Source: Alphaproteobacteria bacterium
Lineage (GTDB): Bacteria; Pseudomonadota; Alphaproteobacteria; SMXS01
Reading direction: 5' to 3'
NCBI GenBank assembly: GCA_028284945.1
Contig: JANQQJ010000039.1
Coordinates: 1 to 64,000 of the forward strand
DNA length: 64,000 nucleotides
A model generated the notes under the pieces. It made no database searches. It was not told the DNA's origin and saw nothing but the letters and a program-made list of their open reading frames with translations. The translations under genes were made by a program, and so were the position numbers. Positions 1 through 64,000 of the stretch are shown here, piece by piece (position 1 is the stretch's first letter; every line of letters begins with the position of its first letter).

Positions 1-219
1 GTCCGTCTCATACTCAACGTGTGCCGTCGAGATCGTGATCCCGCGCTCACGCTCTTCAGGCGCCTTGTCAATCTGGTCATAATCCGTGAACTCAGCCCCG
101 CCGGCCTCGCCCAATACCTTCGTGATCGCAGCCGTCAGCGTCGTCTTACCGTGATCAACGTGACCAATCGTGCCAACATTCACATGTGGCTTCGTGCGTT
201 CAAACTTCTCTTTCGACAT
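1..219 (-). CDS. tuf: Elongation factor Tu, N-terminal part (cut by window edge)
   Basis: EF-Tu carries aminoacyl-tRNA to the ribosome as a GTP complex in the cytoplasm. The reverse strand from the ATG at 217-219 reads 73 codons beginning [16 protein letters not shown]. It contains the GTPase P-loop GHVDHGKT at residues 20-27 and the switch I sequence ERERGITI near residues 57-64, which are diagnostic of EF-Tu. The gene runs off the left edge, so only the G-domain start is visible. It is the last visible member of a tRNA-Tyr, tRNA-Gly, tuf transcription unit; a 62-base spacer separates it from tRNA-Gly. Confidence 0.98.
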
Positions 220-281
220 CGGCTAATTTCCCTGTCCGTTTGCTGTCGTTTCCTGCCTTGCCCGAACCCCGGCTGGAGGGT

Positions 282-355
282 TGGAGCGGGTGATGGGAAT
301 CGAACCCACGTCACTAGCTTGGAAGGCTAATGCTCTACCATTGAGCTACACCCGC
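282..355 (-). tRNA. tRNA-Gly (anticodon TCC)
   Basis: The reverse complement folds as a cloverleaf: acceptor GCGGGTG pairs with CACCCGC, the D arm has GTAGCTCAATGGTAGAGC, the anticodon loop is CTTCCAA giving TCC, and the T arm contains GGTTCGATTCC. The 3' CCA is encoded (282-284). It lies between tRNA-Tyr and tuf on the same strand. Confidence 0.97.
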
Positions 356-401
356 AAACCCTTCAAAAGAGGCCCACTATGTCTGCCCGCTTGGACGATG
401 G

Positions 402-486
402 TGGTGGAGGGGGTAGGATTCGAACCTACGTACGCTATGCGGCCAGATTTACAGTCTGGTGCCTTTAACCACTCGGCCACCCCTCC
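402..486 (-). tRNA. tRNA-Tyr (anticodon GTA)
   Basis: An 85-base class II tRNA on the reverse strand. The acceptor GGAGGGG pairs with CCCCTCC, the anticodon loop CTGTAAA gives GTA, a long variable arm follows, and the T loop contains GGTTCGAATCC. CCA is encoded at 402-404. It is the first gene after the promoter at 518-545. Confidence 0.97.
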
Positions 487-517
487 ATCGTTTTCGGCCC
501 GACAGACGGTGCACGGG

Positions 518-545
518 ACTATGAGAAATTGCTTCCCTATGTCAA
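518..545 (-). promoter_or_regulatory. Sigma-70 type promoter of the tRNA-Tyr/tRNA-Gly/tuf unit
   Basis: On the reverse strand a perfect TTGACA (540-545) is followed after 16 bases by CATAGT (518-523), a four-of-six match to TATAAT. This would start transcription about 25 bases before tRNA-Tyr. Predicted from consensus only. Confidence 0.6.
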
Positions 546-597
546 CCACAATCCAAGCGGAATTCCCCTGCGATCAGCACATCATGAGACCAGCACA

Positions 598-1350
598 TTG
601 ACCACACCAAATCGCAACAAACGGCCGGCTCGAAAAAAGCCTTATGCCGGGCAGGAGCGATACTGGCTCTATGGGCTGCACCCGGTCCGCGCCGCACTGG
701 TCAACCCGGCCCGAAAATACGGCAAACTGCTGGCGACCCGAAACGCCGCCGCCAATCTGGGTGAAGCGCCCTTCCCGCCGGACATTGTTGAGCGCAAAGC
801 CATTGACCGGCTGGTGCCTGCCGATGCAGTGCATCAGGGTATCGCGCTAGAAGTTGACCCGCTGCCGGAGACGTCACTTGCAGATCTGATCGATGGCAGT
901 GAAAATATGCTGCTGCTCGTGCTCGACCAAGTGACCGATCCGCACAATGTCGGCGCGATCCTGCGGTCGGCCGCGGCGTTTGGCTCTGCCGCCGTGGTCA
1001 CAACCTGGCGGCATTCCCCACCGGAGACAGCGGTGCTGGCCAAATCTGCCGCCGGCGCGGTCGATCTGATCCCCTATGTCCGGATTCGCAATCTGGCCGA
1101 CGCGCTCAGCACCCTCTCCGATGCCGGGTTCCATATCGTTGGCCTCGACGCCGATGGCGGAACCAAGCTCCAAGACGTCGCTAACCCGGGCCGCATTGCT
1201 GTCGTCATGGGCGCCGAAGGCAAAGGCCTGCGCCAGTTGACCCGCGAACGCTGCGATCAGCTGGCCCGCCTGCCCATGAAGGGCGACATGGAGAGCCTGA
1301 ACGTTTCCAACGCGGCCGCCATCGCGCTTTATGAACTGACGCGCGACTAA
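598..1350 (+). CDS. rlmB: RlmB/TrmH family 23S rRNA 2'-O-methyltransferase
   Basis: SpoU/TrmH family methyltransferase; RlmB 2'-O-methylates a guanosine (G2251 in E. coli) of 23S rRNA using SAM. The N-terminal substrate-binding domain opens with YWLYGLHPVRAAL. The knotted catalytic domain carries DPHNVGAILRSAAAFG, MGAEGKGL and the C-terminal MESLNVSNAAAIALYEL, all typical of SpoU enzymes. There is no in-frame ATG in a suitable place. The frame is open from a TTG at 529, but that site lies within the divergent promoter, so I chose TTG at 598, which gives 250 residues with the usual short basic head. Exact specificity among TrmH paralogues is inferred. Confidence 0.85.
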   Translation: MTTPNRNKRPARKKPYAGQERYWLYGLHPVRAALVNPARKYGKLLATRNAAANLGEAPFPPDIVERKAIDRLVPADAVHQGIALEVDPLPETSLADLIDGSENMLLLVLDQVTDPHNVGAILRSAAAFGSAAVVTTWRHSPPETAVLAKSAAGAVDLIPYVRIRNLADALSTLSDAGFHIVGLDADGGTKLQDVANPGRIAVVMGAEGKGLRQLTRERCDQLARLPMKGDMESLNVSNAAAIALYELTRD

Positions 1351-1418
1351 GCCCTTCTGGTAAAGGCCGTCTTATCTGGTTTAGGCTCCATTCAACGTTA
1401 TGCGTTCAGGAGTGACCG

Positions 1419-2318
1419 ATGAGAGTAAGCCTCGCCGCCCTATTTTGCCTCGCGTTCCTTGTTTCAGGCGCTGCTTCGCCAGCAGCAGCCGACACCGGCA
1501 CCGCAACAGTCCGTGTTGTGACGTCGCCGCCGCTCGGCTCTGGTACATTCAGGTTCAGTGGCACGCCTTCGGGTGAGCTTACCCTGTCTGGTGCGGAAGG
1601 AAGCATGAGTGCCTCGGGGCTTGCAGCAGGCAGCTACAATGCCACCCTGGTGCGCACAGACCCGGCGGCGGTCGACGGCGGCTACCAACTAACATCGGTC
1701 ACCTGTGATGATGACGACAGTACCGGCGGGGTGCTGAGCCGCCGTGCCAAGTTCGAGATCGCTGACGGCGAGAGCGTGAGCTGCACATTTCTGCTGACCA
1801 AGACGCCAGAAGAGCCGAGAGATTCGACTGAGCCGGGCGAGCCAGGAAGCACACCTTCTGCGACGCCAGGGGCCGGTCCATCCGGAACAGCACCATCGGA
1901 AGAGCCAAGCGCCGTGCCCGGCGGAACGGTGACCGAGGGCAGCTGCGTCTGTCCAAAAGAAGGACCATGGACAATCAATAACCTGCCGGGGCAGATGAGT
2001 TGCACGGGCGCAGCCAACATAACCATGCCACTGACACCCAGCACACAAAGAGGCACCCTGACCATTCAAAATGGCTGCAACACCATCATTGGTGAAAGCC
2101 TGTCAGAAGACGACGCGACGCTGGTGATGCAGCGCCTGCCCGGTTGCGGCTACCAGGGAACGATAGGCGGTTCGCAAGGGGGCATTCCGATGACCATCGA
2201 ATTCAATTGGACCGTCAATAGCGAGACCAGCATCTCAGGCGATCTTTACTCGCAGGCCAGTGAGCAGGGCATGACCTGCACCATGACGCGGAACTACAAT
2301 ATGAACGCCGCGAACTAA
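1419..2318 (+). CDS. Secreted protein of unknown function with low-complexity linker
   Basis: 299 residues with a clear signal peptide (about residues 1-24, ending SPAAA). Two globular regions are joined by a Pro/Ser/Thr/Glu/Gly-rich linker at about residues 128-170. The first region resembles a beta-sandwich of the kind that carries SpaA/Cna-B-like repeats, with LAAGSYNATLVR followed by a CDDDD/SCTFLL cysteine pair. The second holds six to seven cysteines and is likely disulfide-bonded. I do not recognise a family for the C-terminal region. The gene stands alone: it follows rlmB by 68 bases and converges on the amidohydrolase, with only 4 bases between them. Periplasmic or extracellular location is inferred. 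Confidence 0.75.
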   Translation: MRVSLAALFCLAFLVSGAASPAAADTGTATVRVVTSPPLGSGTFRFSGTPSGELTLSGAEGSMSASGLAAGSYNATLVRTDPAAVDGGYQLTSVTCDDDDSTGGVLSRRAKFEIADGESVSCTFLLTKTPEEPRDSTEPGEPGSTPSATPGAGPSGTAPSEEPSAVPGGTVTEGSCVCPKEGPWTINNLPGQMSCTGAANITMPLTPSTQRGTLTIQNGCNTIIGESLSEDDATLVMQRLPGCGYQGTIGGSQGGIPMTIEFNWTVNSETSISGDLYSQASEQGMTCTMTRNYNMNAAN

Positions 2319-2322
2319 CCCG

Positions 2323-3477
2323 CTATGAGCTGACGGCCGGATAGAGCGTCTGGAAATTCTCAAAGAAAAACTGCCGCCGCGCGGCCTCGCTCAGTGAGGC
2401 CGTCGACCGGTCGAACCGCCCGATCGGATCGCGGCCGCCTTCGGCATGCGGATAGTCGGACGAGAACATATAGAGTTCCGACCATGAGTCGTTGACGATC
2501 TGTGCCACATCTTCGAAGGGATAGGGCGTAAACCTAATCTGGTCGCGGATCTGTTCGGATGGTTTGCGCTGCATCTTGGCCAGGTGTGGCTCGGGCCGGC
2601 TCCAGATATCAACTGCATGATCAAGGCGCCTGATCATATCAGGTACCCATCCTGCGCCAATCTCGATCACGCCGCCACGCAGATCCGGGTGCCGGTCGAG
2701 CACACCATCGAGCACCAACACGGAGATAAACCGTTGCGCGGCCTGATGGATGACCGTCAGGTCCTTCGACCCGATCACTTCGGCACCGCCACGCGCCGTC
2801 GTCCGGTCTGGATAGCCATCATTCATCCAGGCCTTGGGAATCTGAAGCGGCGCGCTGCCGACATGGAGAATGAAGGGCATGTTCCTTTCGGCCAACAGGC
2901 GCCAGATTGGCTCGTGATCGACATGACCGGGAGACCGTCCGCCAGGCGCGTCCGCGGCAATCCAGACCGCCCCCAGACCCAATTCCGCGGCAAACGTGAT
3001 CTCTTTCATCGCCTGCTGCACATCGTCGAGCGGGACAATCGCGACACCGATCAGGCGGGTGTCTGCATCACAGAATTCGGCCATGGCGCGATTGTGGGCC
3101 CGGCACGTGACATAGCGGGCTTCGGCCGGTGCTTCAAAAATCAGCCTGGCACAGAATGAGGCAAAAACCACCTGCCGCTCAAAGCCAAGCATATCGAGCG
3201 CCACAGCCCTTTCCGGTCCGTTGAAAGCGCCCAGCGCGTCATGCCATTTCGGCCCACGCGTGATCTGATCGCCAAGCTCTTTCAGTTTCTCAACGGTCTC
3301 GGCGGCGTGGCCCGCCGCGCCGACGTGATCACCGGGGTCAAACTGCCCCGTTGTACTGGCGCCCAAGACAGGCAACAGATGTTGATCACTGGCTGCCGTA
3401 TGCGCCGACAGAAAATCCGGCAACTCCATAAGATGACTGTCCGCATCATTGATCAGCCGTTCACCGGCATAACTCAT
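2323..3477 (-). CDS. Amidohydrolase_2 (ACMSD-like) family metal-dependent hydrolase/decarboxylase
   Basis: 384 residues of the amidohydrolase_2 family, TIM-barrel metalloenzymes that hydrolyse or decarboxylate aromatic and related substrates. It starts with the modified metal motif DADSHLME. An HVGSAP strand near the middle and the C-terminal SSDYPHAEGGRDP supply further metal ligands. It begins 2 bases after the cyclase stop and is the last gene of a three-gene operon (4635 to 2323). The pairing with a cyclase-type hydrolase suggests a shared catabolic substrate, but nothing in the sequence identifies it. Confidence 0.85.
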   Translation of the reverse strand: MSYAGERLINDADSHLMELPDFLSAHTAASDQHLLPVLGASTTGQFDPGDHVGAAGHAAETVEKLKELGDQITRGPKWHDALGAFNGPERAVALDMLGFERQVVFASFCARLIFEAPAEARYVTCRAHNRAMAEFCDADTRLIGVAIVPLDDVQQAMKEITFAAELGLGAVWIAADAPGGRSPGHVDHEPIWRLLAERNMPFILHVGSAPLQIPKAWMNDGYPDRTTARGGAEVIGSKDLTVIHQAAQRFISVLVLDGVLDRHPDLRGGVIEIGAGWVPDMIRRLDHAVDIWSRPEPHLAKMQRKPSEQIRDQIRFTPYPFEDVAQIVNDSWSELYMFSSDYPHAEGGRDPIGRFDRSTASLSEAARRQFFFENFQTLYPAVSS

Positions 3478-3479
3478 GA

Positions 3480-4280
3480 CTACGTCCCTTTGGGCACCAG
3501 GGCCACCACGCGCACCGGGCCGCCGGAGCCCCGTTCAATTTTAATCGGTAGCGCAATGAGTGTCGCACCGCGTGGCGGGACCCTATCAAGGTCTTTCAAG
3601 TTCTCCAGGCCAGGGACATTGTACTCACCCGCAATGCGATGAACGATGAAGTCCTTTGAGGGCCCGTAATCTATTGACGCTGTATCGACGCCAATCATCG
3701 CCACATCGCGCTCTTTGATCAAAAACACAGCCGCAGCCGCGCCAAAGCTTGGGAAATGCAAACTGTCGGTACGGCCCGGGCGGTCATCGCCCAAATAGGC
3801 CTTGCGGTCGGGCCAGCGGGCGCTCCAGCCATTATTCATCAGCACGATCATGCCGGGTTCGATCTTGCCGTGAGCGGCCTCATAGGCCTCTATATCTGCA
3901 ACGGTCAGCCGGTAGTCGGGATCAGCAGCCGCCTTTTCAGACACGTCAATCACCGCAACCGGGGCAATCATCTCTTCAACGGGTACCCGGTCAACGGTCT
4001 GCGCGCCTTTGAAGAAGTGTTCCGGCGCATCCATGTGGGTGCCACCATGTTCAGGCGTGCAAAATGAATATGAGGCATAAAACCATCCACCCGGCGTTTC
4101 ACCATAGGCCAGCTTTTTCAACTCGAACGAGGTGGGCGAACTTGGCCAGTAGATTGTATCCCTGCCATAGGCATGGGTCAGATCAATCACCTGCATGGCG
4201 GCAGGATCGAACACAGTTTCCGGTTCACTACATGCGGTCAGGACCAAAGACAGCACCATCGCTGACAGGGGAAACCGCAT
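3480..4280 (-). CDS. Cyclase family protein (kynurenine formamidase-like), predicted lipoprotein
   Basis: 266 residues of the cyclase family (PF04199), metal-dependent hydrolases that include bacterial kynurenine formamidase. The signature HGGTHMDAPEHF sits near residue 78. The N-terminus is a lipoprotein signal with a lipobox ending LTAC (Cys17), so this copy is probably periplasmic and membrane-anchored, unlike the cytoplasmic KynB. A GGAGG site lies 5 bases before the ATG. It starts 10 bases after the small membrane protein gene and is followed by the amidohydrolase. The substrate is unknown. Confidence 0.85.
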   Translation of the reverse strand: MRFPLSAMVLSLVLTACSEPETVFDPAAMQVIDLTHAYGRDTIYWPSSPTSFELKKLAYGETPGGWFYASYSFCTPEHGGTHMDAPEHFFKGAQTVDRVPVEEMIAPVAVIDVSEKAAADPDYRLTVADIEAYEAAHGKIEPGMIVLMNNGWSARWPDRKAYLGDDRPGRTDSLHFPSFGAAAAVFLIKERDVAMIGVDTASIDYGPSKDFIVHRIAGEYNVPGLENLKDLDRVPPRGATLIALPIKIERGSGGPVRVVALVPKGT

Positions 4281-4290
4281 GTCGACCTCC

Positions 4291-4635
4291 TTAACTGGCT
4301 TGTTTCATCCCCTGTATGCCACGCCAAAGGAAATGGGTGAATGCCAGAACGAGACAGATATAGGCAAAGGTGAAGGCACCCGGTACGCCCATATAGCCCG
4401 CCACGACCCCGACAATCGGCGCCATCGACAGGAAATGGCCGGGCACCCAGGCGTCCATCCGCCAGCTGATCATGATCGCGCTGACGGCCGAGATCAGCAT
4501 CAGCGCCGAAAACGCATGCACCGCCCAGGGCAGGGTGTACATCAACCCGCCCAACACCAGCGCGATGATCCCCGCTGCTGAATGGGTCAGGCCACCCAGT
4601 TCAATTTTTGATGGTTTGCGCGGTGTGTCATCCAT
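4291..4635 (-). CDS. Small multi-pass membrane protein of unknown function
   Basis: 114 residues with three to four hydrophobic segments (about residues 18-36, 38-56, 63-84 and 86-104). The N-terminus is charged and cytoplasmic-looking (MDDTPRKPSKIELGG). No catalytic motif is recognisable. It is the first gene of the operon with the cyclase and amidohydrolase (10-base gap), so it may take part in uptake or anchoring for that pathway, but this is a guess from position. Confidence 0.7.
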   Translation of the reverse strand: MDDTPRKPSKIELGGLTHSAAGIIALVLGGLMYTLPWAVHAFSALMLISAVSAIMISWRMDAWVPGHFLSMAPIVGVVAGYMGVPGAFTFAYICLVLAFTHFLWRGIQGMKQAS

Positions 4636-4753
4636 GGATTGTCAGCCTCCCTGCCCTTCATTTTATGCCAAGACGCTATCACGCCCCGCAATCTGACTGA
4701 AACGACAAGCACCCCACCTTCCCGGCCAGATAGCTGACAATCCGACAATTCGG

Positions 4754-4783
4754 TTGATTTCTGACAGACCCCGCCCTTATTTA
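4754..4783 (+). promoter_or_regulatory. Probable promoter of tRNA-Thr
   Basis: TTGATT (4754-4759) and TATTTA (4778-4783) are separated by 18 bases and lie 19 bases before the tRNA. Predicted from consensus only. Confidence 0.45.
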
Positions 4784-4802
4784 TGCCGCGCAGCCTTGGC
4801 AT

Positions 4803-4878
4803 GCCGGTTTAGCTCAGTTGGTAGAGCAGCGGTTTTGTAAACCGAAGGTCGCGGGTTCGACTCCTGCAACCGGCACCA
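4803..4878 (+). tRNA. tRNA-Thr (anticodon TGT)
   Basis: A 76-base cloverleaf: acceptor GCCGGTT pairs with AACCGGC, the D arm is AGCTCAGTTGGTAGAGC, the anticodon loop TTTGTAA gives TGT, and the T arm has GGGTTCGACTCC. CCA is encoded at 4876-4878. It is a stand-alone gene on the opposite strand from tRNA-Tyr/Gly. Confidence 0.97.
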
Positions 4879-4915
4879 TTGCCCTTCCCCTCAAAGAAAG
4901 CAAATCCGGCGCGCG

Positions 4916-5308
4916 CTACTCAGGTTTAGCGTGGCCGGCGCTTTCCTTGTTGGCGGGCAGGCAATTCAGTGCGACATAGGTCATGCCGACATCGGCTTTT
5001 GAATCGCAGTCAAAGCCATCAGGGACATCTGCTGGCGGGTCAACATTCAACACCACATGCCCCGGATCGTCGGCGGGTTCGGCTGATCGCATGCCGGAGG
5101 TGCCGAAGTCGCACTCGATCGTTGAGTGTTCGTCGAACGCCGCCAACGGCAAGACAAAAATATGTTCTTGGGCGCGGTTTGCCTGACAGAACTGCGCCTT
5201 AAACTGGTCGAACGTATTTGCCGTGGATTCGGGCGCCTGCGAACAGGCCGGCATGGCGAATAGTAAGCTGGCGGAGCCCGCGAGCATGAACCAAGTCTTG
5301 ATCATCAT
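4916..5308 (-). CDS. Small putative lipoprotein, unknown function
   Basis: 130 residues from the ATG at 5306-5308, which follows AAGGGGAAGA. A longer open frame upstream lacks signal-peptide features. The N-terminus MMIKTWFMLAGSASLLF leads to a lipobox MPAC, so it is predicted to be a lipoprotein. The mature part contains four cysteines (FCQ, ECDFG, DCD, NCL) that could form disulfides. No domain is recognised. It is a single gene between tRNA-Thr and a small plus-strand gene. Confidence 0.65.
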   Translation of the reverse strand: MMIKTWFMLAGSASLLFAMPACSQAPESTANTFDQFKAQFCQANRAQEHIFVLPLAAFDEHSTIECDFGTSGMRSAEPADDPGHVVLNVDPPADVPDGFDCDSKADVGMTYVALNCLPANKESAGHAKPE

Positions 5309-5478
5309 TCTTCCCCTTTGTTGATTACGTCGGCGGCCCGCCAGTATTGACTGTAAAAGCAGGATCGCCCCAAAGCCGGCATTTGTCCACCACATCAGAT
5401 CAGGGGCCGCTAGCGGCTTGCGCAGCCGTATCGCAAAGCCTATTTTGGTAATCAGAGGCTATTGCTCGGGAGAACACC

Positions 5479-5685
5479 ATGACCAAATCGGGACTAGACG
5501 TCAGTAAACTTCTCGGCCTGCGCATTGTTGCGGACGAACTCGCTGATACATCTGCCATTGTTGGTGCCAAGACAGGCAAAATCGACCGCTTGAGCGCCAA
5601 GACAGGCAAAATTGATCGGATTGGCTTGAAAGCTGGCAAAATCAGCCGGATCGGCCGCAAGGAAAGCCAAACCAAAGTCGCTTGA
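5479..5685 (+). CDS. Small basic protein with AKTGKIDR repeats
   Basis: 68 residues starting at an ATG preceded by GGGAGAACACC. The first half (MTKSGLDVSKLLGLRIVADE) is mildly amphipathic. The second half is three imperfect 9-11 residue units: AKTGKIDRLS, AKTGKIDRIGL and KAGKISRIG. The overall charge is strongly positive at the C-terminus. I recognise no family. An open frame also exists on the opposite strand over the same bases, but it lacks comparable start signals. The repeat could be a nucleic-acid or membrane-binding segment, but function is unknown. Confidence 0.55.
   Translation: MTKSGLDVSKLLGLRIVADELADTSAIVGAKTGKIDRLSAKTGKIDRIGLKAGKISRIGRKESQTKVA
5566..5655 (+). repeat. Three tandem 27-33 base coding repeats
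   Basis: Units at about 5566-5595, 5596-5628 and 5629-5655 share the core AAGACAGGCAAAAT or a close variant. They encode the repeated (A)KTGKIDR(I/L) segment of the small protein. Confidence 0.7.
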
Positions 5686-5697
5686 TCGCCGAATGCG

Positions 5698-6480
5698 CTA
5701 CTCGAGCAGGTGATCTTTCATCTGCTCGCGCTCGACCGGGGTAAAGCCCAAGCCATCGGTTAGGTAGCCGTCAAAGCTACCGAACTCTTCTTCCATGGTT
5801 TCGTGACCGGCCGCCAGATAGTCTGGATGGGCGGCCAGCATGGTGTGGAAGACCTCCAGTGAATTCATGTCTGGATACTTCTCCGCCAGCAGATCCAGAT
5901 TTCGTACCAGATATTGATTGGTCAATTCATAATCGTGGTAGATTGTCTCGCGGTCGACACCCAGCGCTTCCAGCAATATGGCCGCGCCCCATCCGGTGCG
6001 GTCCTTGCCTGCGGCGCAGTGGAACAACAGCGGAAGCTGGTCAGCCTGTGAACACAGCCGCAGGAACTGGGCATAGGCGCTGGTGAAATCCCGCGCATAG
6101 GCCCGGTAAATATTCTTCATCGCCTCGCCCAGTTCAGCCTCGTCCACCTGCGGTTTTTGGAGCACGTGGTGCAGTTCTGAATCCTGCCGGTCGGGGCCGA
6201 TGGAGAACGGAATCACTTGCGGCGCATTGGCCTGCGGCAGGCGCGACGGATTTTCCACCCGCTCTTCATCGCGCCTGAAATCACACACCACTTTGATGTT
6301 GAGATCCGTCACATGGTTGAGGTCCGCATCGGTCAGTCCCGCAAGCGAGTTCGACCGGTAAAGATGCCGCCAGATCGTGTGACGACCATCCTGGGTGCGA
6401 TATCCGCCCAGGTCGCGGAAGTTGCTCGCCCCCTCCAGCGGCAGAACGCGGGCGGGCTGGTCGGATGATTGTGAACTCAT
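5698..6480 (-). CDS. Tyrosine-protein phosphatase (Y_phosphatase3 type)
   Basis: 260 residues of the bacterial tyrosine/lipid phosphatase family PF13350. The N-terminal NFRDLGGYRT and the P-loop HCAAGKDRTG (catalytic Cys, then Arg near residue 160) are diagnostic, and an N-terminal YRSNSLAGLTDADL strand is also typical. Known members dephosphorylate phosphotyrosine, other phosphoresidues or phosphoinositides. It converges on the small repeat-protein gene (13-base gap) and is divergent from the nucleoside transporter. No partner kinase is seen nearby. Confidence 0.9.
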   Translation of the reverse strand: MSSQSSDQPARVLPLEGASNFRDLGGYRTQDGRHTIWRHLYRSNSLAGLTDADLNHVTDLNIKVVCDFRRDEERVENPSRLPQANAPQVIPFSIGPDRQDSELHHVLQKPQVDEAELGEAMKNIYRAYARDFTSAYAQFLRLCSQADQLPLLFHCAAGKDRTGWGAAILLEALGVDRETIYHDYELTNQYLVRNLDLLAEKYPDMNSLEVFHTMLAAHPDYLAAGHETMEEEFGSFDGYLTDGLGFTPVEREQMKDHLLE

Positions 6481-6578
6481 GGACTAATCCTATCGGAAGA
6501 ATGTGACCGCTATATAGCATATGGAGGATCGCCCGCACCCGCCCTATGCTGCGCCATCGCAACCGTGCGGGAAACATC

Positions 6579-7817
6579 ATGCAGGCCATTCTGGGCATTA
6601 TGGTTTTGATCCTGCTGGCCTGGGCGATCAGCGAAGACCGGCGCGCCCTGCGCTGGCGGCTGGTGGCCGGTGGGCTGGCGCTTCAGGTGGTGATCGCCCT
6701 GATTATGCTGAAGATCCCGGGCTCGCCGGATTTATTCTTGGTCATCGCCCGCGGCGTCGACGCGCTGCAGACCGCGACCCAGGCCGGCACCTCCTTCGTA
6801 TTCGGCTATATTGGCGGCGGCACTTTGCCCTTTGCCGAGACCCGCCCGGGCCAGAGCTTCATCTTCGCCTTCCAGGCGCTGCCCCTGATGTTGATCGTCA
6901 GTGCGTTGAGCGCCTTGCTGTTCTACTGGAACATCCTGCCCCGGATCGTGCGCGGCTTCGCCTGGTTGCTGCAGCGCAGCCTGGGCATCGGCGGGCCGGT
7001 CGGCGTGGGGGCCGCACTCAACGTCTTCATCGGCATGGTCGAAGCGCCGCTGATGATCAAGCCCTATATGAGCAAGCTGGGCCGTGGTGAGCTGTTCATG
7101 GTGATGACATGCGGCATGGCCACCATAGCCGGCACCATGTTCGCGCTCTATGCGACGATGCTGAGCCCAATCCTGCCCGGCGCGGCGGGCCATCTGATGG
7201 TCGCCTCGCTGATCAGCGCACCGGCGGCTATCCTGATTGCCGCGATCATGGTGCCGAGCGGCGCCGAACCCGTTGACTCATCACTCGACATTCCGCCCTC
7301 TGAAGCCCGCGGCGCGATGGATGCGATTACCCGCGGCACGGCTGAGGGGATCCCGCTGCTGATCAACGTCATTGCCATGCTGATCGTGCTCGTCGCCCTG
7401 GTCGCCATTGTCGATCAGGTGCTGGGTCTGGCGCCTGATCTGAATGGCGCACCGCTGACTCTGGAGCGCATGGCCGGGTGGGTCTTTGCGCCCATCGCCT
7501 GGCTGATCGGCGTCCCTTGGGCTGAGGCACAAGTTGCCGGCGAATTGCTGGGCACCAAGGTGATCCTGAACGAACTGATCGCCTATTCGGAGATGGCCGC
7601 GTTGGCGCCCGGTGCGCTTTCTGAACACAGCCGTTTGATCATGACCTATGCGCTCTGTGGCTTTGCCAATTTCGGCAGTGTCGGCATCATGATCGGCGGG
7701 CTGGCGACAATCTGCCCCGACCGGCGTGGTGAGGTAACCGCGCTGGGCCTGAAATCAATTGTCGCCGGAACCCTCGCCACCTGCATGACCGGCGCGCTGG
7801 CGGGATTGATTGTGTAA
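6579..7817 (+). CDS. Concentrative nucleoside transporter (NupC/CNT family)
   Basis: About 412 residues from the ATG at 6579, preceded by GCGGGAAACATC; an upstream ATG at 6546 would add a basic 11-residue head. CNT proteins import nucleosides by H+ or Na+ symport in the inner membrane. Family sequences are visible: GYIGGGTLPFAE, the gate-domain core GVGAALNVFIGMVEAPLMIKP, and CGFANFGSVGIMIGG near the C-terminus. About nine to ten hydrophobic segments are seen. It is monocistronic, ending at a palindromic repeat and a shared terminator. Confidence 0.93.
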   Translation: MQAILGIMVLILLAWAISEDRRALRWRLVAGGLALQVVIALIMLKIPGSPDLFLVIARGVDALQTATQAGTSFVFGYIGGGTLPFAETRPGQSFIFAFQALPLMLIVSALSALLFYWNILPRIVRGFAWLLQRSLGIGGPVGVGAALNVFIGMVEAPLMIKPYMSKLGRGELFMVMTCGMATIAGTMFALYATMLSPILPGAAGHLMVASLISAPAAILIAAIMVPSGAEPVDSSLDIPPSEARGAMDAITRGTAEGIPLLINVIAMLIVLVALVAIVDQVLGLAPDLNGAPLTLERMAGWVFAPIAWLIGVPWAEAQVAGELLGTKVILNELIAYSEMAALAPGALSEHSRLIMTYALCGFANFGSVGIMIGGLATICPDRRGEVTALGLKSIVAGTLATCMTGALAGLIV

Positions 7818-7819
7818 GC

Positions 7820-7930
7820 CCCCCTCACCCTACTTTCGCTAAGCGCCCGCTGATGCGGCGCAAAGCTGCGGTATCCCTCTCCCCGCCGGGGAGAGGGAAG
7901 GCCGAGCAACGCGAAACCAGGGTGAGGGGG
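7820..7930. repeat. Nested intergenic inverted repeat
   Basis: Outer arms CCCCCTCACCCT (7820-7831) and AGGGTGAGGGGG (7919-7930) are perfect complements. They enclose a perfect hairpin CCCTCTCCCC (7875-7884), GCC, GGGGAGAGGG (7888-7897). Elements of this composition are common dispersed palindromes in proteobacterial intergenic regions. It lies between convergent genes. Confidence 0.8.
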
Positions 7931-7936
7931 AAAGAA

Positions 7937-7964
7937 AAAGGCCCGGTCAAACAACCGGGCCTTT
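7937..7964. terminator. Bidirectional rho-independent terminator
   Basis: An 11-bp perfect stem, AAAGGCCCGGT with ACCGGGCCTTT, with a 6-base loop. On the minus strand it is followed by TTTCTTTCCC, and on the plus strand by a short T run inside the stem. It serves the convergent nucleoside transporter and Rieske genes. Confidence 0.85.
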
Positions 7965-7987
7965 CGCAATTTCACTGGTGTGGACGC

Positions 7988-9340
7988 CTACTTCTTCTCG
8001 GGCCGGCGGCCTTCGATATAGTCATCGATCACTTCGTGATAGTGCCGGATACGGCTTTCCTGTCCGCTCAAGTAAGCACCCTTATAGGCACGGCTGCGGA
8101 AACCAAGCTGCTGGCCGGGTGTCACGTTCAAGTCCTGATCGATGGCGAAGCCCATGGACTTTTCGCCATATTCAAAGACGTCGTGTTCGACTTCTTCATC
8201 GCGGGGCACAGGGCCGGCGGCGGTAAACACATCGCCGGTTTCGCCTTCCGGCTGGCTGGCATACCACCAATTGTCGAACACGCACTGGTTCGGGTCGGTG
8301 GGATGCGGCCGCGAACGCAGGAAATGGAACCCATCGGCCCACAACGACACCGAGAAATTCGGGAAGATGTTGTAGTGATAGGTATCGGTCATCTGATGAT
8401 CTTTCAGATTCTCGTAATGGGTATAGCCGTGCTTTTCGCCATATTCCCGTTTGGCCGTTTGCAGCGCTTCACGGGTCGAGAACGGGTCGTCCTTGAAGTC
8501 TTCCGGATCGAGCCCGTATTGCTGCAGCGTGCTGATCAGCGGTTCACGCAGAAGCTCATCCTCTGAGCCCCGCAGCCGCTGCGACGGCGACCCTGAGCGC
8601 ATCCACATGCGGTGATGGTGTTCCCAAATGTCAAACTGGGTGTACTTATAGTTATCGTCCACCGAGGTGTCGGATTCCGGGTGCACCGTGGGCAAGTGAT
8701 ATGACTCGTTGAAATTGTCCTGGATCGATTTCCAGTTCACCGGGATGGTCGCGGTCAGCGCCTGATAGCGCTTCCAGTTCTGGATTTCATAAGCTTCCCA
8801 CTGCTCGACGACGGGGCCCAGATAGTCTCTCAGCGGCTCACAATCCGGGTCCATATTGATCCAGATGAAACCGGCGAAGGTATCGCAGGGTACTTCGGTC
8901 AGCGTCAGCTTGCCGCAGGGATCGCCCTCGGGGAAATCCTCCGGGTCCTGAACCGATTTCAGTGACCCGTCGAGCTGCCAGTCCCAGCCGTGATACGGGC
9001 AGATAAAGGAATCGGTAAAGCCGACATCGTTGAACACCAGACGCGCGCCGCGGTGGTGGCAGACATTGTAGAAGGCTTTGATGGAACCATCGTGCTGGCG
9101 CACCATGATGAAGGCTTCGGGGCCCACCTCTTCCATCTGGTAGTCGCCGGCTTCGGGGATTTCGTCCTCACGGCCCAACAGCAGCCAGACCTTGGTCCAC
9201 ATGTGCTCCCATTCCTTGTCGAAGAATTCCTTCGACGTATAGCGGTAGCCTTCCATGCGGTGGCCGCGCAGCGGTATTTCCGGTGCCTTTTCCGGCGGTG
9301 ATGCGCGCCATTCTTCGATGTCTTTAAGCTTTGTCGCCAT
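7988..9340 (-). CDS. Rieske aromatic ring-hydroxylating oxygenase, alpha subunit
   Basis: 450 residues. The Rieske [2Fe-2S] ligands are CHH (Cys94, His96) and CPYH (Cys114, His117). The catalytic domain has the mononuclear iron motif DNFNESYHLPTVHP near residues 208-221. Such alpha subunits accept electrons from a separate reductase and insert oxygen into aromatic, betaine or sterol-like substrates. No reductase, ferredoxin or beta subunit is adjacent, so an electron donor must come from elsewhere. A second homologue of similar length is at 60721-62064. The gene is monocistronic with a strong terminator. The substrate cannot be told from sequence. Confidence 0.93.
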   Translation of the reverse strand: MATKLKDIEEWRASPPEKAPEIPLRGHRMEGYRYTSKEFFDKEWEHMWTKVWLLLGREDEIPEAGDYQMEEVGPEAFIMVRQHDGSIKAFYNVCHHRGARLVFNDVGFTDSFICPYHGWDWQLDGSLKSVQDPEDFPEGDPCGKLTLTEVPCDTFAGFIWINMDPDCEPLRDYLGPVVEQWEAYEIQNWKRYQALTATIPVNWKSIQDNFNESYHLPTVHPESDTSVDDNYKYTQFDIWEHHHRMWMRSGSPSQRLRGSEDELLREPLISTLQQYGLDPEDFKDDPFSTREALQTAKREYGEKHGYTHYENLKDHQMTDTYHYNIFPNFSVSLWADGFHFLRSRPHPTDPNQCVFDNWWYASQPEGETGDVFTAAGPVPRDEEVEHDVFEYGEKSMGFAIDQDLNVTPGQQLGFRSRAYKGAYLSGQESRIRHYHEVIDDYIEGRRPEKK

Positions 9341-9508
9341 GAGGATTATCCCTTCGCTTCCCTGAATTTTAGCTGCGCATAATATCAGAAAATAGGACCT
9401 TGCCTAAACTATCGATTCCGGGAGTAGGTCAGACCCAAACCGGAAATTGGCTATCGATTCCGCAGAAAAACAGGTGAGACGCAGACTGCAGCCTGCGCAC
9501 ATCAAGCG

Positions 9509-9910
9509 CTACAAAACCGCCAATCCGACCAGGCCCAAAAGGCTTAGCAATTGCACCAACAGGCAAGCCAATCTGAAGCGCGGGTCCGCTCCGTAAATGT
9601 GGATCACGGAATGCGCGATGCGGGCCACCATGTAGATGATGACCAGCGCATCAATCGTCCCGCTGGAAACCCCGCGAATTGAGATAATGAGCACAACTGC
9701 GGCATAGAGCGGCAGATTCTCAACAAGGTTGGCCTGGACCCGGAACAGGCGCCAGATCAGCTTGGAATCATCGGGAATACCAAAAGCGGCAACATCGCCG
9801 CCGGCCGCCAGGTGCCGGCCCCGTGCGCCCAGAAGCATGACCACCACGAAAACGATCCAGACAACATAGATCGCCAAACCCCAAAGCGGGACCGTCATTG
9901 CCCCATCCAT
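9509..9910 (-). CDS. MAPEG family membrane protein
   Basis: 133 residues with four hydrophobic helices, typical of the MAPEG family (membrane-associated proteins in eicosanoid and glutathione metabolism). Family features include a loop with FRVQANLVENLPLYAAVV in helix 2 and a conserved ARIAHSVIHIYG segment. Bacterial members may be glutathione transferases or have unknown roles. The ATG at 9910 follows GGAGGGGCGCG. It is a single gene. Confidence 0.88.
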   Translation of the reverse strand: MDGAMTVPLWGLAIYVVWIVFVVVMLLGARGRHLAAGGDVAAFGIPDDSKLIWRLFRVQANLVENLPLYAAVVLIISIRGVSSGTIDALVIIYMVARIAHSVIHIYGADPRFRLACLLVQLLSLLGLVGLAVL

Positions 9911-10009
9911 CGCGCCCCTCCCACACGTCTTGCTGGTTCCAGGCCGGGATAGTGGACCGGCTTGTGCGTCACAGCAAGCAGGGGGAAGTGGCGACCTTAG
10001 CGCAGAAGA

Positions 10010-10309
10010 TTAGATCGTAATTTCGCCGTCGATTTCGCAAGGGCCCCGATTGGGAGAGGGCTGCCGCTCTTCTCCCGGCTTGGGCTTGCGGCGGATCACA
10101 ATGTCGCCGTTGGGCATAATTTCCGGCGTCTCATATTGCGGGATGGTTTTCACGAAAAGTTGCAACGCCTGAATGACCGTCTGAGCGGCCTCACGGGCAG
10201 CCTGTTCGACCTCTTCCACCGGATCGGGTTGGGGCTCGGATTGTGCCTCAGACTGCGCATAGCCAGGTGTAGCAAACAGAAAAATCGATAGTGCGAGAGC
10301 GATCCGCAT
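10010..10309 (-). CDS. Small secreted protein, unknown function
   Basis: 99 residues from the ATG at 10309, which follows a GGGGG stretch. It has a clear signal peptide (MRIALALSIFLFATPGYAQ), then an acidic Glu/Gln/Pro stretch and a helical segment with EEVEQAAREAAQTVIQAL. The C-terminal half includes PEIMPNGDIVIRRKPK. It appears to be a short periplasmic protein found in alphaproteobacteria, but I know of no function. It lies downstream of the LysR gene on the same strand (65-base gap). Confidence 0.7.
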   Translation of the reverse strand: MRIALALSIFLFATPGYAQSEAQSEPQPDPVEEVEQAAREAAQTVIQALQLFVKTIPQYETPEIMPNGDIVIRRKPKPGEERQPSPNRGPCEIDGEITI

Positions 10310-10374
10310 CACGGCCCCCAATTGTTGTCGTACGTCCAGGATATCGGCTGCCGGCGCCGGGAAATCAAACGGGT

Positions 10375-11337
10375 TCAGCCAGCGCTGCTCATCGGTTGGT
10401 AGCTGCTTTTCGCCCGCATATCCTCACCAGACGAGAATTGCGGTGGGCGGCGCCCCTCGATCAGGTCCTTATGCGGCAAAATTGCCGCGGCCATGAAATT
10501 CATGAAAGCGCGCACTTTCGCCGTCTTGCGCAGGTCAGCATGGGTCAGCAGCCATAGGTCCAGAAATCCCTCTGCCCGGTATGGCGGTAAGCGCCTGACC
10601 CCTTCCGACACATCGCCGATATGGCATGGCAGCATACCGATCCCGACGCCTGCTCTGATCGCCTCTAGCATCGCATCAGGCGTGTTGATCGTGAGGCGTT
10701 TGCGCGCATGCGGATAGACGTCGCGGAACCATGCCGCCTCGGCATAATTGTGCTCACGCCAGGAATACGTCACCAAATCCGGAGACGCTGCCGAATTGGG
10801 CGCGCCCGGTTCACCTGGGGCAACAAAATCCGCCGGACCATAAAGCATGGCTGTCAGCCGGCCCATGCGCCGGCCGACAAGCGTTTCAGGCGGATTGTTG
10901 GTCGCCCTGATCGCCACATCGACTTCCCGCGCATGCAGGTTGGCCACCTCGTGGGAGATCACCAAATCAATGCTGATACCGGGATAGTCCGCCAGAAACA
11001 ACCGCAACTGATCCATGATGAACGGATTGATCAAAGGGCCTGCCGCGGCCACGCGCAGCTCGCCATTGAGCTCTGTATCACGGCCATAGAGTTGCCTATC
11101 CAGAGAAAGGGCTTCTTCCTCCATCCGCTGTGCCGAGGCGACCATCTCCTGGCCGGCCTGGGTCAGCACATAGCCTGACGCAACCCGGTCAAACAGCCGC
11201 GCACCCATGTTTTCTTCGAACGCCGCAATACGCCGCGACACCGTCGAGTGATTAACGCCCAGGTCCCGCGCTGCGGCGGTTATCGAGCCCTGCCGCGCGA
11301 CCGCAAGAAAGTAACGAATGTCATCCCAATTGATCAT
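10375..11337 (-). CDS. LysR-type transcriptional regulator
   Basis: 320 residues. The N-terminal winged helix-turn-helix (MINWDDIRYFLAVARQGSITAAARDLGVNHSTVSRRI) is the classic LysR start of the group that begins with a WDD motif. It is followed by a substrate-binding domain at about residues 90-295. A perfect inverted repeat TTATGCA-N9-TGCATAA lies 9-31 bases upstream of its ATG, consistent with autoregulation. A 33-residue peptide gene is divergent from it at 11452. The effector is unknown. Confidence 0.92.
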   Translation of the reverse strand: MINWDDIRYFLAVARQGSITAAARDLGVNHSTVSRRIAAFEENMGARLFDRVASGYVLTQAGQEMVASAQRMEEEALSLDRQLYGRDTELNGELRVAAAGPLINPFIMDQLRLFLADYPGISIDLVISHEVANLHAREVDVAIRATNNPPETLVGRRMGRLTAMLYGPADFVAPGEPGAPNSAASPDLVTYSWREHNYAEAAWFRDVYPHARKRLTINTPDAMLEAIRAGVGIGMLPCHIGDVSEGVRRLPPYRAEGFLDLWLLTHADLRKTAKVRAFMNFMAAAILPHKDLIEGRRPPQFSSGEDMRAKSSYQPMSSAG

Positions 11338-11345
11338 GAGTGCAA

Positions 11346-11368
11346 TTATGCACAGTGAATTTGCATAA
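11346..11368. promoter_or_regulatory. Probable LysR operator, perfect 7-bp inverted repeat
   Basis: TTATGCA (11346-11352) and TGCATAA (11362-11368) are separated by 9 bases. The repeat contains T-N11-A spacing and lies directly upstream of the LysR start and about 84 bases before the divergent small gene. Confidence 0.6.
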
Positions 11369-11451
11369 GTCGATAATTTTCACACAATCAACTGCCGGTT
11401 ACCTTACGCACACATCAACCGGGTGCCCCGCCCAAACCGAGGAGCCGAGCC

Positions 11452-11553
11452 ATGCATACCAAGACATCCAGCATCATCGAATTCGTTGCCGTCCTTGCCG
11501 TTGCCGCCATTGTTCTCGAAGGACTGGCGCTGAGCCTATCCGGCCTGATCTAA
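11452..11553 (+). CDS. 33-residue single-span membrane peptide
   Basis: An ATG follows GGAGCCGAGCC and encodes MHTKTSSIIEFVAVLAVAAI and onward to a TAA stop, 33 residues. One hydrophobic helix of about 20 residues spans most of the peptide. It is divergent from the LysR gene and followed 30 bases later by a strong terminator, so it forms a complete tiny transcription unit. Function is unknown. A chance frame is possible, but ribosome site, hydrophobic helix and terminator together argue for a gene. Confidence 0.55.
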   Translation: MHTKTSSIIEFVAVLAVAAIVLEGLALSLSGLI

Positions 11554-11582
11554 AGAATTTTCCGTTCCCATGCGACCAACTG

Positions 11583-11621
11583 AGGCCGCCCCGGCAAAGT
11601 GCCGAGGCGGCCCTTCTTTTT
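11583..11621. terminator. Rho-independent terminator
   Basis: Outer stem AGGCCGCC with GGCGGCCT and inner stem CGGCA with TGCCG, followed on the plus strand by TCTTTTT. It ends the 33-residue peptide transcript. Confidence 0.85.
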
Positions 11622-11637
11622 GCCGGAAACCCCGGAA

Positions 11638-12468
11638 CTAAAACATGTTTTTGGTATTTTCGCCTTTGGCTTCAGAGAGCAGCTTGTTGTACTCGCTAAC
11701 CCACGCAGACATTGCATCGGCATTGCGGATGCGCACCTCAAGCCTCCATTGACCGGGTTCAGCCTGCAAGCATGGCCCAGATGAGGACTCGCAACCCCAT
11801 TCCAGAACATCACCGCTTTGGGTGCGTGGTTCGCCATAGCGCTCGACGACCATGGCACGGCGCTGTGCGGCATCGACCTCGTTGGTATCGCGGAACAGGA
11901 TATGCGTGATCCGCTTTTTGCCATCGGCATCGCCCTGAATGAAGGTCTTGCCATCACGAATCTGGAATGAATATTCCTTGATGACGTCAGGCTCCGGGTC
12001 GCTTTCACCTTCTTTGTAGAACCAGATCCGCTTACTGGTCTCCACACCGTCAGATTCGTAATAGCCCTTGGCCTCGACCATGGCCTTCGACTTGTCGAAG
12101 GTGTCGAACAGCTTGTTGAAATCATCACCAAGGCCGACACCCGCCACTTTCCAGGTCGACATGTCAGTGTCGCTGCCAGCGGTCAGCGCCGTATCTCTGG
12201 CTTCCTTGCACGATTCATAGGCGGCACGGATGCCCATCATGGATGGATAGGATTTAGAATATTGCGATTGCGCCAGCCGCTTGCTGGTCGCGCATGCATC
12301 AATACAGGGCTTGGTCGTTTCGCCATCAAGACCCGCATTCGTACATTCCTGCGAGAGCGCACCGATGGCCCTGATCGTCTCTGTCTGATTTTCAAAATCA
12401 GGCAACTCCGCATGAGCCGGCAAGACCCACAACCCGGCACAAAACGCGCTAACGAGTAATCGCTTCAT
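11638..12468 (-). CDS. Secreted protein of unknown function
   Basis: 276 residues with a signal peptide (MKRLLVSAFCAGLWVLPAHA). GGAGG lies about 11 bases before the ATG. The mature protein has two cysteine-rich parts: an N-terminal four-Cys helical segment (CTNAG, CIDAC, CKEA) and a C-terminal CESSSGPC pair. An ALTAGSDTDMSTWKVAGVGLGD strand follows the first region. It ends in a charged tail. No recognised domain. It is monocistronic. The ordered cysteines suggest periplasmic disulfides. Confidence 0.7.
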   Translation of the reverse strand: MKRLLVSAFCAGLWVLPAHAELPDFENQTETIRAIGALSQECTNAGLDGETTKPCIDACATSKRLAQSQYSKSYPSMMGIRAAYESCKEARDTALTAGSDTDMSTWKVAGVGLGDDFNKLFDTFDKSKAMVEAKGYYESDGVETSKRIWFYKEGESDPEPDVIKEYSFQIRDGKTFIQGDADGKKRITHILFRDTNEVDAAQRRAMVVERYGEPRTQSGDVLEWGCESSSGPCLQAEPGQWRLEVRIRNADAMSAWVSEYNKLLSEAKGENTKNMF

Positions 12469-12583
12469 AATAGTTCACCCCTCCTAGGCTGAATGATTGC
12501 TTGGGCCCCTCACCCCAGCACAGCCTATAGGCGTATCACGAAACGATTTTTCCTTGAAGCAGAGTCGCAAAACTCCGGCAAGT

Positions 12584-13012
12584 TTAGGCCGCGGGCGGGA
12601 ACGGATATTGAATCATTTCAATCTTGTAGCCGTCAGGGTCTTCGATAAAGGCGATATCGATGCCTGAATCACCCATCGGTCCCGGCTTACGCGGGACCGA
12701 CACACCTTCACCCTCCAGCCGTGCACAAAGCCCATGAATATCCTCTGCCCCAATCGCGATATGGCCATAGCCCGACCCGTGGCTATAGGCCTCGTCCTGG
12801 TCCCAGTTCCAGGTAAGTTCGAGCACCGTACCGGTCGCTTCGTCGTCATACCCCAGATAAACCAGACTGAAGCGGCCATCCTCGTAATCTGCCCGGCGGC
12901 GGACCACCATGCCCAGCTTGTTGCAGTAGAAATCGAGCGACTTGTCCAGATCCTTCACCCGGATCATGGTGTGCAGCAGCCGCAGCCGGTCGTCATCTGT
13001 GGTTAAGCCCAT
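12584..13012 (-). CDS. gloA: Lactoylglutathione lyase (glyoxalase I)
   Basis: 142 residues. Glyoxalase I converts the methylglyoxal-glutathione hemithioacetal to S-lactoylglutathione in the cytoplasm. Visible features are HTMIRVKDLDKSLDFYCNKLGM (metal ligand His), LELTWNWD (Glu), GYGHIAIG (His) and IAFIEDPDGYKIEMI (Glu). The ATG at 13012 follows AAGGAGAGAACG and is preferred to an upstream ATG at 13066. It is divergent from the LLM-type oxidoreductase gene. Length matches the single-domain GloA family. Confidence 0.92.
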   Translation of the reverse strand: MGLTTDDDRLRLLHTMIRVKDLDKSLDFYCNKLGMVVRRRADYEDGRFSLVYLGYDDEATGTVLELTWNWDQDEAYSHGSGYGHIAIGAEDIHGLCARLEGEGVSVPRKPGPMGDSGIDIAFIEDPDGYKIEMIQYPFPPAA

Positions 13013-13080
13013 CGTTCTCTCCTTGCGTTCAGGTGCCAAGCTACCTACTGCTAGGGACCGTATCAACAGCCCACCGTATT

Positions 13081-14112
13081 ATGACCGATCTCAAACTCAG
13101 CATCGTCGACCAATCCCCCATCCGTGAAGGCGGGACAGCCGCAGATGCAATCAACGAGACGATAGCATTGGCCAAAGCCGCCGAACGGCTGGGCTATAAA
13201 CGGTTCTGGGTCGCCGAACATCACAGCACCAATGGGTTCGCCGGATCATCGCCCGAGATTTTGGTCACAAGGCTGGCCGCGGAAACGTCCAGCATCCGCG
13301 TCGGGTCCGGCGGCGTTATGCTGAGCCATTACAGCCCGCTTAAGGTGGCCGAGAACTTCCGCATTTTGGAAACCATGCATCCGAACCGGATTGACCTGGG
13401 CATCGGCCGCGCACCGGGCAGCGACCAGTTGACAGCAGCCGCGCTGGCCTATGGCTCGCAGGTCGGGACCGAATATTTCGGCACCCGCGTCGCCGACACG
13501 CTCGCCTTTCTGAGCGATTCAACGCCGGCCACGCGCGCCCTGGACAAAGTGATCGCAACGCCAAGGCCGGAAACCGTGCCTGAAGTTTGGATGCTGGCAT
13601 CGTCCAATGGTAGCGCTTCCTTGGCCGCGCAATTTGGCCTGGCGCTGTCTTTCGCGCACTTCATCAACCCCGTCGACGGACAGCAGATTGTCGCGCAATA
13701 CCGCGACGCCTTTCGGCCCTCACGGTTTTATGGCGTTCCCAAGGTCAGCGTCGGCGTCTTTGTGCTGTGCGCCGACACTGAAGAAGAGGCTCAGCGCATC
13801 GCCTCCAGCCGCGATCTCTGGCGCCTGCGCTTCGAAAAGGGGGAGTTGGGCCCCTACCCGTCACCGGACGAGGCGGCAAACTATCCCTATACCGATCTGG
13901 ACCGAGCGATGATTGCAAGCCGCACTGTGCACTCCATCATTGGCGCGCCGGAACAGGTGAAACAGCAGCTCACAGATTTTGCCGCCAGTTACCAGACTAA
14001 TGAACTGGTGATCCTGACCATCTGTTACGACTTCAAGGACCGGCTGCGCTCTTACGAGTTGTTGGCCGACGCATTCAACCTAACCTCTCCTGCCGAACAG
14101 GTCCCTGCATGA
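13081..14112 (+). CDS. LLM-class flavin-dependent oxidoreductase (MsnO8-like)
   Basis: 343 residues of the luciferase-like monooxygenase superfamily, MsnO8 subgroup. The start MTDLKLSIVDQSPIREG and the sequence KRFWVAEHHSTNGFAGSSPEIL are characteristic, as are RIDLGIGRAPGSD and the SSNGSASLAAQFGL strand. These TIM-barrel enzymes use reduced FMN or F420 for oxidation. The ATG at 13081 gives the conserved N-terminus. It overlaps the following symporter gene by ATGA, so the two are co-transcribed. Its substrate is unknown. Confidence 0.9.
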   Translation: MTDLKLSIVDQSPIREGGTAADAINETIALAKAAERLGYKRFWVAEHHSTNGFAGSSPEILVTRLAAETSSIRVGSGGVMLSHYSPLKVAENFRILETMHPNRIDLGIGRAPGSDQLTAAALAYGSQVGTEYFGTRVADTLAFLSDSTPATRALDKVIATPRPETVPEVWMLASSNGSASLAAQFGLALSFAHFINPVDGQQIVAQYRDAFRPSRFYGVPKVSVGVFVLCADTEEEAQRIASSRDLWRLRFEKGELGPYPSPDEAANYPYTDLDRAMIASRTVHSIIGAPEQVKQQLTDFAASYQTNELVILTICYDFKDRLRSYELLADAFNLTSPAEQVPA

Positions 14113-15356
14113 ACCATCAACACGCGAAAATTCTTCTTTGGCTGATTGCATCAGGGGTCGTCCTGGGCGCCCTGCTGGGATGGTATGCGCCCGAAACAGC
14201 TGTATCGCTGGGTGTTATCGGCAAGCTGTTTCTCAATGCCCTGAAGATGCTGATCATCCCGCTGATCTTTGCCGCCGTGATCAGCGGCATCACAGCATTG
14301 GGCGATATCAGAAAACTGGGCCGGATCGGCGGCATCACCGTGTCCTATTATCTGATCACAACCGGCATCGCTGTGTTCATCGGGCTGATCGTGGTGAACT
14401 TCTTTCAACCCGGCGCCGGGATCGACATTGGTGGCGGGTTCCTGGCCGAACGGGTGGAAGCCAATCAGGACAAGGCCGCGACCGACATCCTGTTCGAATT
14501 GTTCCACCCAAATCTGGTGCAAGCCGCCAGCGAGACCAAGCTTCTACCTGTTATCTTTTTTGCCATCCTGTTGGGCGCGGCACTCACCACTGTCGGCCAC
14601 TCCGGAGAGTCCACAATTGGCTTCTTCAATGGACTGAACGACGCCATGATGAAGCTGGTGATCTGGCTGATGTATACCGCACCGGTCGGTATCTTCGGCC
14701 TGGTCGCCGGTCGCCTGGGGACCGCGCGCATTGAGGGTGACTTTGTTGCCGAAATTACCGCGGTTGGCATGCATGTGGTGACCGTCCTGTCCGGCCTGGG
14801 CATCCACTTCATCATACTGTTCCTGGTCCTTGTTTTCCTGGCGCGCCGCGGACTGCCTTATCTGGTCAGCCTGATGCGCGCGCTTCTGACGGCATTCGGC
14901 ACCGCCAGCTCATCGGCGACCCTGCCGCTGACCATGGAATGCGCCCGCGAGGCCGGGGTCGACCAGCGCGCCGTGCGGTTCGTAATCCCATTGGGCAGCA
15001 CGCTGAACATGAACGGTACCGCACTTTATGAAGCGTGCGCGGCCATGTTCATCGCGCAGGCTTACGGCGTGCCGCTGGGGGTTGAAGCGCAGCTGATCAT
15101 CTTCGTCACCGCGACGCTGGCAGCGGTCGGCGCTGCGGGGATTCCTGAAGCCGGGTTGGTAACCCTGGTGATCGTGCTGAACGCGGTCGGCCTGCCACTG
15201 GAAGGCATCGGCCTGCTGCTCGCGGTCGACTGGTTCCTTGATCGGTTCCGCACGTCCATTAACGTCTGGGGTGATGCGGTGGGAGCCGCGGTCGTCCATC
15301 GCTTCCTGCCGGAAATCGTCGAGGAACCCGACGCCATGCGCGAATTTGCCTCCTGA
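14109..15356 (+). CDS. Dicarboxylate/amino acid:cation symporter (DAACS family)
   Basis: 415 residues with about eight transmembrane helices. Family landmarks are the reentrant loop TAFGTASSSATLPLTM with the serine-rich motif, FVIPLGSTLNMNGTALYE in helix 7, and AAGIPEAGLVTLVIVL. DAACS proteins (GltP, DctA) import glutamate, aspartate or C4-dicarboxylates with H+ or Na+. It overlaps the upstream oxidoreductase (ATGA) and the downstream DUF423 gene (TGATG). The precise substrate is not determined by sequence. Confidence 0.92.
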   Translation: MNHQHAKILLWLIASGVVLGALLGWYAPETAVSLGVIGKLFLNALKMLIIPLIFAAVISGITALGDIRKLGRIGGITVSYYLITTGIAVFIGLIVVNFFQPGAGIDIGGGFLAERVEANQDKAATDILFELFHPNLVQAASETKLLPVIFFAILLGAALTTVGHSGESTIGFFNGLNDAMMKLVIWLMYTAPVGIFGLVAGRLGTARIEGDFVAEITAVGMHVVTVLSGLGIHFIILFLVLVFLARRGLPYLVSLMRALLTAFGTASSSATLPLTMECAREAGVDQRAVRFVIPLGSTLNMNGTALYEACAAMFIAQAYGVPLGVEAQLIIFVTATLAAVGAAGIPEAGLVTLVIVLNAVGLPLEGIGLLLAVDWFLDRFRTSINVWGDAVGAAVVHRFLPEIVEEPDAMREFAS

Positions 15357-15727
15357 TGCATGTCTGGGTGGGGACAGGTGCGCTGAGCGCATTGATCGCC
15401 GTGATCCTGGGTGCCCTGGGCGGCCATGACGGCGCATTCGACAACCCGAGTTCCCGGCGGCTTTTCGAGACCGCCAGCGACTACCACTTCATCCACGCGT
15501 TGGGCATCATCGCCGTCGGTCTTTCCATCGGCCGCCTCTATGGGTGGATGATTCAGCTCGCCGCCGGGGCCATGCTGGCCGGCACGCTGCTGTTTTGCGG
15601 CACGCTTTACGGCACGGCCTTTTTCGGGCCGCATCCGCTTGCCTTCGCAGCGCCGTTTGGCGGCCTTTTGCTGATGGCCGGATGGATATGCTTTGCCATA
15701 GCGGCCTTTCAAAGAAGGGAGCCCTGA
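15356..15727 (+). CDS. DUF423 membrane protein
   Basis: 123 residues with four hydrophobic helices. The start GALSALIAVILGALGGHD and the segment ETASDYHFIHALGIIAVGL, plus FGGLLLMAGWICFAIAAF at the end, match DUF423 (YgdD-like) proteins. Function is unknown in the family. Start and stop overlap its neighbours (TGATG at each end), so it is in the operon from 13081 to 15927. Confidence 0.88.
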   Translation: MHVWVGTGALSALIAVILGALGGHDGAFDNPSSRRLFETASDYHFIHALGIIAVGLSIGRLYGWMIQLAAGAMLAGTLLFCGTLYGTAFFGPHPLAFAAPFGGLLLMAGWICFAIAAFQRREP

Positions 15728-15927
15728 TGTCTCGCAAACGCGGCACTTTCGAATCTGTTGTCAGTGCGTCAACCGCAGAAGAGGCCATCGAAATCGCCGC
15801 TGAAGCCGTGCCAAAGGGCGCGGATATGACCTTCAGTGAGGCTGTCGATGCATCTGCCGACTATGGCAAGGATAGCTGGCTGGTGACGATCAAATTCAAG
15901 CGTCCGGAGCCCGAGGGCGAGTACTGA
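15727..15927 (+). CDS. Small acidic protein, unknown function
   Basis: 66 residues starting at an ATG that overlaps the DUF423 stop (TGATG). It has an N-terminal basic head (MSRKRGTFESV), an alternating helix with EEAIEIAAEAV, and a C-terminal strand ending KFKRPEPEGEY. No signal peptide. It is the last gene of the operon and is followed by two hairpins. No family is recognised. Its place in the translationally coupled operon supports it as a real gene. Confidence 0.65.
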   Translation: MSRKRGTFESVVSASTAEEAIEIAAEAVPKGADMTFSEAVDASADYGKDSWLVTIKFKRPEPEGEY

Positions 15928-15954
15928 AAAAGCAGGAACCGCATCCTAAATAGA

Positions 15955-15991
15955 ATGAGGCGCAGCCGGGGGGATATCGGCTACGCCTCAT
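15955..15991. terminator. Intergenic hairpin 1, possible terminator
   Basis: ATGAGGCGCAGCCG and CGGCTACGCCTCAT form a 14-base stem with two central mismatches. No T run follows. It lies between the convergent ends of the 15727-15927 gene and the lipoprotein at 16052. Confidence 0.5.
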
Positions 15992-15996
15992 ATCAT

Positions 15997-16039
15997 CTGC
16001 TGGGGGCCGGAAACGCGACGAGGAGTTGGCCCCCAGCAG
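15997..16039. terminator. Intergenic hairpin 2, possible terminator
   Basis: CTGCTGGGGGCC (15997-16008) and GGCCCCCAGCAG (16028-16039) form a perfect 12-bp stem around a 19-base loop. It lies downstream of both convergent genes. Confidence 0.6.
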
Positions 16040-16051
16040 AAATCAGAAACT

Positions 16052-16513
16052 TTAGATAATTTCCCAGCTCCCATCCGGCTGGCGGCAAGCGGTGCCATAG
16101 CCCCGCTGTTCCTGGCCATCGACAATGATGCTCTGCTGGAATTCACGGCAATAGCGGCCGTCCCGTGCATAGTATCCCGGCTGCGGCGTTACCGAGCCGC
16201 GGGCGTTGTTGCGCGGGTCATACCAGCCGGACGTGTCGTAGGACCGGTTATTCTCCAGCGCATAATAGGTCGCCTGCTGATGTTTGCGGCGGTTGGCGTC
16301 GTCCAGCGAGGCGCCAATCCGGTTACCGATCAGGCCGCCAGCCATCGCACCGAAGGCAATTGCCGCGCCTTCGCCGTGCCCTTTGGCATGCGCGCCCAGT
16401 CCGGCGCCGATGGCCGCACCCAGCAAGGTGCCCGCGACCTCGTTGCTGTTGGTGCTGTTGCAAGCCGCCAACAGGCTGACCGACATAAGTGCTGCTATCA
16501 ATTTGGTCGTCAT
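16052..16513 (-). CDS. Glycine-zipper 2TM-type surface lipoprotein
   Basis: 153 residues from the ATG at 16513, which follows GGGGGAAACAAG. A lipobox LLAAC places the lipid Cys at residue 18. A glycine-zipper segment (GTLLGAAIGAGLGAH and GAMAGGLIGNRIG) at about residues 28-70 resembles the 17 kDa surface-antigen/2TM outer-membrane family. The C-terminal part is Tyr-rich with a CREFQQ/CRQPDGSW cysteine pair. It is predicted to be an outer-membrane lipoprotein, possibly with a role in envelope integrity. Monocistronic. Confidence 0.85.
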   Translation of the reverse strand: MTTKLIAALMSVSLLAACNSTNSNEVAGTLLGAAIGAGLGAHAKGHGEGAAIAFGAMAGGLIGNRIGASLDDANRRKHQQATYYALENNRSYDTSGWYDPRNNARGSVTPQPGYYARDGRYCREFQQSIIVDGQEQRGYGTACRQPDGSWEII

Positions 16514-16763
16514 CTTGTTTCCCCCGATGGCATTGATGAAAGCCGCCATCCGCGGCGTATTGAGTGAAATCTAGCGTTTCGAAACTGAACGAAACCTGAA
16601 TGCCGTTCAGATTCAGCCAATAGCCTTGAGAAACTGCGCGATTGACCGGACAATACCTTCGTCAACAACGCAGTTCCGCGCATGGATATACGCCAAAAAG
16701 TCAACTCGTTCAGTATGATAGCGAGGAAATTCTCCGACGCTCTCCAAAGGTGACCTTTTTCTG

Positions 16764-17915
16764 ATGGCACATAAGCCCACTTCCGAGGAACTGGACGCGC
16801 TGATTGTCTATCGCGACTTCAAGGAAACCAGTATTCAGCGGATTAACCTACACCTGACAAAGGGATTTATCGACCGCGGCTACAAGGTGGGTGTTGTCGG
16901 ATTCAGTCCTGAAGGAGAGGTCCGGAGCGAGTATCCAGCCTCTACGGTGTTTTTTGACTGCGGCGGCCTACGGTCGCTCGCCTGTATTCGACCCCTGTCA
17001 CGCATCATCAAAGCAACAAAGCCAAGGGCGATACTCAGCGCCTATGGCCCGGTAAACATCACAACGATCTTCGCCGCGCGATTAGCCGGCAGCAATGCGA
17101 CACTGGCTGTCAGCGAACATAACCAACCTGTCAGCCTGCCGCTGAAAGGACGCCCGAAAGGCGAGTACGTCGCGTACAAGCTGATGCGCTACCTCTATCC
17201 CTTTACCACCAAAATCGTCTGTGTATCCAAAGGGCTGAAGGAAGACTTCGTCCGGTATACGGGATTAGCCCCCGACCGATTTGCGGCAATTTACAATCCC
17301 GTCGTGACCGACGATCTGGAAACACTTTCGAATGAACCGTTCGACCATCCATGGGTGGAAGATACGGCGACACCGCTTCTGGTCGCCGTCGGCCGGCTTG
17401 ATCTGGTCAAGAACTACGATGTCATGTTCCGGGCGATCGCCAAAGTCCATCAGCAGAGACCCGTCCGGCTGATCGTTCTTGGTGAAGGTATTCAGCGCAA
17501 GAACCTGGCCGGCGAAATCAAAAAACTGGGCCTCGAAGACGCAATAGACATGCCGGGTTTCGCCCGCAATCCATACAGCCTTATGCGGCGCGCTGACCTG
17601 TTTATCCAGACCTCTGAACGAGAAGCACTCTCCAACGTCATCGTCGAAGCGCTGGCCTGCGGCACATCCGTCGTATCGACCGATTGCCGAAGCGGTCCAC
17701 GTGAGATTCTCAAAGATGGTGCACTGGGAGACCTTGTCCCCGTCGGGGATGAAGATGCCTTTGTCCGCGCGATCATCCACCGGCTCGACAACCCCTTCGA
17801 CCCAAGCGCCCTGATAAAACGGGCGCAGGATTTTACGGTCGAAAGAGCGGTCAACAGCTATGTGGAATTGCTGTTCAAAGGGATTCAGGCCAGCCCGTCA
17901 GACCACGTGAAATGA
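16764..17915 (+). CDS. GT4-family glycosyltransferase (first of a related pair)
   Basis: 383 residues, GT-B fold, family GT4 (PF13439/PF00534). The N-domain ends with the helix KIVCVSKGLKEDF. The C-domain holds VAVGRLDLVKNY and the EX7E donor-binding motif REALSNVIVEALACG, followed by the STDCRSGPREIL phosphate loop. No signal peptide or membrane span, so a cytoplasmic or membrane-edge enzyme is expected. It is closely related to the next gene (same VCVSKGL, EALACG(T), TDC.(T/S)GP and RAQDFTVE(R/K)AV sequences). A glycan-building cassette with the sulfotransferase is likely. Confidence 0.9.
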   Translation: MAHKPTSEELDALIVYRDFKETSIQRINLHLTKGFIDRGYKVGVVGFSPEGEVRSEYPASTVFFDCGGLRSLACIRPLSRIIKATKPRAILSAYGPVNITTIFAARLAGSNATLAVSEHNQPVSLPLKGRPKGEYVAYKLMRYLYPFTTKIVCVSKGLKEDFVRYTGLAPDRFAAIYNPVVTDDLETLSNEPFDHPWVEDTATPLLVAVGRLDLVKNYDVMFRAIAKVHQQRPVRLIVLGEGIQRKNLAGEIKKLGLEDAIDMPGFARNPYSLMRRADLFIQTSEREALSNVIVEALACGTSVVSTDCRSGPREILKDGALGDLVPVGDEDAFVRAIIHRLDNPFDPSALIKRAQDFTVERAVNSYVELLFKGIQASPSDHVK

Positions 17916-18026
17916 GAGTAGATCCATGTCGCCGACCAGCGCAGTTGTCTTGCTGCTGCGAAGCCGCTACCGTCCGGCCCGCTGCGCCAGACGAGCACGC
18001 CCGGTGAACCGAGGGAACGCACAAAA

Positions 18027-19163
18027 TTGAACAGTGAAAAACTGGACCTGCTTATCGTCAATGCCGGCCTCAGCAACGGCAGTGTTCACGGCATTCAAGT
18101 GTGCCTGGCAAACGAACTCACCGCGAGGGGGTATCGGGTGGGAATTCTGTCACTTATCGACCAGGGACCGCTGCTCGAGAAACTGCATCCCGACATTCTG
18201 ACATTCTCCTTCAAGGGTAAGCGATCGCATGAGTGCATCAGGCCCATGGCCGCGCTGATCGACCAGTATACGCCTCGGGCCGTCCTGAGCGGCTTTGTTA
18301 CAATCAATGTCATTACCGCGTTTGGTTCGTGGTGGGCGAAGTCCAAACACAGGCTCGTTCTTTGTGAACACAACCACCCGTTCAAGCTGCCCATGCGCGG
18401 ATACAGGAAGCGCCAGTTGGTGCTGCAATGGCTCGCCAAATTCATTTACCGGCCGGCCTACAAGGTTGTCTGTGTCTCCAAAGGATTAATACCGCTCCAG
18501 CAGCGCGTGTCGCGCCTGCCTGACGACCGGTACATGGCCATTTACGACCCCGTTGTTTCTGAGGAGCGGACAGCCCTTTCCTATGAGGAGAGCGATCACA
18601 AATGGTTCAACGACCATTCAGTTCCCCTGATCGTATCCATTGGAATTCTTGTCGCCCGCAAAAATCATGAAATGCTGATCAGGGCATTCGCGCGCCTGCG
18701 TGAAACCCGCGAAGCCCGGCTGGTCATTCTGAGCGAGGGGCCGGAGCGGCCCAAACTTGAACAGCTGGTGCAGGAGCTCGGCATGGGCGACGACATCGAT
18801 ATGCCGGGCTGGGTGCCTAATCAAATGTGCTTTCTGCGGCGCGCGGATCTGTTTGCCCTGGCCACCAATCAGGAAGGCCTGTGTGACGTCATCATCGAGG
18901 CCCTGGCCTGCGGCACGACCGTGGTCACCACCGACTGTCCGACAGGTCCCGCCGAAATTCTTAACAATGGAGAATTCGGCACTCTTGTGCAGGTGGGCGA
19001 CGAAGTGGGTCTGGCCGAGGCCATGGCATACAGGCTGGACAATCCGCTGCCCTCAGAACCCCTAATCGCGCGCGCGCAGGACTTTACCGTCGAAAAAGCG
19101 GTCAGTGCTTACGAGCATGTTCTGTTTGGCGACGATGCTTCAGATCAACGTGTTGAACGATGA
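18027..19163 (+). CDS. GT4-family glycosyltransferase (second of a related pair)
   Basis: 378 residues starting with TTG at 18027 after GAGGGAACG. The fold and motifs match the previous gene: KVVCVSKGLIPL, SIGILVARKNHEML and the EX7E motif QEGLCDVIIEALACG, then TTDCPTGPAEIL. Sequence similarity over the whole length suggests a tandem duplication followed by divergence. The donor sugar is unknown. The 111-base spacer before it shows no clear gene; a 34-codon frame there is probably chance. Confidence 0.88.
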   Translation: MNSEKLDLLIVNAGLSNGSVHGIQVCLANELTARGYRVGILSLIDQGPLLEKLHPDILTFSFKGKRSHECIRPMAALIDQYTPRAVLSGFVTINVITAFGSWWAKSKHRLVLCEHNHPFKLPMRGYRKRQLVLQWLAKFIYRPAYKVVCVSKGLIPLQQRVSRLPDDRYMAIYDPVVSEERTALSYEESDHKWFNDHSVPLIVSIGILVARKNHEMLIRAFARLRETREARLVILSEGPERPKLEQLVQELGMGDDIDMPGWVPNQMCFLRRADLFALATNQEGLCDVIIEALACGTTVVTTDCPTGPAEILNNGEFGTLVQVGDEVGLAEAMAYRLDNPLPSEPLIARAQDFTVEKAVSAYEHVLFGDDASDQRVER

Positions 19164-19242
19164 CGCTTTGCGCGCAACTGAGTGTAGTCGACGTTCGGTA
19201 CCAGCGCTGTTCGATTGATGTGTGAGGTCAAGAGGTAACGAA

Positions 19243-20106
19243 ATGCAGGATCCCTTCAAGGTCGATTTCTTCGTGGTCGGCGCCATGAAATCAGGCACGA
19301 CCTCGCTTTACCACATGCTGATTCAGCATCCCGAAATTGCAATGTGCGCAGAAAAGGAACCGGCGTTCTTTCTGCTTGAAGAGAACCTGAACCTGGTTCA
19401 GCGCTTGCGTGACCGCGACGCGTGGACGCTTCAGGAATTCAGTGCCATGTTCGAGACTGGAAAACTTCGCGGCGAAGCCTCGACCCCGTACACATTGCCG
19501 CCGTTCTCCGTGGGCGTGGCGAAACGGATTCACGAACACAATCCCGACGCGAAAATCATCTATCTGGTGCGGAACCCGATCGACCGGCTCGTAAGCCATT
19601 ACAACGTTTCCATATCCGACAAATTCGTATCGAGCGACCTGGCCACCGAGACGGTCAGACAGTCCATGTTTACCGGCGTAAGTGACTATGCAACCCAGCT
19701 GAAACCCTATCGAGACCGGTTCCGCCCAGAGAACATTCTGGTGTTGATCTCGGAGAGACTGCGCAACGATCCCGTAGCGACGTTTCAGCAAGTCGAGCAG
19801 TTTCTTGGCGTCAGTTCACTACCTGATCTGAAAACAGTTAGAGCCAACGTCACGCCAAAGGAGCTCAAACCCCCGCGGATTTCCCCCCGCCTGCTAAGGG
19901 AACTCAAGCTTTCCCCGACTTGGAAAACCATCAGCCAGGCAACGCCAGACGGCGCGAAAAACATCGTGCGCAAAATTCTCTATAAGCCTGCGCAGGTGCA
20001 GGCGACCCGCGACGACGTGCCTCAGGCGATCTTCGATTATTTGTCCGACAGAACCAATGAGTTCAGAGACATGATCGGCGACCCAATTCCAGAATGGGAT
20101 ACCTAG
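19243..20106 (+). CDS. Sulfotransferase (PAPS-dependent)
   Basis: 287 residues from the ATG at 19243, after GAGGTAACGAA. The 5'-phosphosulfate loop is GAMKSGTTSLYHML near residues 12-25, and the 3'-phosphate motif is YLVRNPIDRLVSHYN near residues 106-120, both typical of heparan/heparin-type sulfotransferase domains (PF00685). It probably sulfates a glycan made with the two upstream glycosyltransferases. It converges on the histidine kinase gene with a 10-base gap. Confidence 0.88.
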   Translation: MQDPFKVDFFVVGAMKSGTTSLYHMLIQHPEIAMCAEKEPAFFLLEENLNLVQRLRDRDAWTLQEFSAMFETGKLRGEASTPYTLPPFSVGVAKRIHEHNPDAKIIYLVRNPIDRLVSHYNVSISDKFVSSDLATETVRQSMFTGVSDYATQLKPYRDRFRPENILVLISERLRNDPVATFQQVEQFLGVSSLPDLKTVRANVTPKELKPPRISPRLLRELKLSPTWKTISQATPDGAKNIVRKILYKPAQVQATRDDVPQAIFDYLSDRTNEFRDMIGDPIPEWDT

Positions 20107-20116
20107 GCGTCCGCGA

Positions 20117-21475
20117 TTAGAACCCGCCGGCATCGGCAGCAGCAGGCAGGGTGAGTTCCGCCTTGAGGCCGCCAAGGTCAGACCGGTCCAGCTGGACGCC
20201 ACCACCATAGAGCCCGGCAATATCGCGCACGATATTGAGGCCTAGGCCGCTGCCGGGCGTCGCCTCGTCAAGTCTTTCGCCACGGCTAAACACCGCTTCG
20301 CGTGCTTCATCGCTGATTCCGGGACCGTCATCCTCAACCGTAAAGACCAGCATGCCATCCTGTTTTTCAACCGACACATTGATCTCTGACGACGCCCATT
20401 TACAGGCATTGTCCATCAGATTGCCCAGCAATTCGTCGAGGTCCTGCCGCTCGCCGCGAAAATTCAGTCGGTCACCGCCGGAGACGGTAATCGCTAGCCC
20501 CCGTTCAGCGTAGATCTTCTCGAGCGTCGTCTTCAGGCTGTGCATCGCCGGGCCGACCAGGGTGCGGCTGCCGATCACCTTGCTGCTTGCCGCCGTTCGG
20601 GCACGGACGAGATAGTGATCGATATAGCGTCGCATGACATCGACCTGACGTTGCACCGAACCCGCCAACCGGTTTTCCTCAGCCTGCGATTCATTCATTA
20701 GCACCGATATCGGCGTCTTCAACGCATGCGCCAGATTACCGACATGGGTGCGGGCCCGTGCAACCACTTCAGCATTGTGATCAATCAACTGATTAAGTTC
20801 GCCAACGACCGGGGCGATTTCGGATGGATACTCACCCTCCAAGCGGTCTGCGTCGCCGGACCGCACGCGGCCCAACGCCTCCTGCAGGCTGCGAAGCGGG
20901 CGCAGGCCATAACGAACCTGAACGATAACAGCCGCGATCAGTCCGGCGCCCAAAAACCCCAGCGCGGTGACGAGCGCACGCACGAAACTGCTGATTTCCC
21001 GCTCATTCTCGGTGGTTACCGCCGCAACCGTAAACCGGATGCTCGTGTCGCCTTCCGGGAACCGGATATCGCGCTCGACGGTGCGGATCTGCTGATCATC
21101 CGGACCAGATGCATAGGTATGGCGCGGCTGAGGTGCGGACTCCGCTAGATCGACGGCAAGCTCGTGATCCCAAAGCGACCGCGATGGAATGGTTTGCCCG
21201 CCGGGCACCGTAATTTGCCAGTACCACCCGGAATAGGGCTGCTCAAAACGCGGTTCGGCCAATGGTCCCGTCAGGAATACGCCGCGTTCTTCGTTATAGT
21301 CAGCCGCAACAATCAGGCTTTCCAGCAAAACGTCCAGCCGCGCGTCAAAGCTACGTTCGACAGAGTCCCGGAACAACACCACCAGCAAGAGGCCCCCGGC
21401 AATGAGGGCAAACAGAGTCCAAAGGCCCGCCCCCATAATCAGTCGGAATGTAAGGGAACTCGTGCGGCTGCTCAT
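20117..21475 (-). CDS. PhoQ-like sensor histidine kinase
   Basis: 452 residues: TM1 (about 14-34), a periplasmic region to about 165, TM2 (166-188), a HAMP linker, HisKA with phospho-acceptor His250 in GNLAHALKTPISV, and an HATPase domain with the N-box LLGNLMDNACKWA and G-box DDGPGISDEAREAVFSRGERL. The architecture and its pairing with an OmpR-type regulator and a PepSY protein match PhoQ-type systems in alphaproteobacteria. It starts 41 bases after the regulator gene. The signal sensed is not predicted. Confidence 0.9.
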   Translation of the reverse strand: MSSRTSSLTFRLIMGAGLWTLFALIAGGLLLVVLFRDSVERSFDARLDVLLESLIVAADYNEERGVFLTGPLAEPRFEQPYSGWYWQITVPGGQTIPSRSLWDHELAVDLAESAPQPRHTYASGPDDQQIRTVERDIRFPEGDTSIRFTVAAVTTENEREISSFVRALVTALGFLGAGLIAAVIVQVRYGLRPLRSLQEALGRVRSGDADRLEGEYPSEIAPVVGELNQLIDHNAEVVARARTHVGNLAHALKTPISVLMNESQAEENRLAGSVQRQVDVMRRYIDHYLVRARTAASSKVIGSRTLVGPAMHSLKTTLEKIYAERGLAITVSGGDRLNFRGERQDLDELLGNLMDNACKWASSEINVSVEKQDGMLVFTVEDDGPGISDEAREAVFSRGERLDEATPGSGLGLNIVRDIAGLYGGGVQLDRSDLGGLKAELTLPAAADAGGF

Positions 21476-21516
21476 GATGTCATCGGTATGTTCGCCAGCC
21501 CGGCGATACGCCCCGT

Positions 21517-22188
21517 TCAGGCCGACCCGGCTTCGGACTCCATCCGATAGCCCAGGCCCCTCACCGTCTTGATCACATCCACGCCGAGTTTCTTGCGCAA
21601 ACGGCCGACGAACACCTCAATCGTATTGGAATCCCGGTCAAAATCCTGATCGTAAATGTGTTCGGTCAACTCCGTGCGGGAAACGATCTTGTCTGGATGG
21701 TGCACCAGATAGGCAAGCAATTTGTATTCGTGCCCGGTCAGCTTGATCGGCTCACCATTGACCGACGCAGTTGCGGCACGGGTATCCACCTGAACAGGTC
21801 CGCAGCTCAAAATCGGCGACGCATGGCCGGCGGCCCTGCGGATCAGCGCCCTCAAGCGGGCCAGTAGCTCCTCCATCTGAAACGGCTTGGTCAAATAATC
21901 GTCTGCACCGGCGTCGAACCCGGCGACTTTTTCACTCCACTGGCCGCGGGCGGTTAGAATCAGCACGGGCATGGCATGCCCTTCGCTGCGCCAGCCCTTC
22001 AAGACACTGACACCATCGATCACCGGTAGGCCCAGATCGAGCACGACAGCGTCATAGGGCTCCACCTCGCCGAGATATTGCGCCTCTTCTCCATCAGCTG
22101 CCGTATCGACAGCGTAGCCCTCGCCCCTCAGGGTCTCAGCGAGTTGTGCCAACAGATCGGGGTCGTCCTCAACTACCAGGATACGCAT
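21517..22188 (-). CDS. OmpR/PhoB-family response regulator (PhoP-like)
   Basis: 223 residues. Receiver domain with acidic pocket (VEDDPDLL), phospho-acceptor Asp51 (VVLDLGLP) and Lys in FLTKPF-like (DYLTKPFQMEELLARL), then a winged helix DNA-binding domain (VNGEPIKLTGHEYKLLAYL). It follows the PepSY gene with TAGATG adjacency and precedes the PhoQ-like kinase. It likely controls envelope stress or divalent-cation genes, as PhoP does, but no targets are shown here. Confidence 0.93.
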   Translation of the reverse strand: MRILVVEDDPDLLAQLAETLRGEGYAVDTAADGEEAQYLGEVEPYDAVVLDLGLPVIDGVSVLKGWRSEGHAMPVLILTARGQWSEKVAGFDAGADDYLTKPFQMEELLARLRALIRRAAGHASPILSCGPVQVDTRAATASVNGEPIKLTGHEYKLLAYLVHHPDKIVSRTELTEHIYDQDFDRDSNTIEVFVGRLRKKLGVDVIKTVRGLGYRMESEAGSA

Positions 22189-22491
22189 CTATTGCCCTCT
22201 GATCTGGATGACCTGGGAATCTGTCGCGCGCACGGTAATCTCCATAATGCCGCCATCCCCCGACATTATTTTGAATTGATAGACGTAAGTGCCGCCGTTG
22301 TTGGGCGAGTGAAATTCCGTATCGATGATCTGTCCGTTAAACCGCTGCAACACTTGCCGCCTGATTTCAGCCAGGGACATGATTTCACCGCGCTGATACG
22401 CTTCACGCGCGCGGTTTTGCTCACTGTCGGCGGACGCCGCAGGCGAATAGGCCAGGAAGCACAGAACAAAGATGGTCGCAATCCAACGCAT
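22189..22491 (-). CDS. PepSY-domain periplasmic protein
   Basis: 100 residues with a signal peptide (MRWIATIFVLCFLAYSPAASA) and a PepSY-like alpha-beta fold (EIRRQVLQRFNGQIIDTEFHSPN, ending EITVRATDSQVIQIRG). Such small PepSY proteins are often encoded with PhoP/PhoQ systems and may modulate the kinase. It is the first gene of the three-gene operon. Confidence 0.85.
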   Translation of the reverse strand: MRWIATIFVLCFLAYSPAASADSEQNRAREAYQRGEIMSLAEIRRQVLQRFNGQIIDTEFHSPNNGGTYVYQFKIMSGDGGIMEITVRATDSQVIQIRGQ

Positions 22492-22616
22492 TGGAATATC
22501 TTACTAGGCGCTTGTTAAACGGCAAATGAACAATAGCGATATTCACTAAACCGGCTGTATAAGGTCCACAGACTCATTCAGAAGATAGTGTGCGGCAGCA
22601 AGGGTTTTAACAACCT

Positions 22617-22778
22617 ATGATTGAAAGTCCCTGTATTGGCGTCTGCAAGCTGGAGGGCCCCTATTGCAAGGGATGCCTGCGTAGCATCCGCGAGATCGGC
22701 GGCTGGTCGAGCTTTGATGATGAGGAACGTCAGGCGGTTCTGGACCGGATCTCTGAAAGGGCGGCGCAAGATGCTTGA
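22617..22778 (+). CDS. DUF1289 family protein
   Basis: 53 residues beginning MIESPCIGVCKLEGPYCKGC. The four cysteines (C-x3-C-x7-C-x2-C) and the following RSIREIGGWSSFDDEER segment are characteristic of DUF1289, a small possible Fe-S or zinc protein. Too short for the length threshold of many gene finders. Its stop overlaps the next start by 8 bases (the ATG at 22771), so the genes are coupled. Confidence 0.8.
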   Translation: MIESPCIGVCKLEGPYCKGCLRSIREIGGWSSFDDEERQAVLDRISERAAQDA

Positions 22779-23049
22779 AGCCGCCGCATTGAAGACGCTG
22801 ATTGGATTTTTCTACATGCTGAATGGTGACGTGATCAGCTATACGGTTTCTGAATATAGCGCGTTTCAGAATGACGCCGGCATTTTGCCCGAATGGACCT
22901 GTGAGATGTTGATCCAGGACCCTGGTTTCAGTTCGGACGTGAAGGCAGGATTTGCCGATGGTGAGTCCATGCGCGCCGAATGCTACCTGAGCGAGGATAT
23001 CCGCGATCTTGGCGAGCCCTATCAGAGCATCACAATCCAAGCGGATTGA
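22771..23049 (+). CDS. Hypothetical protein, unknown function
   Basis: 92 residues from the ATG at 22771, overlapping the end of the DUF1289 gene. It contains FYMLNGDVISYTVSEYSAFQ and a CYLSEDIRDLGEP segment, with no signal peptide or membrane helix. No family is recognised. Translational coupling to DUF1289 and to the following gene supports a shared operon. Confidence 0.6.
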   Translation: MLEAAALKTLIGFFYMLNGDVISYTVSEYSAFQNDAGILPEWTCEMLIQDPGFSSDVKAGFADGESMRAECYLSEDIRDLGEPYQSITIQAD

Positions 23050-23866
23050 TCGAGGATCGGCGGACCGCGTCGCCGCCTCTTTGCGGGACACAGCGGCCGC
23101 GGTTTTGCTGATCACCGGGTCGCTGGCGTCGAACAATGCTGACGCACGCGGATTACTGGGCCTGTTTGCCGAGGAAAAAATCACACCGGAGGCAACGCCC
23201 GTCGCCGCGCCGCCTGAGAGCCCCGACCATTCAGCGCGGCCTATCGCCTTCGTGAATTCGATCCGGGGGGTAGCGCTGCCGGATCTGCACCAGTTCGATC
23301 TGGTCTATCCAGGGCAGCGGATTGATCTTGGCGACGATGGTGAAATCGACCTGACTTTTTTGTCGCCCTGCCGCACCGAGATTATCAACGGCGGTACAAT
23401 AACTATTGTGCCAGCGGGTGTTGACGCCGACGCGCAGTCGAAACTGAGAACCGAAGCTGCATCCTGCCGTCCATCAGACGAGCTTCCACACCCGGCGCTG
23501 AAGCGGGGTATTTTACCGGATGAAGGCCCGTTTCTTCAGAAGGACTGGCAAGAAGATGTCGTCAACGGGCGGCCCGTCTTCAAATGGGGCGGGATGGCAC
23601 ACGGAAGCGTCGCAACGGTCTCGATCCAGGAACTCGATCATCCAGAGCCTCGCACGGTTTGGCAGATTGAAACCCCCTATCCTTATGTAGCCTATCCGGC
23701 AGAAGCCTATACCCTGATCCCCGGTCAGCCCTATCTGGTCACGATCGAAACAGAGGGAAAGCAGCCTCTGCGCGGCACTTTTTCCGTTGATCTGGATCTG
23801 AGTTTTTCAAGGACGGCCCTTAATCAGATGGTCTGGCTCTCCGACAGCGGCACGGATTTGGAATGA
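23009..23866 (+). CDS. FecR-like periplasmic protein
   Basis: 285 residues if read from the TTG at 23009; a second TTG at 23081 would give 261. Neither has a clear ribosome site, so the start is uncertain. A signal-peptide-like segment (DTAAAVLLITGSLASNNADA) is followed by a FecR-type beta-sandwich: DLVYPGQRIDLGDDGEIDLTF. A second beta-rich region (WGGMAHGSVATVSIQEL) follows. FecR domains usually transmit envelope signals. The stop overlaps the next ATG (ATGA), so it is in an operon with the M48 protease. Confidence 0.75.
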   Translation: MASPIRASQSKRIDRGSADRVAASLRDTAAAVLLITGSLASNNADARGLLGLFAEEKITPEATPVAAPPESPDHSARPIAFVNSIRGVALPDLHQFDLVYPGQRIDLGDDGEIDLTFLSPCRTEIINGGTITIVPAGVDADAQSKLRTEAASCRPSDELPHPALKRGILPDEGPFLQKDWQEDVVNGRPVFKWGGMAHGSVATVSIQELDHPEPRTVWQIETPYPYVAYPAEAYTLIPGQPYLVTIETEGKQPLRGTFSVDLDLSFSRTALNQMVWLSDSGTDLE

Positions 23867-24783
23867 GCGGCCCTTCTATCATTCTGGCGCTTGTGATGTG
23901 CCTTGGGCTTACACTTGCGGGGATACCCAATGCATCGTCGCAATCCGTTTTGAGCCCCGCTGCACAGCAACTCCATGAAGACCATCTAAGCAAACTCTCA
24001 GCGTCTGATGCCGGCCAGATAAAACTTGGGCGCGACCTCGAGCAGCGCTTTATCGCGCGCGTCGGCGGACGCTACCTGAACCCTGCCCTTCAGACCGCCG
24101 TGGCTGACTTTGCCCAGCAACTTTTTCTGCAATCGGGCCGGCGCGCTTTTCCTTGGCGAGTAACCGTTGTGAACAACGATCTTCCCTCTGCCTGGGCCCT
24201 GCCCGGCGGCCACGTTGTGATCTACAAAGGCTTGCTGCGATACGTCGATACGCCGGATGAGCTGGCCCTGGTGATCACCCATGAAATGGCTCATGCCGAA
24301 CAGAACCACCTCATGGATATTGTCAGGCGGCCCACATTTGTAGCACGTCTGACCCCATCGCAAGTAACCACCATGCTCGCATCGTTTCAGGAGAATCCGA
24401 TTGCCGGCATTCTGGCACCCCGTGCTCTCGGCGCCGTTGACAACGCCCTGTTCGAGATCGTCCGGCAGGGATATGGCGCTGAGCTGGAACGTGCGGCAGA
24501 TGACGCAGCAACCGAGATCATGCGGCGGAGCGGTCACAGTCCTGTGCGAGGTGCCACCATTTTCCAAACGCTCTCGGCATTGGCGCCTGTTGGCGCTACC
24601 GGCACGACGTCGCTCTATGCCGGACGGGCTGAGACCGAAGATCGGATAGAGGCACTTGAGCAGACGATCGGTGCCGATGACGGCGCGCAACCGCCCAATC
24701 CCGGTTATGACGTCATCAAATCAATTTTCCCGACCCGCCGACATCTGGGTTTCGCGCGGGCATCCGAGACGGCGTCCCCATGA
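23863..24783 (+). CDS. M48-family zinc metalloprotease
   Basis: 306 residues. The N-terminus has a signal peptide (SIILALVMCLGLTLAG and then IPNASSQ). The zinc site is HEMAH at residues 140-144, with the third ligand in ELERAADD downstream. The fold and lack of membrane spans fit secreted or periplasmic M48 (BepA/LoiP-like) peptidases involved in outer-membrane quality control. It is translationally coupled to both the FecR-like gene and the next membrane protein gene. Confidence 0.9.
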   Translation: MSGPSIILALVMCLGLTLAGIPNASSQSVLSPAAQQLHEDHLSKLSASDAGQIKLGRDLEQRFIARVGGRYLNPALQTAVADFAQQLFLQSGRRAFPWRVTVVNNDLPSAWALPGGHVVIYKGLLRYVDTPDELALVITHEMAHAEQNHLMDIVRRPTFVARLTPSQVTTMLASFQENPIAGILAPRALGAVDNALFEIVRQGYGAELERAADDAATEIMRRSGHSPVRGATIFQTLSALAPVGATGTTSLYAGRAETEDRIEALEQTIGADDGAQPPNPGYDVIKSIFPTRRHLGFARASETASP

Positions 24784-25535
24784 GAGCGCGTGGAAAAATG
24801 GGAGGCATGCTCTTCGCCCACGCCCTGTTTCTGTTGCTGGTCGCGGGTCTCTTCCTGCTCGCACTGAAGGTCGGGTATCCGAATATCAGCGCGCTGGTGG
24901 CAATCTATGCGGTCAATGCGGTAACACTGTTCGAAATCTCGACCCGATCGGCCAAGGCGCGAACCGCCGGAAGCCTCTGGCGTGTTGGCCGGCTCTATGC
25001 CGTCATCATCGGATTGATCAGCTTTTATGTCGTTTCAGACGCATATGTTCTTGAACACGCGTTGAGCGCCTATCCCGCCGACGCGCTATGGTTCCTTGGA
25101 TTTATCGGCAGTGTCGCGGCCCTGGCCCTGGTCATGTCGCTGCGGCAGCCGGAACGCGCCGATATGTTTGTCCTGGCGCCAAGATTTACCGGTAATGGCA
25201 TCGGCATCTTCGTGGTCGCCATCAGCCTGCAATTATTCGTGATGACGGCCATTACGCCGCTATCATTTGCGATGATCGCATTTCGCCTCACCTTCATTGC
25301 CGCGTCGATCTGGTTCGTCGTGTTCGGATTAATCATTCGCAACCCCCCGGTCCGGATGACAGCAAGCCTGTTTGTCACGCTGAATGTGCTGACAGCCTAT
25401 CTCGACCTTCTATGGGATTACCGAACGACCATTGCCTTCATGGGTGGCGCTGTCGCTTTGGCAATCGTTACCTTTGCCGCGACTGAAATGCTGGCGCGGA
25501 CCCTCCGCCCCAAGGTCGTACCGGTCAGGAATTGA
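24780..25535 (+). CDS. Multi-pass membrane protein, unknown function
   Basis: 251 residues with about seven hydrophobic helices. The sequence begins with a short charged head (MRARGKMGGM) followed by HALFLLLVAGLFLLAL. No catalytic motif is recognised. It is coupled to the M48 gene by ATGA and its 3' end overlaps the convergent aminopeptidase gene by 11 bases. Such seven-helix proteins are sometimes CHASE2-linked, but I see no direct evidence. Confidence 0.7.
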   Translation: MRARGKMGGMLFAHALFLLLVAGLFLLALKVGYPNISALVAIYAVNAVTLFEISTRSAKARTAGSLWRVGRLYAVIIGLISFYVVSDAYVLEHALSAYPADALWFLGFIGSVAALALVMSLRQPERADMFVLAPRFTGNGIGIFVVAISLQLFVMTAITPLSFAMIAFRLTFIAASIWFVVFGLIIRNPPVRMTASLFVTLNVLTAYLDLLWDYRTTIAFMGGAVALAIVTFAATEMLARTLRPKVVPVRN

Positions 25536-27483
25536 TCGGCGCCGTCGCCTGATCCAGCCAGGCCCGTGTGTCGTCATCCAGGGCAGGTCCAACCTCATTC
25601 CTGACGCGCGCGTGATAGGCGTTGAACCAATCCAGTTCATCTGCCGTCATGAGCGACGAATCCACCAGCCGCCGGTCAATCGGCGCAAGGGTTAATGTTT
25701 CGAACCCGAAAAAGCGGGATTCGTCCTCGCCCGACTCCCCCTCAACAACAGCGACCAGATTTTCGATGCGGATACCGTAGGCGTCTTCCTTGTAGTACCC
25801 CGGCTCGTTCGACACGATCATCCCTGCTTCAAGCGCCACATTGGACGGCCGCGGCGAGATATTATGCGGGCCTTCATGGACACCGAGATAGCTACCGACC
25901 CCATGGCCGGTGCCATGCTTGAAGTCGAGCCCCGCTTGCCAAAGCGCATGCCGCGCAAGGATGTCGAGCTGGCTGCCCGTCGTACCTTCCGGGAACCGCG
26001 CCTGCGCTAGCGCAATATGGCCTTTCAGTACACGGGTAAACCGGTCGCGCTGTTCTGCGCTGGGGTCACCGACAACAATCGTGCGGGTCACATCCGTCGT
26101 GCCGTCGAGATACTGGGCACCGGAATCGACCAGATAGAGCTCGCCTGAACCCAACTTGCGGTTCGTTGCTTCATTGACGCGGTAATGAACAATCGCGCCG
26201 TTCGGTCCGGCGCCGGAAATAGTATCGAAGCTGAGATCCCGGAATCGTTCGTTTTCTCGGCGAAACTCCTGCAGGCGCGCCACAGCGCCCAGCTCGTCAA
26301 CCTTCCCGCCGGGGGCTTCCCTATCAAGCCAGGCCAGAAAACGGGTCAGCGCAACGCCATCCCGGTGATGCGCCTGCCGCGTGCCATCCAGTTCGGTCTC
26401 GTTCTTGAGCGCCTTGGGCAACTGGCAGGGATCCGTGCCAGCAACAACGGTAGCGCCCGCATCCTTCAACTGATCAACAATCCAGACTGGTGTTGCAGGC
26501 CCCGCAAGAACACTTTTTTCATCAGCGCCCAACAAACTCAGCGACGCCGCCAGCGCATCCTCCGGCACAATCCGAACCTGATTGCCGAGATGGGCGCGCA
26601 GGTCTGCGTCGACCTTACGCTCATCAACAAACAGATCGACAGACGCGTCTTCGTTCAGAATTGCATAGGCTAGTGCGAGCGGGCTGCGCGAGACATCAGC
26701 GCCGCGAATATTCAGCAGCCACGCAATGGAGTCCGTCGCCGCGAGCGCCAGGGCCTGTGCCCCGGCGTCTTTGATGGCGTCTGCGATCTCGCTCCGCTTC
26801 TCTGACGATGGCTTGCCCGAAAACTCAATTGGGTGAGGCACGATCCGGGCCAGCGGACGGGGCGGCTGGTCATGCCAGACAGCGTCGACGGGGTTATTGT
26901 CGACAGCGACCAATTCAGCCCCGGCTGACACACAGGTCTTCTGAAGTGCATCGCGGCCACCTGCCGTGTGCAGCCACGCATCATAACCAATACGGTCACC
27001 TCGTCCGGCGTGCTCGCGCAACCAGGCATCGACCTCCAGGTGACCCCTAGTTTCAAAAACGTCTGTATCGACTTGGTCGCGGGCCTGGATCGTATAGCGG
27101 CCATCTGTAAACAGCGCTGCCTTGTCTTTCAGCACAATGATTGTGCCGGCGGAACCCAAAAAGCCACTCAGCCAGGCCAGTCGTTTGGCATACCAGGGGA
27201 CATATTCGTTCTGATACTCGTCGGCCATCGGCACGATGAACCCATCAAGGCCCCGGCTAACCAACTCAGCTCGTAATAAAGCAATCCGCTCAGCGCCATT
27301 TTCAGTCTCGACATCAGCCTCAAAGCCATCGACCAACGCACTAACCTGCGCCGCAGCGTCGGCATCGCCGATCAGTGCGGCATCGACGCCATCAACCAAG
27401 CTAACCGGCGCCGCAGCGACGGCCCGAAGTCTTTGACCGACCTCTGCGGCTGGAATCTCGTCATCGGGAAGCGGGTTGCTCAT
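25525..27483 (-). CDS. M24-family aminopeptidase P (Xaa-Pro aminopeptidase)
   Basis: 652 residues. The creatinase/prolidase N-domains are followed by a catalytic pita-bread domain with metal-ligand motifs YLVDSGAQYLDGTTDVTRT (Asp), HGTGHGVG (His), SNEPGYY (Glu) and FFGFETLTLAPID (Glu). This is the eukaryote-like long form of aminopeptidase P, which removes N-terminal residues before proline. An unusual N-terminal extension of about 60 residues (Ala-rich) precedes the first domain. It lies 19 bases downstream of bioA in the same operon. Confidence 0.92.
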   Translation of the reverse strand: MSNPLPDDEIPAAEVGQRLRAVAAAPVSLVDGVDAALIGDADAAAQVSALVDGFEADVETENGAERIALLRAELVSRGLDGFIVPMADEYQNEYVPWYAKRLAWLSGFLGSAGTIIVLKDKAALFTDGRYTIQARDQVDTDVFETRGHLEVDAWLREHAGRGDRIGYDAWLHTAGGRDALQKTCVSAGAELVAVDNNPVDAVWHDQPPRPLARIVPHPIEFSGKPSSEKRSEIADAIKDAGAQALALAATDSIAWLLNIRGADVSRSPLALAYAILNEDASVDLFVDERKVDADLRAHLGNQVRIVPEDALAASLSLLGADEKSVLAGPATPVWIVDQLKDAGATVVAGTDPCQLPKALKNETELDGTRQAHHRDGVALTRFLAWLDREAPGGKVDELGAVARLQEFRRENERFRDLSFDTISGAGPNGAIVHYRVNEATNRKLGSGELYLVDSGAQYLDGTTDVTRTIVVGDPSAEQRDRFTRVLKGHIALAQARFPEGTTGSQLDILARHALWQAGLDFKHGTGHGVGSYLGVHEGPHNISPRPSNVALEAGMIVSNEPGYYKEDAYGIRIENLVAVVEGESGEDESRFFGFETLTLAPIDRRLVDSSLMTADELDWFNAYHARVRNEVGPALDDDTRAWLDQATAPINS

Positions 27484-27502
27484 AATTTCTATATTGGACC
27501 TT

Positions 27503-28831
27503 TCAACGCACCGGCAACGCTGTTTCGCTTGTGTGACCGCCCACCATATCCGACAGAACGGTTACCAGCGCATCCGTCAACTTTGCCAAATCTTCATCGC
27601 CAATCACAAAGGGCGGTGTCAGATAAACAACATTACCGATGGGCCGCAGAAAGACCCCGTTATCGACAAAGGCGCGCTTTAGCGCATCGGCGTCACCGAT
27701 ACTATCGAGTTCAATCGCAGCAATCGCCCCTTTGATCCTGACATCAACAACACCGGACATGTCCGCACAGGGACGGAGTTTTTCTGTCAGGTGTTGTTCG
27801 ATCTGCGCAACTCTGTCCTTCCACTCACCCTGCTCAAACAGATCAAGCGACGCGTTGGCCGCGGCACAAGATAGGGGATTGGCCATAAAGGTCGGCCCGT
27901 GCATCAGAGCCGCACTGGGATCGTCGCTTAAGAAGGCTTCAAAGACATGCTCCCGCGCGATTGCCGCTGACAGCGGCATCGTCCCGCCCGTGAGCGCTTT
28001 ACCGATACAGAGAATATCAGGAACTACGTCAGCTTCTTCACAGGCAAATAGTGAACCAGTGCGGCCAAAACCGGTGAAAATTTCATCGAAAATCAGCAAC
28101 ACACCATTGTCATCGCAAATGTTCCGCAGGCCCTGGAGCAGGGTGGCGTCATGCATCTGCATACCGGCTGCGCCCTGAACCAAGGGTTCGATGATAACTG
28201 CGGCAATCTCTTCGTGATTATCGTCCAGAAAATCCTTCAAGCCGGTCATGTCCGTCGCGGACCCGGGCAATGGAAAAACATGGTTTTTTGGCATCGAATC
28301 CGCGAACAGCCGGTGCATGCCGTCTTCCGGGTCGCAAACCGACATCGCGCCGAAAGTATCGCCATGATAGCCGCCCAGAAAACTCACAAACCGCTTCCGG
28401 TTCGGCTCACCGCGGTTGATGAAATATTGCAGCGCCATCTTCATCGCGACCTCGACAGCAACCGATCCGCCATCCGCGTAGAAGACCCGATTCAGGTCAC
28501 CAGGCGTCAGCGCCGCCAGCCTTGAGGCCAAGGCGAAAGCGGGCTCGTGTGACAAGCCGCCGAACATCACATGGGGCATTTCGTTGGCCTGTTTCGCGAT
28601 GGCCGCGGTGATATGAGGGTGATTATAGCCGTGGCACGCCGTCCACCAGGAGGCCGTCCCGTCGATCAGCTCGCGCCCGTCCTCAAGGATAATGCGCACG
28701 CCGTCGGTCCGCGCGACCGGCAACGGCGGTGCGGTGGTCTGCATCTGGGTATAGGGCATCCAGACATGATCCTGGCCATCACGCTGCCAGGCAGGTGCAC
28801 TGTTCGGCAGGCGCGGCAGGTCCGCCGTCAT
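27503..28831 (-). CDS. bioA: Adenosylmethionine-8-amino-7-oxononanoate aminotransferase
   Basis: 442 residues. BioA is the PLP enzyme that makes diaminopelargonate (DAPA) from KAPA using SAM. Visible motifs are [47 protein letters not shown] and the PLP Lys in [16 protein letters not shown]. Its ATG overlaps the bioB stop. Its place between bioB and aminopeptidase P defines a minus-strand bioB-bioA operon. Confidence 0.95.
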
Positions 28832-29814
28832 TCTGCCGCGTTGAGCGTAGCCAGGTCCTCAGAGCGCAACGGCTCGATTCCCAACCGCTCGAACATCGCC
28901 ATGTCGCGGTTGTTTTCCGGATTGGGCGTCGTCAGCAGTTTCTCGCCATAGAAGATCGAATTAGCACCCGCCAGGAAGCAGAGCGCTTGAATACCTTCCG
29001 GCATGGTTTCACGTCCTGCGGAAAGGCGCACGAAACTCTCCGGCATCATGATCCGCGCAACGGCAATGGTGCGGACAAATTCGAAACCATCGAGCTTGTC
29101 CATATCGAAGAACGGCGTTCCTTCGACCTGCACAAGCATGTTGATGGGTACGCTTTCCGGATGCTGCGGCAAATTGGCCAGCGTGATCAGCATGCCGGCG
29201 CGGTCCGCACGGGTTTCTCCCATGCCGACAATACCGCCGGAGCAGACATTGATTCCCGCGCCGCGGACATTTTCCAACGTATCGAGACGGTCGTCATAGG
29301 TGCGAGACGTAATCACCTCGCCATAATAGTCCCGCGACGTATCGACATTGTGGTTGTAGTAATCGAGGCCCGCGGCTTTCAGTTTCTGTGCCTGAGGTCC
29401 TGTCAGCATGCCCAGCGTCACGCAGGTCTCCATACCCAGGCCACGCACGCCCTGGATCATCTCAATGACCTGGTCCAGATCCTTGTCCTTCGGGTTGCGC
29501 CAGGCAGCCCCCATGCAATAGCGGGACGCCCCATTGGCCTTGGCCCGCTTGGCGTCTTCCAGAACGGTCTCGACCGGCATCAGCTTTTCAGCCTCGACCC
29601 CGGTCGTGTATTGCGCCGCCTGAGGGCAATATTTGCAGTCTTCCGGGCAGCCGCCTGTCTTGATCGACAAAAGCGTGCTGAGCTGGACCTTGTTGGGATC
29701 GAAGTGCTCTCTGTGCACACTCTGCGCCCTGAAAACCAGGTCGTTGAACGGCAGATTGTAGAGGGCTTCGACCTGGTCGAGGGTCCAATCGTGGCGGATG
29801 GAAGAATCTGTCAT
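28828..29814 (-). CDS. bioB: Biotin synthase
   Basis: 328 residues. BioB is a radical-SAM enzyme that inserts sulfur into dethiobiotin. The [4Fe-4S] cluster cysteines are at 56, 60 and 63 in [12 protein letters not shown]. The ATG at 29814 is preceded by GGAGATGCACGC, which decides the start over an upstream in-frame ATG at 29907. First gene of the bioB-bioA-aminopeptidase P operon, divergent from bioF. Confidence 0.96.
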
Positions 29815-29897
29815 GCGTGCATCTCCGAAATCGAGGCTACCCTTCACAGCACGGGATGTTATGTCAAGCCGAAGCGGAGTGTGATAGAGGGTCAGCC

Positions 29898-31052
29898 ATG
29901 TCCTCACTGACCGAATTTGCCACCCGAAAACTGGCCGGATTGGAAGATCGCGGCCTTCGGCGCCGGCTTTACGAGACGGACCGCTTCAGCGACACGCATG
30001 TCCGGCGGGCTGGGCGCGAACTGATTTCCTTCTGTTGCAACGACTATTTGAACCTGTCGCACCACCCGCAGGTTATTGCCGCGGCCAATGCGGCAACCGA
30101 ACGCTATGGCACAGGGTCGGGCGGCTCGCGGCTGATTAGCGGCAACACCCCGCTTCTGGCAGAACTCGAAAACCGGCTGGCCCGCTTCAAAGGAACCGAA
30201 GCGGCCATGGTGTTCGGCAGCGGTTATCTGGCCAATATCGGTATCATCCCCTGCTTGGCCGGACCTGGTGACCTGATCCTGATGGACGAACTCAATCATG
30301 CCTGCATGCATGGCGGCGCGCAGCTGAGCCGGGCAGCGGTGAGACCCTACAATCATGTCGACATGCGGCACCTGGAAGAACTGCTGAAGCAGCTCCGTAC
30401 CGGGCACGAGCACTGCCTGATCATCACCGACGGTGTGTTCAGCATGGATGGGAACATTGCGCCCATCGAACGGCTTACCGCGCTGGCATCGCAATATGAC
30501 GCGTGGCTGATGACAGATGATGCACACGGTCTGGGGGTGCTGGCAGAAGGCCGCGGCTCAGGAATCGTCGGCGGCCACCATGCCGATATTCCACTGCAAA
30601 TGGGGACCTTGTCGAAGGCGATTGGCGCCTATGGCGGCTATTTGTGCGCCAGCAGGCCTGTAATCGACCTGATCCGCAACCGGGCGCGCAGCTTCGTTTA
30701 TTCCACCGGCCTGCCGCCGGCCATGGCGGCTGCGTCAATCAAAGCGCTCGAGCTGATTGAACAGGACAAGGCGCTGTGCGCCCGGCCGGTCGAGAACGCC
30801 AGCCGGTTCTGCACGGCCCTTAATCTGCGCGCGCCGGAAACCCCAATCGTGCCGTTAATCCTGGGCGAAGCGGACAGGGTGATGACGGCATCTGCCGCCC
30901 TCGAGGATCGGGGCTACTTGGTCACAGGCATCCGCCCACCCACCGTGCCGGATGGTACAGCGCGGCTTCGCTTTACGTTCACGGCATCACATACGCATGG
31001 CGAAATCGACGGCCTTGTGAGCACCATTCGCGATCTGGACCTCGCAGCGTGA
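29898..31052 (+). CDS. bioF: 8-amino-7-oxononanoate synthase
   Basis: 384 residues from the ATG at 29898, giving [14 protein letters not shown]. BioF is the PLP-dependent alpha-oxoamine synthase that makes KAPA from pimeloyl-ACP or -CoA and alanine. It shows the [12 protein letters not shown] start region, [25 protein letters not shown] and the PLP Lys in [13 protein letters not shown]. It overlaps bioD by ATGA/GTGA coupling (bioD GTG at 31049). Divergent from bioB with 83 bases between. Confidence 0.95.
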
Positions 31053-31717
31053 GCAGATACTTCGTTACATCGTCAGGCACCGGAATCGGCAAAACGCTGG
31101 TGACCTGCGCGCTGACCTGGCAGCTGCGTCAACAGGGGAAGAGCGTGTTGGCGCTCAAACCGGTGATCAGCGACTTTGCCGAACACCGGATCGAAGCCAC
31201 CGACACCTATGAGATCATTCACGCCATGGGCCACAAGGTCGATGCCGAGTGGGTCACACGCGTTTCACCCTGGCGCTTTATCGCGCCGCTTTCACCAGAC
31301 ATGGCCGCACGGCGCGAAGGCAAAGAAATCAATTTTGATGACTTGATCGACCACTGCGGGGCCGATCATCCCGAGGACGTATTGTTGATCGAGGGGGTCG
31401 GTGGCGCCTTTGTCCCCCTGGACAGGACCCATATGGTTGTCGACTGGATCGATGCACTCGACATGCCGACCATTCTGGTTTGCGGCAGCTATCTGGGTAC
31501 GCTCAGCCACACCATCGCGACCTATGAGTCGCTGATCGGACGCGACATTCCCGTTGCCGGAATCGTCATCTCCGAATCAGTCGAAAGCCCGGTGCCACTG
31601 GAAGAAACCCGCGATACGCTGCAGCGGTTCCTGCCCGGCGTGCGGATGATCATTCTGCCGCGGATCGCGAACTGGAAGTCAGCGCCGGACTTAACCCGTC
31701 TTGTCGCAGACCTCTAA
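31049..31717 (+). CDS. bioD: Dethiobiotin synthetase
   Basis: 222 residues starting with GTG at 31049. BioD forms the ureido ring of dethiobiotin from DAPA, CO2 and ATP. The P-loop is [11 protein letters not shown], and KPVISD and [11 protein letters not shown] follow in order. Coupled to bioF. Its 3' end contains the ccdAB promoter, so the toxin-antitoxin pair begins inside the biotin operon's end. Confidence 0.94.
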
Positions 31718-31763
31718 CCCAGCTAAAATATGCGCATATCTAATACGCATGGAGTATGCGCAT
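31701..31763 (+). promoter_or_regulatory. ccdAB promoter with ATGCGCAT operator repeats
   Basis: TTGTCG (31701-31706) and TAAAAT (31724-31729) are separated by 17 bases, placing the -35 inside bioD. The palindrome ATATGCGCATAT (31728-31739) overlaps the -10 element. A second perfect ATGCGCAT occurs at 31756-31763 with a partial TACGCAT (31744-31750) between. The second copy ends within the ccdA start codon. This is the layout of an autoregulated toxin-antitoxin operator. Confidence 0.7.
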
Positions 31764-32019
31764 GAATCGTCCCGAGCGAATTTCCAGGGGAAACAGGCGG
31801 CCGGTCAATCTCACCGCCGACAAGTCATTGGTCGAAGAGGCAAAATCGCTGGGTCTGAACCTGTCACAAACCTTCGAAGACGGGCTGCGCCTTGCCGTCA
31901 AACGAGAAAAAGAGCGCATTTGGCTCGAAGAAAACCGCGAGGCAATTGAGTCCTACAACCATTATGCCGACAAACATGGAACAATTGGCAGTCACCTATG
32001 GCGTCGCAATTCGACCTGA
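31762..32019 (+). CDS. ccdA: CcdA-like antitoxin
   Basis: 85 residues from ATG 31762, which is spaced 7 bases from GGAG; an ATG at 31756 is only one base away from it. The N-terminal half is basic and likely a ribbon-helix-helix DNA binder (RPVNLTADKSLVEEAKSLGLNLSQTFEDGL), and the C-terminal half has the CcdA-like KREKERIWLEENREAIESYN segment. CcdA binds CcdB and represses the operon. It overlaps ccdB by 22 bases. Confidence 0.88.
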   Translation: MNRPERISRGNRRPVNLTADKSLVEEAKSLGLNLSQTFEDGLRLAVKREKERIWLEENREAIESYNHYADKHGTIGSHLWRRNST

Positions 32020-32312
32020 TCAGAAATACAACTGGATATCGGGAACGGGCCGTCCCCTGCTTCGTTATCGTTCAAAGCGATCTTATCCATGATATCCAGA
32101 CCAAAGTGGTAATCCCATTACACCGCCCTTCGACCTACACACCGGTTCCTAGGCTAAACCCCGTTTTTGAGATAGATGGCGACAGATTAACACTGATGAC
32201 TCAGGAAATCGTTGGCCTGGAACGAAGCATGATCGGTCCGACCATTGGCAGTATCGACGCCCATCGAGACAACATTATTGCCGCCATCGATTTTCTGATC
32301 AGTGGGTTCTAA
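31998..32312 (+). CDS. ccdB: CcdB-like gyrase toxin
   Basis: 104 residues. The sequence FDLIRNTTGYRERAVPCFVIVQSDL, IPLHRP and the end AIDFLISGF match CcdB, which poisons DNA gyrase in the cytoplasm. It overlaps ccdA by 22 bases, as is usual for this pair. The last residues SGF differ from the F-plasmid WGI end but are seen in chromosomal relatives. A chromosomal ccdAB may act in stabilisation or phage defence; which applies here is unknown. Confidence 0.88.
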   Translation: MASQFDLIRNTTGYRERAVPCFVIVQSDLIHDIQTKVVIPLHRPSTYTPVPRLNPVFEIDGDRLTLMTQEIVGLERSMIGPTIGSIDAHRDNIIAAIDFLISGF

Positions 32313-32878
32313 TGATGCAAACACCTAAAGCGATACCAGCCATCGAACGCGGCACCAAAGCTCTCGGCTTCGACATGGCCATCGACCTGGAGACCGGCAC
32401 GCTGTTGCGGACATTGGCGGCCAGTAAGCCCGGCGGGATCTTTCTCGAACTCGGGACCGGGACGGGCGCGTCAACCGCCTGGCTCGCCGATGGTATGGAT
32501 GAAACCAGCCGCCTTTTGTCGATCGATGTAGACAAAGATGCGAGTGCGGTCGCGCAGGGTGCCCTGACAGGCGATGACCGGATCACCTTCCAGCTCATCG
32601 ACGGCGCAGACTTCCTCACGGCCTATGATGGGCCACCGTTTGATCTGATCTTTGCCGACGCAATGCCCGGCAAGTTCGACGCACTGGATGAAGCGCTTGC
32701 CCTCGTCGCACCCGGCGGCCTCTATGTCGTCGACGACCTGCTTCCGCAACCCAACTGGCCGGAAAACCACCAGCCCAGGGTGGATGCCTTCGTCGAACGG
32801 CTGAAGAACGAGCCCGGGTTCAGGTCAACCTACCTGGAATGGTCGACAGGAATCCTGATTGCCACACGAACAGTCTAG
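32312..32878 (+). CDS. SAM-dependent O-methyltransferase-like protein
   Basis: 188 residues. The SAM-binding motif LELGTGTGASTAWLADG at about residues 39-55 and FDLIFADAMPGKF mark a class I methyltransferase of the O-methyltransferase_3/24 type. The start overlaps the ccdB stop. It is not BioC: it lacks the BioC N-terminal and malonyl-ACP features, and it follows ccdB rather than the bio genes directly. It converges on the DUF2889 gene with a 4-base overlap. The substrate is unknown. Confidence 0.8.
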   Translation: MMQTPKAIPAIERGTKALGFDMAIDLETGTLLRTLAASKPGGIFLELGTGTGASTAWLADGMDETSRLLSIDVDKDASAVAQGALTGDDRITFQLIDGADFLTAYDGPPFDLIFADAMPGKFDALDEALALVAPGGLYVVDDLLPQPNWPENHQPRVDAFVERLKNEPGFRSTYLEWSTGILIATRTV

Positions 32879-33441
32879 TCCCCCTGATACCATTCCGGCA
32901 GAAGCTCCTTGACCACCGGGCTGTCATAGGCCCAGGAGTGGCAACCACCCAGGGCGTGCGGTTTGCGCTTTGGTTTGTTCGGGTCTTGCGGCTTGCCGTC
33001 GTTCATCTGGCGCATATGGGTTGGAATCGCCTGAAACGCGACGGTGGCCATCGGGCCAAACAGCTCAACCACATGCGTACAGCCGTGCTTGCCACCGACC
33101 TGTTCACGCACCCGTTTCATCCAACCAGGGCCAATCTTAAGCCCTCTTATGGCGTCGAAATTGGGCTCTACCTCGTTGCAAATGGAAAACGGAAACGCGT
33201 CCATCTTGACTTCAATATCGACCACGGTGAACGTCTCGTCGACGGTCAGGCGGATATTCATATCATGCACCGGTTCGCCCGCCACAACCCGTCCGCGGGC
33301 CTGACTTTCATAGGAATAGGCTTTTACGTCACGGACGCGGCCTTCAATGTCCCAAAGCCCGTCTTCACGATAGAACGCATTCATTTCGATGTCGCGGGTA
33401 TGCAGCGGCCTGCGGCCTTCCTGCGGCGCCGATAGCGGCAT
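32875..33441 (-). CDS. DUF2889 protein
   Basis: 188 residues from the ATG at 33441, 7 bases after AAGGAG. The DUF2889 fold is shown by GRVRDVKAYSYE, DMNIRLTVDETFTVVDIEV and the C-terminal GCTHVVELFGPMATVAFQ. The family has no firm function; it is often beside genes for aromatic or lipid catabolism. It is divergent from the flavin reductase and overlaps the methyltransferase end. Confidence 0.85.
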   Translation of the reverse strand: MPLSAPQEGRRPLHTRDIEMNAFYREDGLWDIEGRVRDVKAYSYESQARGRVVAGEPVHDMNIRLTVDETFTVVDIEVKMDAFPFSICNEVEPNFDAIRGLKIGPGWMKRVREQVGGKHGCTHVVELFGPMATVAFQAIPTHMRQMNDGKPQDPNKPKRKPHALGGCHSWAYDSPVVKELLPEWYQGD

Positions 33442-33593
33442 GGACACTCTCCTTATGGGGGCTTTTTGACCTGGCGCGCACTATGCGCAAGCTGTCACCA
33501 CCCTGCAAGATGCCGAGGCCGAAACCCTGCTTGCACTAAGACGGTCTTTCTGAGATCAATGGCTTCCTCACCCAACAGACGGCAGGCCCCCTT

Positions 33594-34094
33594 GTGACTG
33601 ACACATCCGAGCTCGATCCTCTTAGCCTGCGCAAGGCGCTGGGCTGTTTTGCCACCGGTGTGACGGTGGTCACGACGCATACAACCGACGGCACGCCGAT
33701 CGGCGTGACGATGAACTCTTTTTCGTCGGTTTCGCTGGATCCACCCTTGGTTTTGTTCAGTCTGGCCCGCACATCCGATCAATTCGATCATTTCGCGGCA
33801 GCGACCAATTTCGCGATCAACATCCTGTGCCAGGCACAAGAAGAACTGTCGAACAATCAGGCAATGAATGACGACAAGACCCTCGCCTCGGACGTCTTCA
33901 GGACGTGGGAGACGGGTGCGCCCATCCTGAACGACAGTATTGCCGCGTTCGACTGCTCGCTCGAAGAGCGTCTCGAAGGAGGGGACCATGTCATTTACTT
34001 ATGCCGCGTCCATCGCGCGGAACGGTTGAGCGAGGCAGAGCCGCTTATCTTCCACCGCAGTGGATACGCTAAGCTGCAACCCGCCGACGGCTGA
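33594..34094 (+). CDS. Flavin reductase family protein (FMN-binding split barrel)
   Basis: 166 residues starting with GTG. The family marker CFATGVTVVTTHTTDGTPIGVTMNSFSSVSLDPPLVLFSL is visible in two halves at residues 17-57, and DHVIYLCRVHRAE is near the C-terminus. Such proteins reduce FMN or FAD with NAD(P)H and supply two-component monooxygenases. Its 3' end overlaps the convergent TRAP permease gene by 26 bases. Partner oxygenase unknown; the Rieske enzymes need a different kind of reductase. Confidence 0.9.
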   Translation: MTDTSELDPLSLRKALGCFATGVTVVTTHTTDGTPIGVTMNSFSSVSLDPPLVLFSLARTSDQFDHFAAATNFAINILCQAQEELSNNQAMNDDKTLASDVFRTWETGAPILNDSIAAFDCSLEERLEGGDHVIYLCRVHRAERLSEAEPLIFHRSGYAKLQPADG

Positions 34095-36114
34095 TTGCAA
34101 ACAGGGCGACAAACAACACCAACCCGACCAAATTGACAGTCAAGGGTTCGGGCCACAGCAGAAAAACGCCTGCCACCGCCGAGAGCACTCGAAGCAATGG
34201 TGGCAATGGCCGCTCGAGATAACCGTCGAGCGCCCCTGCTAATGCATAAACACCAATCAGCGCAAAGCCGAACACCTGCAGGGCAGCCAGCCAGTCGCCG
34301 GATAGGATGGGTGTGTAAGCGAAGAGAAACGGGATGATGTAGAGCCCCTTGGCGATCTTCCATGCTGTAAAGCCCGTCGCAACCGGCGGAGTCTTGGCAA
34401 TGGCCGCCGCGGCAAAGGCCACCAGGCAGACCGGCGGGGTAACATTACTGTCCTGGCTGAGCCAGAAGATGATCATATGCGCTGATAAAAGCGCAGCGGT
34501 CAGCAGCCCGGCATCCAGCCCGCGCTCGACAATCAACGGCATCAAGTCAGGCGAAATACCGGCCGCAAGCTGTTCCGCCGCATAGCGAGTCATCGGCGCG
34601 CCGAGCACCTCTGCAAGTTCGGGCCGCGCCGCTGCTAACACCTGTCGCGCCCCTTCTGCCAGTGTCCCGTCCGCAAGGGCATGCACAAGATGGGTACCCG
34701 CGATCATGTGATAGAGCGCTGGCGCTGATAGCGTAGCGAGGACGATGTAGCTCGCTGTCACCGGCAACCCCGCCCCCAGGACCAGCGAGGCAGCAGCGAC
34801 CAGCAGAATCGCGATAAACAGGTTTCCATCCGCCCAGCTGCTGATCATGATCGAGAAGGTGGCGCCGATGCCCGTCGTCGCCACCGCATTCACCACCAAG
34901 CCAATGGCGACAAGCAGAACAGCGGTAAACGCCATGTTCCGCGATCCCAGCGCCAGCGCCTCAACGATGGCTTTTGGCCCCATTCTGTCCGGCGTTAGCC
35001 AGGACGAAACAATGACAGCCAGAATGGCAATCCCGGCGGCGTAGGTTGGCGTGAAGCCATCGACCAGAAGCGCAATGAGCACTGCTATGGGAATCAGAAA
35101 TGACGGGCCACGGGTAAGCAGCACCTGGCCCAAAGCAGGGCCGTCCTCCTCAACCACCTTGATGTCGTGTTTCTTGGCCTCGATCCGCACGAAGAAACAG
35201 ATCGACGCGAAGTAGAGCAATGCCGGAAGCACCGAGACCGCGACGATCTGTAAATAGGGAATCTGGGTATAGCTCGCCATAACAAAGGCCCCTGCCCCCA
35301 TGATCGGCGGCATGAGCTGCCCACCGGTCGAGGCCGCTGCCTCCACGCCTGCGGCAAACCGTGCGGGAAACCCTGCACGCTGCATCAGGGGGATAGTGAT
35401 TACGCCGGTGGTCACCGTATTGGCGACAGCAGACCCGGTGACGGTGCCGGTAAGACCCGAACTGATCACCGCTACGAACCCCGGTCCACCCGTGACTTTG
35501 CCCGCCACCGCCTTGGCCATTTGGATGACGAATTCACCGGCTCCGGAGCGGATTAAAAATGCGCCGAACAGGATAAACATGAACACAAAGGTCGACGATA
35601 TGCGGGCAATCGGCCCGAACATACCTTCGCCCCCGAAATAGCTGCGAAAGGCGATTGTCTCCAAAGACAAGCCGGGAAAGTGCAGCACACCCGGGACATA
35701 ACGCCCCCACCAGACCACATAGAAGACGGCCAGGATAATCACGACAGGGATGAATAGCCCCGTGGTTCGTCGCACCAGCTCAAGCGCGATTACGATCGTA
35801 CCGAGTGCGAAAACCCAGTCCATTACGGAAAAGGTCAGGCCGCGATCAAACAGCGGTTGCTCGCCCAGAATGACGTATATTCCGCCGGCCAGCGCCATGC
35901 CACCCAGTACGAGCGCCGCCCGGGTTGAAAGCGCGGGCAGCAAGAGTGCGGTCAGCGCTGCAAACAGGCCGAAATGCAGGGCTGACATCCAGATTTCCGG
36001 CAGGGTGCCCAGCAGATTAGCATAAAGATGGGCAAGTGAAATGACGACGCCCAGCCAAAAGACCAGCCGGTCGCGAATCCGATGGGGCGACAAAAGTGTT
36101 TTATCGACCGTCAC
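34069..36114 (-). CDS. TRAP transporter permease, fused small and large subunits
   Basis: 681 residues with about sixteen or more transmembrane helices, the size of fused DctQ-DctM permeases found with TAXI-type binding proteins. Motifs include GSAVANTVTTGVITIPLMQRAGF, GQLMPPIMGAGAFVMA and LSQDSNVTPPVCLVAFAAAAIA. It imports an organic acid using an ion gradient. It overlaps the binding-protein gene by ATGA (36111-36114), so they form a two-gene operon. The substrate is unknown. Confidence 0.93.
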   Translation of the reverse strand: MTVDKTLLSPHRIRDRLVFWLGVVISLAHLYANLLGTLPEIWMSALHFGLFAALTALLLPALSTRAALVLGGMALAGGIYVILGEQPLFDRGLTFSVMDWVFALGTIVIALELVRRTTGLFIPVVIILAVFYVVWWGRYVPGVLHFPGLSLETIAFRSYFGGEGMFGPIARISSTFVFMFILFGAFLIRSGAGEFVIQMAKAVAGKVTGGPGFVAVISSGLTGTVTGSAVANTVTTGVITIPLMQRAGFPARFAAGVEAAASTGGQLMPPIMGAGAFVMASYTQIPYLQIVAVSVLPALLYFASICFFVRIEAKKHDIKVVEEDGPALGQVLLTRGPSFLIPIAVLIALLVDGFTPTYAAGIAILAVIVSSWLTPDRMGPKAIVEALALGSRNMAFTAVLLVAIGLVVNAVATTGIGATFSIMISSWADGNLFIAILLVAAASLVLGAGLPVTASYIVLATLSAPALYHMIAGTHLVHALADGTLAEGARQVLAAARPELAEVLGAPMTRYAAEQLAAGISPDLMPLIVERGLDAGLLTAALLSAHMIIFWLSQDSNVTPPVCLVAFAAAAIAKTPPVATGFTAWKIAKGLYIIPFLFAYTPILSGDWLAALQVFGFALIGVYALAGALDGYLERPLPPLLRVLSAVAGVFLLWPEPLTVNLVGLVLFVALFAISRRRVAA

Positions 36115-37175
36115 GGTGTCGCCTCCAGCAGTTCCGGTGGCAACAGCTCCGGCGGGATTACCACGCCCTGCTCAGCAAAGTAGCGGACTGCACCGGGGTG
36201 CAACGGCACGGGAAGCCCGGTCAGGGCGGTATCCAGCGTGATCGACCGGGTCGCCCGGTGGACCGAATAGAGAAAGGGCAAGTTCTCGAACATGACCTTG
36301 GTGATCTGGTAGACCACTTCGTCATCGACATCAGCATTGACCGCAAAGAAGTTTGGTTGCGCGGCCGTCAAGATCGGTTCGGTCTGACCCGGATATGTAC
36401 CAGCCGGCACCTCAAACGCGCTCCATAAGCCGACACCTTCATTCAGGGCTGCTAGTTCTTCCGGCGTGATGGTCAACACCGTCATCTCGTCGCCAATCGC
36501 GGCCATGGCACGCGACACCGCACTGACAGGCGCCCCTGCGGGTGCACTAAATCCGTCAATCGTGCCGTTCTGCAGCGCGTCAGCGGCAGCGTTATAACTC
36601 AGATAGGCGAACCGCAGATCACGGTCTTTCTCAATATCCAACGACAATAGAATCCGTTTGGTCGACTCCATGGCCCCGGAGTTCCGGCCACCGACCGCAA
36701 AGGTACCGCCGTCAATATTGTGCAAGTCAGCAAGCGTGCCGCTTTCCACTGCATCTGACCGGATCGCGAAGTGCTCGACATTCTGCCAGAGCATGGTGAT
36801 CGACCGCAGGCCCAGTTGCGGCCCGGCTTGCCCCCAGGTCCCCTCGCCCGTCTTGGCCCAAAAACCGAATAGTCCCTGCACCAAGGCAAAGTCCGCCTCA
36901 TGCGACCGCATCAACTTGATGTTCTCGCCCGACCCGGCGGAATTGATCGCCGACAGCGAAATACCTTCGCTTTCCTGAAGGTTTAGTTTCACCAGCGTAC
37001 TGATGGCGACGCCCACGGGGTAATAGGTTCCCCCGGTGGAGGCAGTGGTCAGAATGAACGACTTTTGCGACCGGTCTTCGACGCCATCGCACCCGGCCAA
37101 AACAAACGCTGTCATCACCCAAAGGCCGAATAGCATCCGTGCAGGCTTGTAGTTCGTCAACCGGTCGTGGATCAT
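36111..37175 (-). CDS. TAXI-family TRAP transporter substrate-binding lipoprotein
   Basis: 354 residues from the ATG at 37175, which follows AAGGAGCCTGC; an upstream in-frame ATG at 37271 lacks a signal peptide. A lipobox VLAGC gives Cys29. The start of the mature domain, FILTTASTGGTYYPVG, is the TAXI signature, followed by ADFALVQG and later FSAPAGAPVSAV. It binds the transported ligand in the periplasm and delivers it to the fused permease encoded downstream. Confidence 0.92.
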   Translation of the reverse strand: MIHDRLTNYKPARMLFGLWVMTAFVLAGCDGVEDRSQKSFILTTASTGGTYYPVGVAISTLVKLNLQESEGISLSAINSAGSGENIKLMRSHEADFALVQGLFGFWAKTGEGTWGQAGPQLGLRSITMLWQNVEHFAIRSDAVESGTLADLHNIDGGTFAVGGRNSGAMESTKRILLSLDIEKDRDLRFAYLSYNAAADALQNGTIDGFSAPAGAPVSAVSRAMAAIGDEMTVLTITPEELAALNEGVGLWSAFEVPAGTYPGQTEPILTAAQPNFFAVNADVDDEVVYQITKVMFENLPFLYSVHRATRSITLDTALTGLPVPLHPGAVRYFAEQGVVIPPELLPPELLEATP

Positions 37176-37221
37176 GCAGGCTCCTTGGCTCGCATTCATC
37201 TCTACAGCACGGAATCTGCAA

Positions 37222-37353
37222 TTGAAACAGGCGACAAGAACCCTCGATGCGACCGGTCTGCTGTTCCCCATGCCGGTCCTTCGTGCGGAGAAAGTGTTGC
37301 CGGGGACGGCGACGGGCGACTTACCGGAATGCTGTGTCGGGTCATTGGATTAG
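37222..37353 (+). pseudogene. Truncated TusA-like gene lacking the catalytic cysteine
   Basis: A 43-codon frame (TTG to TAG) reads LKQATRTLDATGLLFPMPVL and continues RAEKVLPGTATGDLPE. It matches the start of the intact TusA-like gene at 38899: over 21 codons (37243-37305 versus 38920-38982) I count 57 of 63 bases identical. The active-site Cys (TGC) is Phe (TTC), and the second half of the domain is missing. It ends 3 bases before the start of the GT-C-like gene, which is sandwiched between the remnant and the intact copy. Confidence 0.75.
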
Positions 37354-37356
37354 CTT

Positions 37357-38871
37357 ATGGACAGTGAACCACGGGACATTGCAGACCGAACGTCCGTTGG
37401 AAAGGCCATAACCCTTCTTCTCTTCACGGCGCTTAATGTCCTCCTTGCAGTCACCCATGAGCCCTGGCGGGATGAAGCGCAGGCGTGGCTTATGGCCCGG
37501 GATCAGTCTATTGGCGAACTGATCCATTCAATGGGTTATGAGGTCACCCCCGGGCTTTGGCACCTCATGCTCTGGCCCCTCGCCCAACTCGGGGCTCCCT
37601 ATGGCGCTATGGCAGCGCTGCATTCAGTTGTCATGATCATCGCCGCCGGGCTGATTGTTTATTTCGCGCCCTTTCGGCTTTGGCAGAAAACAGCCGTTGT
37701 ATTCTCGTACTATATCTTCTTCGAGTACGGCGTTATTCAACGTCACTATTCACTTATGGTTTTGTTCGCCTTTGCCGCCGCTGCTGCCTACTCAAGGCGC
37801 GGCACAGATCCGTTTCTTTTTGGTCTGTTACTGGTGGGGTTGGCAAATAGCAGTCTACAGGGGGCGGTTCTCGCTGCGGGCTTTTGCGGCCTTATGATTT
37901 GGGATTGGTTGGTCACACGACGCTTTTTCCGTGCAACCGCGATGGTGTGCATAGTTGGACTGGGATTAGGCGTCGGGCCCGCTCTGATTCAAGCTTGGCC
38001 AAACAATGATGCCATGCTGTCGGATGGTGACTATGCATCACGATCAGAAAATCCAGGCATTCAGAATTCTGTTACTGCCCTGCGCCTAGCATATTTTCCG
38101 ATGGCGGGTCTGCCGCAAACACCTACCTTTGTTTTCGCAGTTGCCATCGTATTGCTTCTGCTATTCGACGTCCGAAATCGACTTGGTTTGTTGTTAATGT
38201 TCGGAGCCACCTTAGCGCTCTGGCTGTTCTTGTTTGCTGTGATGTCTCCTGGAACCCACCGGCACTTCGGCCTGATTTTTGTCCTGAGTTTGGTTGTTCT
38301 TTGGATACACAGAATCTCTCCTGCAACGCCCGCCAAGTCAGGTAACCAGCCCTCTCGCGGGCTCCAGCTCGGTTCGATGGCCTTTTTCGTGGCGGCTGTT
38401 CTGTCCATTCCCAAGAGCCTGTACAACGGCTGGGAAGATCTGATCTATCCCTTCTCTATGGCCGCAATGACCGCGGAAACGATCCGAGAAATTGAGCCGC
38501 TTCCATTGGTATCTCAAAGCCCCAACACAAAATCAGTCCTGCCATACATTCCAGATCGGCAGGTATGGCGACCCTATCGCGCCGCTTTTGGAACCTACGA
38601 CACTCATGACGAACTGTTTCCCAGCCATAAAAGCATGTCGACCGAAGAACAAATCCGGCTGTCAAAAAAACAGTTTGGCGCAAACCCGTTTCTTTTTGTT
38701 TCGCCGCTGCCGCTGGCCCAGCCTGCATCCTATGGCCTGACAATTTGCGCCTATGTCGAAGGCGCACACTTCGTCGATGAAAACTACTATATCTATTCCT
38801 ATGATCCGGTTTCAGGGTCGGAACCACCTGCTGGTTGCGATTCCATCGCCGTTGCCGCTTTACCCGACTAG
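37357..38871 (+). CDS. GT-C-like multi-pass membrane protein, possible glycosyltransferase
   Basis: 504 residues with about nine to eleven transmembrane helices. An N-terminal loop with HEPWRDEAQAWLMARDQS at about residues 34-51 is acidic (DEAQAW), as in GT-C-fold polyprenyl-sugar transferases. The C-terminus from about residue 345 is a soluble domain with conserved-looking YIPDRQVWRPYRAAF. By eye it is more AT-rich than its neighbours. It starts 3 bases after a TusA remnant. A glycosyltransferase role is inferred only from fold features. It lies upstream of the intact TusA-like gene. Confidence 0.65.
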   Translation: MDSEPRDIADRTSVGKAITLLLFTALNVLLAVTHEPWRDEAQAWLMARDQSIGELIHSMGYEVTPGLWHLMLWPLAQLGAPYGAMAALHSVVMIIAAGLIVYFAPFRLWQKTAVVFSYYIFFEYGVIQRHYSLMVLFAFAAAAAYSRRGTDPFLFGLLLVGLANSSLQGAVLAAGFCGLMIWDWLVTRRFFRATAMVCIVGLGLGVGPALIQAWPNNDAMLSDGDYASRSENPGIQNSVTALRLAYFPMAGLPQTPTFVFAVAIVLLLLFDVRNRLGLLLMFGATLALWLFLFAVMSPGTHRHFGLIFVLSLVVLWIHRISPATPAKSGNQPSRGLQLGSMAFFVAAVLSIPKSLYNGWEDLIYPFSMAAMTAETIREIEPLPLVSQSPNTKSVLPYIPDRQVWRPYRAAFGTYDTHDELFPSHKSMSTEEQIRLSKKQFGANPFLFVSPLPLAQPASYGLTICAYVEGAHFVDENYYIYSYDPVSGSEPPAGCDSIAVAALPD

Positions 38872-38898
38872 GCTGTCATATCAATAGGAGTCGCGCAG

Positions 38899-39132
38899 AT
38901 GAAGGCAGCGTCCCAGACTCTCGACGCGACCGGTCTGCTGTGCCCCATGCCGGTCCTGCGTGCGCAGAAGGTGTTGCGGGGGATGGCACCAGGTGAGTTG
39001 CTTGAAGTGTACACGTCGGACCCCGCATCATGGACCGATATGGCATCGTTCTGTCAGGAAGCTGGGCACCGCCTGGTCAGCCGGGAGCGCGGCTACCCCA
39101 TGACGTTCATCATTGAAAAACTTCAAGGCTAG
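38899..39132 (+). CDS. TusA-like (SirA family) sulfur carrier
   Basis: 77 residues. The family motif LDATGLLCPMPVLRAQKV holds the catalytic Cys15 in CPxP, and DPASWTDMASFCQEAGHRL follows. TusA proteins carry persulfide sulfur for tRNA thiolation or other sulfur transfer. An AGGAG site lies upstream of the ATG. A truncated paralogue without the Cys is at 37222. It overlaps the end of the convergent acetyltransferase gene by 4 bases. Confidence 0.92.
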   Translation: MKAASQTLDATGLLCPMPVLRAQKVLRGMAPGELLEVYTSDPASWTDMASFCQEAGHRLVSRERGYPMTFIIEKLQG

Positions 39133-39635
39133 AGCGCCTTGGTCATCCAGATCAGCGCACGATCATCGATCGCAATCGAGGCACCGGGCGCCACCGCCTC
39201 TTGGTCATAGGTGACGCCCCTGCCATCCAGGACATAGCCGCGTGTGGCATAGAGCCGGTGGGCAGGCCCGTAATCCGCATAGAGACCGACACCGAGGCCG
39301 ACTTCCTCACAACCCTTATCCCTGGCTGAATTCTCCAAAGCATCCATGAGCGCCGTCGCAATACCTCGGCGCCAGAGATCAGGCGCCACGGTCAGGTCGT
39401 AAATCTCGGGGATGTTCCACTCGCGAAAGAGAGGATACCTAGAGTTCATCATAAGGCAGCCAAGACCGGCAATCTGGCCTGACACTTCGGCGACAAGAAC
39501 TATGAACTCTGGTCCCTGGTCATCGAGCAAGGTCCGCCAGCGGACCGGGTCTATTGAATAGGGAAATCGAGCCGCGTAAGCGCCCACCAACTGATCAAAG
39601 TCCTCAGGCCGGAGCGGTCGAACGAGCACGTCCAT
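39129..39635 (-). CDS. GNAT-family N-acetyltransferase
   Basis: 168 residues. It begins MDVLVRPLRPEDFDQLVGAY and has the acetyl-CoA motif APDLWRRGIATALMDALENSA (Q/RxxGxG/A). Such enzymes acetylate amines or protein N-termini; the substrate is unknown. It starts 6 bases after the Mpo1-like gene stop, so the two are probably co-transcribed. Confidence 0.9.
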   Translation of the reverse strand: MDVLVRPLRPEDFDQLVGAYAARFPYSIDPVRWRTLLDDQGPEFIVLVAEVSGQIAGLGCLMMNSRYPLFREWNIPEIYDLTVAPDLWRRGIATALMDALENSARDKGCEEVGLGVGLYADYGPAHRLYATRGYVLDGRGVTYDQEAVAPGASIAIDDRALIWMTKAL

Positions 39636-39641
39636 TTACAG

Positions 39642-39974
39642 CTACGCAGCCCCAGCCTCAACCAGCCGGGGTTTCAATCGCCGGGTGAGCCAGAGCAGAT
39701 ACATATGATAGTCCCCCCTCAGCGACCAGAATGGATAGGTGAAGGTCGCCGGCCGGTTCTTCTCGAAAAAGAAGTGAGCGACCCAAGCAGGGCCATATCC
39801 CGCGACCAAAGCCACAGCGATCAACCACCACATTTGAGTTGCTAGCGCGGCGGCAACCGACCCCAAGGCAAGTGTAGACCCGAAATAGTGAAGCCCCCGC
39901 GTCACCGGTTTGCTGTGCTCGCGCAAATAGAACGGAAAGAATTCCTCGTAGGTGGTTATGCGGTTGCTGGCCAT
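39642..39974 (-). CDS. Mpo1-like (DUF962) membrane protein
   Basis: 110 residues from the ATG at 39974. The DUF962/Mpo1 motifs YEEFFPFYLREHSKPVTRGLHYFGS and GYGPAWVAHFFFEKNRPATFTYPFWSLRGD are clear, with two transmembrane helices. Yeast Mpo1 is an iron-dependent dioxygenase that removes one carbon from 2-hydroxy fatty acids; the bacterial protein may do the same. This would suit the nearby beta-oxidation operon. It is upstream of the GNAT gene. Confidence 0.88.
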   Translation of the reverse strand: MASNRITTYEEFFPFYLREHSKPVTRGLHYFGSTLALGSVAAALATQMWWLIAVALVAGYGPAWVAHFFFEKNRPATFTYPFWSLRGDYHMYLLWLTRRLKPRLVEAGAA

Positions 39975-40023
39975 GGACTGAAGTGTATCAGGCACTGGAG
40001 CGGCAACCAAACCGCCTCGAACG

Positions 40024-40052
40024 TGTCACCCCCGCCTTGGGCGGGGATGACA
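40024..40052. repeat. Dispersed-type intergenic palindrome
   Basis: TGTCACCCCCGCC (40024-40036) and GGCGGGGATGACA (40040-40052) form a 13-bp stem with a single mismatch and a 3-base loop. Sequences of this kind are common dispersed repeats in alphaproteobacterial intergenic regions. It lies between the Mpo1-like gene and the MerR promoter. Confidence 0.7.
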
Positions 40053-40090
40053 AGCTTGGATTGCTTTCCATCCAACCAAAAATTCATGAC

Positions 40091-40119
40091 TTGACGTTTA
40101 CGTAAACGTTAACTAAATA
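40091..40119 (+). promoter_or_regulatory. Promoter with 16-bp palindromic MerR operator
   Basis: TTGACG (40091-40096) and TAAATA (40114-40119) are separated by 17 bases. The perfect palindrome ACGTTTACGTAAACGT (40094-40109) spans the -35 and spacer, and the pairing continues to 40091-40112 with one mismatch. MerR-type regulators bind such sites between -35 and -10. It resembles operators of LiuR-type regulators of acyl-CoA catabolism. Confidence 0.75.
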
Positions 40120-40139
40120 ATGCCCTGTCAGGACGTGAA

Positions 40140-40589
40140 GTGAGTCGGGAGCCTTCTTTCGTGAGCGAGTGCTACAGCATATCCGAGCTGTCCAAGGAGT
40201 TCGGGGTAACACCCCGGACAATCCGGTTCTATGAGGACCAGGACCTTGTTCACCCCAAGCGCGACGGACAAAACCGCATCTTCAGCGCCACGGACCGCAC
40301 ACGCCTAGCCTGGATTCTACGCGCCAAACGCGTCGGTTTCTCACTCGCTGAGATCCGCGAAATGCTGGACCTTTATGACCTGGGCGACGGCCGGGCAACG
40401 CAACGCCGGGTCACGCTCGAGAAATGCCAGGACCGGCTTAAATCACTTGAGGCGCAGCGCGCTGACCTTGACGCGACCATCGACGAGCTTTCCGCATTCT
40501 GCGAGCTGCTCGACAAATTGAATTCCGGGCTGCCGCTGGGCAAAGCCCGCAAGGAACACGAAGACCTGTTCAGGAGAGCCGTGACATGA
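40140..40589 (+). CDS. MerR-family regulator of beta-oxidation (LiuR-like)
   Basis: 149 residues from GTG at 40140 (a second GTG at 40161 is possible, after GGGAG). The N-terminal MerR helix-turn-helix is YSISELSKEFGVTPRTIRFYEDQDLV and the wing region follows, then a coiled-coil dimer helix (KCQDRLKSLEAQRADLDATIDEL). No metal-binding Cys set is seen except CELL, so it probably responds to an acyl-CoA or is a simple repressor. It lies directly upstream of the fad genes, overlapping the dehydrogenase by ATGA. Confidence 0.88.
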   Translation: MSREPSFVSECYSISELSKEFGVTPRTIRFYEDQDLVHPKRDGQNRIFSATDRTRLAWILRAKRVGFSLAEIREMLDLYDLGDGRATQRRVTLEKCQDRLKSLEAQRADLDATIDELSAFCELLDKLNSGLPLGKARKEHEDLFRRAVT

Positions 40590-42376
40590 CCACCTATACC
40601 GCCCCCATAGACGACATGAAGTTTGTGCTCTACGACTTTCTGGGCATTGACAAATATTCCAACCTGCCCGGGTTTGAAGATGCCTCACCCGATATTGTCA
40701 GCGCCATTCTGGAAGAGGCTGGCAAGATGGCTTCTGAGGTGTTGCACCCGATCAATCACAGCGGCGACCAGGAAGGCTGCACCTGGAATGACGGTGTTGT
40801 GACAACGCCCAGCGGCTTCAAAGAGGCCTATGATCTCTATCAGGAAAGTGGTTGGCAGAGCCTGACCGGGAATCCTGAATTCGGTGGCCAGGGCCTGCCG
40901 CAAACACTGGGGCTCGCGGTCTCGGAAATGATGATCGCCGCCAATTGGGGCTTCGGCATGTATCCCGGCCTGACCAAGGGTGCTGCAGAAGCGCTCGAAG
41001 CACACGGATCGGACGACCTGAAAAACACTTATCTGCCAAACATGATGGAAGGCAAATGGTCGGGCACCATGAACCTCACCGAGCCGCACTGCGGCACGGA
41101 TCTAGGCATGCTGCGGACCAAGGCCGAACCGCAAGCCGACGGCACATTTCGGATTACCGGGACCAAGATTTTTATCTCCGCGGGCGAACACGACCTGACA
41201 GAGAACATTATTCACCTTGTCCTGGCGAAAATTCCCGGCGGGCCAGAAGGTACCAAGGGCATCAGCCTGTTCCTGGTGCCGAAATTCCTGGTTAATGAAG
41301 ATGGCTCAGTCGGCGAACGTAACGGTGTTTCGTGCGGCTCCATCGAAGAGAAGATGGGCATCCACTCCAACGCGACCTGCGTGATGAACTATGACGATGC
41401 GGTCGGCTATCTGGTCGGCGAAGAGCACAAGGGCATGCCGGCCATGTTCACCATGATGAACGAAGCCCGCCTGGGTGTTGGCATGCAGGGCCTGGGCATT
41501 GCCGAGGTCTCCTACCAAAACGCGGTCACCTATGCCCGCGAGCGTATTCAAGGCCGGTCGATCAGCGGCACCAAGAGCCCGGAGACCGCCGCCGACCCGA
41601 TCATCGTTCACCCCGATGTACGCAAAATGCTGATGACGGGCAAAGCCTTCACCGAAGGCGCGCGGGCGCTGGCGGCGATGACCGGCCTGCAGATTGATCT
41701 GTCGCACACGCACCCCGATGAAGATGTACGCCAGAAGGCCGAAGACTTCGTCGCGCTGATGACGCCTGTTGTGAAAGCCTACTTCACCGATATGGGCGTC
41801 GAGGTCGCCAGTCTGTCGCTGCAATGCTATGGCGGTCATGGCTACATCGCCGAACATGGCATGGAACAATTCCTGCGCGACGCCCGGATCGCCCCGATCT
41901 ATGAAGGCACCAACGGTATTCAGGCGCTTGATCTCGTCGGCCGTAAACTGGCCCAGAATGGTGGCCGTGCGGTTCAGGCGTTCTTCGCCGAGGTGCAGCA
42001 ATTCGCCAATGACAACAAAGAAGACGAGTCGATCGGCAAGCATGCCGCTGAGTTGGGCCGCGTTGCCGGACAGCTCCAGCAGGCAACTATGTGGTTGATG
42101 CAGAACGGTGTTGCAAACCCGGACAATGCCGGCGCCGCCTCGACCGACTATCTGAAACTGATGGCTTTGACAGCCTTTGCCTATGTCTGGGCCATTTCCG
42201 CCAAAGCCGCTGCCGCCAAACTGGCCAACGGTGCTGACAACAAGCCGTTCTATGAGAATAAGCTGACCACGGCCCAGTTCTTCTTTGACCGGATGTTGCC
42301 GGAAACCGACAGCCTCTTGCGCAAAATCGAAGCCGGCGGCGACTCCATGATGGCCATGCCCGCCGAGGCATTCTGA
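40586..42376 (+). CDS. Acyl-CoA dehydrogenase (long C-terminal-domain type)
   Basis: 596 residues. The order of the N-terminal helix, beta-barrel and C-terminal helical domains and the extra C-terminal ACAD domain (PF12806) match the FadE-like enzymes found in proteobacterial fatty-acid operons. MNLTEPHCGTDLGMLRTKAEP and IYEGTNGIQALDLVGRKLA with the catalytic Glu region (YEGTNGIQ) are clear. FAD enzyme that oxidises acyl-CoA to enoyl-CoA. Coupled to the MerR gene by ATGA; second gene of the operon. Confidence 0.93.
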   Translation: MTTYTAPIDDMKFVLYDFLGIDKYSNLPGFEDASPDIVSAILEEAGKMASEVLHPINHSGDQEGCTWNDGVVTTPSGFKEAYDLYQESGWQSLTGNPEFGGQGLPQTLGLAVSEMMIAANWGFGMYPGLTKGAAEALEAHGSDDLKNTYLPNMMEGKWSGTMNLTEPHCGTDLGMLRTKAEPQADGTFRITGTKIFISAGEHDLTENIIHLVLAKIPGGPEGTKGISLFLVPKFLVNEDGSVGERNGVSCGSIEEKMGIHSNATCVMNYDDAVGYLVGEEHKGMPAMFTMMNEARLGVGMQGLGIAEVSYQNAVTYARERIQGRSISGTKSPETAADPIIVHPDVRKMLMTGKAFTEGARALAAMTGLQIDLSHTHPDEDVRQKAEDFVALMTPVVKAYFTDMGVEVASLSLQCYGGHGYIAEHGMEQFLRDARIAPIYEGTNGIQALDLVGRKLAQNGGRAVQAFFAEVQQFANDNKEDESIGKHAAELGRVAGQLQQATMWLMQNGVANPDNAGAASTDYLKLMALTAFAYVWAISAKAAAAKLANGADNKPFYENKLTTAQFFFDRMLPETDSLLRKIEAGGDSMMAMPAEAF

Positions 42377-42430
42377 CCCATAAACCGCCCCGTAGTTGAG
42401 GAACAACCCTTCCCTTAAAGGACCAATAAA

Positions 42431-43639
42431 ATGGCAGACGCATTCATTTACGACACAGTCCGCACCCCGCGCGGCCGCGGCAAAAAAGACGGCAGCCTGC
42501 ACGAGGTGACGCCGATTTCGCTGACCACCGACGTGCTGAAAGAAGTTCGTGACCGCAATGATCTGGATACCAGCCTGGTCGACGACATCGTCTGGGGCAC
42601 GGTGGAGCCAGTCAGCGAACAAGGTGCCGTGCTTCCCCGCATCGCCGCTCTCAATGCCGATTACTCCGAGGAAGTTGCAGGTGTGCAGCTCAACCGCTTT
42701 TGTGCATCCGGCCTTGTCGCCACCAACTATGCCGCCACCAAGGTGATGGCTGGTCAGGCGGACCTGGCGATCGGTGGCGGTACTGAGTGCATGTCCCGCG
42801 TTCCCATGGGCTCGTCCGGTGGTGCCTGGGCGACGGACCCGGCGGTCGCCATCAAGACCTATTTCGTGCCGCAGGGCATCAGCGCCGATCTCATTGCCAC
42901 CAAATATGGTTTCAGCCGCGACGACGTCGACGCCTATGCGCTGGAGAGCCAGCGCCGTGCCAAGGAATCCTGGGACGAAGGCCGGTTCGATAAGTCCGTG
43001 ATGACCGTCAAAGACGACCTGGGTATTACCGTTCTTGACCGTGATGAACACATGCGGCCCGAAACAACCATGCAGTCGCTCGCTTCCTTAAAGCCCTCTT
43101 TCGCCGAAACCGGCGACCAGTTCGGCTTCAACAGCGTCGCGCTACAGAAGTATCCAGAAATCGAAAAGCTCGATCACGTCCACCACGCGGGTAACAGCTC
43201 GGGCATTGTCGATGGCTCTGCGGCGGTGCTGGTTGGCAGTGCTGAAATGGAAGCCGTCACCGGCATGAAGCCCCGGGCCCGCATCAAGGCCTTCGCCGAC
43301 ATCGGCTCCGAACCCACCATCATGCTGACCGGCCCGTCCTTTGCCGCAGAAAAAGCCCTGAAGCGCGCCGGCATGACCAAAGATGACATCGACCTTTGGG
43401 AGCTGAACGAGGCCTTTGCCTCCGTCGTGTTGCGTTTCATGCAAGCGCTCGACATCGACCACAGCGACATCAACGTCAATGGCGGCGCGATTGCCATGGG
43501 TCATCCGCTGGGCGCAACGGGTGCGATGATCATGGGCACCGTTCTCGACGAACTGGAACGCCGTGACCTGAATACGGCCCTTGTCACCCTGTGCATCGGC
43601 GCCGGCATGGGCACCGCTACCATCATCGAACGCGTCTAA
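42431..43639 (+). CDS. fadA: Acetyl-CoA C-acetyltransferase (thiolase)
   Basis: 402 residues. Catalytic Cys91 lies in NRFCASGL; the His motif is [15 protein letters not shown] and the second Cys is in [10 protein letters not shown]. It cleaves 3-ketoacyl-CoA with CoA in the last beta-oxidation step. 54 bases separate it from the dehydrogenase. fadA-like by context, though a biosynthetic thiolase role cannot be excluded. Confidence 0.94.
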
Positions 43640-43661
43640 GCGACGGATCAGGAGAATTTCC

Positions 43662-45839
43662 ATGACGGAAACCATCAAATTCGAGGTCGACTCCGACGGT
43701 GTCGCCCTTATGACAATCGACCTGCCCGGCCGCTCCATGAACGTGATTGACGGCCAGTTCATGGCCGATCTGACGGAGCTTATTGACAAGGTCGTCTCTG
43801 ACGATGCGATTAAAGGCGCGGTCATCACCTCAGGTAAGCCGGCCTTCATGGCCGGGGCTGATCTGAGCATGATGGGCGAAAACGCTGGCGCCGCCTCGAC
43901 CGGCGAAGCAACGCCGGAAGATGTGTTCAACGGTGTCTACGCCATGAACAAGCAGCTTCGTGCCATGGAAACCTGCGGCAAGCCTTTTGCGGCTGCGATC
44001 AATGGTCTCGCGCTCGGTGGTGGGTTGGAAATCACATTGGCCTGTCATTACCGGGTCTGCGCCGACGACCCGAAGCTGACGCTGGGCCTGCCGGAAGTGA
44101 ATGTCGGCCTGTTACCCGGCGGTGGTGGCACCCAACGGCTGCCGCGCCTGATGGGCGTACAGGCCGCTGCCCCTTACCTGCTGCAGGGCAAGAATATGAG
44201 TCCGCAGGAGGCGCAAGGCTTCGGCGTCGTCCATGAAATCGCACCTCGCGATGAGATCGTCGACAAAGCCAAGGCCTGGATCCGCGACGGCGGTGAAGGC
44301 GTTCAACCCTGGGACAAAAAGGGCTTCAAAATCCCCGGCGGCCAGGGACCGATGGACCCGCGTATTTCCCAGACCTTTACCGTCGGCAACGCCATGCTGC
44401 AGAAGGAAACCCTGCACAATTATCCGGCACCTGCCGCCATTCTGTCAGCGGTCTATGAAGGCCATCAGGTACCGATGGACGCCGCGCTGCGGATCGAGAG
44501 CCGCTATTTCACCAAGCTGCTGCTGGACCCGGTCTCCAAGGCGATGATCCGGTCGCTGTTTATCAACAAACAGGCGGCCGACAAGCTGGCCAGCCGTCCG
44601 GAGGGCGTCGACAAGTCTACCGTCAAGAAGCTTGGCGTCCTCGGCGCCGGCATGATGGGCGCGGGCATCGCCTATGTGTCAGCCCGCGCAGGCATGGATG
44701 TCGTCCTGCTCGACAGGGATCAGGAGTCGGCGGAAAAAGGCAAAGCCTATTCCGAAGGCCTGGTCGCCAAGGGAATCAAACGTAGAAAGGTGACCGAGGA
44801 AAAGGGCCAGGCCCTGTTGGACCGGATTCACCCGACCACCAGCTATGACGAGTTGAAAGGTTGTGACCTGGTGATTGAAGCGGTGTTTGAAAGCCGCGAT
44901 ATCAAGGACGACGTGACCAAGGCAACGGAAGCGGCCGAACCCGCCCTGCCCGTCTTTGCGTCAAACACGTCCACCTTGCCGATCACCGGGCTGGCCGAGA
45001 GCTTCTCGCGTCCCCATGACTTTATCGGCCTGCACTTCTTCTCACCCGTCGACCGCATGCCGCTTGTCGAGATCATCATGGGCGAGAAAACGGCGGATGA
45101 GACTCTCGCCCGCGCCATGGATTATGTGCAGCAGATCAGGAAGACGCCGATTGTCGTCAATGATAGCCGCGGCTTCTATACGTCGCGCTGCTTCGGCACC
45201 TATGTGGCTGAAGGTCTCGCCATGCTCGCCGACGGCGTCGAACCTGCGCTGATCGAAAATGCTGGCAAGTTTTCCGGCATGCCGGTTGGCCCGCTCGACG
45301 TGGGCGACGCGGTTTCGATCGAGCTTGGCTACAAGGTTCGCGAACAAACCAAGAAGGATCTGGGCGACGCGTACAAGCCTGCACCGGGCGATCACATCAT
45401 CGACGAGTTGATGGCGCAGGGCCGGTTGGGCAAGAAAGCCGGTAAGGGCTATTACGAATATCCCGAAGGCGGGAAGAAGTTCCTGTGGCCGGGTCTGAAA
45501 GAAAACTGGCCACCCGCAGACGAGCAGCCGGAGGTGGATGAGGTCAAAAAGCGTTTCCTCTATCGCCAGGCGGTGGAAGCCGCCCGCTGCATCGAAGAAG
45601 GTGTGCTGCTGGCCCCGGCCGACGGCGATATTGGGGCCATTCTGGGCTGGGGTTTCGCACCCTATACCGGCGGACCGCTTAGCCTAATCGATACGGTCGG
45701 CCTTGATGCCTTCGTCCGTGAGTGTGACCGACTAGCCCAGCAATATGGTGAGCGGTTCACCCCGCCCCAACTGCTGCGCGACATGGCTGCCAAGGACGAA
45801 AGCTTCTACGGCGCGCCGGTTAAACAGGCCGCTGAGTAG
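43662..45839 (+). CDS. FadJ/FadB-like enoyl-CoA hydratase/3-hydroxyacyl-CoA dehydrogenase
   Basis: 725 residues from ATG 43662, after GGAG. The N-terminal crotonase half shows AINGLALGGGLEITLACHYR and GLPEVNVGLLPGGGGTQRLPRL; the dehydrogenase half has the NAD motif LGAGMMGAGIAYVSARAGM and FASNTSTLPITGLAE. It carries out the hydration and oxidation steps. Last gene of the fad operon. The chain length preference is unknown. Confidence 0.94.
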   Translation: MTETIKFEVDSDGVALMTIDLPGRSMNVIDGQFMADLTELIDKVVSDDAIKGAVITSGKPAFMAGADLSMMGENAGAASTGEATPEDVFNGVYAMNKQLRAMETCGKPFAAAINGLALGGGLEITLACHYRVCADDPKLTLGLPEVNVGLLPGGGGTQRLPRLMGVQAAAPYLLQGKNMSPQEAQGFGVVHEIAPRDEIVDKAKAWIRDGGEGVQPWDKKGFKIPGGQGPMDPRISQTFTVGNAMLQKETLHNYPAPAAILSAVYEGHQVPMDAALRIESRYFTKLLLDPVSKAMIRSLFINKQAADKLASRPEGVDKSTVKKLGVLGAGMMGAGIAYVSARAGMDVVLLDRDQESAEKGKAYSEGLVAKGIKRRKVTEEKGQALLDRIHPTTSYDELKGCDLVIEAVFESRDIKDDVTKATEAAEPALPVFASNTSTLPITGLAESFSRPHDFIGLHFFSPVDRMPLVEIIMGEKTADETLARAMDYVQQIRKTPIVVNDSRGFYTSRCFGTYVAEGLAMLADGVEPALIENAGKFSGMPVGPLDVGDAVSIELGYKVREQTKKDLGDAYKPAPGDHIIDELMAQGRLGKKAGKGYYEYPEGGKKFLWPGLKENWPPADEQPEVDEVKKRFLYRQAVEAARCIEEGVLLAPADGDIGAILGWGFAPYTGGPLSLIDTVGLDAFVRECDRLAQQYGERFTPPQLLRDMAAKDESFYGAPVKQAAE

Positions 45840-45941
45840 ATCGCCCTGCAAGGCCGTTCGTCTCGAGTGACGGGCGGCCAGCGCCTCAGGCCGACCGTTG
45901 TATCGAGAGATGAATGGCGGCAGGCGTCTCGACACACGGCC

Positions 45942-45961
45942 ACCTGCGCCAATGCGCAGGT
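45942..45961. terminator. Hairpin downstream of the fad operon
   Basis: ACCTGCGC (45942-45949) and GCGCAGGT (45954-45961) form a perfect 8-bp stem with a CAAT loop. No adjacent T run follows on the plus strand, so termination is unproven. It lies between the convergent ends of the FadJ-like gene and the MliC-like gene. Confidence 0.45.
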
Positions 45962-45997
45962 TAGGCCGCACTCTACGCGAACGGGCTTTTTTGAGGC

Positions 45998-46333
45998 CTA
46001 ATCCGGCTTGCAGCCTTCCCAGACCGTGCCATCACCCAGAGTGACTTTGGCCTCACCCTGATGTTCCCAGAACTCATTGCGGTTGTCGGCATAACGCGCG
46101 CCCGATCCTGACCGGGACCGTTTCAGCTTTAGCTGTGGGCGGCCGTGCATATAGAGGGTAACCGCCTCGGCGTCCTCGCTGTATTGCGCGCGAAAGACCG
46201 TGCCGTCCTGACACTCAAAAGCAATTCCCATGCGCTCCTCGATCTCGGTATCGGTCGTAAGGTTCCTGAAGCCAATGCCGACGACAGCCAGCACGACAAC
46301 GGCCAGGATAAGAGCAATAATGGTTCCGCGCAT
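45998..46333 (-). CDS. MliC-family lysozyme inhibitor-like protein
   Basis: 111 residues from ATG 46333, after GGAGGGAACC. An N-terminal hydrophobic helix (GTIIALILAVVVLAVVGIGF) anchors or exports it. The MliC-type core is seen as FECQDGTVFRAQYSED, SGSGARYADNRNEFWEHQGEAKVTL and GTVWEGC, with two cysteines. MliC proteins bind c-type lysozyme in the periplasm. The gene is single and divergent from the crotonase. Confidence 0.85.
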   Translation of the reverse strand: MRGTIIALILAVVVLAVVGIGFRNLTTDTEIEERMGIAFECQDGTVFRAQYSEDAEAVTLYMHGRPQLKLKRSRSGSGARYADNRNEFWEHQGEAKVTLGDGTVWEGCKPD

Positions 46334-46404
46334 GGTTCCCTCCACCTTGTGAGCCCGTTACCCGGACGCTACGCTGCGACGCACCCTATTCTCTGGAGAA
46401 TTTG

Positions 46405-47259
46405 ATGACTGATCAAGCCGTGAAGCTCGAGGTAAAGGACCAAATCGCGCATGTGATCCTGAACCGCGCTGATGAATTCAACAGCCTGAACCCCGCCTTT
46501 TGGGATGAATTCCCCAAAGTGTTCGACGAGATCGAGGCGCGGAACGATGTTCGCGTGGTGGTGCTGTCGTCGACGGGTAAACACTTCTGCGCCGGGCTCG
46601 ACCTGAATTCGTTCAAGAGCATCAATGCCGATACGCCGGATGAAGACGAGGGCCGCAAGCGTGAAGCGTTCCGCCGCCATCTGCTTGACCTTCATGCACG
46701 CCTTGGACGGCTGGAAAAATGCCGCTATCCGGTACTCGCAGCCGTTCAGGGTGCCTGTGTCGGCGGCGGTATCGACATGACGGTCTGTGCCGACAGCCGT
46801 TACTGCACCAAGGATGCCTTCTTTGTCGTCCAGGAAACCAATATCGGCATGGCGCCCGACCTGGGTACGCTGCAGCGGCTGCCGAAGCTGATCCCCAGCG
46901 GCATTGCCCGCGAGCTGGCCTATACCGGCCGCCGCCTCTATGGCGATGAGGCCAAGGAGGTCGGCTATGTCAACAAAGTGTTCGACACGCACGAGGACAT
47001 GCTGGCCGGGGTAATGGAGATTGCGCGCGAGATCGCCAGCAAGTCACCGCTCGCAGTTCATGGCTGCAAGGAAATGATGAACTACGCCCGCGATCATTCC
47101 GTCGAGGACAGCCTGAACTATATCGCCATCTGGACAGCGGCCACTTTGGTCGGTGGGACGGATCTGCGCGAAGGTGTCGCTGCGTTCCGCGAAAAGCGCC
47201 CGGCCAATTATGAGAACCTGCAACCGGTCGAGCGCGAAAAGGTGCCGCACGCGGATTAA
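46405..47259 (+). CDS. Enoyl-CoA hydratase/isomerase family protein
   Basis: 284 residues from ATG 46405 after GGAGAA. Crotonase fold: GKHFCAGLDLNSF (oxyanion), AVQGACVGGGIDMTVCADSRYC and the ETNIGMAPDLGTLQRLPKL segment, with a GMAPD Asp characteristic of dienoyl-CoA isomerases (ECH1). So Delta(3,5)-Delta(2,4)-dienoyl-CoA isomerase activity is likely. Located between the MliC-like and PhyH genes, co-oriented with PhyH (18-base gap). Confidence 0.9.
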   Translation: MTDQAVKLEVKDQIAHVILNRADEFNSLNPAFWDEFPKVFDEIEARNDVRVVVLSSTGKHFCAGLDLNSFKSINADTPDEDEGRKREAFRRHLLDLHARLGRLEKCRYPVLAAVQGACVGGGIDMTVCADSRYCTKDAFFVVQETNIGMAPDLGTLQRLPKLIPSGIARELAYTGRRLYGDEAKEVGYVNKVFDTHEDMLAGVMEIAREIASKSPLAVHGCKEMMNYARDHSVEDSLNYIAIWTAATLVGGTDLREGVAAFREKRPANYENLQPVEREKVPHAD

Positions 47260-47277
47260 AGGTTCCGGAAATCCAGG

Positions 47278-48090
47278 ATGCAGCCGGCAATCGATCTCGA
47301 GCACTTCAAGACCCAGGGCTGGACGCGGGTGCCGGGCCTTATCCCGCACGACCTGTGCGATCAGGTAACCGCCGCCATGGAAAATGGCCGTGGCGTGCCC
47401 GTCAACGACCCGTCACGCTGGGACGAGCATGGCGGCTATCTGCGCGACTTCATTCCGATGTGGGGCCATCAGTCGCAGTGGGATATCCGCCAGTACCCAC
47501 CGTTATATGAAGTCTTCGTGGCGCTGCACGGTCAGGAACAGCTCTGGACCGTGCCGGACTCCTGCCGCTTTAGCCCGCCCTGGAAACCGGGCTATGCCGA
47601 ACCTTTCCCACTGCATTGGGACGGCGACCCGGCAGATGCCAGCATGCGCATGATTCAGGGACTCGTCGCCCTGACAGACACATCTGAAAACCAGGGCGGC
47701 TTCCGTTGCGCCCCTGCTCTGTTCCGCGACAGCAGCCGCTGGCCACAACAACCAACCCTGGACGCACAGGGCGATGAGGAGTGGCTGGCAGACCCGAAGC
47801 CCAGCGAGATCACACATGTCGCTCTGAACAAGGGTGACCTTCTCGTCTGGACCTATCGTTTGCCACACGGCAATTCCCTAAATCTCTCGGACCGGCCAAG
47901 GCTGGCATTCTACGTCGCCCTGCACCCTTCGATGGATGAGGCGACCATGAAGGCCAATATCGAATGCTGGCAAACCGGACAATGCGTCCCGTGGTGGCGT
48001 CATCGGCACGGCTATGACCGTGTTGAACCGTGGCCTTCGGCAGACCTCACCGCATTGGGGCGCAAACTGCTTGGGCTGGATTCATGGTGA
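47278..48090 (+). CDS. Phytanoyl-CoA dioxygenase family protein
   Basis: 270 residues. 2-oxoglutarate/Fe(II) dioxygenase of the PhyH family: metal ligands H and D in FPLHWDGDPAD near residues 107-117, and the C-terminal His/Arg region around RLPHGNSLNLSDRPRLAFYVA. These oxidise phytanoyl-CoA or diverse small molecules. It follows the dienoyl-CoA isomerase closely, suggesting lipid catabolism. A second PhyH gene is at 62499. Confidence 0.88.
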   Translation: MQPAIDLEHFKTQGWTRVPGLIPHDLCDQVTAAMENGRGVPVNDPSRWDEHGGYLRDFIPMWGHQSQWDIRQYPPLYEVFVALHGQEQLWTVPDSCRFSPPWKPGYAEPFPLHWDGDPADASMRMIQGLVALTDTSENQGGFRCAPALFRDSSRWPQQPTLDAQGDEEWLADPKPSEITHVALNKGDLLVWTYRLPHGNSLNLSDRPRLAFYVALHPSMDEATMKANIECWQTGQCVPWWRHRHGYDRVEPWPSADLTALGRKLLGLDSW

Positions 48091-48103
48091 CAGGGGGCCG
48101 GCT

Positions 48104-48520
48104 TTGATACAGCACCGCACGAGCTTGAGTTTTCGGAGCAATGGCCCTGGCCTCACCGATATCACCGCTGATGTCTCCCATTGGCTATCGCAGGCGTCAT
48201 CGACCGACGGCACGCTTACCGTCTTCATCCAACACACCTCGGCATCGCTGGTGATTCAGGAGAATGCCGATCCGGATGTTCTGACCGATCTTCGGGACTT
48301 CTTTGCGCGAGTCGCGCCACACGCCGGCGCCTATCGGCACAGCACCGAAGGGCCCGACGATATGCCCGCGCATATTAAATCCGCACTGACCCAAACCAGC
48401 CTATCGATTCCCGTCAGTAACGGCCGGATGATGCTGGGGACCTGGCAGGGCATCTATCTGTTCGAACACCGTGACCACCCGCACACCCGCAGCGTTGTGC
48501 TGCATTTCATCGGCGACTGA
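48104..48520 (+). CDS. YjbQ/UPF0047 family protein
   Basis: 138 residues from TTG at 48104, preceded by AGGGGG. No in-frame ATG or GTG is available before the conserved start IQHRTSLSFRSNGPG. Diagnostic sequences are VFIQHTSASLVIQENADPDV and the C-terminal GTWQGIYLFEHRDHPH. UPF0047 proteins (YjbQ) have weak thiamine-phosphate synthase activity in vitro and an uncertain role. It is followed by the TetR operator. Confidence 0.9.
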   Translation: MIQHRTSLSFRSNGPGLTDITADVSHWLSQASSTDGTLTVFIQHTSASLVIQENADPDVLTDLRDFFARVAPHAGAYRHSTEGPDDMPAHIKSALTQTSLSIPVSNGRMMLGTWQGIYLFEHRDHPHTRSVVLHFIGD

Positions 48521-48529
48521 ACAAAGCTG

Positions 48530-48579
48530 TTGACAAGTCACCGTATGGTGACTAACTTCTTGTCACCCTATAGTGACAA
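48530..48579 (+). promoter_or_regulatory. TetR promoter with two operator palindromes
   Basis: TTGACA (48530-48535) and TAACTT (48553-48558) with a 17-base spacer. The inverted repeat GTCACC-N4-GGTGAC (48537-48552) fills the spacer, and a second, TTGTCAC-N6-GTGACAA (48560-48579), lies at the expected start of transcription. Half-site cores GTCAC and GTGAC have the same 6-base spacing in both, and the centres are 25 bases apart. Confidence 0.8.
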
Positions 48580-48591
48580 AGAGTAAATCTC

Positions 48592-49239
48592 ATGTCTGCA
48601 ACCGCGCAGCGCGACAAGTCGGCGACCCAGGATGAGTTGATTGATGCGGTCGGCCGGGTGATTGCCCGGGACGGCTTTGGCGCCTTGGGCATCAATGCCG
48701 TCGCCCGTGAGGCGGGCCTCGATAAAGTATTGATATATCGTTACTTTGGGAACATGGAGGGTCTGCTGGCCGCCTATGGCGAGCGCGGTAACTTCTGGTG
48801 GACGGTCGATGACGTCCTCGAATATGCAGGAAAGTCTCCAGATGGTGACTTAGCCGCCTGGCTCACGGTGGTTTTTCGCCAACATATCGAGTTTTTGCGT
48901 CACCATCCGGTGACTTTAGAAATCCTGGCTTGGGAAATGAGCGACCGTAACCCCCTCACCATCGCCCTGGAAGAAGTACGCGAGGCGCGCGGTATAGAAC
49001 TGATGCGCCTGCTGGCGGGCCGGTTCGGCGCCGACGAGCAAACCGTTCTGCGTCACATCGGCCCCGTCATGGCGTTGTTTGGCGCCGCCAGCAACTATCT
49101 CGTTACCCGCGCCCGGACAATCCGCACCTTTAATGCCATCGACGTTCAGTCCGAACGCGGCTGGCAACAAATCTACGAGACGGTGGAAGCCATGCTGCGC
49201 GCTTTCATCATTTCCCTTGAACAGGAGACAGCGCAATGA
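48592..49239 (+). CDS. TetR/AcrR-family transcriptional regulator
   Basis: 215 residues. N-terminal helix-turn-helix (AVGRVIARDGFGALGINAVAREAGLDKVLIYRYFGN) and an alpha-helical ligand domain. It lies directly behind a two-site operator, so it probably represses its own operon. Its stop overlaps the start of a 52-residue membrane peptide (ATGA), which in turn precedes a Tat-exported nitroreductase by 9 bases. The coding sequence contains a third copy of the operator palindrome. Ligand unknown. Confidence 0.92.
   Translation: MSATAQRDKSATQDELIDAVGRVIARDGFGALGINAVAREAGLDKVLIYRYFGNMEGLLAAYGERGNFWWTVDDVLEYAGKSPDGDLAAWLTVVFRQHIEFLRHHPVTLEILAWEMSDRNPLTIALEEVREARGIELMRLLAGRFGADEQTVLRHIGPVMALFGAASNYLVTRARTIRTFNAIDVQSERGWQQIYETVEAMLRAFIISLEQETAQ
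48899..48914. promoter_or_regulatory. Third operator-like palindrome inside the tetR gene
   Basis: GTCACC-ATCC-GGTGAC matches the first operator arm by arm (12 of 12 arm bases), in the coding region about 355 bases downstream of it. Such a site could mediate looping or roadblock repression. It could also be chance. Confidence 0.4.
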
Positions 49240-49394
49240 GCAAAACCACTTTGATTATCGGCACTGCCAAGAATGTTGCCGGTGCCGCCGCGGTCTGGAT
49301 CGGGCATCAGATCCCCTGGACCCACATCGGATGGGATGTCGCGATTGATGGTGTCCAGATCGCGCTTGCCGCGCTGTTCTGCATTTCGCTTTAG
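49236..49394 (+). CDS. 52-residue membrane peptide of the TetR operon
   Basis: ATG at 49236 overlaps the tetR stop. The peptide reads MSKTTLIIGTAKNVAGAAAV and continues to a hydrophobic C-terminal stretch (GVQIALAALFCISL). Two short hydrophobic segments flank IGHQIPWTHIGWD. No family recognised. Operon position, coupling with tetR and a 9-base gap to the nitroreductase suggest a real gene. Confidence 0.55.
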   Translation: MSKTTLIIGTAKNVAGAAAVWIGHQIPWTHIGWDVAIDGVQIALAALFCISL

Positions 49395-49403
49395 GGTTTT
49401 GCG

Positions 49404-50597
49404 ATGACGCAAGGGCACTCCAGGCGAGGGTTTCTCAAGAAGGGCGCGGCAGGCGCAACGATTCTGGTCGCGGGCGGCCTTGTCTGGCGCGCCTGGGACA
49501 ATGGCGTTTTCAGTGCGGGGGATGGGCCGGCCTATCAACCCTGGAAGGACTGGCAGACTGAAGAAACATCCCCGCCCCTCAGTCTGGTGAAAGCGGCCAT
49601 TCTGTCGGCCAACGCACACAACACCCAGCCCTGGTTGTTCCGGGCTACCGACCGCCGGATCGACCTCTATGCCGATTTGTCGCGGAACTTAGGCGCGTTC
49701 GACCCCTATCGCCGTGAGATGTTTATCAGCCTGGGCTGCGCGCTGGAGAACCTGGTTGTCGCAGCGAGCTATGAAGGCCTATCGACCGACGTGGAACTGA
49801 TGCCAGGCACCCTTCCCCCACCTGCCGGCACTGCAATGACGTTGGTCGCCCAGGTCGACCTGGCCCATGGCACACCAGCAAAGGACCCGCTCTACCCACA
49901 AATTCATCGCCGGCATACCAACCGTGGCGCCTATGCATCAGGCAGGAAAATCAAGCCAGACATTATCAGCGAACTGGAACAGGCTGTCGCAGGCCACGAC
50001 GTTCAGATGGCGCTTTTTCCGCGCGGCCAGCAATGGGCAAAACTGGGGGGCGTCATTGTCGATGCAACCCGACAGATCGTTAGCGATCACACCATGGCCG
50101 CCGACAGCGCCAAATGGTTCCGGTTCGATTGGGATGATCTGCAGGAACACCGTGACGGCGTGACACTCGACGCCGCAGGACTGCCGCCATTGCTAGCGAT
50201 CGGTGCCAAAATGCTCCCGACGCCATCGTCAAAAACCAGTGATCTGCAATGGCTGAGCGCGACGCGCGACGTGCATGTCGCCACGTCGGCGATGCTCGGC
50301 ATGATCCTGGTCGATGACCTCTATGGCCGTGAAGCGTCGCTGCGGGCCGGCCGGGCCTGGCAACGGCTGCACCTGAAGGCGACCGAACTGGGCCTGGCCC
50401 TGCAACCACTCAATCAACCGGTTGAGATCGTCGACCGTGAATATGAGCTTGGCAAAACGCCCCTGATGGCCGCTGACCTGGCGCAAATCGCCGGCAGTGT
50501 CGACTGGCGTCCGACCTTCGTTTTCAGGATGGGTTATCCCGACAGGCCGGCCTCACCCAGTCCCCGCCGTGCGCTGAATGACGTGCTTTTGACCTAA
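49404..50597 (+). CDS. Tat-exported nitroreductase/Acg-like FMN oxidoreductase
   Basis: 397 residues with a twin-arginine signal SRRGFLKKG (Arg7-Arg8) and hydrophobic AAGATILVAGG. The core is nitroreductase-like with the Acg-family pattern: ILSANAHNTQPWLFRA near residue 68 and RRHTNRGAYA. Acg-type proteins may bind FMN and occur in stress operons. It probably acts in the periplasm. It is the last gene of the TetR operon, converging on the alpha/beta hydrolase gene (4-base overlap). Confidence 0.85.
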   Translation: MTQGHSRRGFLKKGAAGATILVAGGLVWRAWDNGVFSAGDGPAYQPWKDWQTEETSPPLSLVKAAILSANAHNTQPWLFRATDRRIDLYADLSRNLGAFDPYRREMFISLGCALENLVVAASYEGLSTDVELMPGTLPPPAGTAMTLVAQVDLAHGTPAKDPLYPQIHRRHTNRGAYASGRKIKPDIISELEQAVAGHDVQMALFPRGQQWAKLGGVIVDATRQIVSDHTMAADSAKWFRFDWDDLQEHRDGVTLDAAGLPPLLAIGAKMLPTPSSKTSDLQWLSATRDVHVATSAMLGMILVDDLYGREASLRAGRAWQRLHLKATELGLALQPLNQPVEIVDREYELGKTPLMAADLAQIAGSVDWRPTFVFRMGYPDRPASPSPRRALNDVLLT

Positions 50598-51490
50598 GCG
50601 GCCGCAGCAGAGCCCTTGGCATGGCCCGTAATGAGATCGACGAGCTGCTGCCAACGCTGCGGCGGCAGGTCATGGCCCATGCCTTCGACGATTTCCAGCA
50701 CAGCGCCGGGGATCGATTTCGCGGTATCCTCGCCCCCATCAGGTTGAATCAACGCATCGTCAGCACCATGAATCACCAGCGTAGGCGCGGTGATCTCGTG
50801 CAACCGGTCGTGTCGCGGTGGTGTCGCGAGGATCGCGACATATTGCCGGGGGATCCCTTGCGGATAATATCCCCGGTCATAGACCATGCCCGAAAGTTCG
50901 CGGAATTTGTCCTCATCAATTTCATTGGCGGGGCTGCCAAGCACCTTTGAGGTCTTGAGCGCGTGCTCCACCACATCTTCCCTGCTCGTAGACGCCGGTG
51001 CTGCGAACAGGGCAGCAGCGGCTTCCGGGGTCGGTTGTCCCACGCCAGGGCGACCCGTGCTCGACATAACGGAGATCAGGCTCAAGGTCTTTTGCGGGTG
51101 GCGCAGGGCAAACAGCTGCGCGATCATGCCGCCCATGCTGGCGCCCATAATGTGCGCGGCTGAAATGCCTAGCGCATCGAGCAGGCCTGCGGCGTCGTCG
51201 GCCATGTCCTCCAGCGTATAGGCTGAATCGGGCACGTTTCCCTTGGCCATCCCGGCAATGGCTTCCTGCAAATTGGGGACGCCGAATTCTTCGAATTTCT
51301 GGGTCAGACCCACGTCGCGGTTATCAAACCGGATGACCCGGTAGCCTTCGGCGGCAAGCATGTCGCAGAACGTGGCCGGCCAGGCGACCATCTGGGCGGT
51401 ATAGCCCATGATCAACAGCAAAGCCGGATCATTGGGATTGCCCCGTTCGTCATATTCGATAGTGATGCCATTGGCGGTGATCTGCGGCAT
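50594..51490 (-). CDS. Alpha/beta hydrolase
   Basis: 298 residues from the ATG at 51490, which follows AGGAGCAGTTC. The longer frame upstream has no homology-like sequence. Nucleophile elbow GASMGGMIAQL with Ser near residue 115, oxyanion strand LLLIMGYTAQ, Asp in IHGADDALIQPDGG and catalytic His in VEGMGHDLPPQRW. The substrate could be an ester or lactone. It is a single gene. Confidence 0.9.
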   Translation of the reverse strand: MPQITANGITIEYDERGNPNDPALLLIMGYTAQMVAWPATFCDMLAAEGYRVIRFDNRDVGLTQKFEEFGVPNLQEAIAGMAKGNVPDSAYTLEDMADDAAGLLDALGISAAHIMGASMGGMIAQLFALRHPQKTLSLISVMSSTGRPGVGQPTPEAAAALFAAPASTSREDVVEHALKTSKVLGSPANEIDEDKFRELSGMVYDRGYYPQGIPRQYVAILATPPRHDRLHEITAPTLVIHGADDALIQPDGGEDTAKSIPGAVLEIVEGMGHDLPPQRWQQLVDLITGHAKGSAAAA

Positions 51491-51623
51491 GAACTGCTCC
51501 TGTTTCGTTGCGACGCAGCATGCCAAACCGGCTGACGATTGCAATGCCGAAAAGAAAATGGACGCCCGGCAAAGCCGGACGCCCAAGTTTGGGGAGGGAG
51601 GGTAATTTGAGAGTAATTCAGTC

Positions 51624-52430
51624 TTAGCGGGAACCGTGACCGCGCCAGCCACCTTTGTGGTGCCCGCGCTTCAACTCATGAGGGGCAAGCGATCCGTCGC
51701 CATTACGGTCCATTTTCGCAAAGCGTTGATTGCCAATGGCATCGAACTCAGCTTCGCTGATTTCACCGCTGCCGTCTCGGTCCGCCCGATTGAATCGGCG
51801 CTCTGCTTTGCCAGCCCATTTCTCAGCCCGGCGTTCATCACGCATGGCGGATGCTTCACCAAGGGTTAGGCTGCCACTGCCGTCAGCGTCGATTTCAGCA
51901 AAACGCGCATCACGCCGGACGTCAAATTCAGCCCTGTCGATCACGCCGTCATCGTTGGCATCGGCCGCCGCGAAACGTTCATGGCCGCGCTTGCCGCCTC
52001 GGTGATGGCTTTTTCCATGCTTGCGGCCTTCGCCCTTTTCGATCACGCCATCACCATTAGCATCCATCCGGTCGAAGCGGCGGTCAGAGGCTGCGGCAAA
52101 TTCTGCAGCGCTGATTTCGCCATTACCGTCCGTGTCACCCCGCGAAAAGCGCCGCTCCCGGCGTTCCTGGGCGCGCGCGTCCTGCATCGCCTTCATTTCA
52201 TCCAGGCTGAGGCCACCTGAACCATCCGTATCAGCCTCGGCGAACCGGCTGTCATGCCGGACCTCGAATTCAGATTTACTGATCAGCCCGTCGCCGTCGG
52301 TGTCCGCCTGCTGAAACTTTTGATAGGGACCGTCACCGCGGCCATGGCCCATCTCGGCATTCACTGCCGCTGCACCCGCGATCACGGTCAGGCCCAGCGC
52401 GGTTGTCATTGCTGCTGTCTTGAAATTCAT
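51624..52430 (-). CDS. Secreted protein with eight EF-hand loops
   Basis: 268 residues with a signal peptide (MNFKTAAMTTALGLTVIAGA, cleavage near NA-EMG at 25). Eight 12-residue EF-hand loops start at D43, D67, D99, D123, D157, D181, D217 and D241, each with D/N-rich positions and Glu at position 12 (for example DTDGDGLISKSE). The loops occur as four pairs, each pair 24 residues apart. Between pairs 2 and 3 is a basic His/Lys/Arg/Gly segment (GRKHGKSHHRGGKRGH), and the C-terminus is GHHKGGWRGHGSR. It is likely a periplasmic or extracellular Ca2+ binder. Confidence 0.88.
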   Translation of the reverse strand: MNFKTAAMTTALGLTVIAGAAAVNAEMGHGRGDGPYQKFQQADTDGDGLISKSEFEVRHDSRFAEADTDGSGGLSLDEMKAMQDARAQERRERRFSRGDTDGNGEISAAEFAAASDRRFDRMDANGDGVIEKGEGRKHGKSHHRGGKRGHERFAAADANDDGVIDRAEFDVRRDARFAEIDADGSGSLTLGEASAMRDERRAEKWAGKAERRFNRADRDGSGEISEAEFDAIGNQRFAKMDRNGDGSLAPHELKRGHHKGGWRGHGSR

Positions 52431-52519
52431 AATGCTCGTCTCCGTCGAAAGATCGCGTTTCCTGACCTGTTAAACGTAGGTCGGCACGAAACCCTTCGCC
52501 AAAAAGACGAGGAAATGGC

Positions 52520-53554
52520 TCAGGCAGTGGGGTCGTCGGAGATACGCACAAGCTGTTTACCCATATTGGCGCCGTCGAAAATGCCTCGAGCAGCCCTAGG
52601 CACCGCCTCGAAACCCTCCGCAATATCAAGGACATCCTTGATCAGACCGGCCTTGTGCCAGCGGCCGATGCGGGCCAGCGCCTCGGGGATAATATCGGCA
52701 TTATCAAATAGCCAGAAACCCCGCATCAGCCCGTTCCGCTGCGCCAGCAGCATATGAGATTTCACGCCCACATCCGGGTTTTGGTAGGAGGACGCGCCGC
52801 CGCAAATGGCAATGCGCCCCCAATTGGCAAGATTGACCAGCACCGCATCCAGAATCGGCCCGCCGGCATTATCGAAGAAGACATTGACACCCTCTGGCGC
52901 CAGCTCGGCCAGCCGCCCAACCAGATCCTCTCCGCGATAGTCGATCGCGTCGTCGTAACCGACCTCTTCAACCAGACGCCGGGCTTTTTCAGCGCTGCTG
53001 GTGATGCCGATCACCCGCGCGCCCGACAGCTTTGCCAGCTGCCCGGCAATCGAGCCGATCCCGCCCGCTGCTGCAGAGACGACGACCGTGTCGCCCGGCA
53101 CTGGCTTGCCAATCCGGAACATACCGATATAGGCGCAGACACCGCTCATCCCGAGCGTCGTCATGGCGCTCGCCATCGGATAGCCCGTGATCAGTTTGTT
53201 GACCGGGTTGCCGCGCGGATCGGTGCCGCCCATCACAGTATAATCGGCCCATTCGAAACTGCCATTGACCAGCTCGCCGGCCTGATAGTCAGGATGGTTG
53301 GACTCGACGACCACGCCTGCTGCGCTGCCCCGCATAACGCTGCCGACAGGCAACGGATCGATGCGGCCCGGCACCCCACGCACCATGGCATGGACCGCCG
53401 GCTCGCAGGCGAAGTAGACATTGCGGACCAGGATTTCGCCCTCGCCAGACTCAGGGATGCCGGCCTCGTTGTAGCCAAAGCAATCCTCGGGCAGGCACAT
53501 GCCCTCGCCATAGGCTTCTTTGGCAAGCACCCATTGGCGGTTGAGATCGTTCAT
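52520..53554 (-). CDS. MDR-family NADP-dependent oxidoreductase (curcumin/2-alkenal reductase-like)
   Basis: 344 residues. Zinc-independent medium-chain reductase: the Rossmann motif SAAAGGIGSIAGQLAKLSGARVIGI and EGVNVFFDNAGG, and the opening NRQWVLAKEAYGEGMCLPEDCF resemble CurA and leukotriene B4 12-hydroxydehydrogenase types that reduce alkenal double bonds. It lies 27 bases downstream of an acyl-CoA dehydrogenase gene in the same direction. Confidence 0.9.
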   Translation of the reverse strand: MNDLNRQWVLAKEAYGEGMCLPEDCFGYNEAGIPESGEGEILVRNVYFACEPAVHAMVRGVPGRIDPLPVGSVMRGSAAGVVVESNHPDYQAGELVNGSFEWADYTVMGGTDPRGNPVNKLITGYPMASAMTTLGMSGVCAYIGMFRIGKPVPGDTVVVSAAAGGIGSIAGQLAKLSGARVIGITSSAEKARRLVEEVGYDDAIDYRGEDLVGRLAELAPEGVNVFFDNAGGPILDAVLVNLANWGRIAICGGASSYQNPDVGVKSHMLLAQRNGLMRGFWLFDNADIIPEALARIGRWHKAGLIKDVLDIAEGFEAVPRAARGIFDGANMGKQLVRISDDPTA

Positions 53555-53581
53555 GCGCCCTCCTCAGATTTTCAGGGTCAG

Positions 53582-54736
53582 TTACCCGTCGAAATTTTTC
53601 AGCATGTTGCGGGCAATAACCAGCTGCTGGATCTGCGACGTCCCCTCATAGATCCGGAAAATACGAACGTCACGGTAAAGGCGCTCCACCGCATATTCAC
53701 TCATATATCCGGCGCCCCCGTGGATCTGCACCGCTCGGTCGGCGGCGCGGCCGACCATCTCTGAGGCGTAGTATTTACAGCACGCCACATCGCCCGGATT
53801 GCGCTCGCCCCGGTCATAGGCACGGGCTGATTCGAGCAGCATGCAGCGCGCGGCATAGGATTCCGCGCGGCTGTCCGCCAGCATGGCCTGGACAAGCTGA
53901 AAGTCTGCAATCGGTTGTCCGAACTGCTTGCGTTCTGTGGCATAACGCAGGCTTTCTTCAATCAGCCGCTCTGACACGCCGATGCAAACCGCCGCGACAT
54001 GCAGCCGTCCACGGTCCAGCGTCTTCATCGCAGTATAGAAGCCCTTGCCTTCTACGCCGCCGATCAGGTTTTCAGGCGGCACGCGGACGTCGTCGAAATT
54101 GATGTCGTACACATTGGCGCCGGGCTGCCCCATTTTCTTGTTGGCCTTGCCGATGCTGATCCCTGGAGAATCCTTCTCGACAATGAAGGCCGAGATGCCG
54201 CTGGCGCCCTTATTGTCTGGATCGGTCCGCGCCATCACGGTCAGGATCGAGGCGTCGGCTGCGTTGGTGATGTAACGCTTTGAGCCGTTCAGGACATATT
54301 GATTGCCATCACGAATCGCCTGGGTGCGCAGGCTGGCCGAGTCTGAGCCCGCGTCTGGCTCCGTCAGCGCGAAGGAGGTGACATATTCCCCCGTTGCCAC
54401 CTTGGGCAGGTACTTAGCTTTCTGCTCTTCTGTCCCGTCGATCACAATGCCCTGTGACCCGATACCGTTATTGGTACCCACCTTGGACCGGAAAACCGGG
54501 GCGGCATGGCAGAGATCCATCACCACCAGGACCTCTTCCTCTGCGGTCATACCCAGGCCACCATATTCCTCCGGGACGGTCATCCCATAGAGGCCCAGTT
54601 CACGCATTTCAGCGAGGATATCTTCCGGCACGGTTTCGGTCTCCGCGACCTGTTCTTCGGCTGGGATCAATCGGTCGCGGACAAACCGCTGAACGGTATC
54701 GCGGAACTGGTTGAGGATTTCCTGGTCGCGGATCAT
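53582..54736 (-). CDS. Acyl-CoA dehydrogenase
   Basis: 384 residues of standard short acyl-CoA dehydrogenase size. Motifs: SFALTEPDAGSDSASLRTQA, NGSKRYITNAADASI and IYEGTSQIQQLVIARNML at the C-terminus with the FAD-binding and catalytic region. The acyl chain is unknown. It lies between the VWA gene and the MDR gene, all on the minus strand with short gaps, so it may belong to a long operon beginning at PPK2. Confidence 0.92.
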   Translation of the reverse strand: MIRDQEILNQFRDTVQRFVRDRLIPAEEQVAETETVPEDILAEMRELGLYGMTVPEEYGGLGMTAEEEVLVVMDLCHAAPVFRSKVGTNNGIGSQGIVIDGTEEQKAKYLPKVATGEYVTSFALTEPDAGSDSASLRTQAIRDGNQYVLNGSKRYITNAADASILTVMARTDPDNKGASGISAFIVEKDSPGISIGKANKKMGQPGANVYDINFDDVRVPPENLIGGVEGKGFYTAMKTLDRGRLHVAAVCIGVSERLIEESLRYATERKQFGQPIADFQLVQAMLADSRAESYAARCMLLESARAYDRGERNPGDVACCKYYASEMVGRAADRAVQIHGGAGYMSEYAVERLYRDVRIFRIYEGTSQIQQLVIARNMLKNFDG

Positions 54737-54760
54737 GGGGCTCTCATATTCGTTGGACTC

Positions 54761-56692
54761 TTACGGCGCGGGGGCTGTTTCAGCGGTGACGGTTATAGTC
54801 TCTCCGGCCTTGGCGTCAATTCGTGTACTGCCGACATGAGCCTTGCCTTTGACTCGTAATTCATAGGCGCCTTCGACCAGCAGAACGGTCCCTTTGTCGC
54901 TGTAGCCATAGGCAACTGACTTTGAAGACGGCTTTCCATCTTCAAGCGGGTAGACCTTCCAGCCTGGATTGCCGCTTAGGGGCTTGCCCGCCTCATCGAC
55001 GATCGCAAAACTCACATAACCTGCATTGAGGACGATCTGGGCGTCAGTCGTTTCACCGGCGATCACGGTAACGTGCTTGCTGACATTGACCGCACCTTCC
55101 TTGACCTGCAGCTCGACCTCACCTGCGGGAAGCGCGTAGCGGCCCGCAGCGGTATAGCTATAGGCAATCTGCTTGCCGACACTGCCATCCGCATCCACCG
55201 GGTGCGCCTTCCATCCAGGCGACCCGCCGACCCGCTTACCGCCCTCGGTCAGCAACACCTCGTAATTGACGATACCACCATTGAGATTGACGGTGACGGA
55301 CACGTCTTTGCCGGGGAGGATTTCAACGTCGACTGCACGCTCAATGCTGCCCGCTTTCGCGCGTAGCTGATATTTGCCTGCCGTCAACGTATATTGGCCA
55401 GCTGTATTATAGGAATAAGTCGCCTGCTGTTTTGACACCGTGCCATCTGCATCAATGGCATACGCCTTCCACCCCATGTCACCCTGATAGGGAGCCGCAC
55501 CCTCCGTTAGCACGGCATTGTAGGAAACCGTGCCGGCGCGCAGATCGATCCGCAGATCGTGACCTTTCCCCGCCGCAATGCTCTGCACAGCAGACGCCGT
55601 CGCAGAGCCCAACTTGACCTCAACCGAATAGTCGCCCGCCGGCAGAACAAATTTGGGACTGGGACCATATGCATAGCCGACCTGGTTCCTGGTGGGTTTG
55701 CCATCCGGACCGAGCGCGAAGATTTTCCAACCCAGGCTGGCGTCCGCCTGCCCGGACGATTCGTCAAGTTGTGCAGTCGCGCCAAGGCGCCCAGCGTTCA
55801 GGTTCGCCGTAAACTCCCGGCGCTCTTCCGCATCGACGGTAAACGGCAGGTCGATCTCACCCGACCCCAGTTTCACACGCGCAAAATAGTCGCCTGGTTC
55901 CAGCGACGGCCTGCCCTTGGCGCCATACCCATAGCCCACCTGGTTCGGCTTACTGCTATTCGCGTCGGAGGCAGGGAAGTATTTGAAACTCACGCTCTCC
56001 CCCTCGATCGGGTCCTGGCCCTCGGCCAGCACCACATGGATCGTGTCGGCAACAACGCTGGCTTGGACGGTTTCCACCACCGAGCCCAGCGCGTCACGTA
56101 ACTCGCTTGCATTGCCCGCACTGAAATACTGCCCGCCGGTGTTTTCAGCGACGCATTGCACCTGCTTGCTCTCTTCTTCGGAAAGATCGAAGCCGACGAC
56201 ATGGGCGGTGAAGTCGACGCCACTTTGCTCCAGGATCGACGCGACAGCACAGGGATCTGCATTACAGGTCTCCAGCCCGTCGGTGACGAGGATGACGGTC
56301 GCTGCCTCTTCAGTATATTTCAGCCTTTCCGCAGCCTGCTGAACCGCCGCCGACAATGGCGTCTTGCCCTTCGGGTTAATCCCGTTAACCACGGAGGTCA
56401 GCGCATCCCCATCAATTGGTCCGACCGTGACGAGGTCTTCAATGTCGGCGCAATCCCCCTTGCGGCGGTGGCCATAGGCAGTAAGCCCCAAATGTATTTC
56501 AGGATCCCATGATCCGATCAGTTCGCCGACCACATCGCGCGCAATAACAATCTTGTTCTGACCGTCAATCTGGCCCCACATGCTGCCGGACGCATCCAAC
56601 ACCAGAATGGCCCTGGCCTTGGGAGGCTGTTCTTCAGCCGATGCGGTCGTCACGGCGATAAAACAGCCAGCAAGAAAGAAGAATAGTCGCAT
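54761..56692 (-). CDS. Secreted von Willebrand factor A protein with five repeated beta modules
   Basis: 643 residues. Signal peptide 1-19 (ending ASA), then a VWA domain with MIDAS DASGSMWG at residues 33-40 and VILVTDGLETCNADPCAV later. From about residue 220 the protein has five similar modules with landmarks GW(K) and Y(S/G/A)Y, for example MGWKAYAIDADG, PGWKAHPVDADGSVGK and PGWKVYPLEDGK. The modules may be Ig-like beta folds. Function is unknown; VWA domains bind other proteins through the metal site. It lies 27 bases after the CYTH-CHAD gene. Confidence 0.85.
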   Translation of the reverse strand: MRLFFFLAGCFIAVTTASAEEQPPKARAILVLDASGSMWGQIDGQNKIVIARDVVGELIGSWDPEIHLGLTAYGHRRKGDCADIEDLVTVGPIDGDALTSVVNGINPKGKTPLSAAVQQAAERLKYTEEAATVILVTDGLETCNADPCAVASILEQSGVDFTAHVVGFDLSEEESKQVQCVAENTGGQYFSAGNASELRDALGSVVETVQASVVADTIHVVLAEGQDPIEGESVSFKYFPASDANSSKPNQVGYGYGAKGRPSLEPGDYFARVKLGSGEIDLPFTVDAEERREFTANLNAGRLGATAQLDESSGQADASLGWKIFALGPDGKPTRNQVGYAYGPSPKFVLPAGDYSVEVKLGSATASAVQSIAAGKGHDLRIDLRAGTVSYNAVLTEGAAPYQGDMGWKAYAIDADGTVSKQQATYSYNTAGQYTLTAGKYQLRAKAGSIERAVDVEILPGKDVSVTVNLNGGIVNYEVLLTEGGKRVGGSPGWKAHPVDADGSVGKQIAYSYTAAGRYALPAGEVELQVKEGAVNVSKHVTVIAGETTDAQIVLNAGYVSFAIVDEAGKPLSGNPGWKVYPLEDGKPSSKSVAYGYSDKGTVLLVEGAYELRVKGKAHVGSTRIDAKAGETITVTAETAPAP

Positions 56693-56719
56693 CAGATCTT
56701 TCTCCTAAGATCGAACATT

Positions 56720-58252
56720 TTATTGCCAATAGGGCTCAGCGGCTTTGAATCCGCGCCAGTTCCGGCGCATGGCCGACTCAGCGACATGCCCATGGGTTTC
56801 GTGCCATAGCAGCAGTGTCTCGGCTCCTTTGCGGATCGCATCAGCATCCGATCCAGCATGCTCAATGAGTTGATCGCACAATTGGTGCGCCACGGTCAGG
56901 TCGTTCATGCGGCCCAGCTCTTCGAGCATATCGACCATGCCGGCACGAAACGGCCTGACCCTCGATTTTGGATAAAGGCTGCGAAAGAAGTCACCAGCAT
57001 AGCGGAGGCGTTTCATGATGATTCGAAGCTGATGACGATCTTCCCGGGTCATTTTGTCGAATTTACGGCCAGCCTTCAGAACCCGTTGATAACGACGCTC
57101 CAACAGCCGTGTCGCATGCTGTGACATCGGCGCCGCCAACCGCTCTTCCAATTCAGACGTCATCCCGGCCCGCCAGCCGGCTTGTTCGATCCAGCCACTG
57201 ATTCGAAGCGCAAAGGCGGTATATCGCGGCGATGTAATCGCCACGCGCGCGGTTTCGTAGCCTTGCTCACGCCTTTCACCGGCCGCTTTTTCGAGCGCGC
57301 GCAAACCCGCGTCACCAATCATGCTGTTCATCGCTGGCGGAAGAGTTTCCGCAAAAAAGACATCCCAGTCGCGGGCCGGACCCAGGCTTGACGCAACCCA
57401 ACGCGCATCATCCTTGAAGCTTTCAAGCGGCGGGTCCGGGATCAGATCGCGGAAAAACGTCAACGCCGACCGAAGGCGCCTAAGCGCCACGCGCATCTGG
57501 TGCACACCTTCAATATCGCGGCCATCAAGAGCCGGCGATTGGTTAGCGAACCACTGGCGCATGCACGCACGCAGACTGTCGCGCATGCCATCCTCTAAAG
57601 TGATGTCGGATGGAAAACTGAGGCTTTCGGCTTTGACCCCCATTGGGATTTCGTTATCGGCAAGGCGATAGCCACGCGCCGACTTACTGTCCGTGCCAAG
57701 CTGAAGCGGTAATTGTTCTGACAGCCTCAGCGCCAAGTCCAACATGTCGGCTGCCCGGCCATCAAGCAATTCCAGCTCGACTTCAGAGACCGGATCGGCA
57801 GCGCCATTTGACCGAATGGTACCGCTGTCAAAAGCGATCTCTATCCGGCTCGCATTGGGACGATAGCGTGGATAGATCACCACCATCTTGTGCCGTTCGA
57901 TTTCAGTCACGAACGCCAGATCGACCGCCGCCAGAAGCTCTGGCGACAGAACCGTCATTTTGTCATCCAACTGGGGCACAAAGGTATCAACCGGCGACTC
58001 CCATTCGCCGCGAGCGAAGAGTGCTCCGCCCGCGTCGCCGGCGGTCTTCAGGGTCTGTATGTAACCATCGCCGGTCTTTCGAACTCGCAGCGCGACCTTT
58101 TGACCGGCCAGAAGTCGGTCCGGGGTATCGAAGTACCGGCTCTCGAGCTGCTTAACCTTCGGCTGCTGCTCAACCACGACCATGCCCGACAAAGCTTCCA
58201 TGACCGCAGGCAGGTCATTGGGGTGAACCTTGAGCTTGACTTCGGTTTCCAT
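56720..58252 (-). CDS. CYTH-CHAD protein (inorganic triphosphatase/polyphosphate-binding)
   Basis: 510 residues. The N-terminus METEVKLKVHPNDLP is the CYTH signature (ExExK), with the rest of the triphosphatase tunnel to about residue 200. The C-terminal part from about 215 is a CHAD helical domain with His-rich segments VHQMRVALRRLRSAL and REDRHQLRIIMKRLRYAGD, which bind polyphosphate. The E. coli homologue YgiF hydrolyses triphosphate. It is between PPK2 (19-base gap) and the VWA gene, giving a polyP module. Confidence 0.93.
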   Translation of the reverse strand: METEVKLKVHPNDLPAVMEALSGMVVVEQQPKVKQLESRYFDTPDRLLAGQKVALRVRKTGDGYIQTLKTAGDAGGALFARGEWESPVDTFVPQLDDKMTVLSPELLAAVDLAFVTEIERHKMVVIYPRYRPNASRIEIAFDSGTIRSNGAADPVSEVELELLDGRAADMLDLALRLSEQLPLQLGTDSKSARGYRLADNEIPMGVKAESLSFPSDITLEDGMRDSLRACMRQWFANQSPALDGRDIEGVHQMRVALRRLRSALTFFRDLIPDPPLESFKDDARWVASSLGPARDWDVFFAETLPPAMNSMIGDAGLRALEKAAGERREQGYETARVAITSPRYTAFALRISGWIEQAGWRAGMTSELEERLAAPMSQHATRLLERRYQRVLKAGRKFDKMTREDRHQLRIIMKRLRYAGDFFRSLYPKSRVRPFRAGMVDMLEELGRMNDLTVAHQLCDQLIEHAGSDADAIRKGAETLLLWHETHGHVAESAMRRNWRGFKAAEPYWQ

Positions 58253-58271
58253 CAGCGACGGCTACTCAGGA

Positions 58272-59063
58272 TTAGGGAGATATTGCACCGCTCTCCAGAT
58301 AGGCCGGATCGTAGGAAAACACCAGTGCCGGATTGGGCTGAGCCAGGCTCGCGTCTTTGCCTTCATAATCCATGTGCGACAGGATGTCGGCGATCACGTT
58401 TAACCGGGTCAGCCGCTTATTGTCGGCACGGGCAATTCGCCAGGGCGACATCGGGTTGTGGGTGCGGGCAAGCATCTCGTTGCGCGCGGCGCTATAGTCG
58501 TCCCACTTTTCGTTCGCGACTTCGTCAATCGGACTGATCTTCCACTGCTTTAATGGATCATCGTGCCGCGCCTGCATCCGCACGCGCTGCTCCTCGCGGG
58601 AAATATCGAGATAATATTTGAATAGCTTGATACCGGAACGGATCAACATCTGCTCAAAGAACTCAACCGTCTCCATGAATTCCTGAAGTTCGGCATCGGT
58701 ACAAAAGCCCATGACCCGCTCAACGCCGGCGCGGTTGTACCAACTGCGGTTGAACAACACGAGTTCGCCAGCCGCAGGCAGGTGCGCGACCCAGCGCTGG
58801 AAATACCATGAGGTCTTGTCCCGGTCTGACGGCTTACCCAGAGCGACGACCCGGGTTTCGCGCGGGCTCAGGTGCTCGGTGACACGCTTTATGGTGCCGT
58901 CCTTGCCCCCTGCATCACGCCCCTCAAAAATGATCAAAACCTTCTCATCCTCGGCGATGATGTGGCGTTGCAGTTTGACCAGCTCGACGTGCAAATCATG
59001 CAGCCGCGCGCGATAGTCTTTCCGGCCGATCTTCAGGTCCGCGATGTCGACGATCTCATCCAT
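58272..59063 (-). CDS. ppk2: Polyphosphate kinase 2
   Basis: 263 residues of the class I/III PPK2 family: Walker A-like FEGRDAGGKDGTIKR at residues 46-60, FNRSWYNRAGVERVMGFC and the lid segment. PPK2 moves phosphate between polyphosphate and nucleotides (GDP or ADP). It is the first gene of the polyphosphate operon with the CYTH-CHAD protein, and possibly the VWA, acyl-CoA dehydrogenase and MDR genes (gaps of 19 to 27 bases). Confidence 0.94.
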   Translation of the reverse strand: MDEIVDIADLKIGRKDYRARLHDLHVELVKLQRHIIAEDEKVLIIFEGRDAGGKDGTIKRVTEHLSPRETRVVALGKPSDRDKTSWYFQRWVAHLPAAGELVLFNRSWYNRAGVERVMGFCTDAELQEFMETVEFFEQMLIRSGIKLFKYYLDISREEQRVRMQARHDDPLKQWKISPIDEVANEKWDDYSAARNEMLARTHNPMSPWRIARADNKRLTRLNVIADILSHMDYEGKDASLAQPNPALVFSYDPAYLESGAISP

Positions 59064-59153
59064 GGGAACTCCGGCGTTTCCTCTCCAGCATCCTTACACT
59101 ACCGGAAGAAGCCCCGATTGCTAACCGCGCGATATCCGTTAAGACGTCAGCGA

Positions 59154-59795
59154 TCAAACAAACGGCCAATTGTCCCTGACAAAGCGGGCGTAGTTTTCGG
59201 CCATTGAGGTAGGCAGAAGCGGTGGCTCCCGGCGGGTTATCTCCAAAAGGCCGCCGTCCACGCGTGGCACAGGCCTGAAGTCCCGGGCCGGAATACGCGT
59301 CGCAAGGCGAACCCGCCACCACGGCGCCCAGGCTGTGGAAACGAGGTTGTTGGGCGGAGTGGCCGAGCGCTTTTTCGCCACTTCCCATTGAACGATCAGA
59401 TCCGCGCGGATTAGCCCAGACTCTGGATGATCCAGCAAACGACGCAGAATATCGGTTGTGCGCCGGAACGGCAGCGACCCGATCACTCTGAAAGGCTCTT
59501 CCGGAAGAGCTATGGAGAGAAAATCACCCTGTAGGACGCGGATGCCCGGATTGCCGGAGAACTGATCGCGCAGCTTCTCGCTCCACCGGGCGTCGATCTC
59601 CACAGCAAGCACCCTGACGTCACGACGGGCAAGAGCAGACGTAATCGCGCCCTTACCGGCCCCTATCTCCAGGACCAGGTCGCCACGGCGGAAGCCCGCC
59701 TGATCGACAATGCGTTCAGCCGTTGCGGCGCGAAGAAAATTCTGTCCGAGCCGACGCCGCTGTCGGTCCCGGTATGTCCGCCGAGCCGCGGACAC
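59154..59795 (-). CDS. Erm-like 23S rRNA adenine N6-methyltransferase
   Basis: 213 residues of the KsgA/Erm superfamily. The N-terminus RRRLGQNFL and SAM motif LEIGAGKGAIT match. The C-terminal half with WEVAKKRSA, AWAPWWRVRLATRIPARDFRPVPRVDGGLL resembles Erm enzymes of actinobacteria rather than KsgA. In the family the catalytic motif is N-(I/L)-P-(F/Y); here it is S107-LPF (GSLPFRRTT), so the Asn is Ser. It is also shorter than most Erms, ending about 40 residues before the usual C-terminus. It may be inactive or specialised; resistance to macrolides is not shown. Confidence 0.8.
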   Translation of the reverse strand: MSAARRTYRDRQRRRLGQNFLRAATAERIVDQAGFRRGDLVLEIGAGKGAITSALARRDVRVLAVEIDARWSEKLRDQFSGNPGIRVLQGDFLSIALPEEPFRVIGSLPFRRTTDILRRLLDHPESGLIRADLIVQWEVAKKRSATPPNNLVSTAWAPWWRVRLATRIPARDFRPVPRVDGGLLEITRREPPLLPTSMAENYARFVRDNWPFV

Positions 59796-59869
59796 GATAT
59801 GTCACCATCACAAACATGCGGCGCACCTTAGCGGCGAATGCCTGGGCGTCAAGGAAAAGCAACGGTGCC

Positions 59870-60682
59870 CTACTCCGGAATTTCCTCCGGCCAGTAGGTT
59901 TCGCGGATTGAAGCGCCGGCATCGAATTTGGCCTGAATTTCGGTCATTTTTTCGATGGCGGGTTCCTTGCCGGAAAACTCCTGAAAGATCCGCTGATCGT
60001 TCATCACCGCGTCCGACAAGTGTGCTTCCCAGGCTTCGGCCAGCATGCGCTTCATACCGCCCAGCGCGTCGGGTGGATAGGCGGCGAGCTTCTGGGCCCA
60101 GGCCAGCGCGTTTTCCTTGGCTTGGCCTGTCGGCACGATCCGGTTGATACCTCCCAGATCATAGATGCGCTGTGCCGTGACCGGCACACCATCCAGCACC
60201 ATTTCAGCCGCTACGGTCCGGCCGATCAGCCGCACCAGCCGGCTGGTGCCGCCAATGCCGGTGCCCACACCGATCCGTACTTCCGGCTGACTGAACAGAA
60301 CCTGTTCCTCAGCGACACGCAGGTCACAGGCCCAGCCGATTTCACACCCGCCGCCCGATGTGTCGCCTGAGATCGCGGCAATGGAAACCATATGTGTTTT
60401 TGACAGCTCATCCAGGCACCCGAACCAGCCGTCCGACGGCCCCGAAACCTCGCGTTTTCGAAACATGCTAATCATGTCATGCAGCCAGGCATGCTCGAAC
60501 CAGTGACCCTCGACGCCAGAGGCCAGCACGGCAACCCGGGCCCCCGCTTCGCGCGCCTGAACCAGCGCCTGCCAAAGCTCATAGATGCCGATCCACGACC
60601 CATGATTATTGATCTCTGGATTGGTCATGGTAACAAGCGCCACGCCTTCGGCGGGCCACTCAAGCGTTACAAAATCGGCCAT
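59870..60682 (-). CDS. Enoyl-CoA hydratase/isomerase family protein
   Basis: 270 residues of the crotonase family: AISGDTSGGGCEIGWACDLRVA and FSQPEVRIGVGTGIGGTSRLVRL are visible. The oxyanion region is atypical (ASGVEGHWFEHAWLHDMISMF), without the usual CAGADL. The catalytic Glu pair is not clear, so the reaction may differ from hydration. It lies 38 bases downstream of the Rieske gene and may act on the same compound. Confidence 0.85.
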   Translation of the reverse strand: MADFVTLEWPAEGVALVTMTNPEINNHGSWIGIYELWQALVQAREAGARVAVLASGVEGHWFEHAWLHDMISMFRKREVSGPSDGWFGCLDELSKTHMVSIAAISGDTSGGGCEIGWACDLRVAEEQVLFSQPEVRIGVGTGIGGTSRLVRLIGRTVAAEMVLDGVPVTAQRIYDLGGINRIVPTGQAKENALAWAQKLAAYPPDALGGMKRMLAEAWEAHLSDAVMNDQRIFQEFSGKEPAIEKMTEIQAKFDAGASIRETYWPEEIPE

Positions 60683-60720
60683 CGGTCTCTCCCCATTCCC
60701 GATTGGTCACCGACCGCCCC

Positions 60721-62064
60721 TCAGCGGTCGCCGTTTACATATTCCTCCAGCACCAGATGGAACTGGCGCACACGCAGCTCCTGATCACAGAGCACCATAC
60801 CTTTAAAACCGTCCGAACTCAGACCGCGCTGAACAGCGCCCAGATTTGAACCATCCTGCTCCAGCACTTTCGAGATGATCGGGTGCATATCCATATCCAG
60901 TACATCGAGATAGGATCGCGGCAACTGGTCCACCGGGATCACCCGGTGCGTGTATTCCGGCTTCGGTTCATCCGGCGCGCAGTGGCGCATGATGATCAAG
61001 TCGTAATAGCAGAGGTTCGGATCGGTCGGATGCGGCCGGTAGCGGAACCCGTTGATGCTCTCCGATGTCACGTTCCACGAGACGTTCGGAAAGATCGTGT
61101 AGTGGTAGGTATCTGAAAGTTGGTCGTCGCGCAGGTTCTTGTAAGGCAGATAAGTCTTGTCCTCGACCGACCGCTTCATCTGCTGCAACACAAGACGGAC
61201 GTCCTTGGGCTTGCCCTCATAGGTTTCAGGATCAATGCCCAGCATCCCCATCATTGTTGCCAGTTCCGGCCCAGGCGTATCCTGATCAGGATAGCGCGGA
61301 TCGACGGTCGAATACTGGTTCACCATCCGGCTGTGAATACCCATCAGATCGATATCGGCAATGCCGTTCGACCACTGCATCATCTGCGGATGCAGCGCCT
61401 GAAAGTGATAGCTTTCGTTAAAGGCATCACAGGCGGCTTTCCAATTGCAGGGCCACTCGAACGTTTTGTAGTCGACGATATCCCACTTCTCGATCTCGTA
61501 GACAGCGAGATGATCGGGCACAGGATCGAGGAACTCGTAGAGGTCCGGGCCACCCGGGTCCATCTTGAACCAGACCCATCCGCCCCAGGTGTCCACCTGC
61601 ACCGGTTCCATGCCCAGCTCGTCCCTGGGTACACCATCGGCAAACTGGGGGTAGGTCTCCACGTCAGGGATGTGATCGAGCGTCCCGTCCAAATTCCAGC
61701 GCCAGCCGTGATAGGCGCACTGAAAAGCCTGTTGATGGCCGCACCCCTCGCCGCCCAACGCAAGCTGGTTCCCCCGGTGCTGACAGACATTGTAAAAACC
61801 ACGCAGTTGACCGTCTTCGCCTCGGACAAAGACAAAACTCTCCTTGCCCAGCTCATAGACGAAGGTGTCACCCGCCTCAGGCATGTCGCTTTCCCGGCAG
61901 GCCATATTCCAGACCCGGCGCCACATATGGGTCCATTCTTTTTCCATCCACGCACGCGAATGAAAGCGCTCGCCTGGAATCCGCTCATGCCCCAGATTGG
62001 GCAGCGGTGCCTCAGTATCGATCGGCGGTGTTTCTCGAATAAATTCGTCGGCTCTGGTCGCCAT
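60721..62064 (-). CDS. Rieske ring-hydroxylating oxygenase alpha subunit (second copy)
   Basis: 447 residues from the ATG at 62064, following GAGGTCAGGGG. Rieske ligands Cys94-x-His96 and Cys116-x2-His119 in CQHRGNQ and CAYHGW, and the mononuclear iron motif CDAFNESYHFQALHPQ. It is related in layout to the copy at 7988 (same length, same first ligand positions), suggesting an ancient paralogue. It precedes a crotonase and is divergent from EthD and PhyH genes. No reductase is adjacent. Confidence 0.93.
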   Translation of the reverse strand: MATRADEFIRETPPIDTEAPLPNLGHERIPGERFHSRAWMEKEWTHMWRRVWNMACRESDMPEAGDTFVYELGKESFVFVRGEDGQLRGFYNVCQHRGNQLALGGEGCGHQQAFQCAYHGWRWNLDGTLDHIPDVETYPQFADGVPRDELGMEPVQVDTWGGWVWFKMDPGGPDLYEFLDPVPDHLAVYEIEKWDIVDYKTFEWPCNWKAACDAFNESYHFQALHPQMMQWSNGIADIDLMGIHSRMVNQYSTVDPRYPDQDTPGPELATMMGMLGIDPETYEGKPKDVRLVLQQMKRSVEDKTYLPYKNLRDDQLSDTYHYTIFPNVSWNVTSESINGFRYRPHPTDPNLCYYDLIIMRHCAPDEPKPEYTHRVIPVDQLPRSYLDVLDMDMHPIISKVLEQDGSNLGAVQRGLSSDGFKGMVLCDQELRVRQFHLVLEEYVNGDR

Positions 62065-62113
62065 CCCCTGACCTCTTCGGTATTGTTGGCAGCAGCATAA
62101 TGGGGATTGCACG

Positions 62114-62497
62114 ATGATCAAACTGACCTTCTGCCTGCGGCGCCTGCCAAATCTGAGTTATGAGGAATTCCACGACTATTGGCTGAACAATCACGGACCG
62201 CTGGTCCGCAGTGTCCAGGACAAGCTTAAGATCAAACACTATGTCCAGGTGCACGCCCGCAAGGAGTCTCCCATGAGTGATGCCTTGCGCGCTAGCCGCA
62301 ACGCGCCAGAGCCCTATGACGGCGTCGCCGAGTTGTGGTTCGAATCCGAAGACGCGATCCTGCAAAACCAGTCAGATCCCGAAGCCCAGGCCGCCGGAAA
62401 AATGCTGCTGGAAGACGAGAAGAAATTCATCGATCTGGAAAACTCACCGCTCTGGTTCAATGAAGAACATGAAATCATTCCGTTAGAGACCACCTGA
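62114..62497 (+). CDS. EthD-domain protein
   Basis: 127 residues starting MIKLTFCLRRLPNLSYEEF, with YWLNNHGPLVRS, the EthD ferredoxin-like alpha/beta fold. EthD proteins are small factors or enzymes in ether and other catabolism, often with cytochrome P450. Its stop is 1 base before the PhyH start. Divergent from the Rieske gene with 49 bases between. Confidence 0.9.
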   Translation: MIKLTFCLRRLPNLSYEEFHDYWLNNHGPLVRSVQDKLKIKHYVQVHARKESPMSDALRASRNAPEPYDGVAELWFESEDAILQNQSDPEAQAAGKMLLEDEKKFIDLENSPLWFNEEHEIIPLETT

Positions 62498-62498
62498 C

Positions 62499-63371
62499 AT
62501 GCGCAGTGACGGTGCCTATGGCGAGGATCCTTTTGGGGCCGACGTCCAGCAGGCGGAATATGCTGATTTAATTTCATCGGCGGAAGACCGCGACCGCGTC
62601 GCCCCCTATGCGGAACGGCTGAACCGTGACGGATATGTGGTGGTCGAAAATGCCATTGATACACCTACACTTGAGGCGATGCGGGCCGGGCTGGACCGCG
62701 TCAACAATGGGACTGATTTCTCCCGGTCGGCCTTTTTGGGCGAACGCACCCGCCGCCCCTATAGCCTTCTGGCGAAGGCCCCGGAGATCTATCCGCTGGC
62801 AGCACATCCGGACGTCATTGCGATCTGCGAATCCCACATGCAGGATCAGATTCAGCTCTCCAGCTTGACCGGCGCGACACTGCATCCCGGCCAGCCAGCG
62901 CAGACACTTCACCGGGATGACGCGTTCTACAACCTGCCCGACCCGCACGGTCCGCTGTCGGTGTCAACGATCTGGGCGCTGGACGATTTCACCGACCAGA
63001 ACGGTGGCACCCTGGTTCTTCCAGGATCGCATGATCCCCAGACCCGGGACCGTCCCCCGGGCAACCCGATCAATGTTGAGATGCCGGCAGGGTCGGTATT
63101 GCTATGGACCGGATCGCTTTGGCATGGGGGTGGCGCCAATCATACGGACGATTTGATCAGGCGGGGCGCCATTATCCTCTATTGCCGCGCCTGGCTTCGG
63201 CAGCAGGAAAACCAATATCTGGCCGTCCCGGAATCGACTGTCCGTACCATGCCGAGAATCGTCCAGAGGTTGGCGGGCTGGTGGGTGGTCGGCGCCTCCA
63301 TGGGCTTCGTCGAAGGGCAAAGCCCGTTGAGATTATTGCGAGATTCCGAGACGGACACGCTTGCAAAGTAA
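62499..63371 (+). CDS. Phytanoyl-CoA dioxygenase family protein (second copy)
   Basis: 290 residues. 2-oxoglutarate/Fe(II) dioxygenase: metal ligands HRDD in TLHRDDAFYNLPDPHGPL, and second His in SLWHGGGANHTDD with Arg following. Coupled to the EthD gene. It differs from the copy at 47278 in length and sequence. The role probably is oxidation of a hydrophobic substrate in the same locus as the Rieske enzyme. Confidence 0.9.
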   Translation: MRSDGAYGEDPFGADVQQAEYADLISSAEDRDRVAPYAERLNRDGYVVVENAIDTPTLEAMRAGLDRVNNGTDFSRSAFLGERTRRPYSLLAKAPEIYPLAAHPDVIAICESHMQDQIQLSSLTGATLHPGQPAQTLHRDDAFYNLPDPHGPLSVSTIWALDDFTDQNGGTLVLPGSHDPQTRDRPPGNPINVEMPAGSVLLWTGSLWHGGGANHTDDLIRRGAIILYCRAWLRQQENQYLAVPESTVRTMPRIVQRLAGWWVVGASMGFVEGQSPLRLLRDSETDTLAK

Positions 63372-63423
63372 GGCGCCATCCGCGACCATCAGCCTTCGGA
63401 ACCTGCCGCAAGGAACGGCGCAT

Positions 63424-64000
63424 TTGAGACACACAGCAGGTGTAAGGATTGTATTGGCGTTTGCCGCGTCTCTGGCATTGGTTGCCTGCGGCGGGGCCGG
63501 CGCGCCCGTCGTAAACGCACCGGCACCACAGCCGGCACCGCAACCTGCACCACAGCCCCAACCGAACCCGCAGCCTCAGCCGGCGCCACAGCCTGCCCCC
63601 CAGCCAGCACCTCAACCGCCGCCCCAACCAGCACCACAGCCTCAACCCAATCCGCCGCCTCAGCCGCCCGCACAAGCGCCGCCTCTTCCGGCACCGATCA
63701 GTGGCGGCCCATTCGATACAAACGAGTTTCAGCGGAATTATGGGCTGGGCAGAATTAATAGTCTGGCTGCCTACAATGACGGTGTTACGGGACAGGGCGT
63801 CACCGTTGCTGTAATCGATTCCGGAATCGACCCCAACAATCCTGAGTTCGACGACAACCTGTCACCGGCCAGCATCGATATCGTCGGCAACCGGAATACG
63901 CTGACACCGGATTCGCCTCACGGCACGGGCGTCGCCAGCATTATTGCAGCGGAAAAGAACGACGTCGGTGTCCACGGCGTCGCCTATGAATCGACATTGA
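63424..64000 (+). CDS. Subtilisin-like S8 serine protease lipoprotein (cut by window edge)
   Basis: 192 residues are visible from the TTG at 63424, which follows AAGGAACGGCG. The N-terminus is a lipoprotein signal with lipobox LVAC (Cys22). A Pro/Gln/Ala-rich linker of about 60 residues follows (APQP and PQPAPQ repeats). The catalytic domain begins near residue 100: the Asp motif is VAVIDSGIDPNN and the His motif is SPHGTGVASI. The Ser motif lies past the window. It may be a surface or outer-membrane protease, perhaps an autotransporter. Confidence 0.92.
   Translation, partial: MRHTAGVRIVLAFAASLALVACGGAGAPVVNAPAPQPAPQPAPQPQPNPQPQPAPQPAPQPAPQPPPQPAPQPQPNPPPQPPAQAPPLPAPISGGPFDTNEFQRNYGLGRINSLAAYNDGVTGQGVTVAVIDSGIDPNNPEFDDNLSPASIDIVGNRNTLTPDSPHGTGVASIIAAEKNDVGVHGVAYESTL

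Follow-up and report, generated by a model that had tools for sequence, protein, structure and literature searches.

The window analysed here, the whole stretch of 64,000 nt, carries a partial and an intact copy of tusA on either side of a gene coding for a membrane protein. The features of this locus, with the evidence for the main ones in brackets, are the following:

34069-36114, TRAP permease gene, beyond the TAXI gene
36111-37173, minus strand, divergent gene for a TAXI-family TRAP solute-binding protein, left flank (start codon placed from a lipoprotein-like signal)
37222-37353, plus strand, open frame carrying the tusA remnant, from a TTG, which is in register with the ATG of the intact gene, to a TAG; only 37240-37329 is demonstrably tusA-derived
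37240-37329, plus strand, tusA remnant, codons 7-36, Cys15 changed to Phe, without the C-terminal half (repeat, alignment, codon comparison, end fit)
37357-38871, plus strand, gene for a GT-C-like (distantly PMT_2-like) membrane protein of 504 aa (atypical composition, patchy distribution, profile comparison)
38886-38890, plus strand, ribosome-binding site AGGAG of the intact tusA
38899-39132, plus strand, intact tusA, 77 aa (PF01206, 70.8 bits; sequence)
39129-42376, right flank: GNAT (minus), Mpo1-like (minus), MerR (plus) and acyl-CoA dehydrogenase (plus) genes

The downstream tusA is a full member of the TusA family (PF01206), its score lying well above the cut-off of 28.6 bits and the CPMPVL region being present. 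The upstream fragment derives from this gene and, unlike TusA proteins, lacks the catalytic cysteine and the second half of the domain and gives no Pfam hit; it was not counted as a member. A repeat search of the window returned the two copies as a direct repeat of 90 nt (37240-37329 and 38917-39006), 82% identical with a spacing of 1677, in which the remnant is a partial copy of tusA codons 7-36. Their local alignment scored 58, the maximum in 300 shuffles being 15. In a self-BLASTN of the whole window this pair was the strongest repeat (71 nt, 88.7%, E 1.4e-17). Over 37240-37310, 63 of the 71 bases are identical, in agreement with the 57 of 63 counted by hand for 37243-37305 in the earlier note, which had been made from the sequence alone. 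The note had also read the catalytic codon of the remnant as TTC in place of TGC, which proved correct: codon 15 encodes Phe, whereas all nine family relatives compared have Cys at this position. Elsewhere in the window, a tandem-like repeat (63520-63582 and 63604-63666, 82.5%) encodes a proline-rich linker located after a lipoprotein-like signal and before a subtilase-like domain, in a gene that runs past the window edge. A 57-nt similarity (17635-17690 and 18886-18942, 81%) lies in the same frame of the neighbouring ORFs 16764-17915 and 18099-19163, which are probably paralogues.

The limits of the tusA repeat were determined by a likelihood fit, which placed its left end at 37239-37244 and its right end at 37306-37330. 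Only 8 of the 18 nt of tusA codons 1-6 match the corresponding remnant bases, and no similarity above chance was found between the two copies upstream of 37239 and on the 5' side of tusA. Beyond about 37330 no likeness to the remaining tusA was detected, the C-terminal half being absent from the remnant, as the earlier note had stated for the rest of the domain. The part of tusA that is demonstrably repeated lies inside the gene and includes neither start codon nor ribosome-binding site; since the detectable duplication begins past both of these, the two copies have different 5' ends.

The corresponding region was compared in nine genomes of the same family, all belonging to genera other than that of the window. 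In all nine this tusA is single-copy and the GT-C-like gene is absent, which is the arrangement that the earlier note had suggested looking for in relatives, and no functional first copy was found in them. A more distant TusA-family gene occurs elsewhere in several of the relatives, and likewise in the genome of the window. In genus g2 (G001 and G003) the order is a conserved 190-aa gene, TRAP permease, TAXI, SDR, tusA, Mpo1-like, MerR and acyl-CoA dehydrogenase, one of the two genomes having additional genes between SDR and tusA; genus g3 has the 190-aa gene, flavin reductase and tusA, followed by MerR, acyl-CoA dehydrogenase and thiolase. The order Mpo1, MerR and acyl-CoA dehydrogenase to the right of tusA is common to the window and genus g2, and the gaps on either side of tusA differ from genus to genus. 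Since the TAXI gene lies to the left of the remnant and the GNAT, Mpo1, MerR and dehydrogenase genes lie to the right of the intact copy, the interval formed by remnant, membrane gene and tusA corresponds to one ancestral tusA. When contigs were scanned with the conserved neighbour 32878-33447, four g3-like contigs were obtained, then distant genomes, and no congener.

Two side observations were made on this region. The interval from the 190-aa gene to the MerR and acyl-CoA dehydrogenase genes (32875-43639 in the window; also L035, L036 and L037) varies by genus, the variable genes being TRAP-TAXI, SDR, GFA-like, GNAT and Mpo1, and tusA is constant. In G001 two contigs end inside tusA, and a duplication of the gene in this genome was considered and rejected: the end of contig C43 (L036:1-80) is an inverted fold-back inside tusA, L048 starts in the same gene, and the structure was read as a probable assembly artefact.

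The gene between the two tusA copies has the lowest GC (0.531) and GC3 (0.556) among the 43 ORFs of the window, for which the means are 0.589 (SD 0.022) and 0.685 (SD 0.045), respectively. In a class sample 2 of 384 other genomes contain homologues, and in a phylum sample 2 of 397 others, at 26-38% identity; a profile search added two weak ones, and none was found in the virus and plasmid collections searched. Where their surroundings could be read, the homologues adjoin other genes: leuA-like and argS-like, rpsB-like or nicotinamidase-like, these names coming from reading the translations and not from a family search. Composition and distribution suggest that the gene was probably acquired horizontally. 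Its 504-aa product, unlike PMT_2 proteins (PF13231), has no match in Pfam, NCBIfam or PDB sequences, and a single-sequence structure model (pLDDT 45) was of too low confidence for structure searching. Comparison by hhalign revealed a distant profile similarity to the PMT_2 family of GT-C glycosyltransferases in the N-terminal region, including a WRDE motif (probability 78%, E 1.7e-5; controls, TRAP permease E 0.23 and reversed PMT_2 sequences E 0.037). The GHP motif of its homologues reads VTP in the window protein. A GT-C-like fold is likely but unproved.

The history of the two tusA copies was then addressed on the 90 nt that they share. In a tree of this stretch, the remnant and the intact tusA are sisters (UFBoot 90), and five sites are common to both copies and occur in no more than one of ten further genomes. 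The copies are identical at 20 of 30 third codon positions, versus 11-17 of 30 between the intact copy and the nine relatives. These data support weakly, and do not prove, that the duplication is specific to this lineage, after its split from the sampled genera. Since the copies diverge by 18%, the event is not recent. The changes C15F, Q23E, R27P, M29T and L35P map to the remnant branch, at residues invariant or nearly so in the nine relatives. Apparently derived changes of the intact copy are mainly synonymous (e.g., codons 30 and 32), and the residues at codons 31 and 33, positions that vary among the relatives, differ in a way not assignable to a branch. Since all five changes at invariant or nearly invariant sites lie in the remnant, one copy appears to be under selection and the other free of constraint, which marks the remnant as a pseudogene. 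A literature search at title and abstract level on tusA pseudogenes arising by duplication returned nothing relevant.

Taking these results together, we consider it fairly probable that the remnant is a dead tusA fragment, which arose in this lineage when the GT-C-like gene, probably horizontally acquired, entered the tusA locus and about 70-90 bp of tusA were duplicated. A functional tusA would have remained downstream, and the partial copy on the upstream side would then have drifted as a pseudogene. The route may have been illegitimate or homology-facilitated recombination of the type known as insertion with long target duplication. That the membrane gene was acquired together with the partial duplication is supported in outline, since relatives have a single-copy tusA without the GT-C gene and the gene itself is atypical and patchy; the mechanism is unproven. 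The direct-repeat flanks that the earlier note had recognized around 37357-38871 were confirmed as a repeat of 71-90 nt on either side of the 1.5-kb gene. Its proposal of a partial tandem duplication with an inserted gene held as regards a lineage-specific partial duplication, given the sister copies and the derived changes on the remnant; the sequence gives no direct sign of a tandem duplication of the whole gene with later truncation, as the repeat contains neither start codon nor ribosome-binding site. Its suggestion that the gene arrived at tusA agrees with the composition, the patchy distribution and the absence from the nine relatives, and that duplication and arrival were a single event is something that we infer. 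The dissimilar 5' ends of the copies, unexpected under a plain tandem duplication, count against the insertion model and make other orders of events conceivable; that no integrase, transposase or terminal inverted repeat was found also counts against it.

Several other readings were weighed. tusA might have been duplicated in tandem first, the redundant copy decaying and later being cut short when the membrane gene inserted independently. The third-position excess among the differences between the copies (10 of 16, binomial 0.016) would fit early constraint on both copies; however, it is also explained by, and fits, drift of a constrained intact copy alone beside an unconstrained remnant, and the copies have no start region or upstream sequence in common, so that we regard this order of events as unlikely. 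Still less probable is a joint import, by recombination at tusA, of the membrane gene and the tusA downstream of it from a congener outside the sample; the fragment would then be a remainder of the resident gene. The differing 5' ends and the substantial divergence would agree with such an import, but the remnant and the intact copy are mutually closest among the genomes compared and the composition of tusA is ordinary for the window.

The 1677-bp unit carries one gene, no integrase or transposase was seen in it and no inverted repeats were found at its ends. A speculative reading, to which we give little credence, is that single genes are gained at tusA by an integrase-free route: an internal stretch of the target, 70-90 bp long, would be copied, and the target gene that stays functional would have a different 5' end from the displaced copy.

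We hold it about as improbable, or slightly more so, that the short open frame has been retained as a leader in translational coupling with the membrane gene. Open from 37222 (and in frame from an ATG at 37174), the frame ends in a TAG (37351-37353) 3 nt before the ATG at 37357, the gap that the earlier note had reported, and the membrane gene has only a weak ribosome-binding site; on the other hand, the frame lacks a clear start signal, a search upstream of it gave no promoter match, and a stretch of 90 nt open by chance is not unusual. The tusA fragment itself is probably functionless, and the short frame would be at most a transcribed leader. Finally, mere conservation of the CPMPVL region, which contains the CPxP core typical of the family, is ruled out as the source of the repeat by the third-position identity, the shared sites and the 90-nt tree, and we assign it a negligible likelihood.

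Returning to the insertion of the GT-C-like gene with partial duplication of tusA, the closest parallel is the insertion with long target duplication of Helicobacter pylori (Nobusato et al., 2000), as described in PMC1643837 and PMC4978471, according to which two strains were compared and the inserts are frequently restriction-modification genes. As in that description, an accessory gene lies between direct repeats derived from the target; unlike it, the insert here encodes a membrane protein, the divergence between the copies is 18%, and the case is known from the occupied site. The understanding of TusA and of gene transfer is left unchanged by this locus, which represents ordinary genome evolution and a pseudogene scar. 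It would preserve in legible form the acquisition of a single gene, at a locus with neighbours that differ between related genera, and would be a clean small case of relaxed selection on one of two copies.
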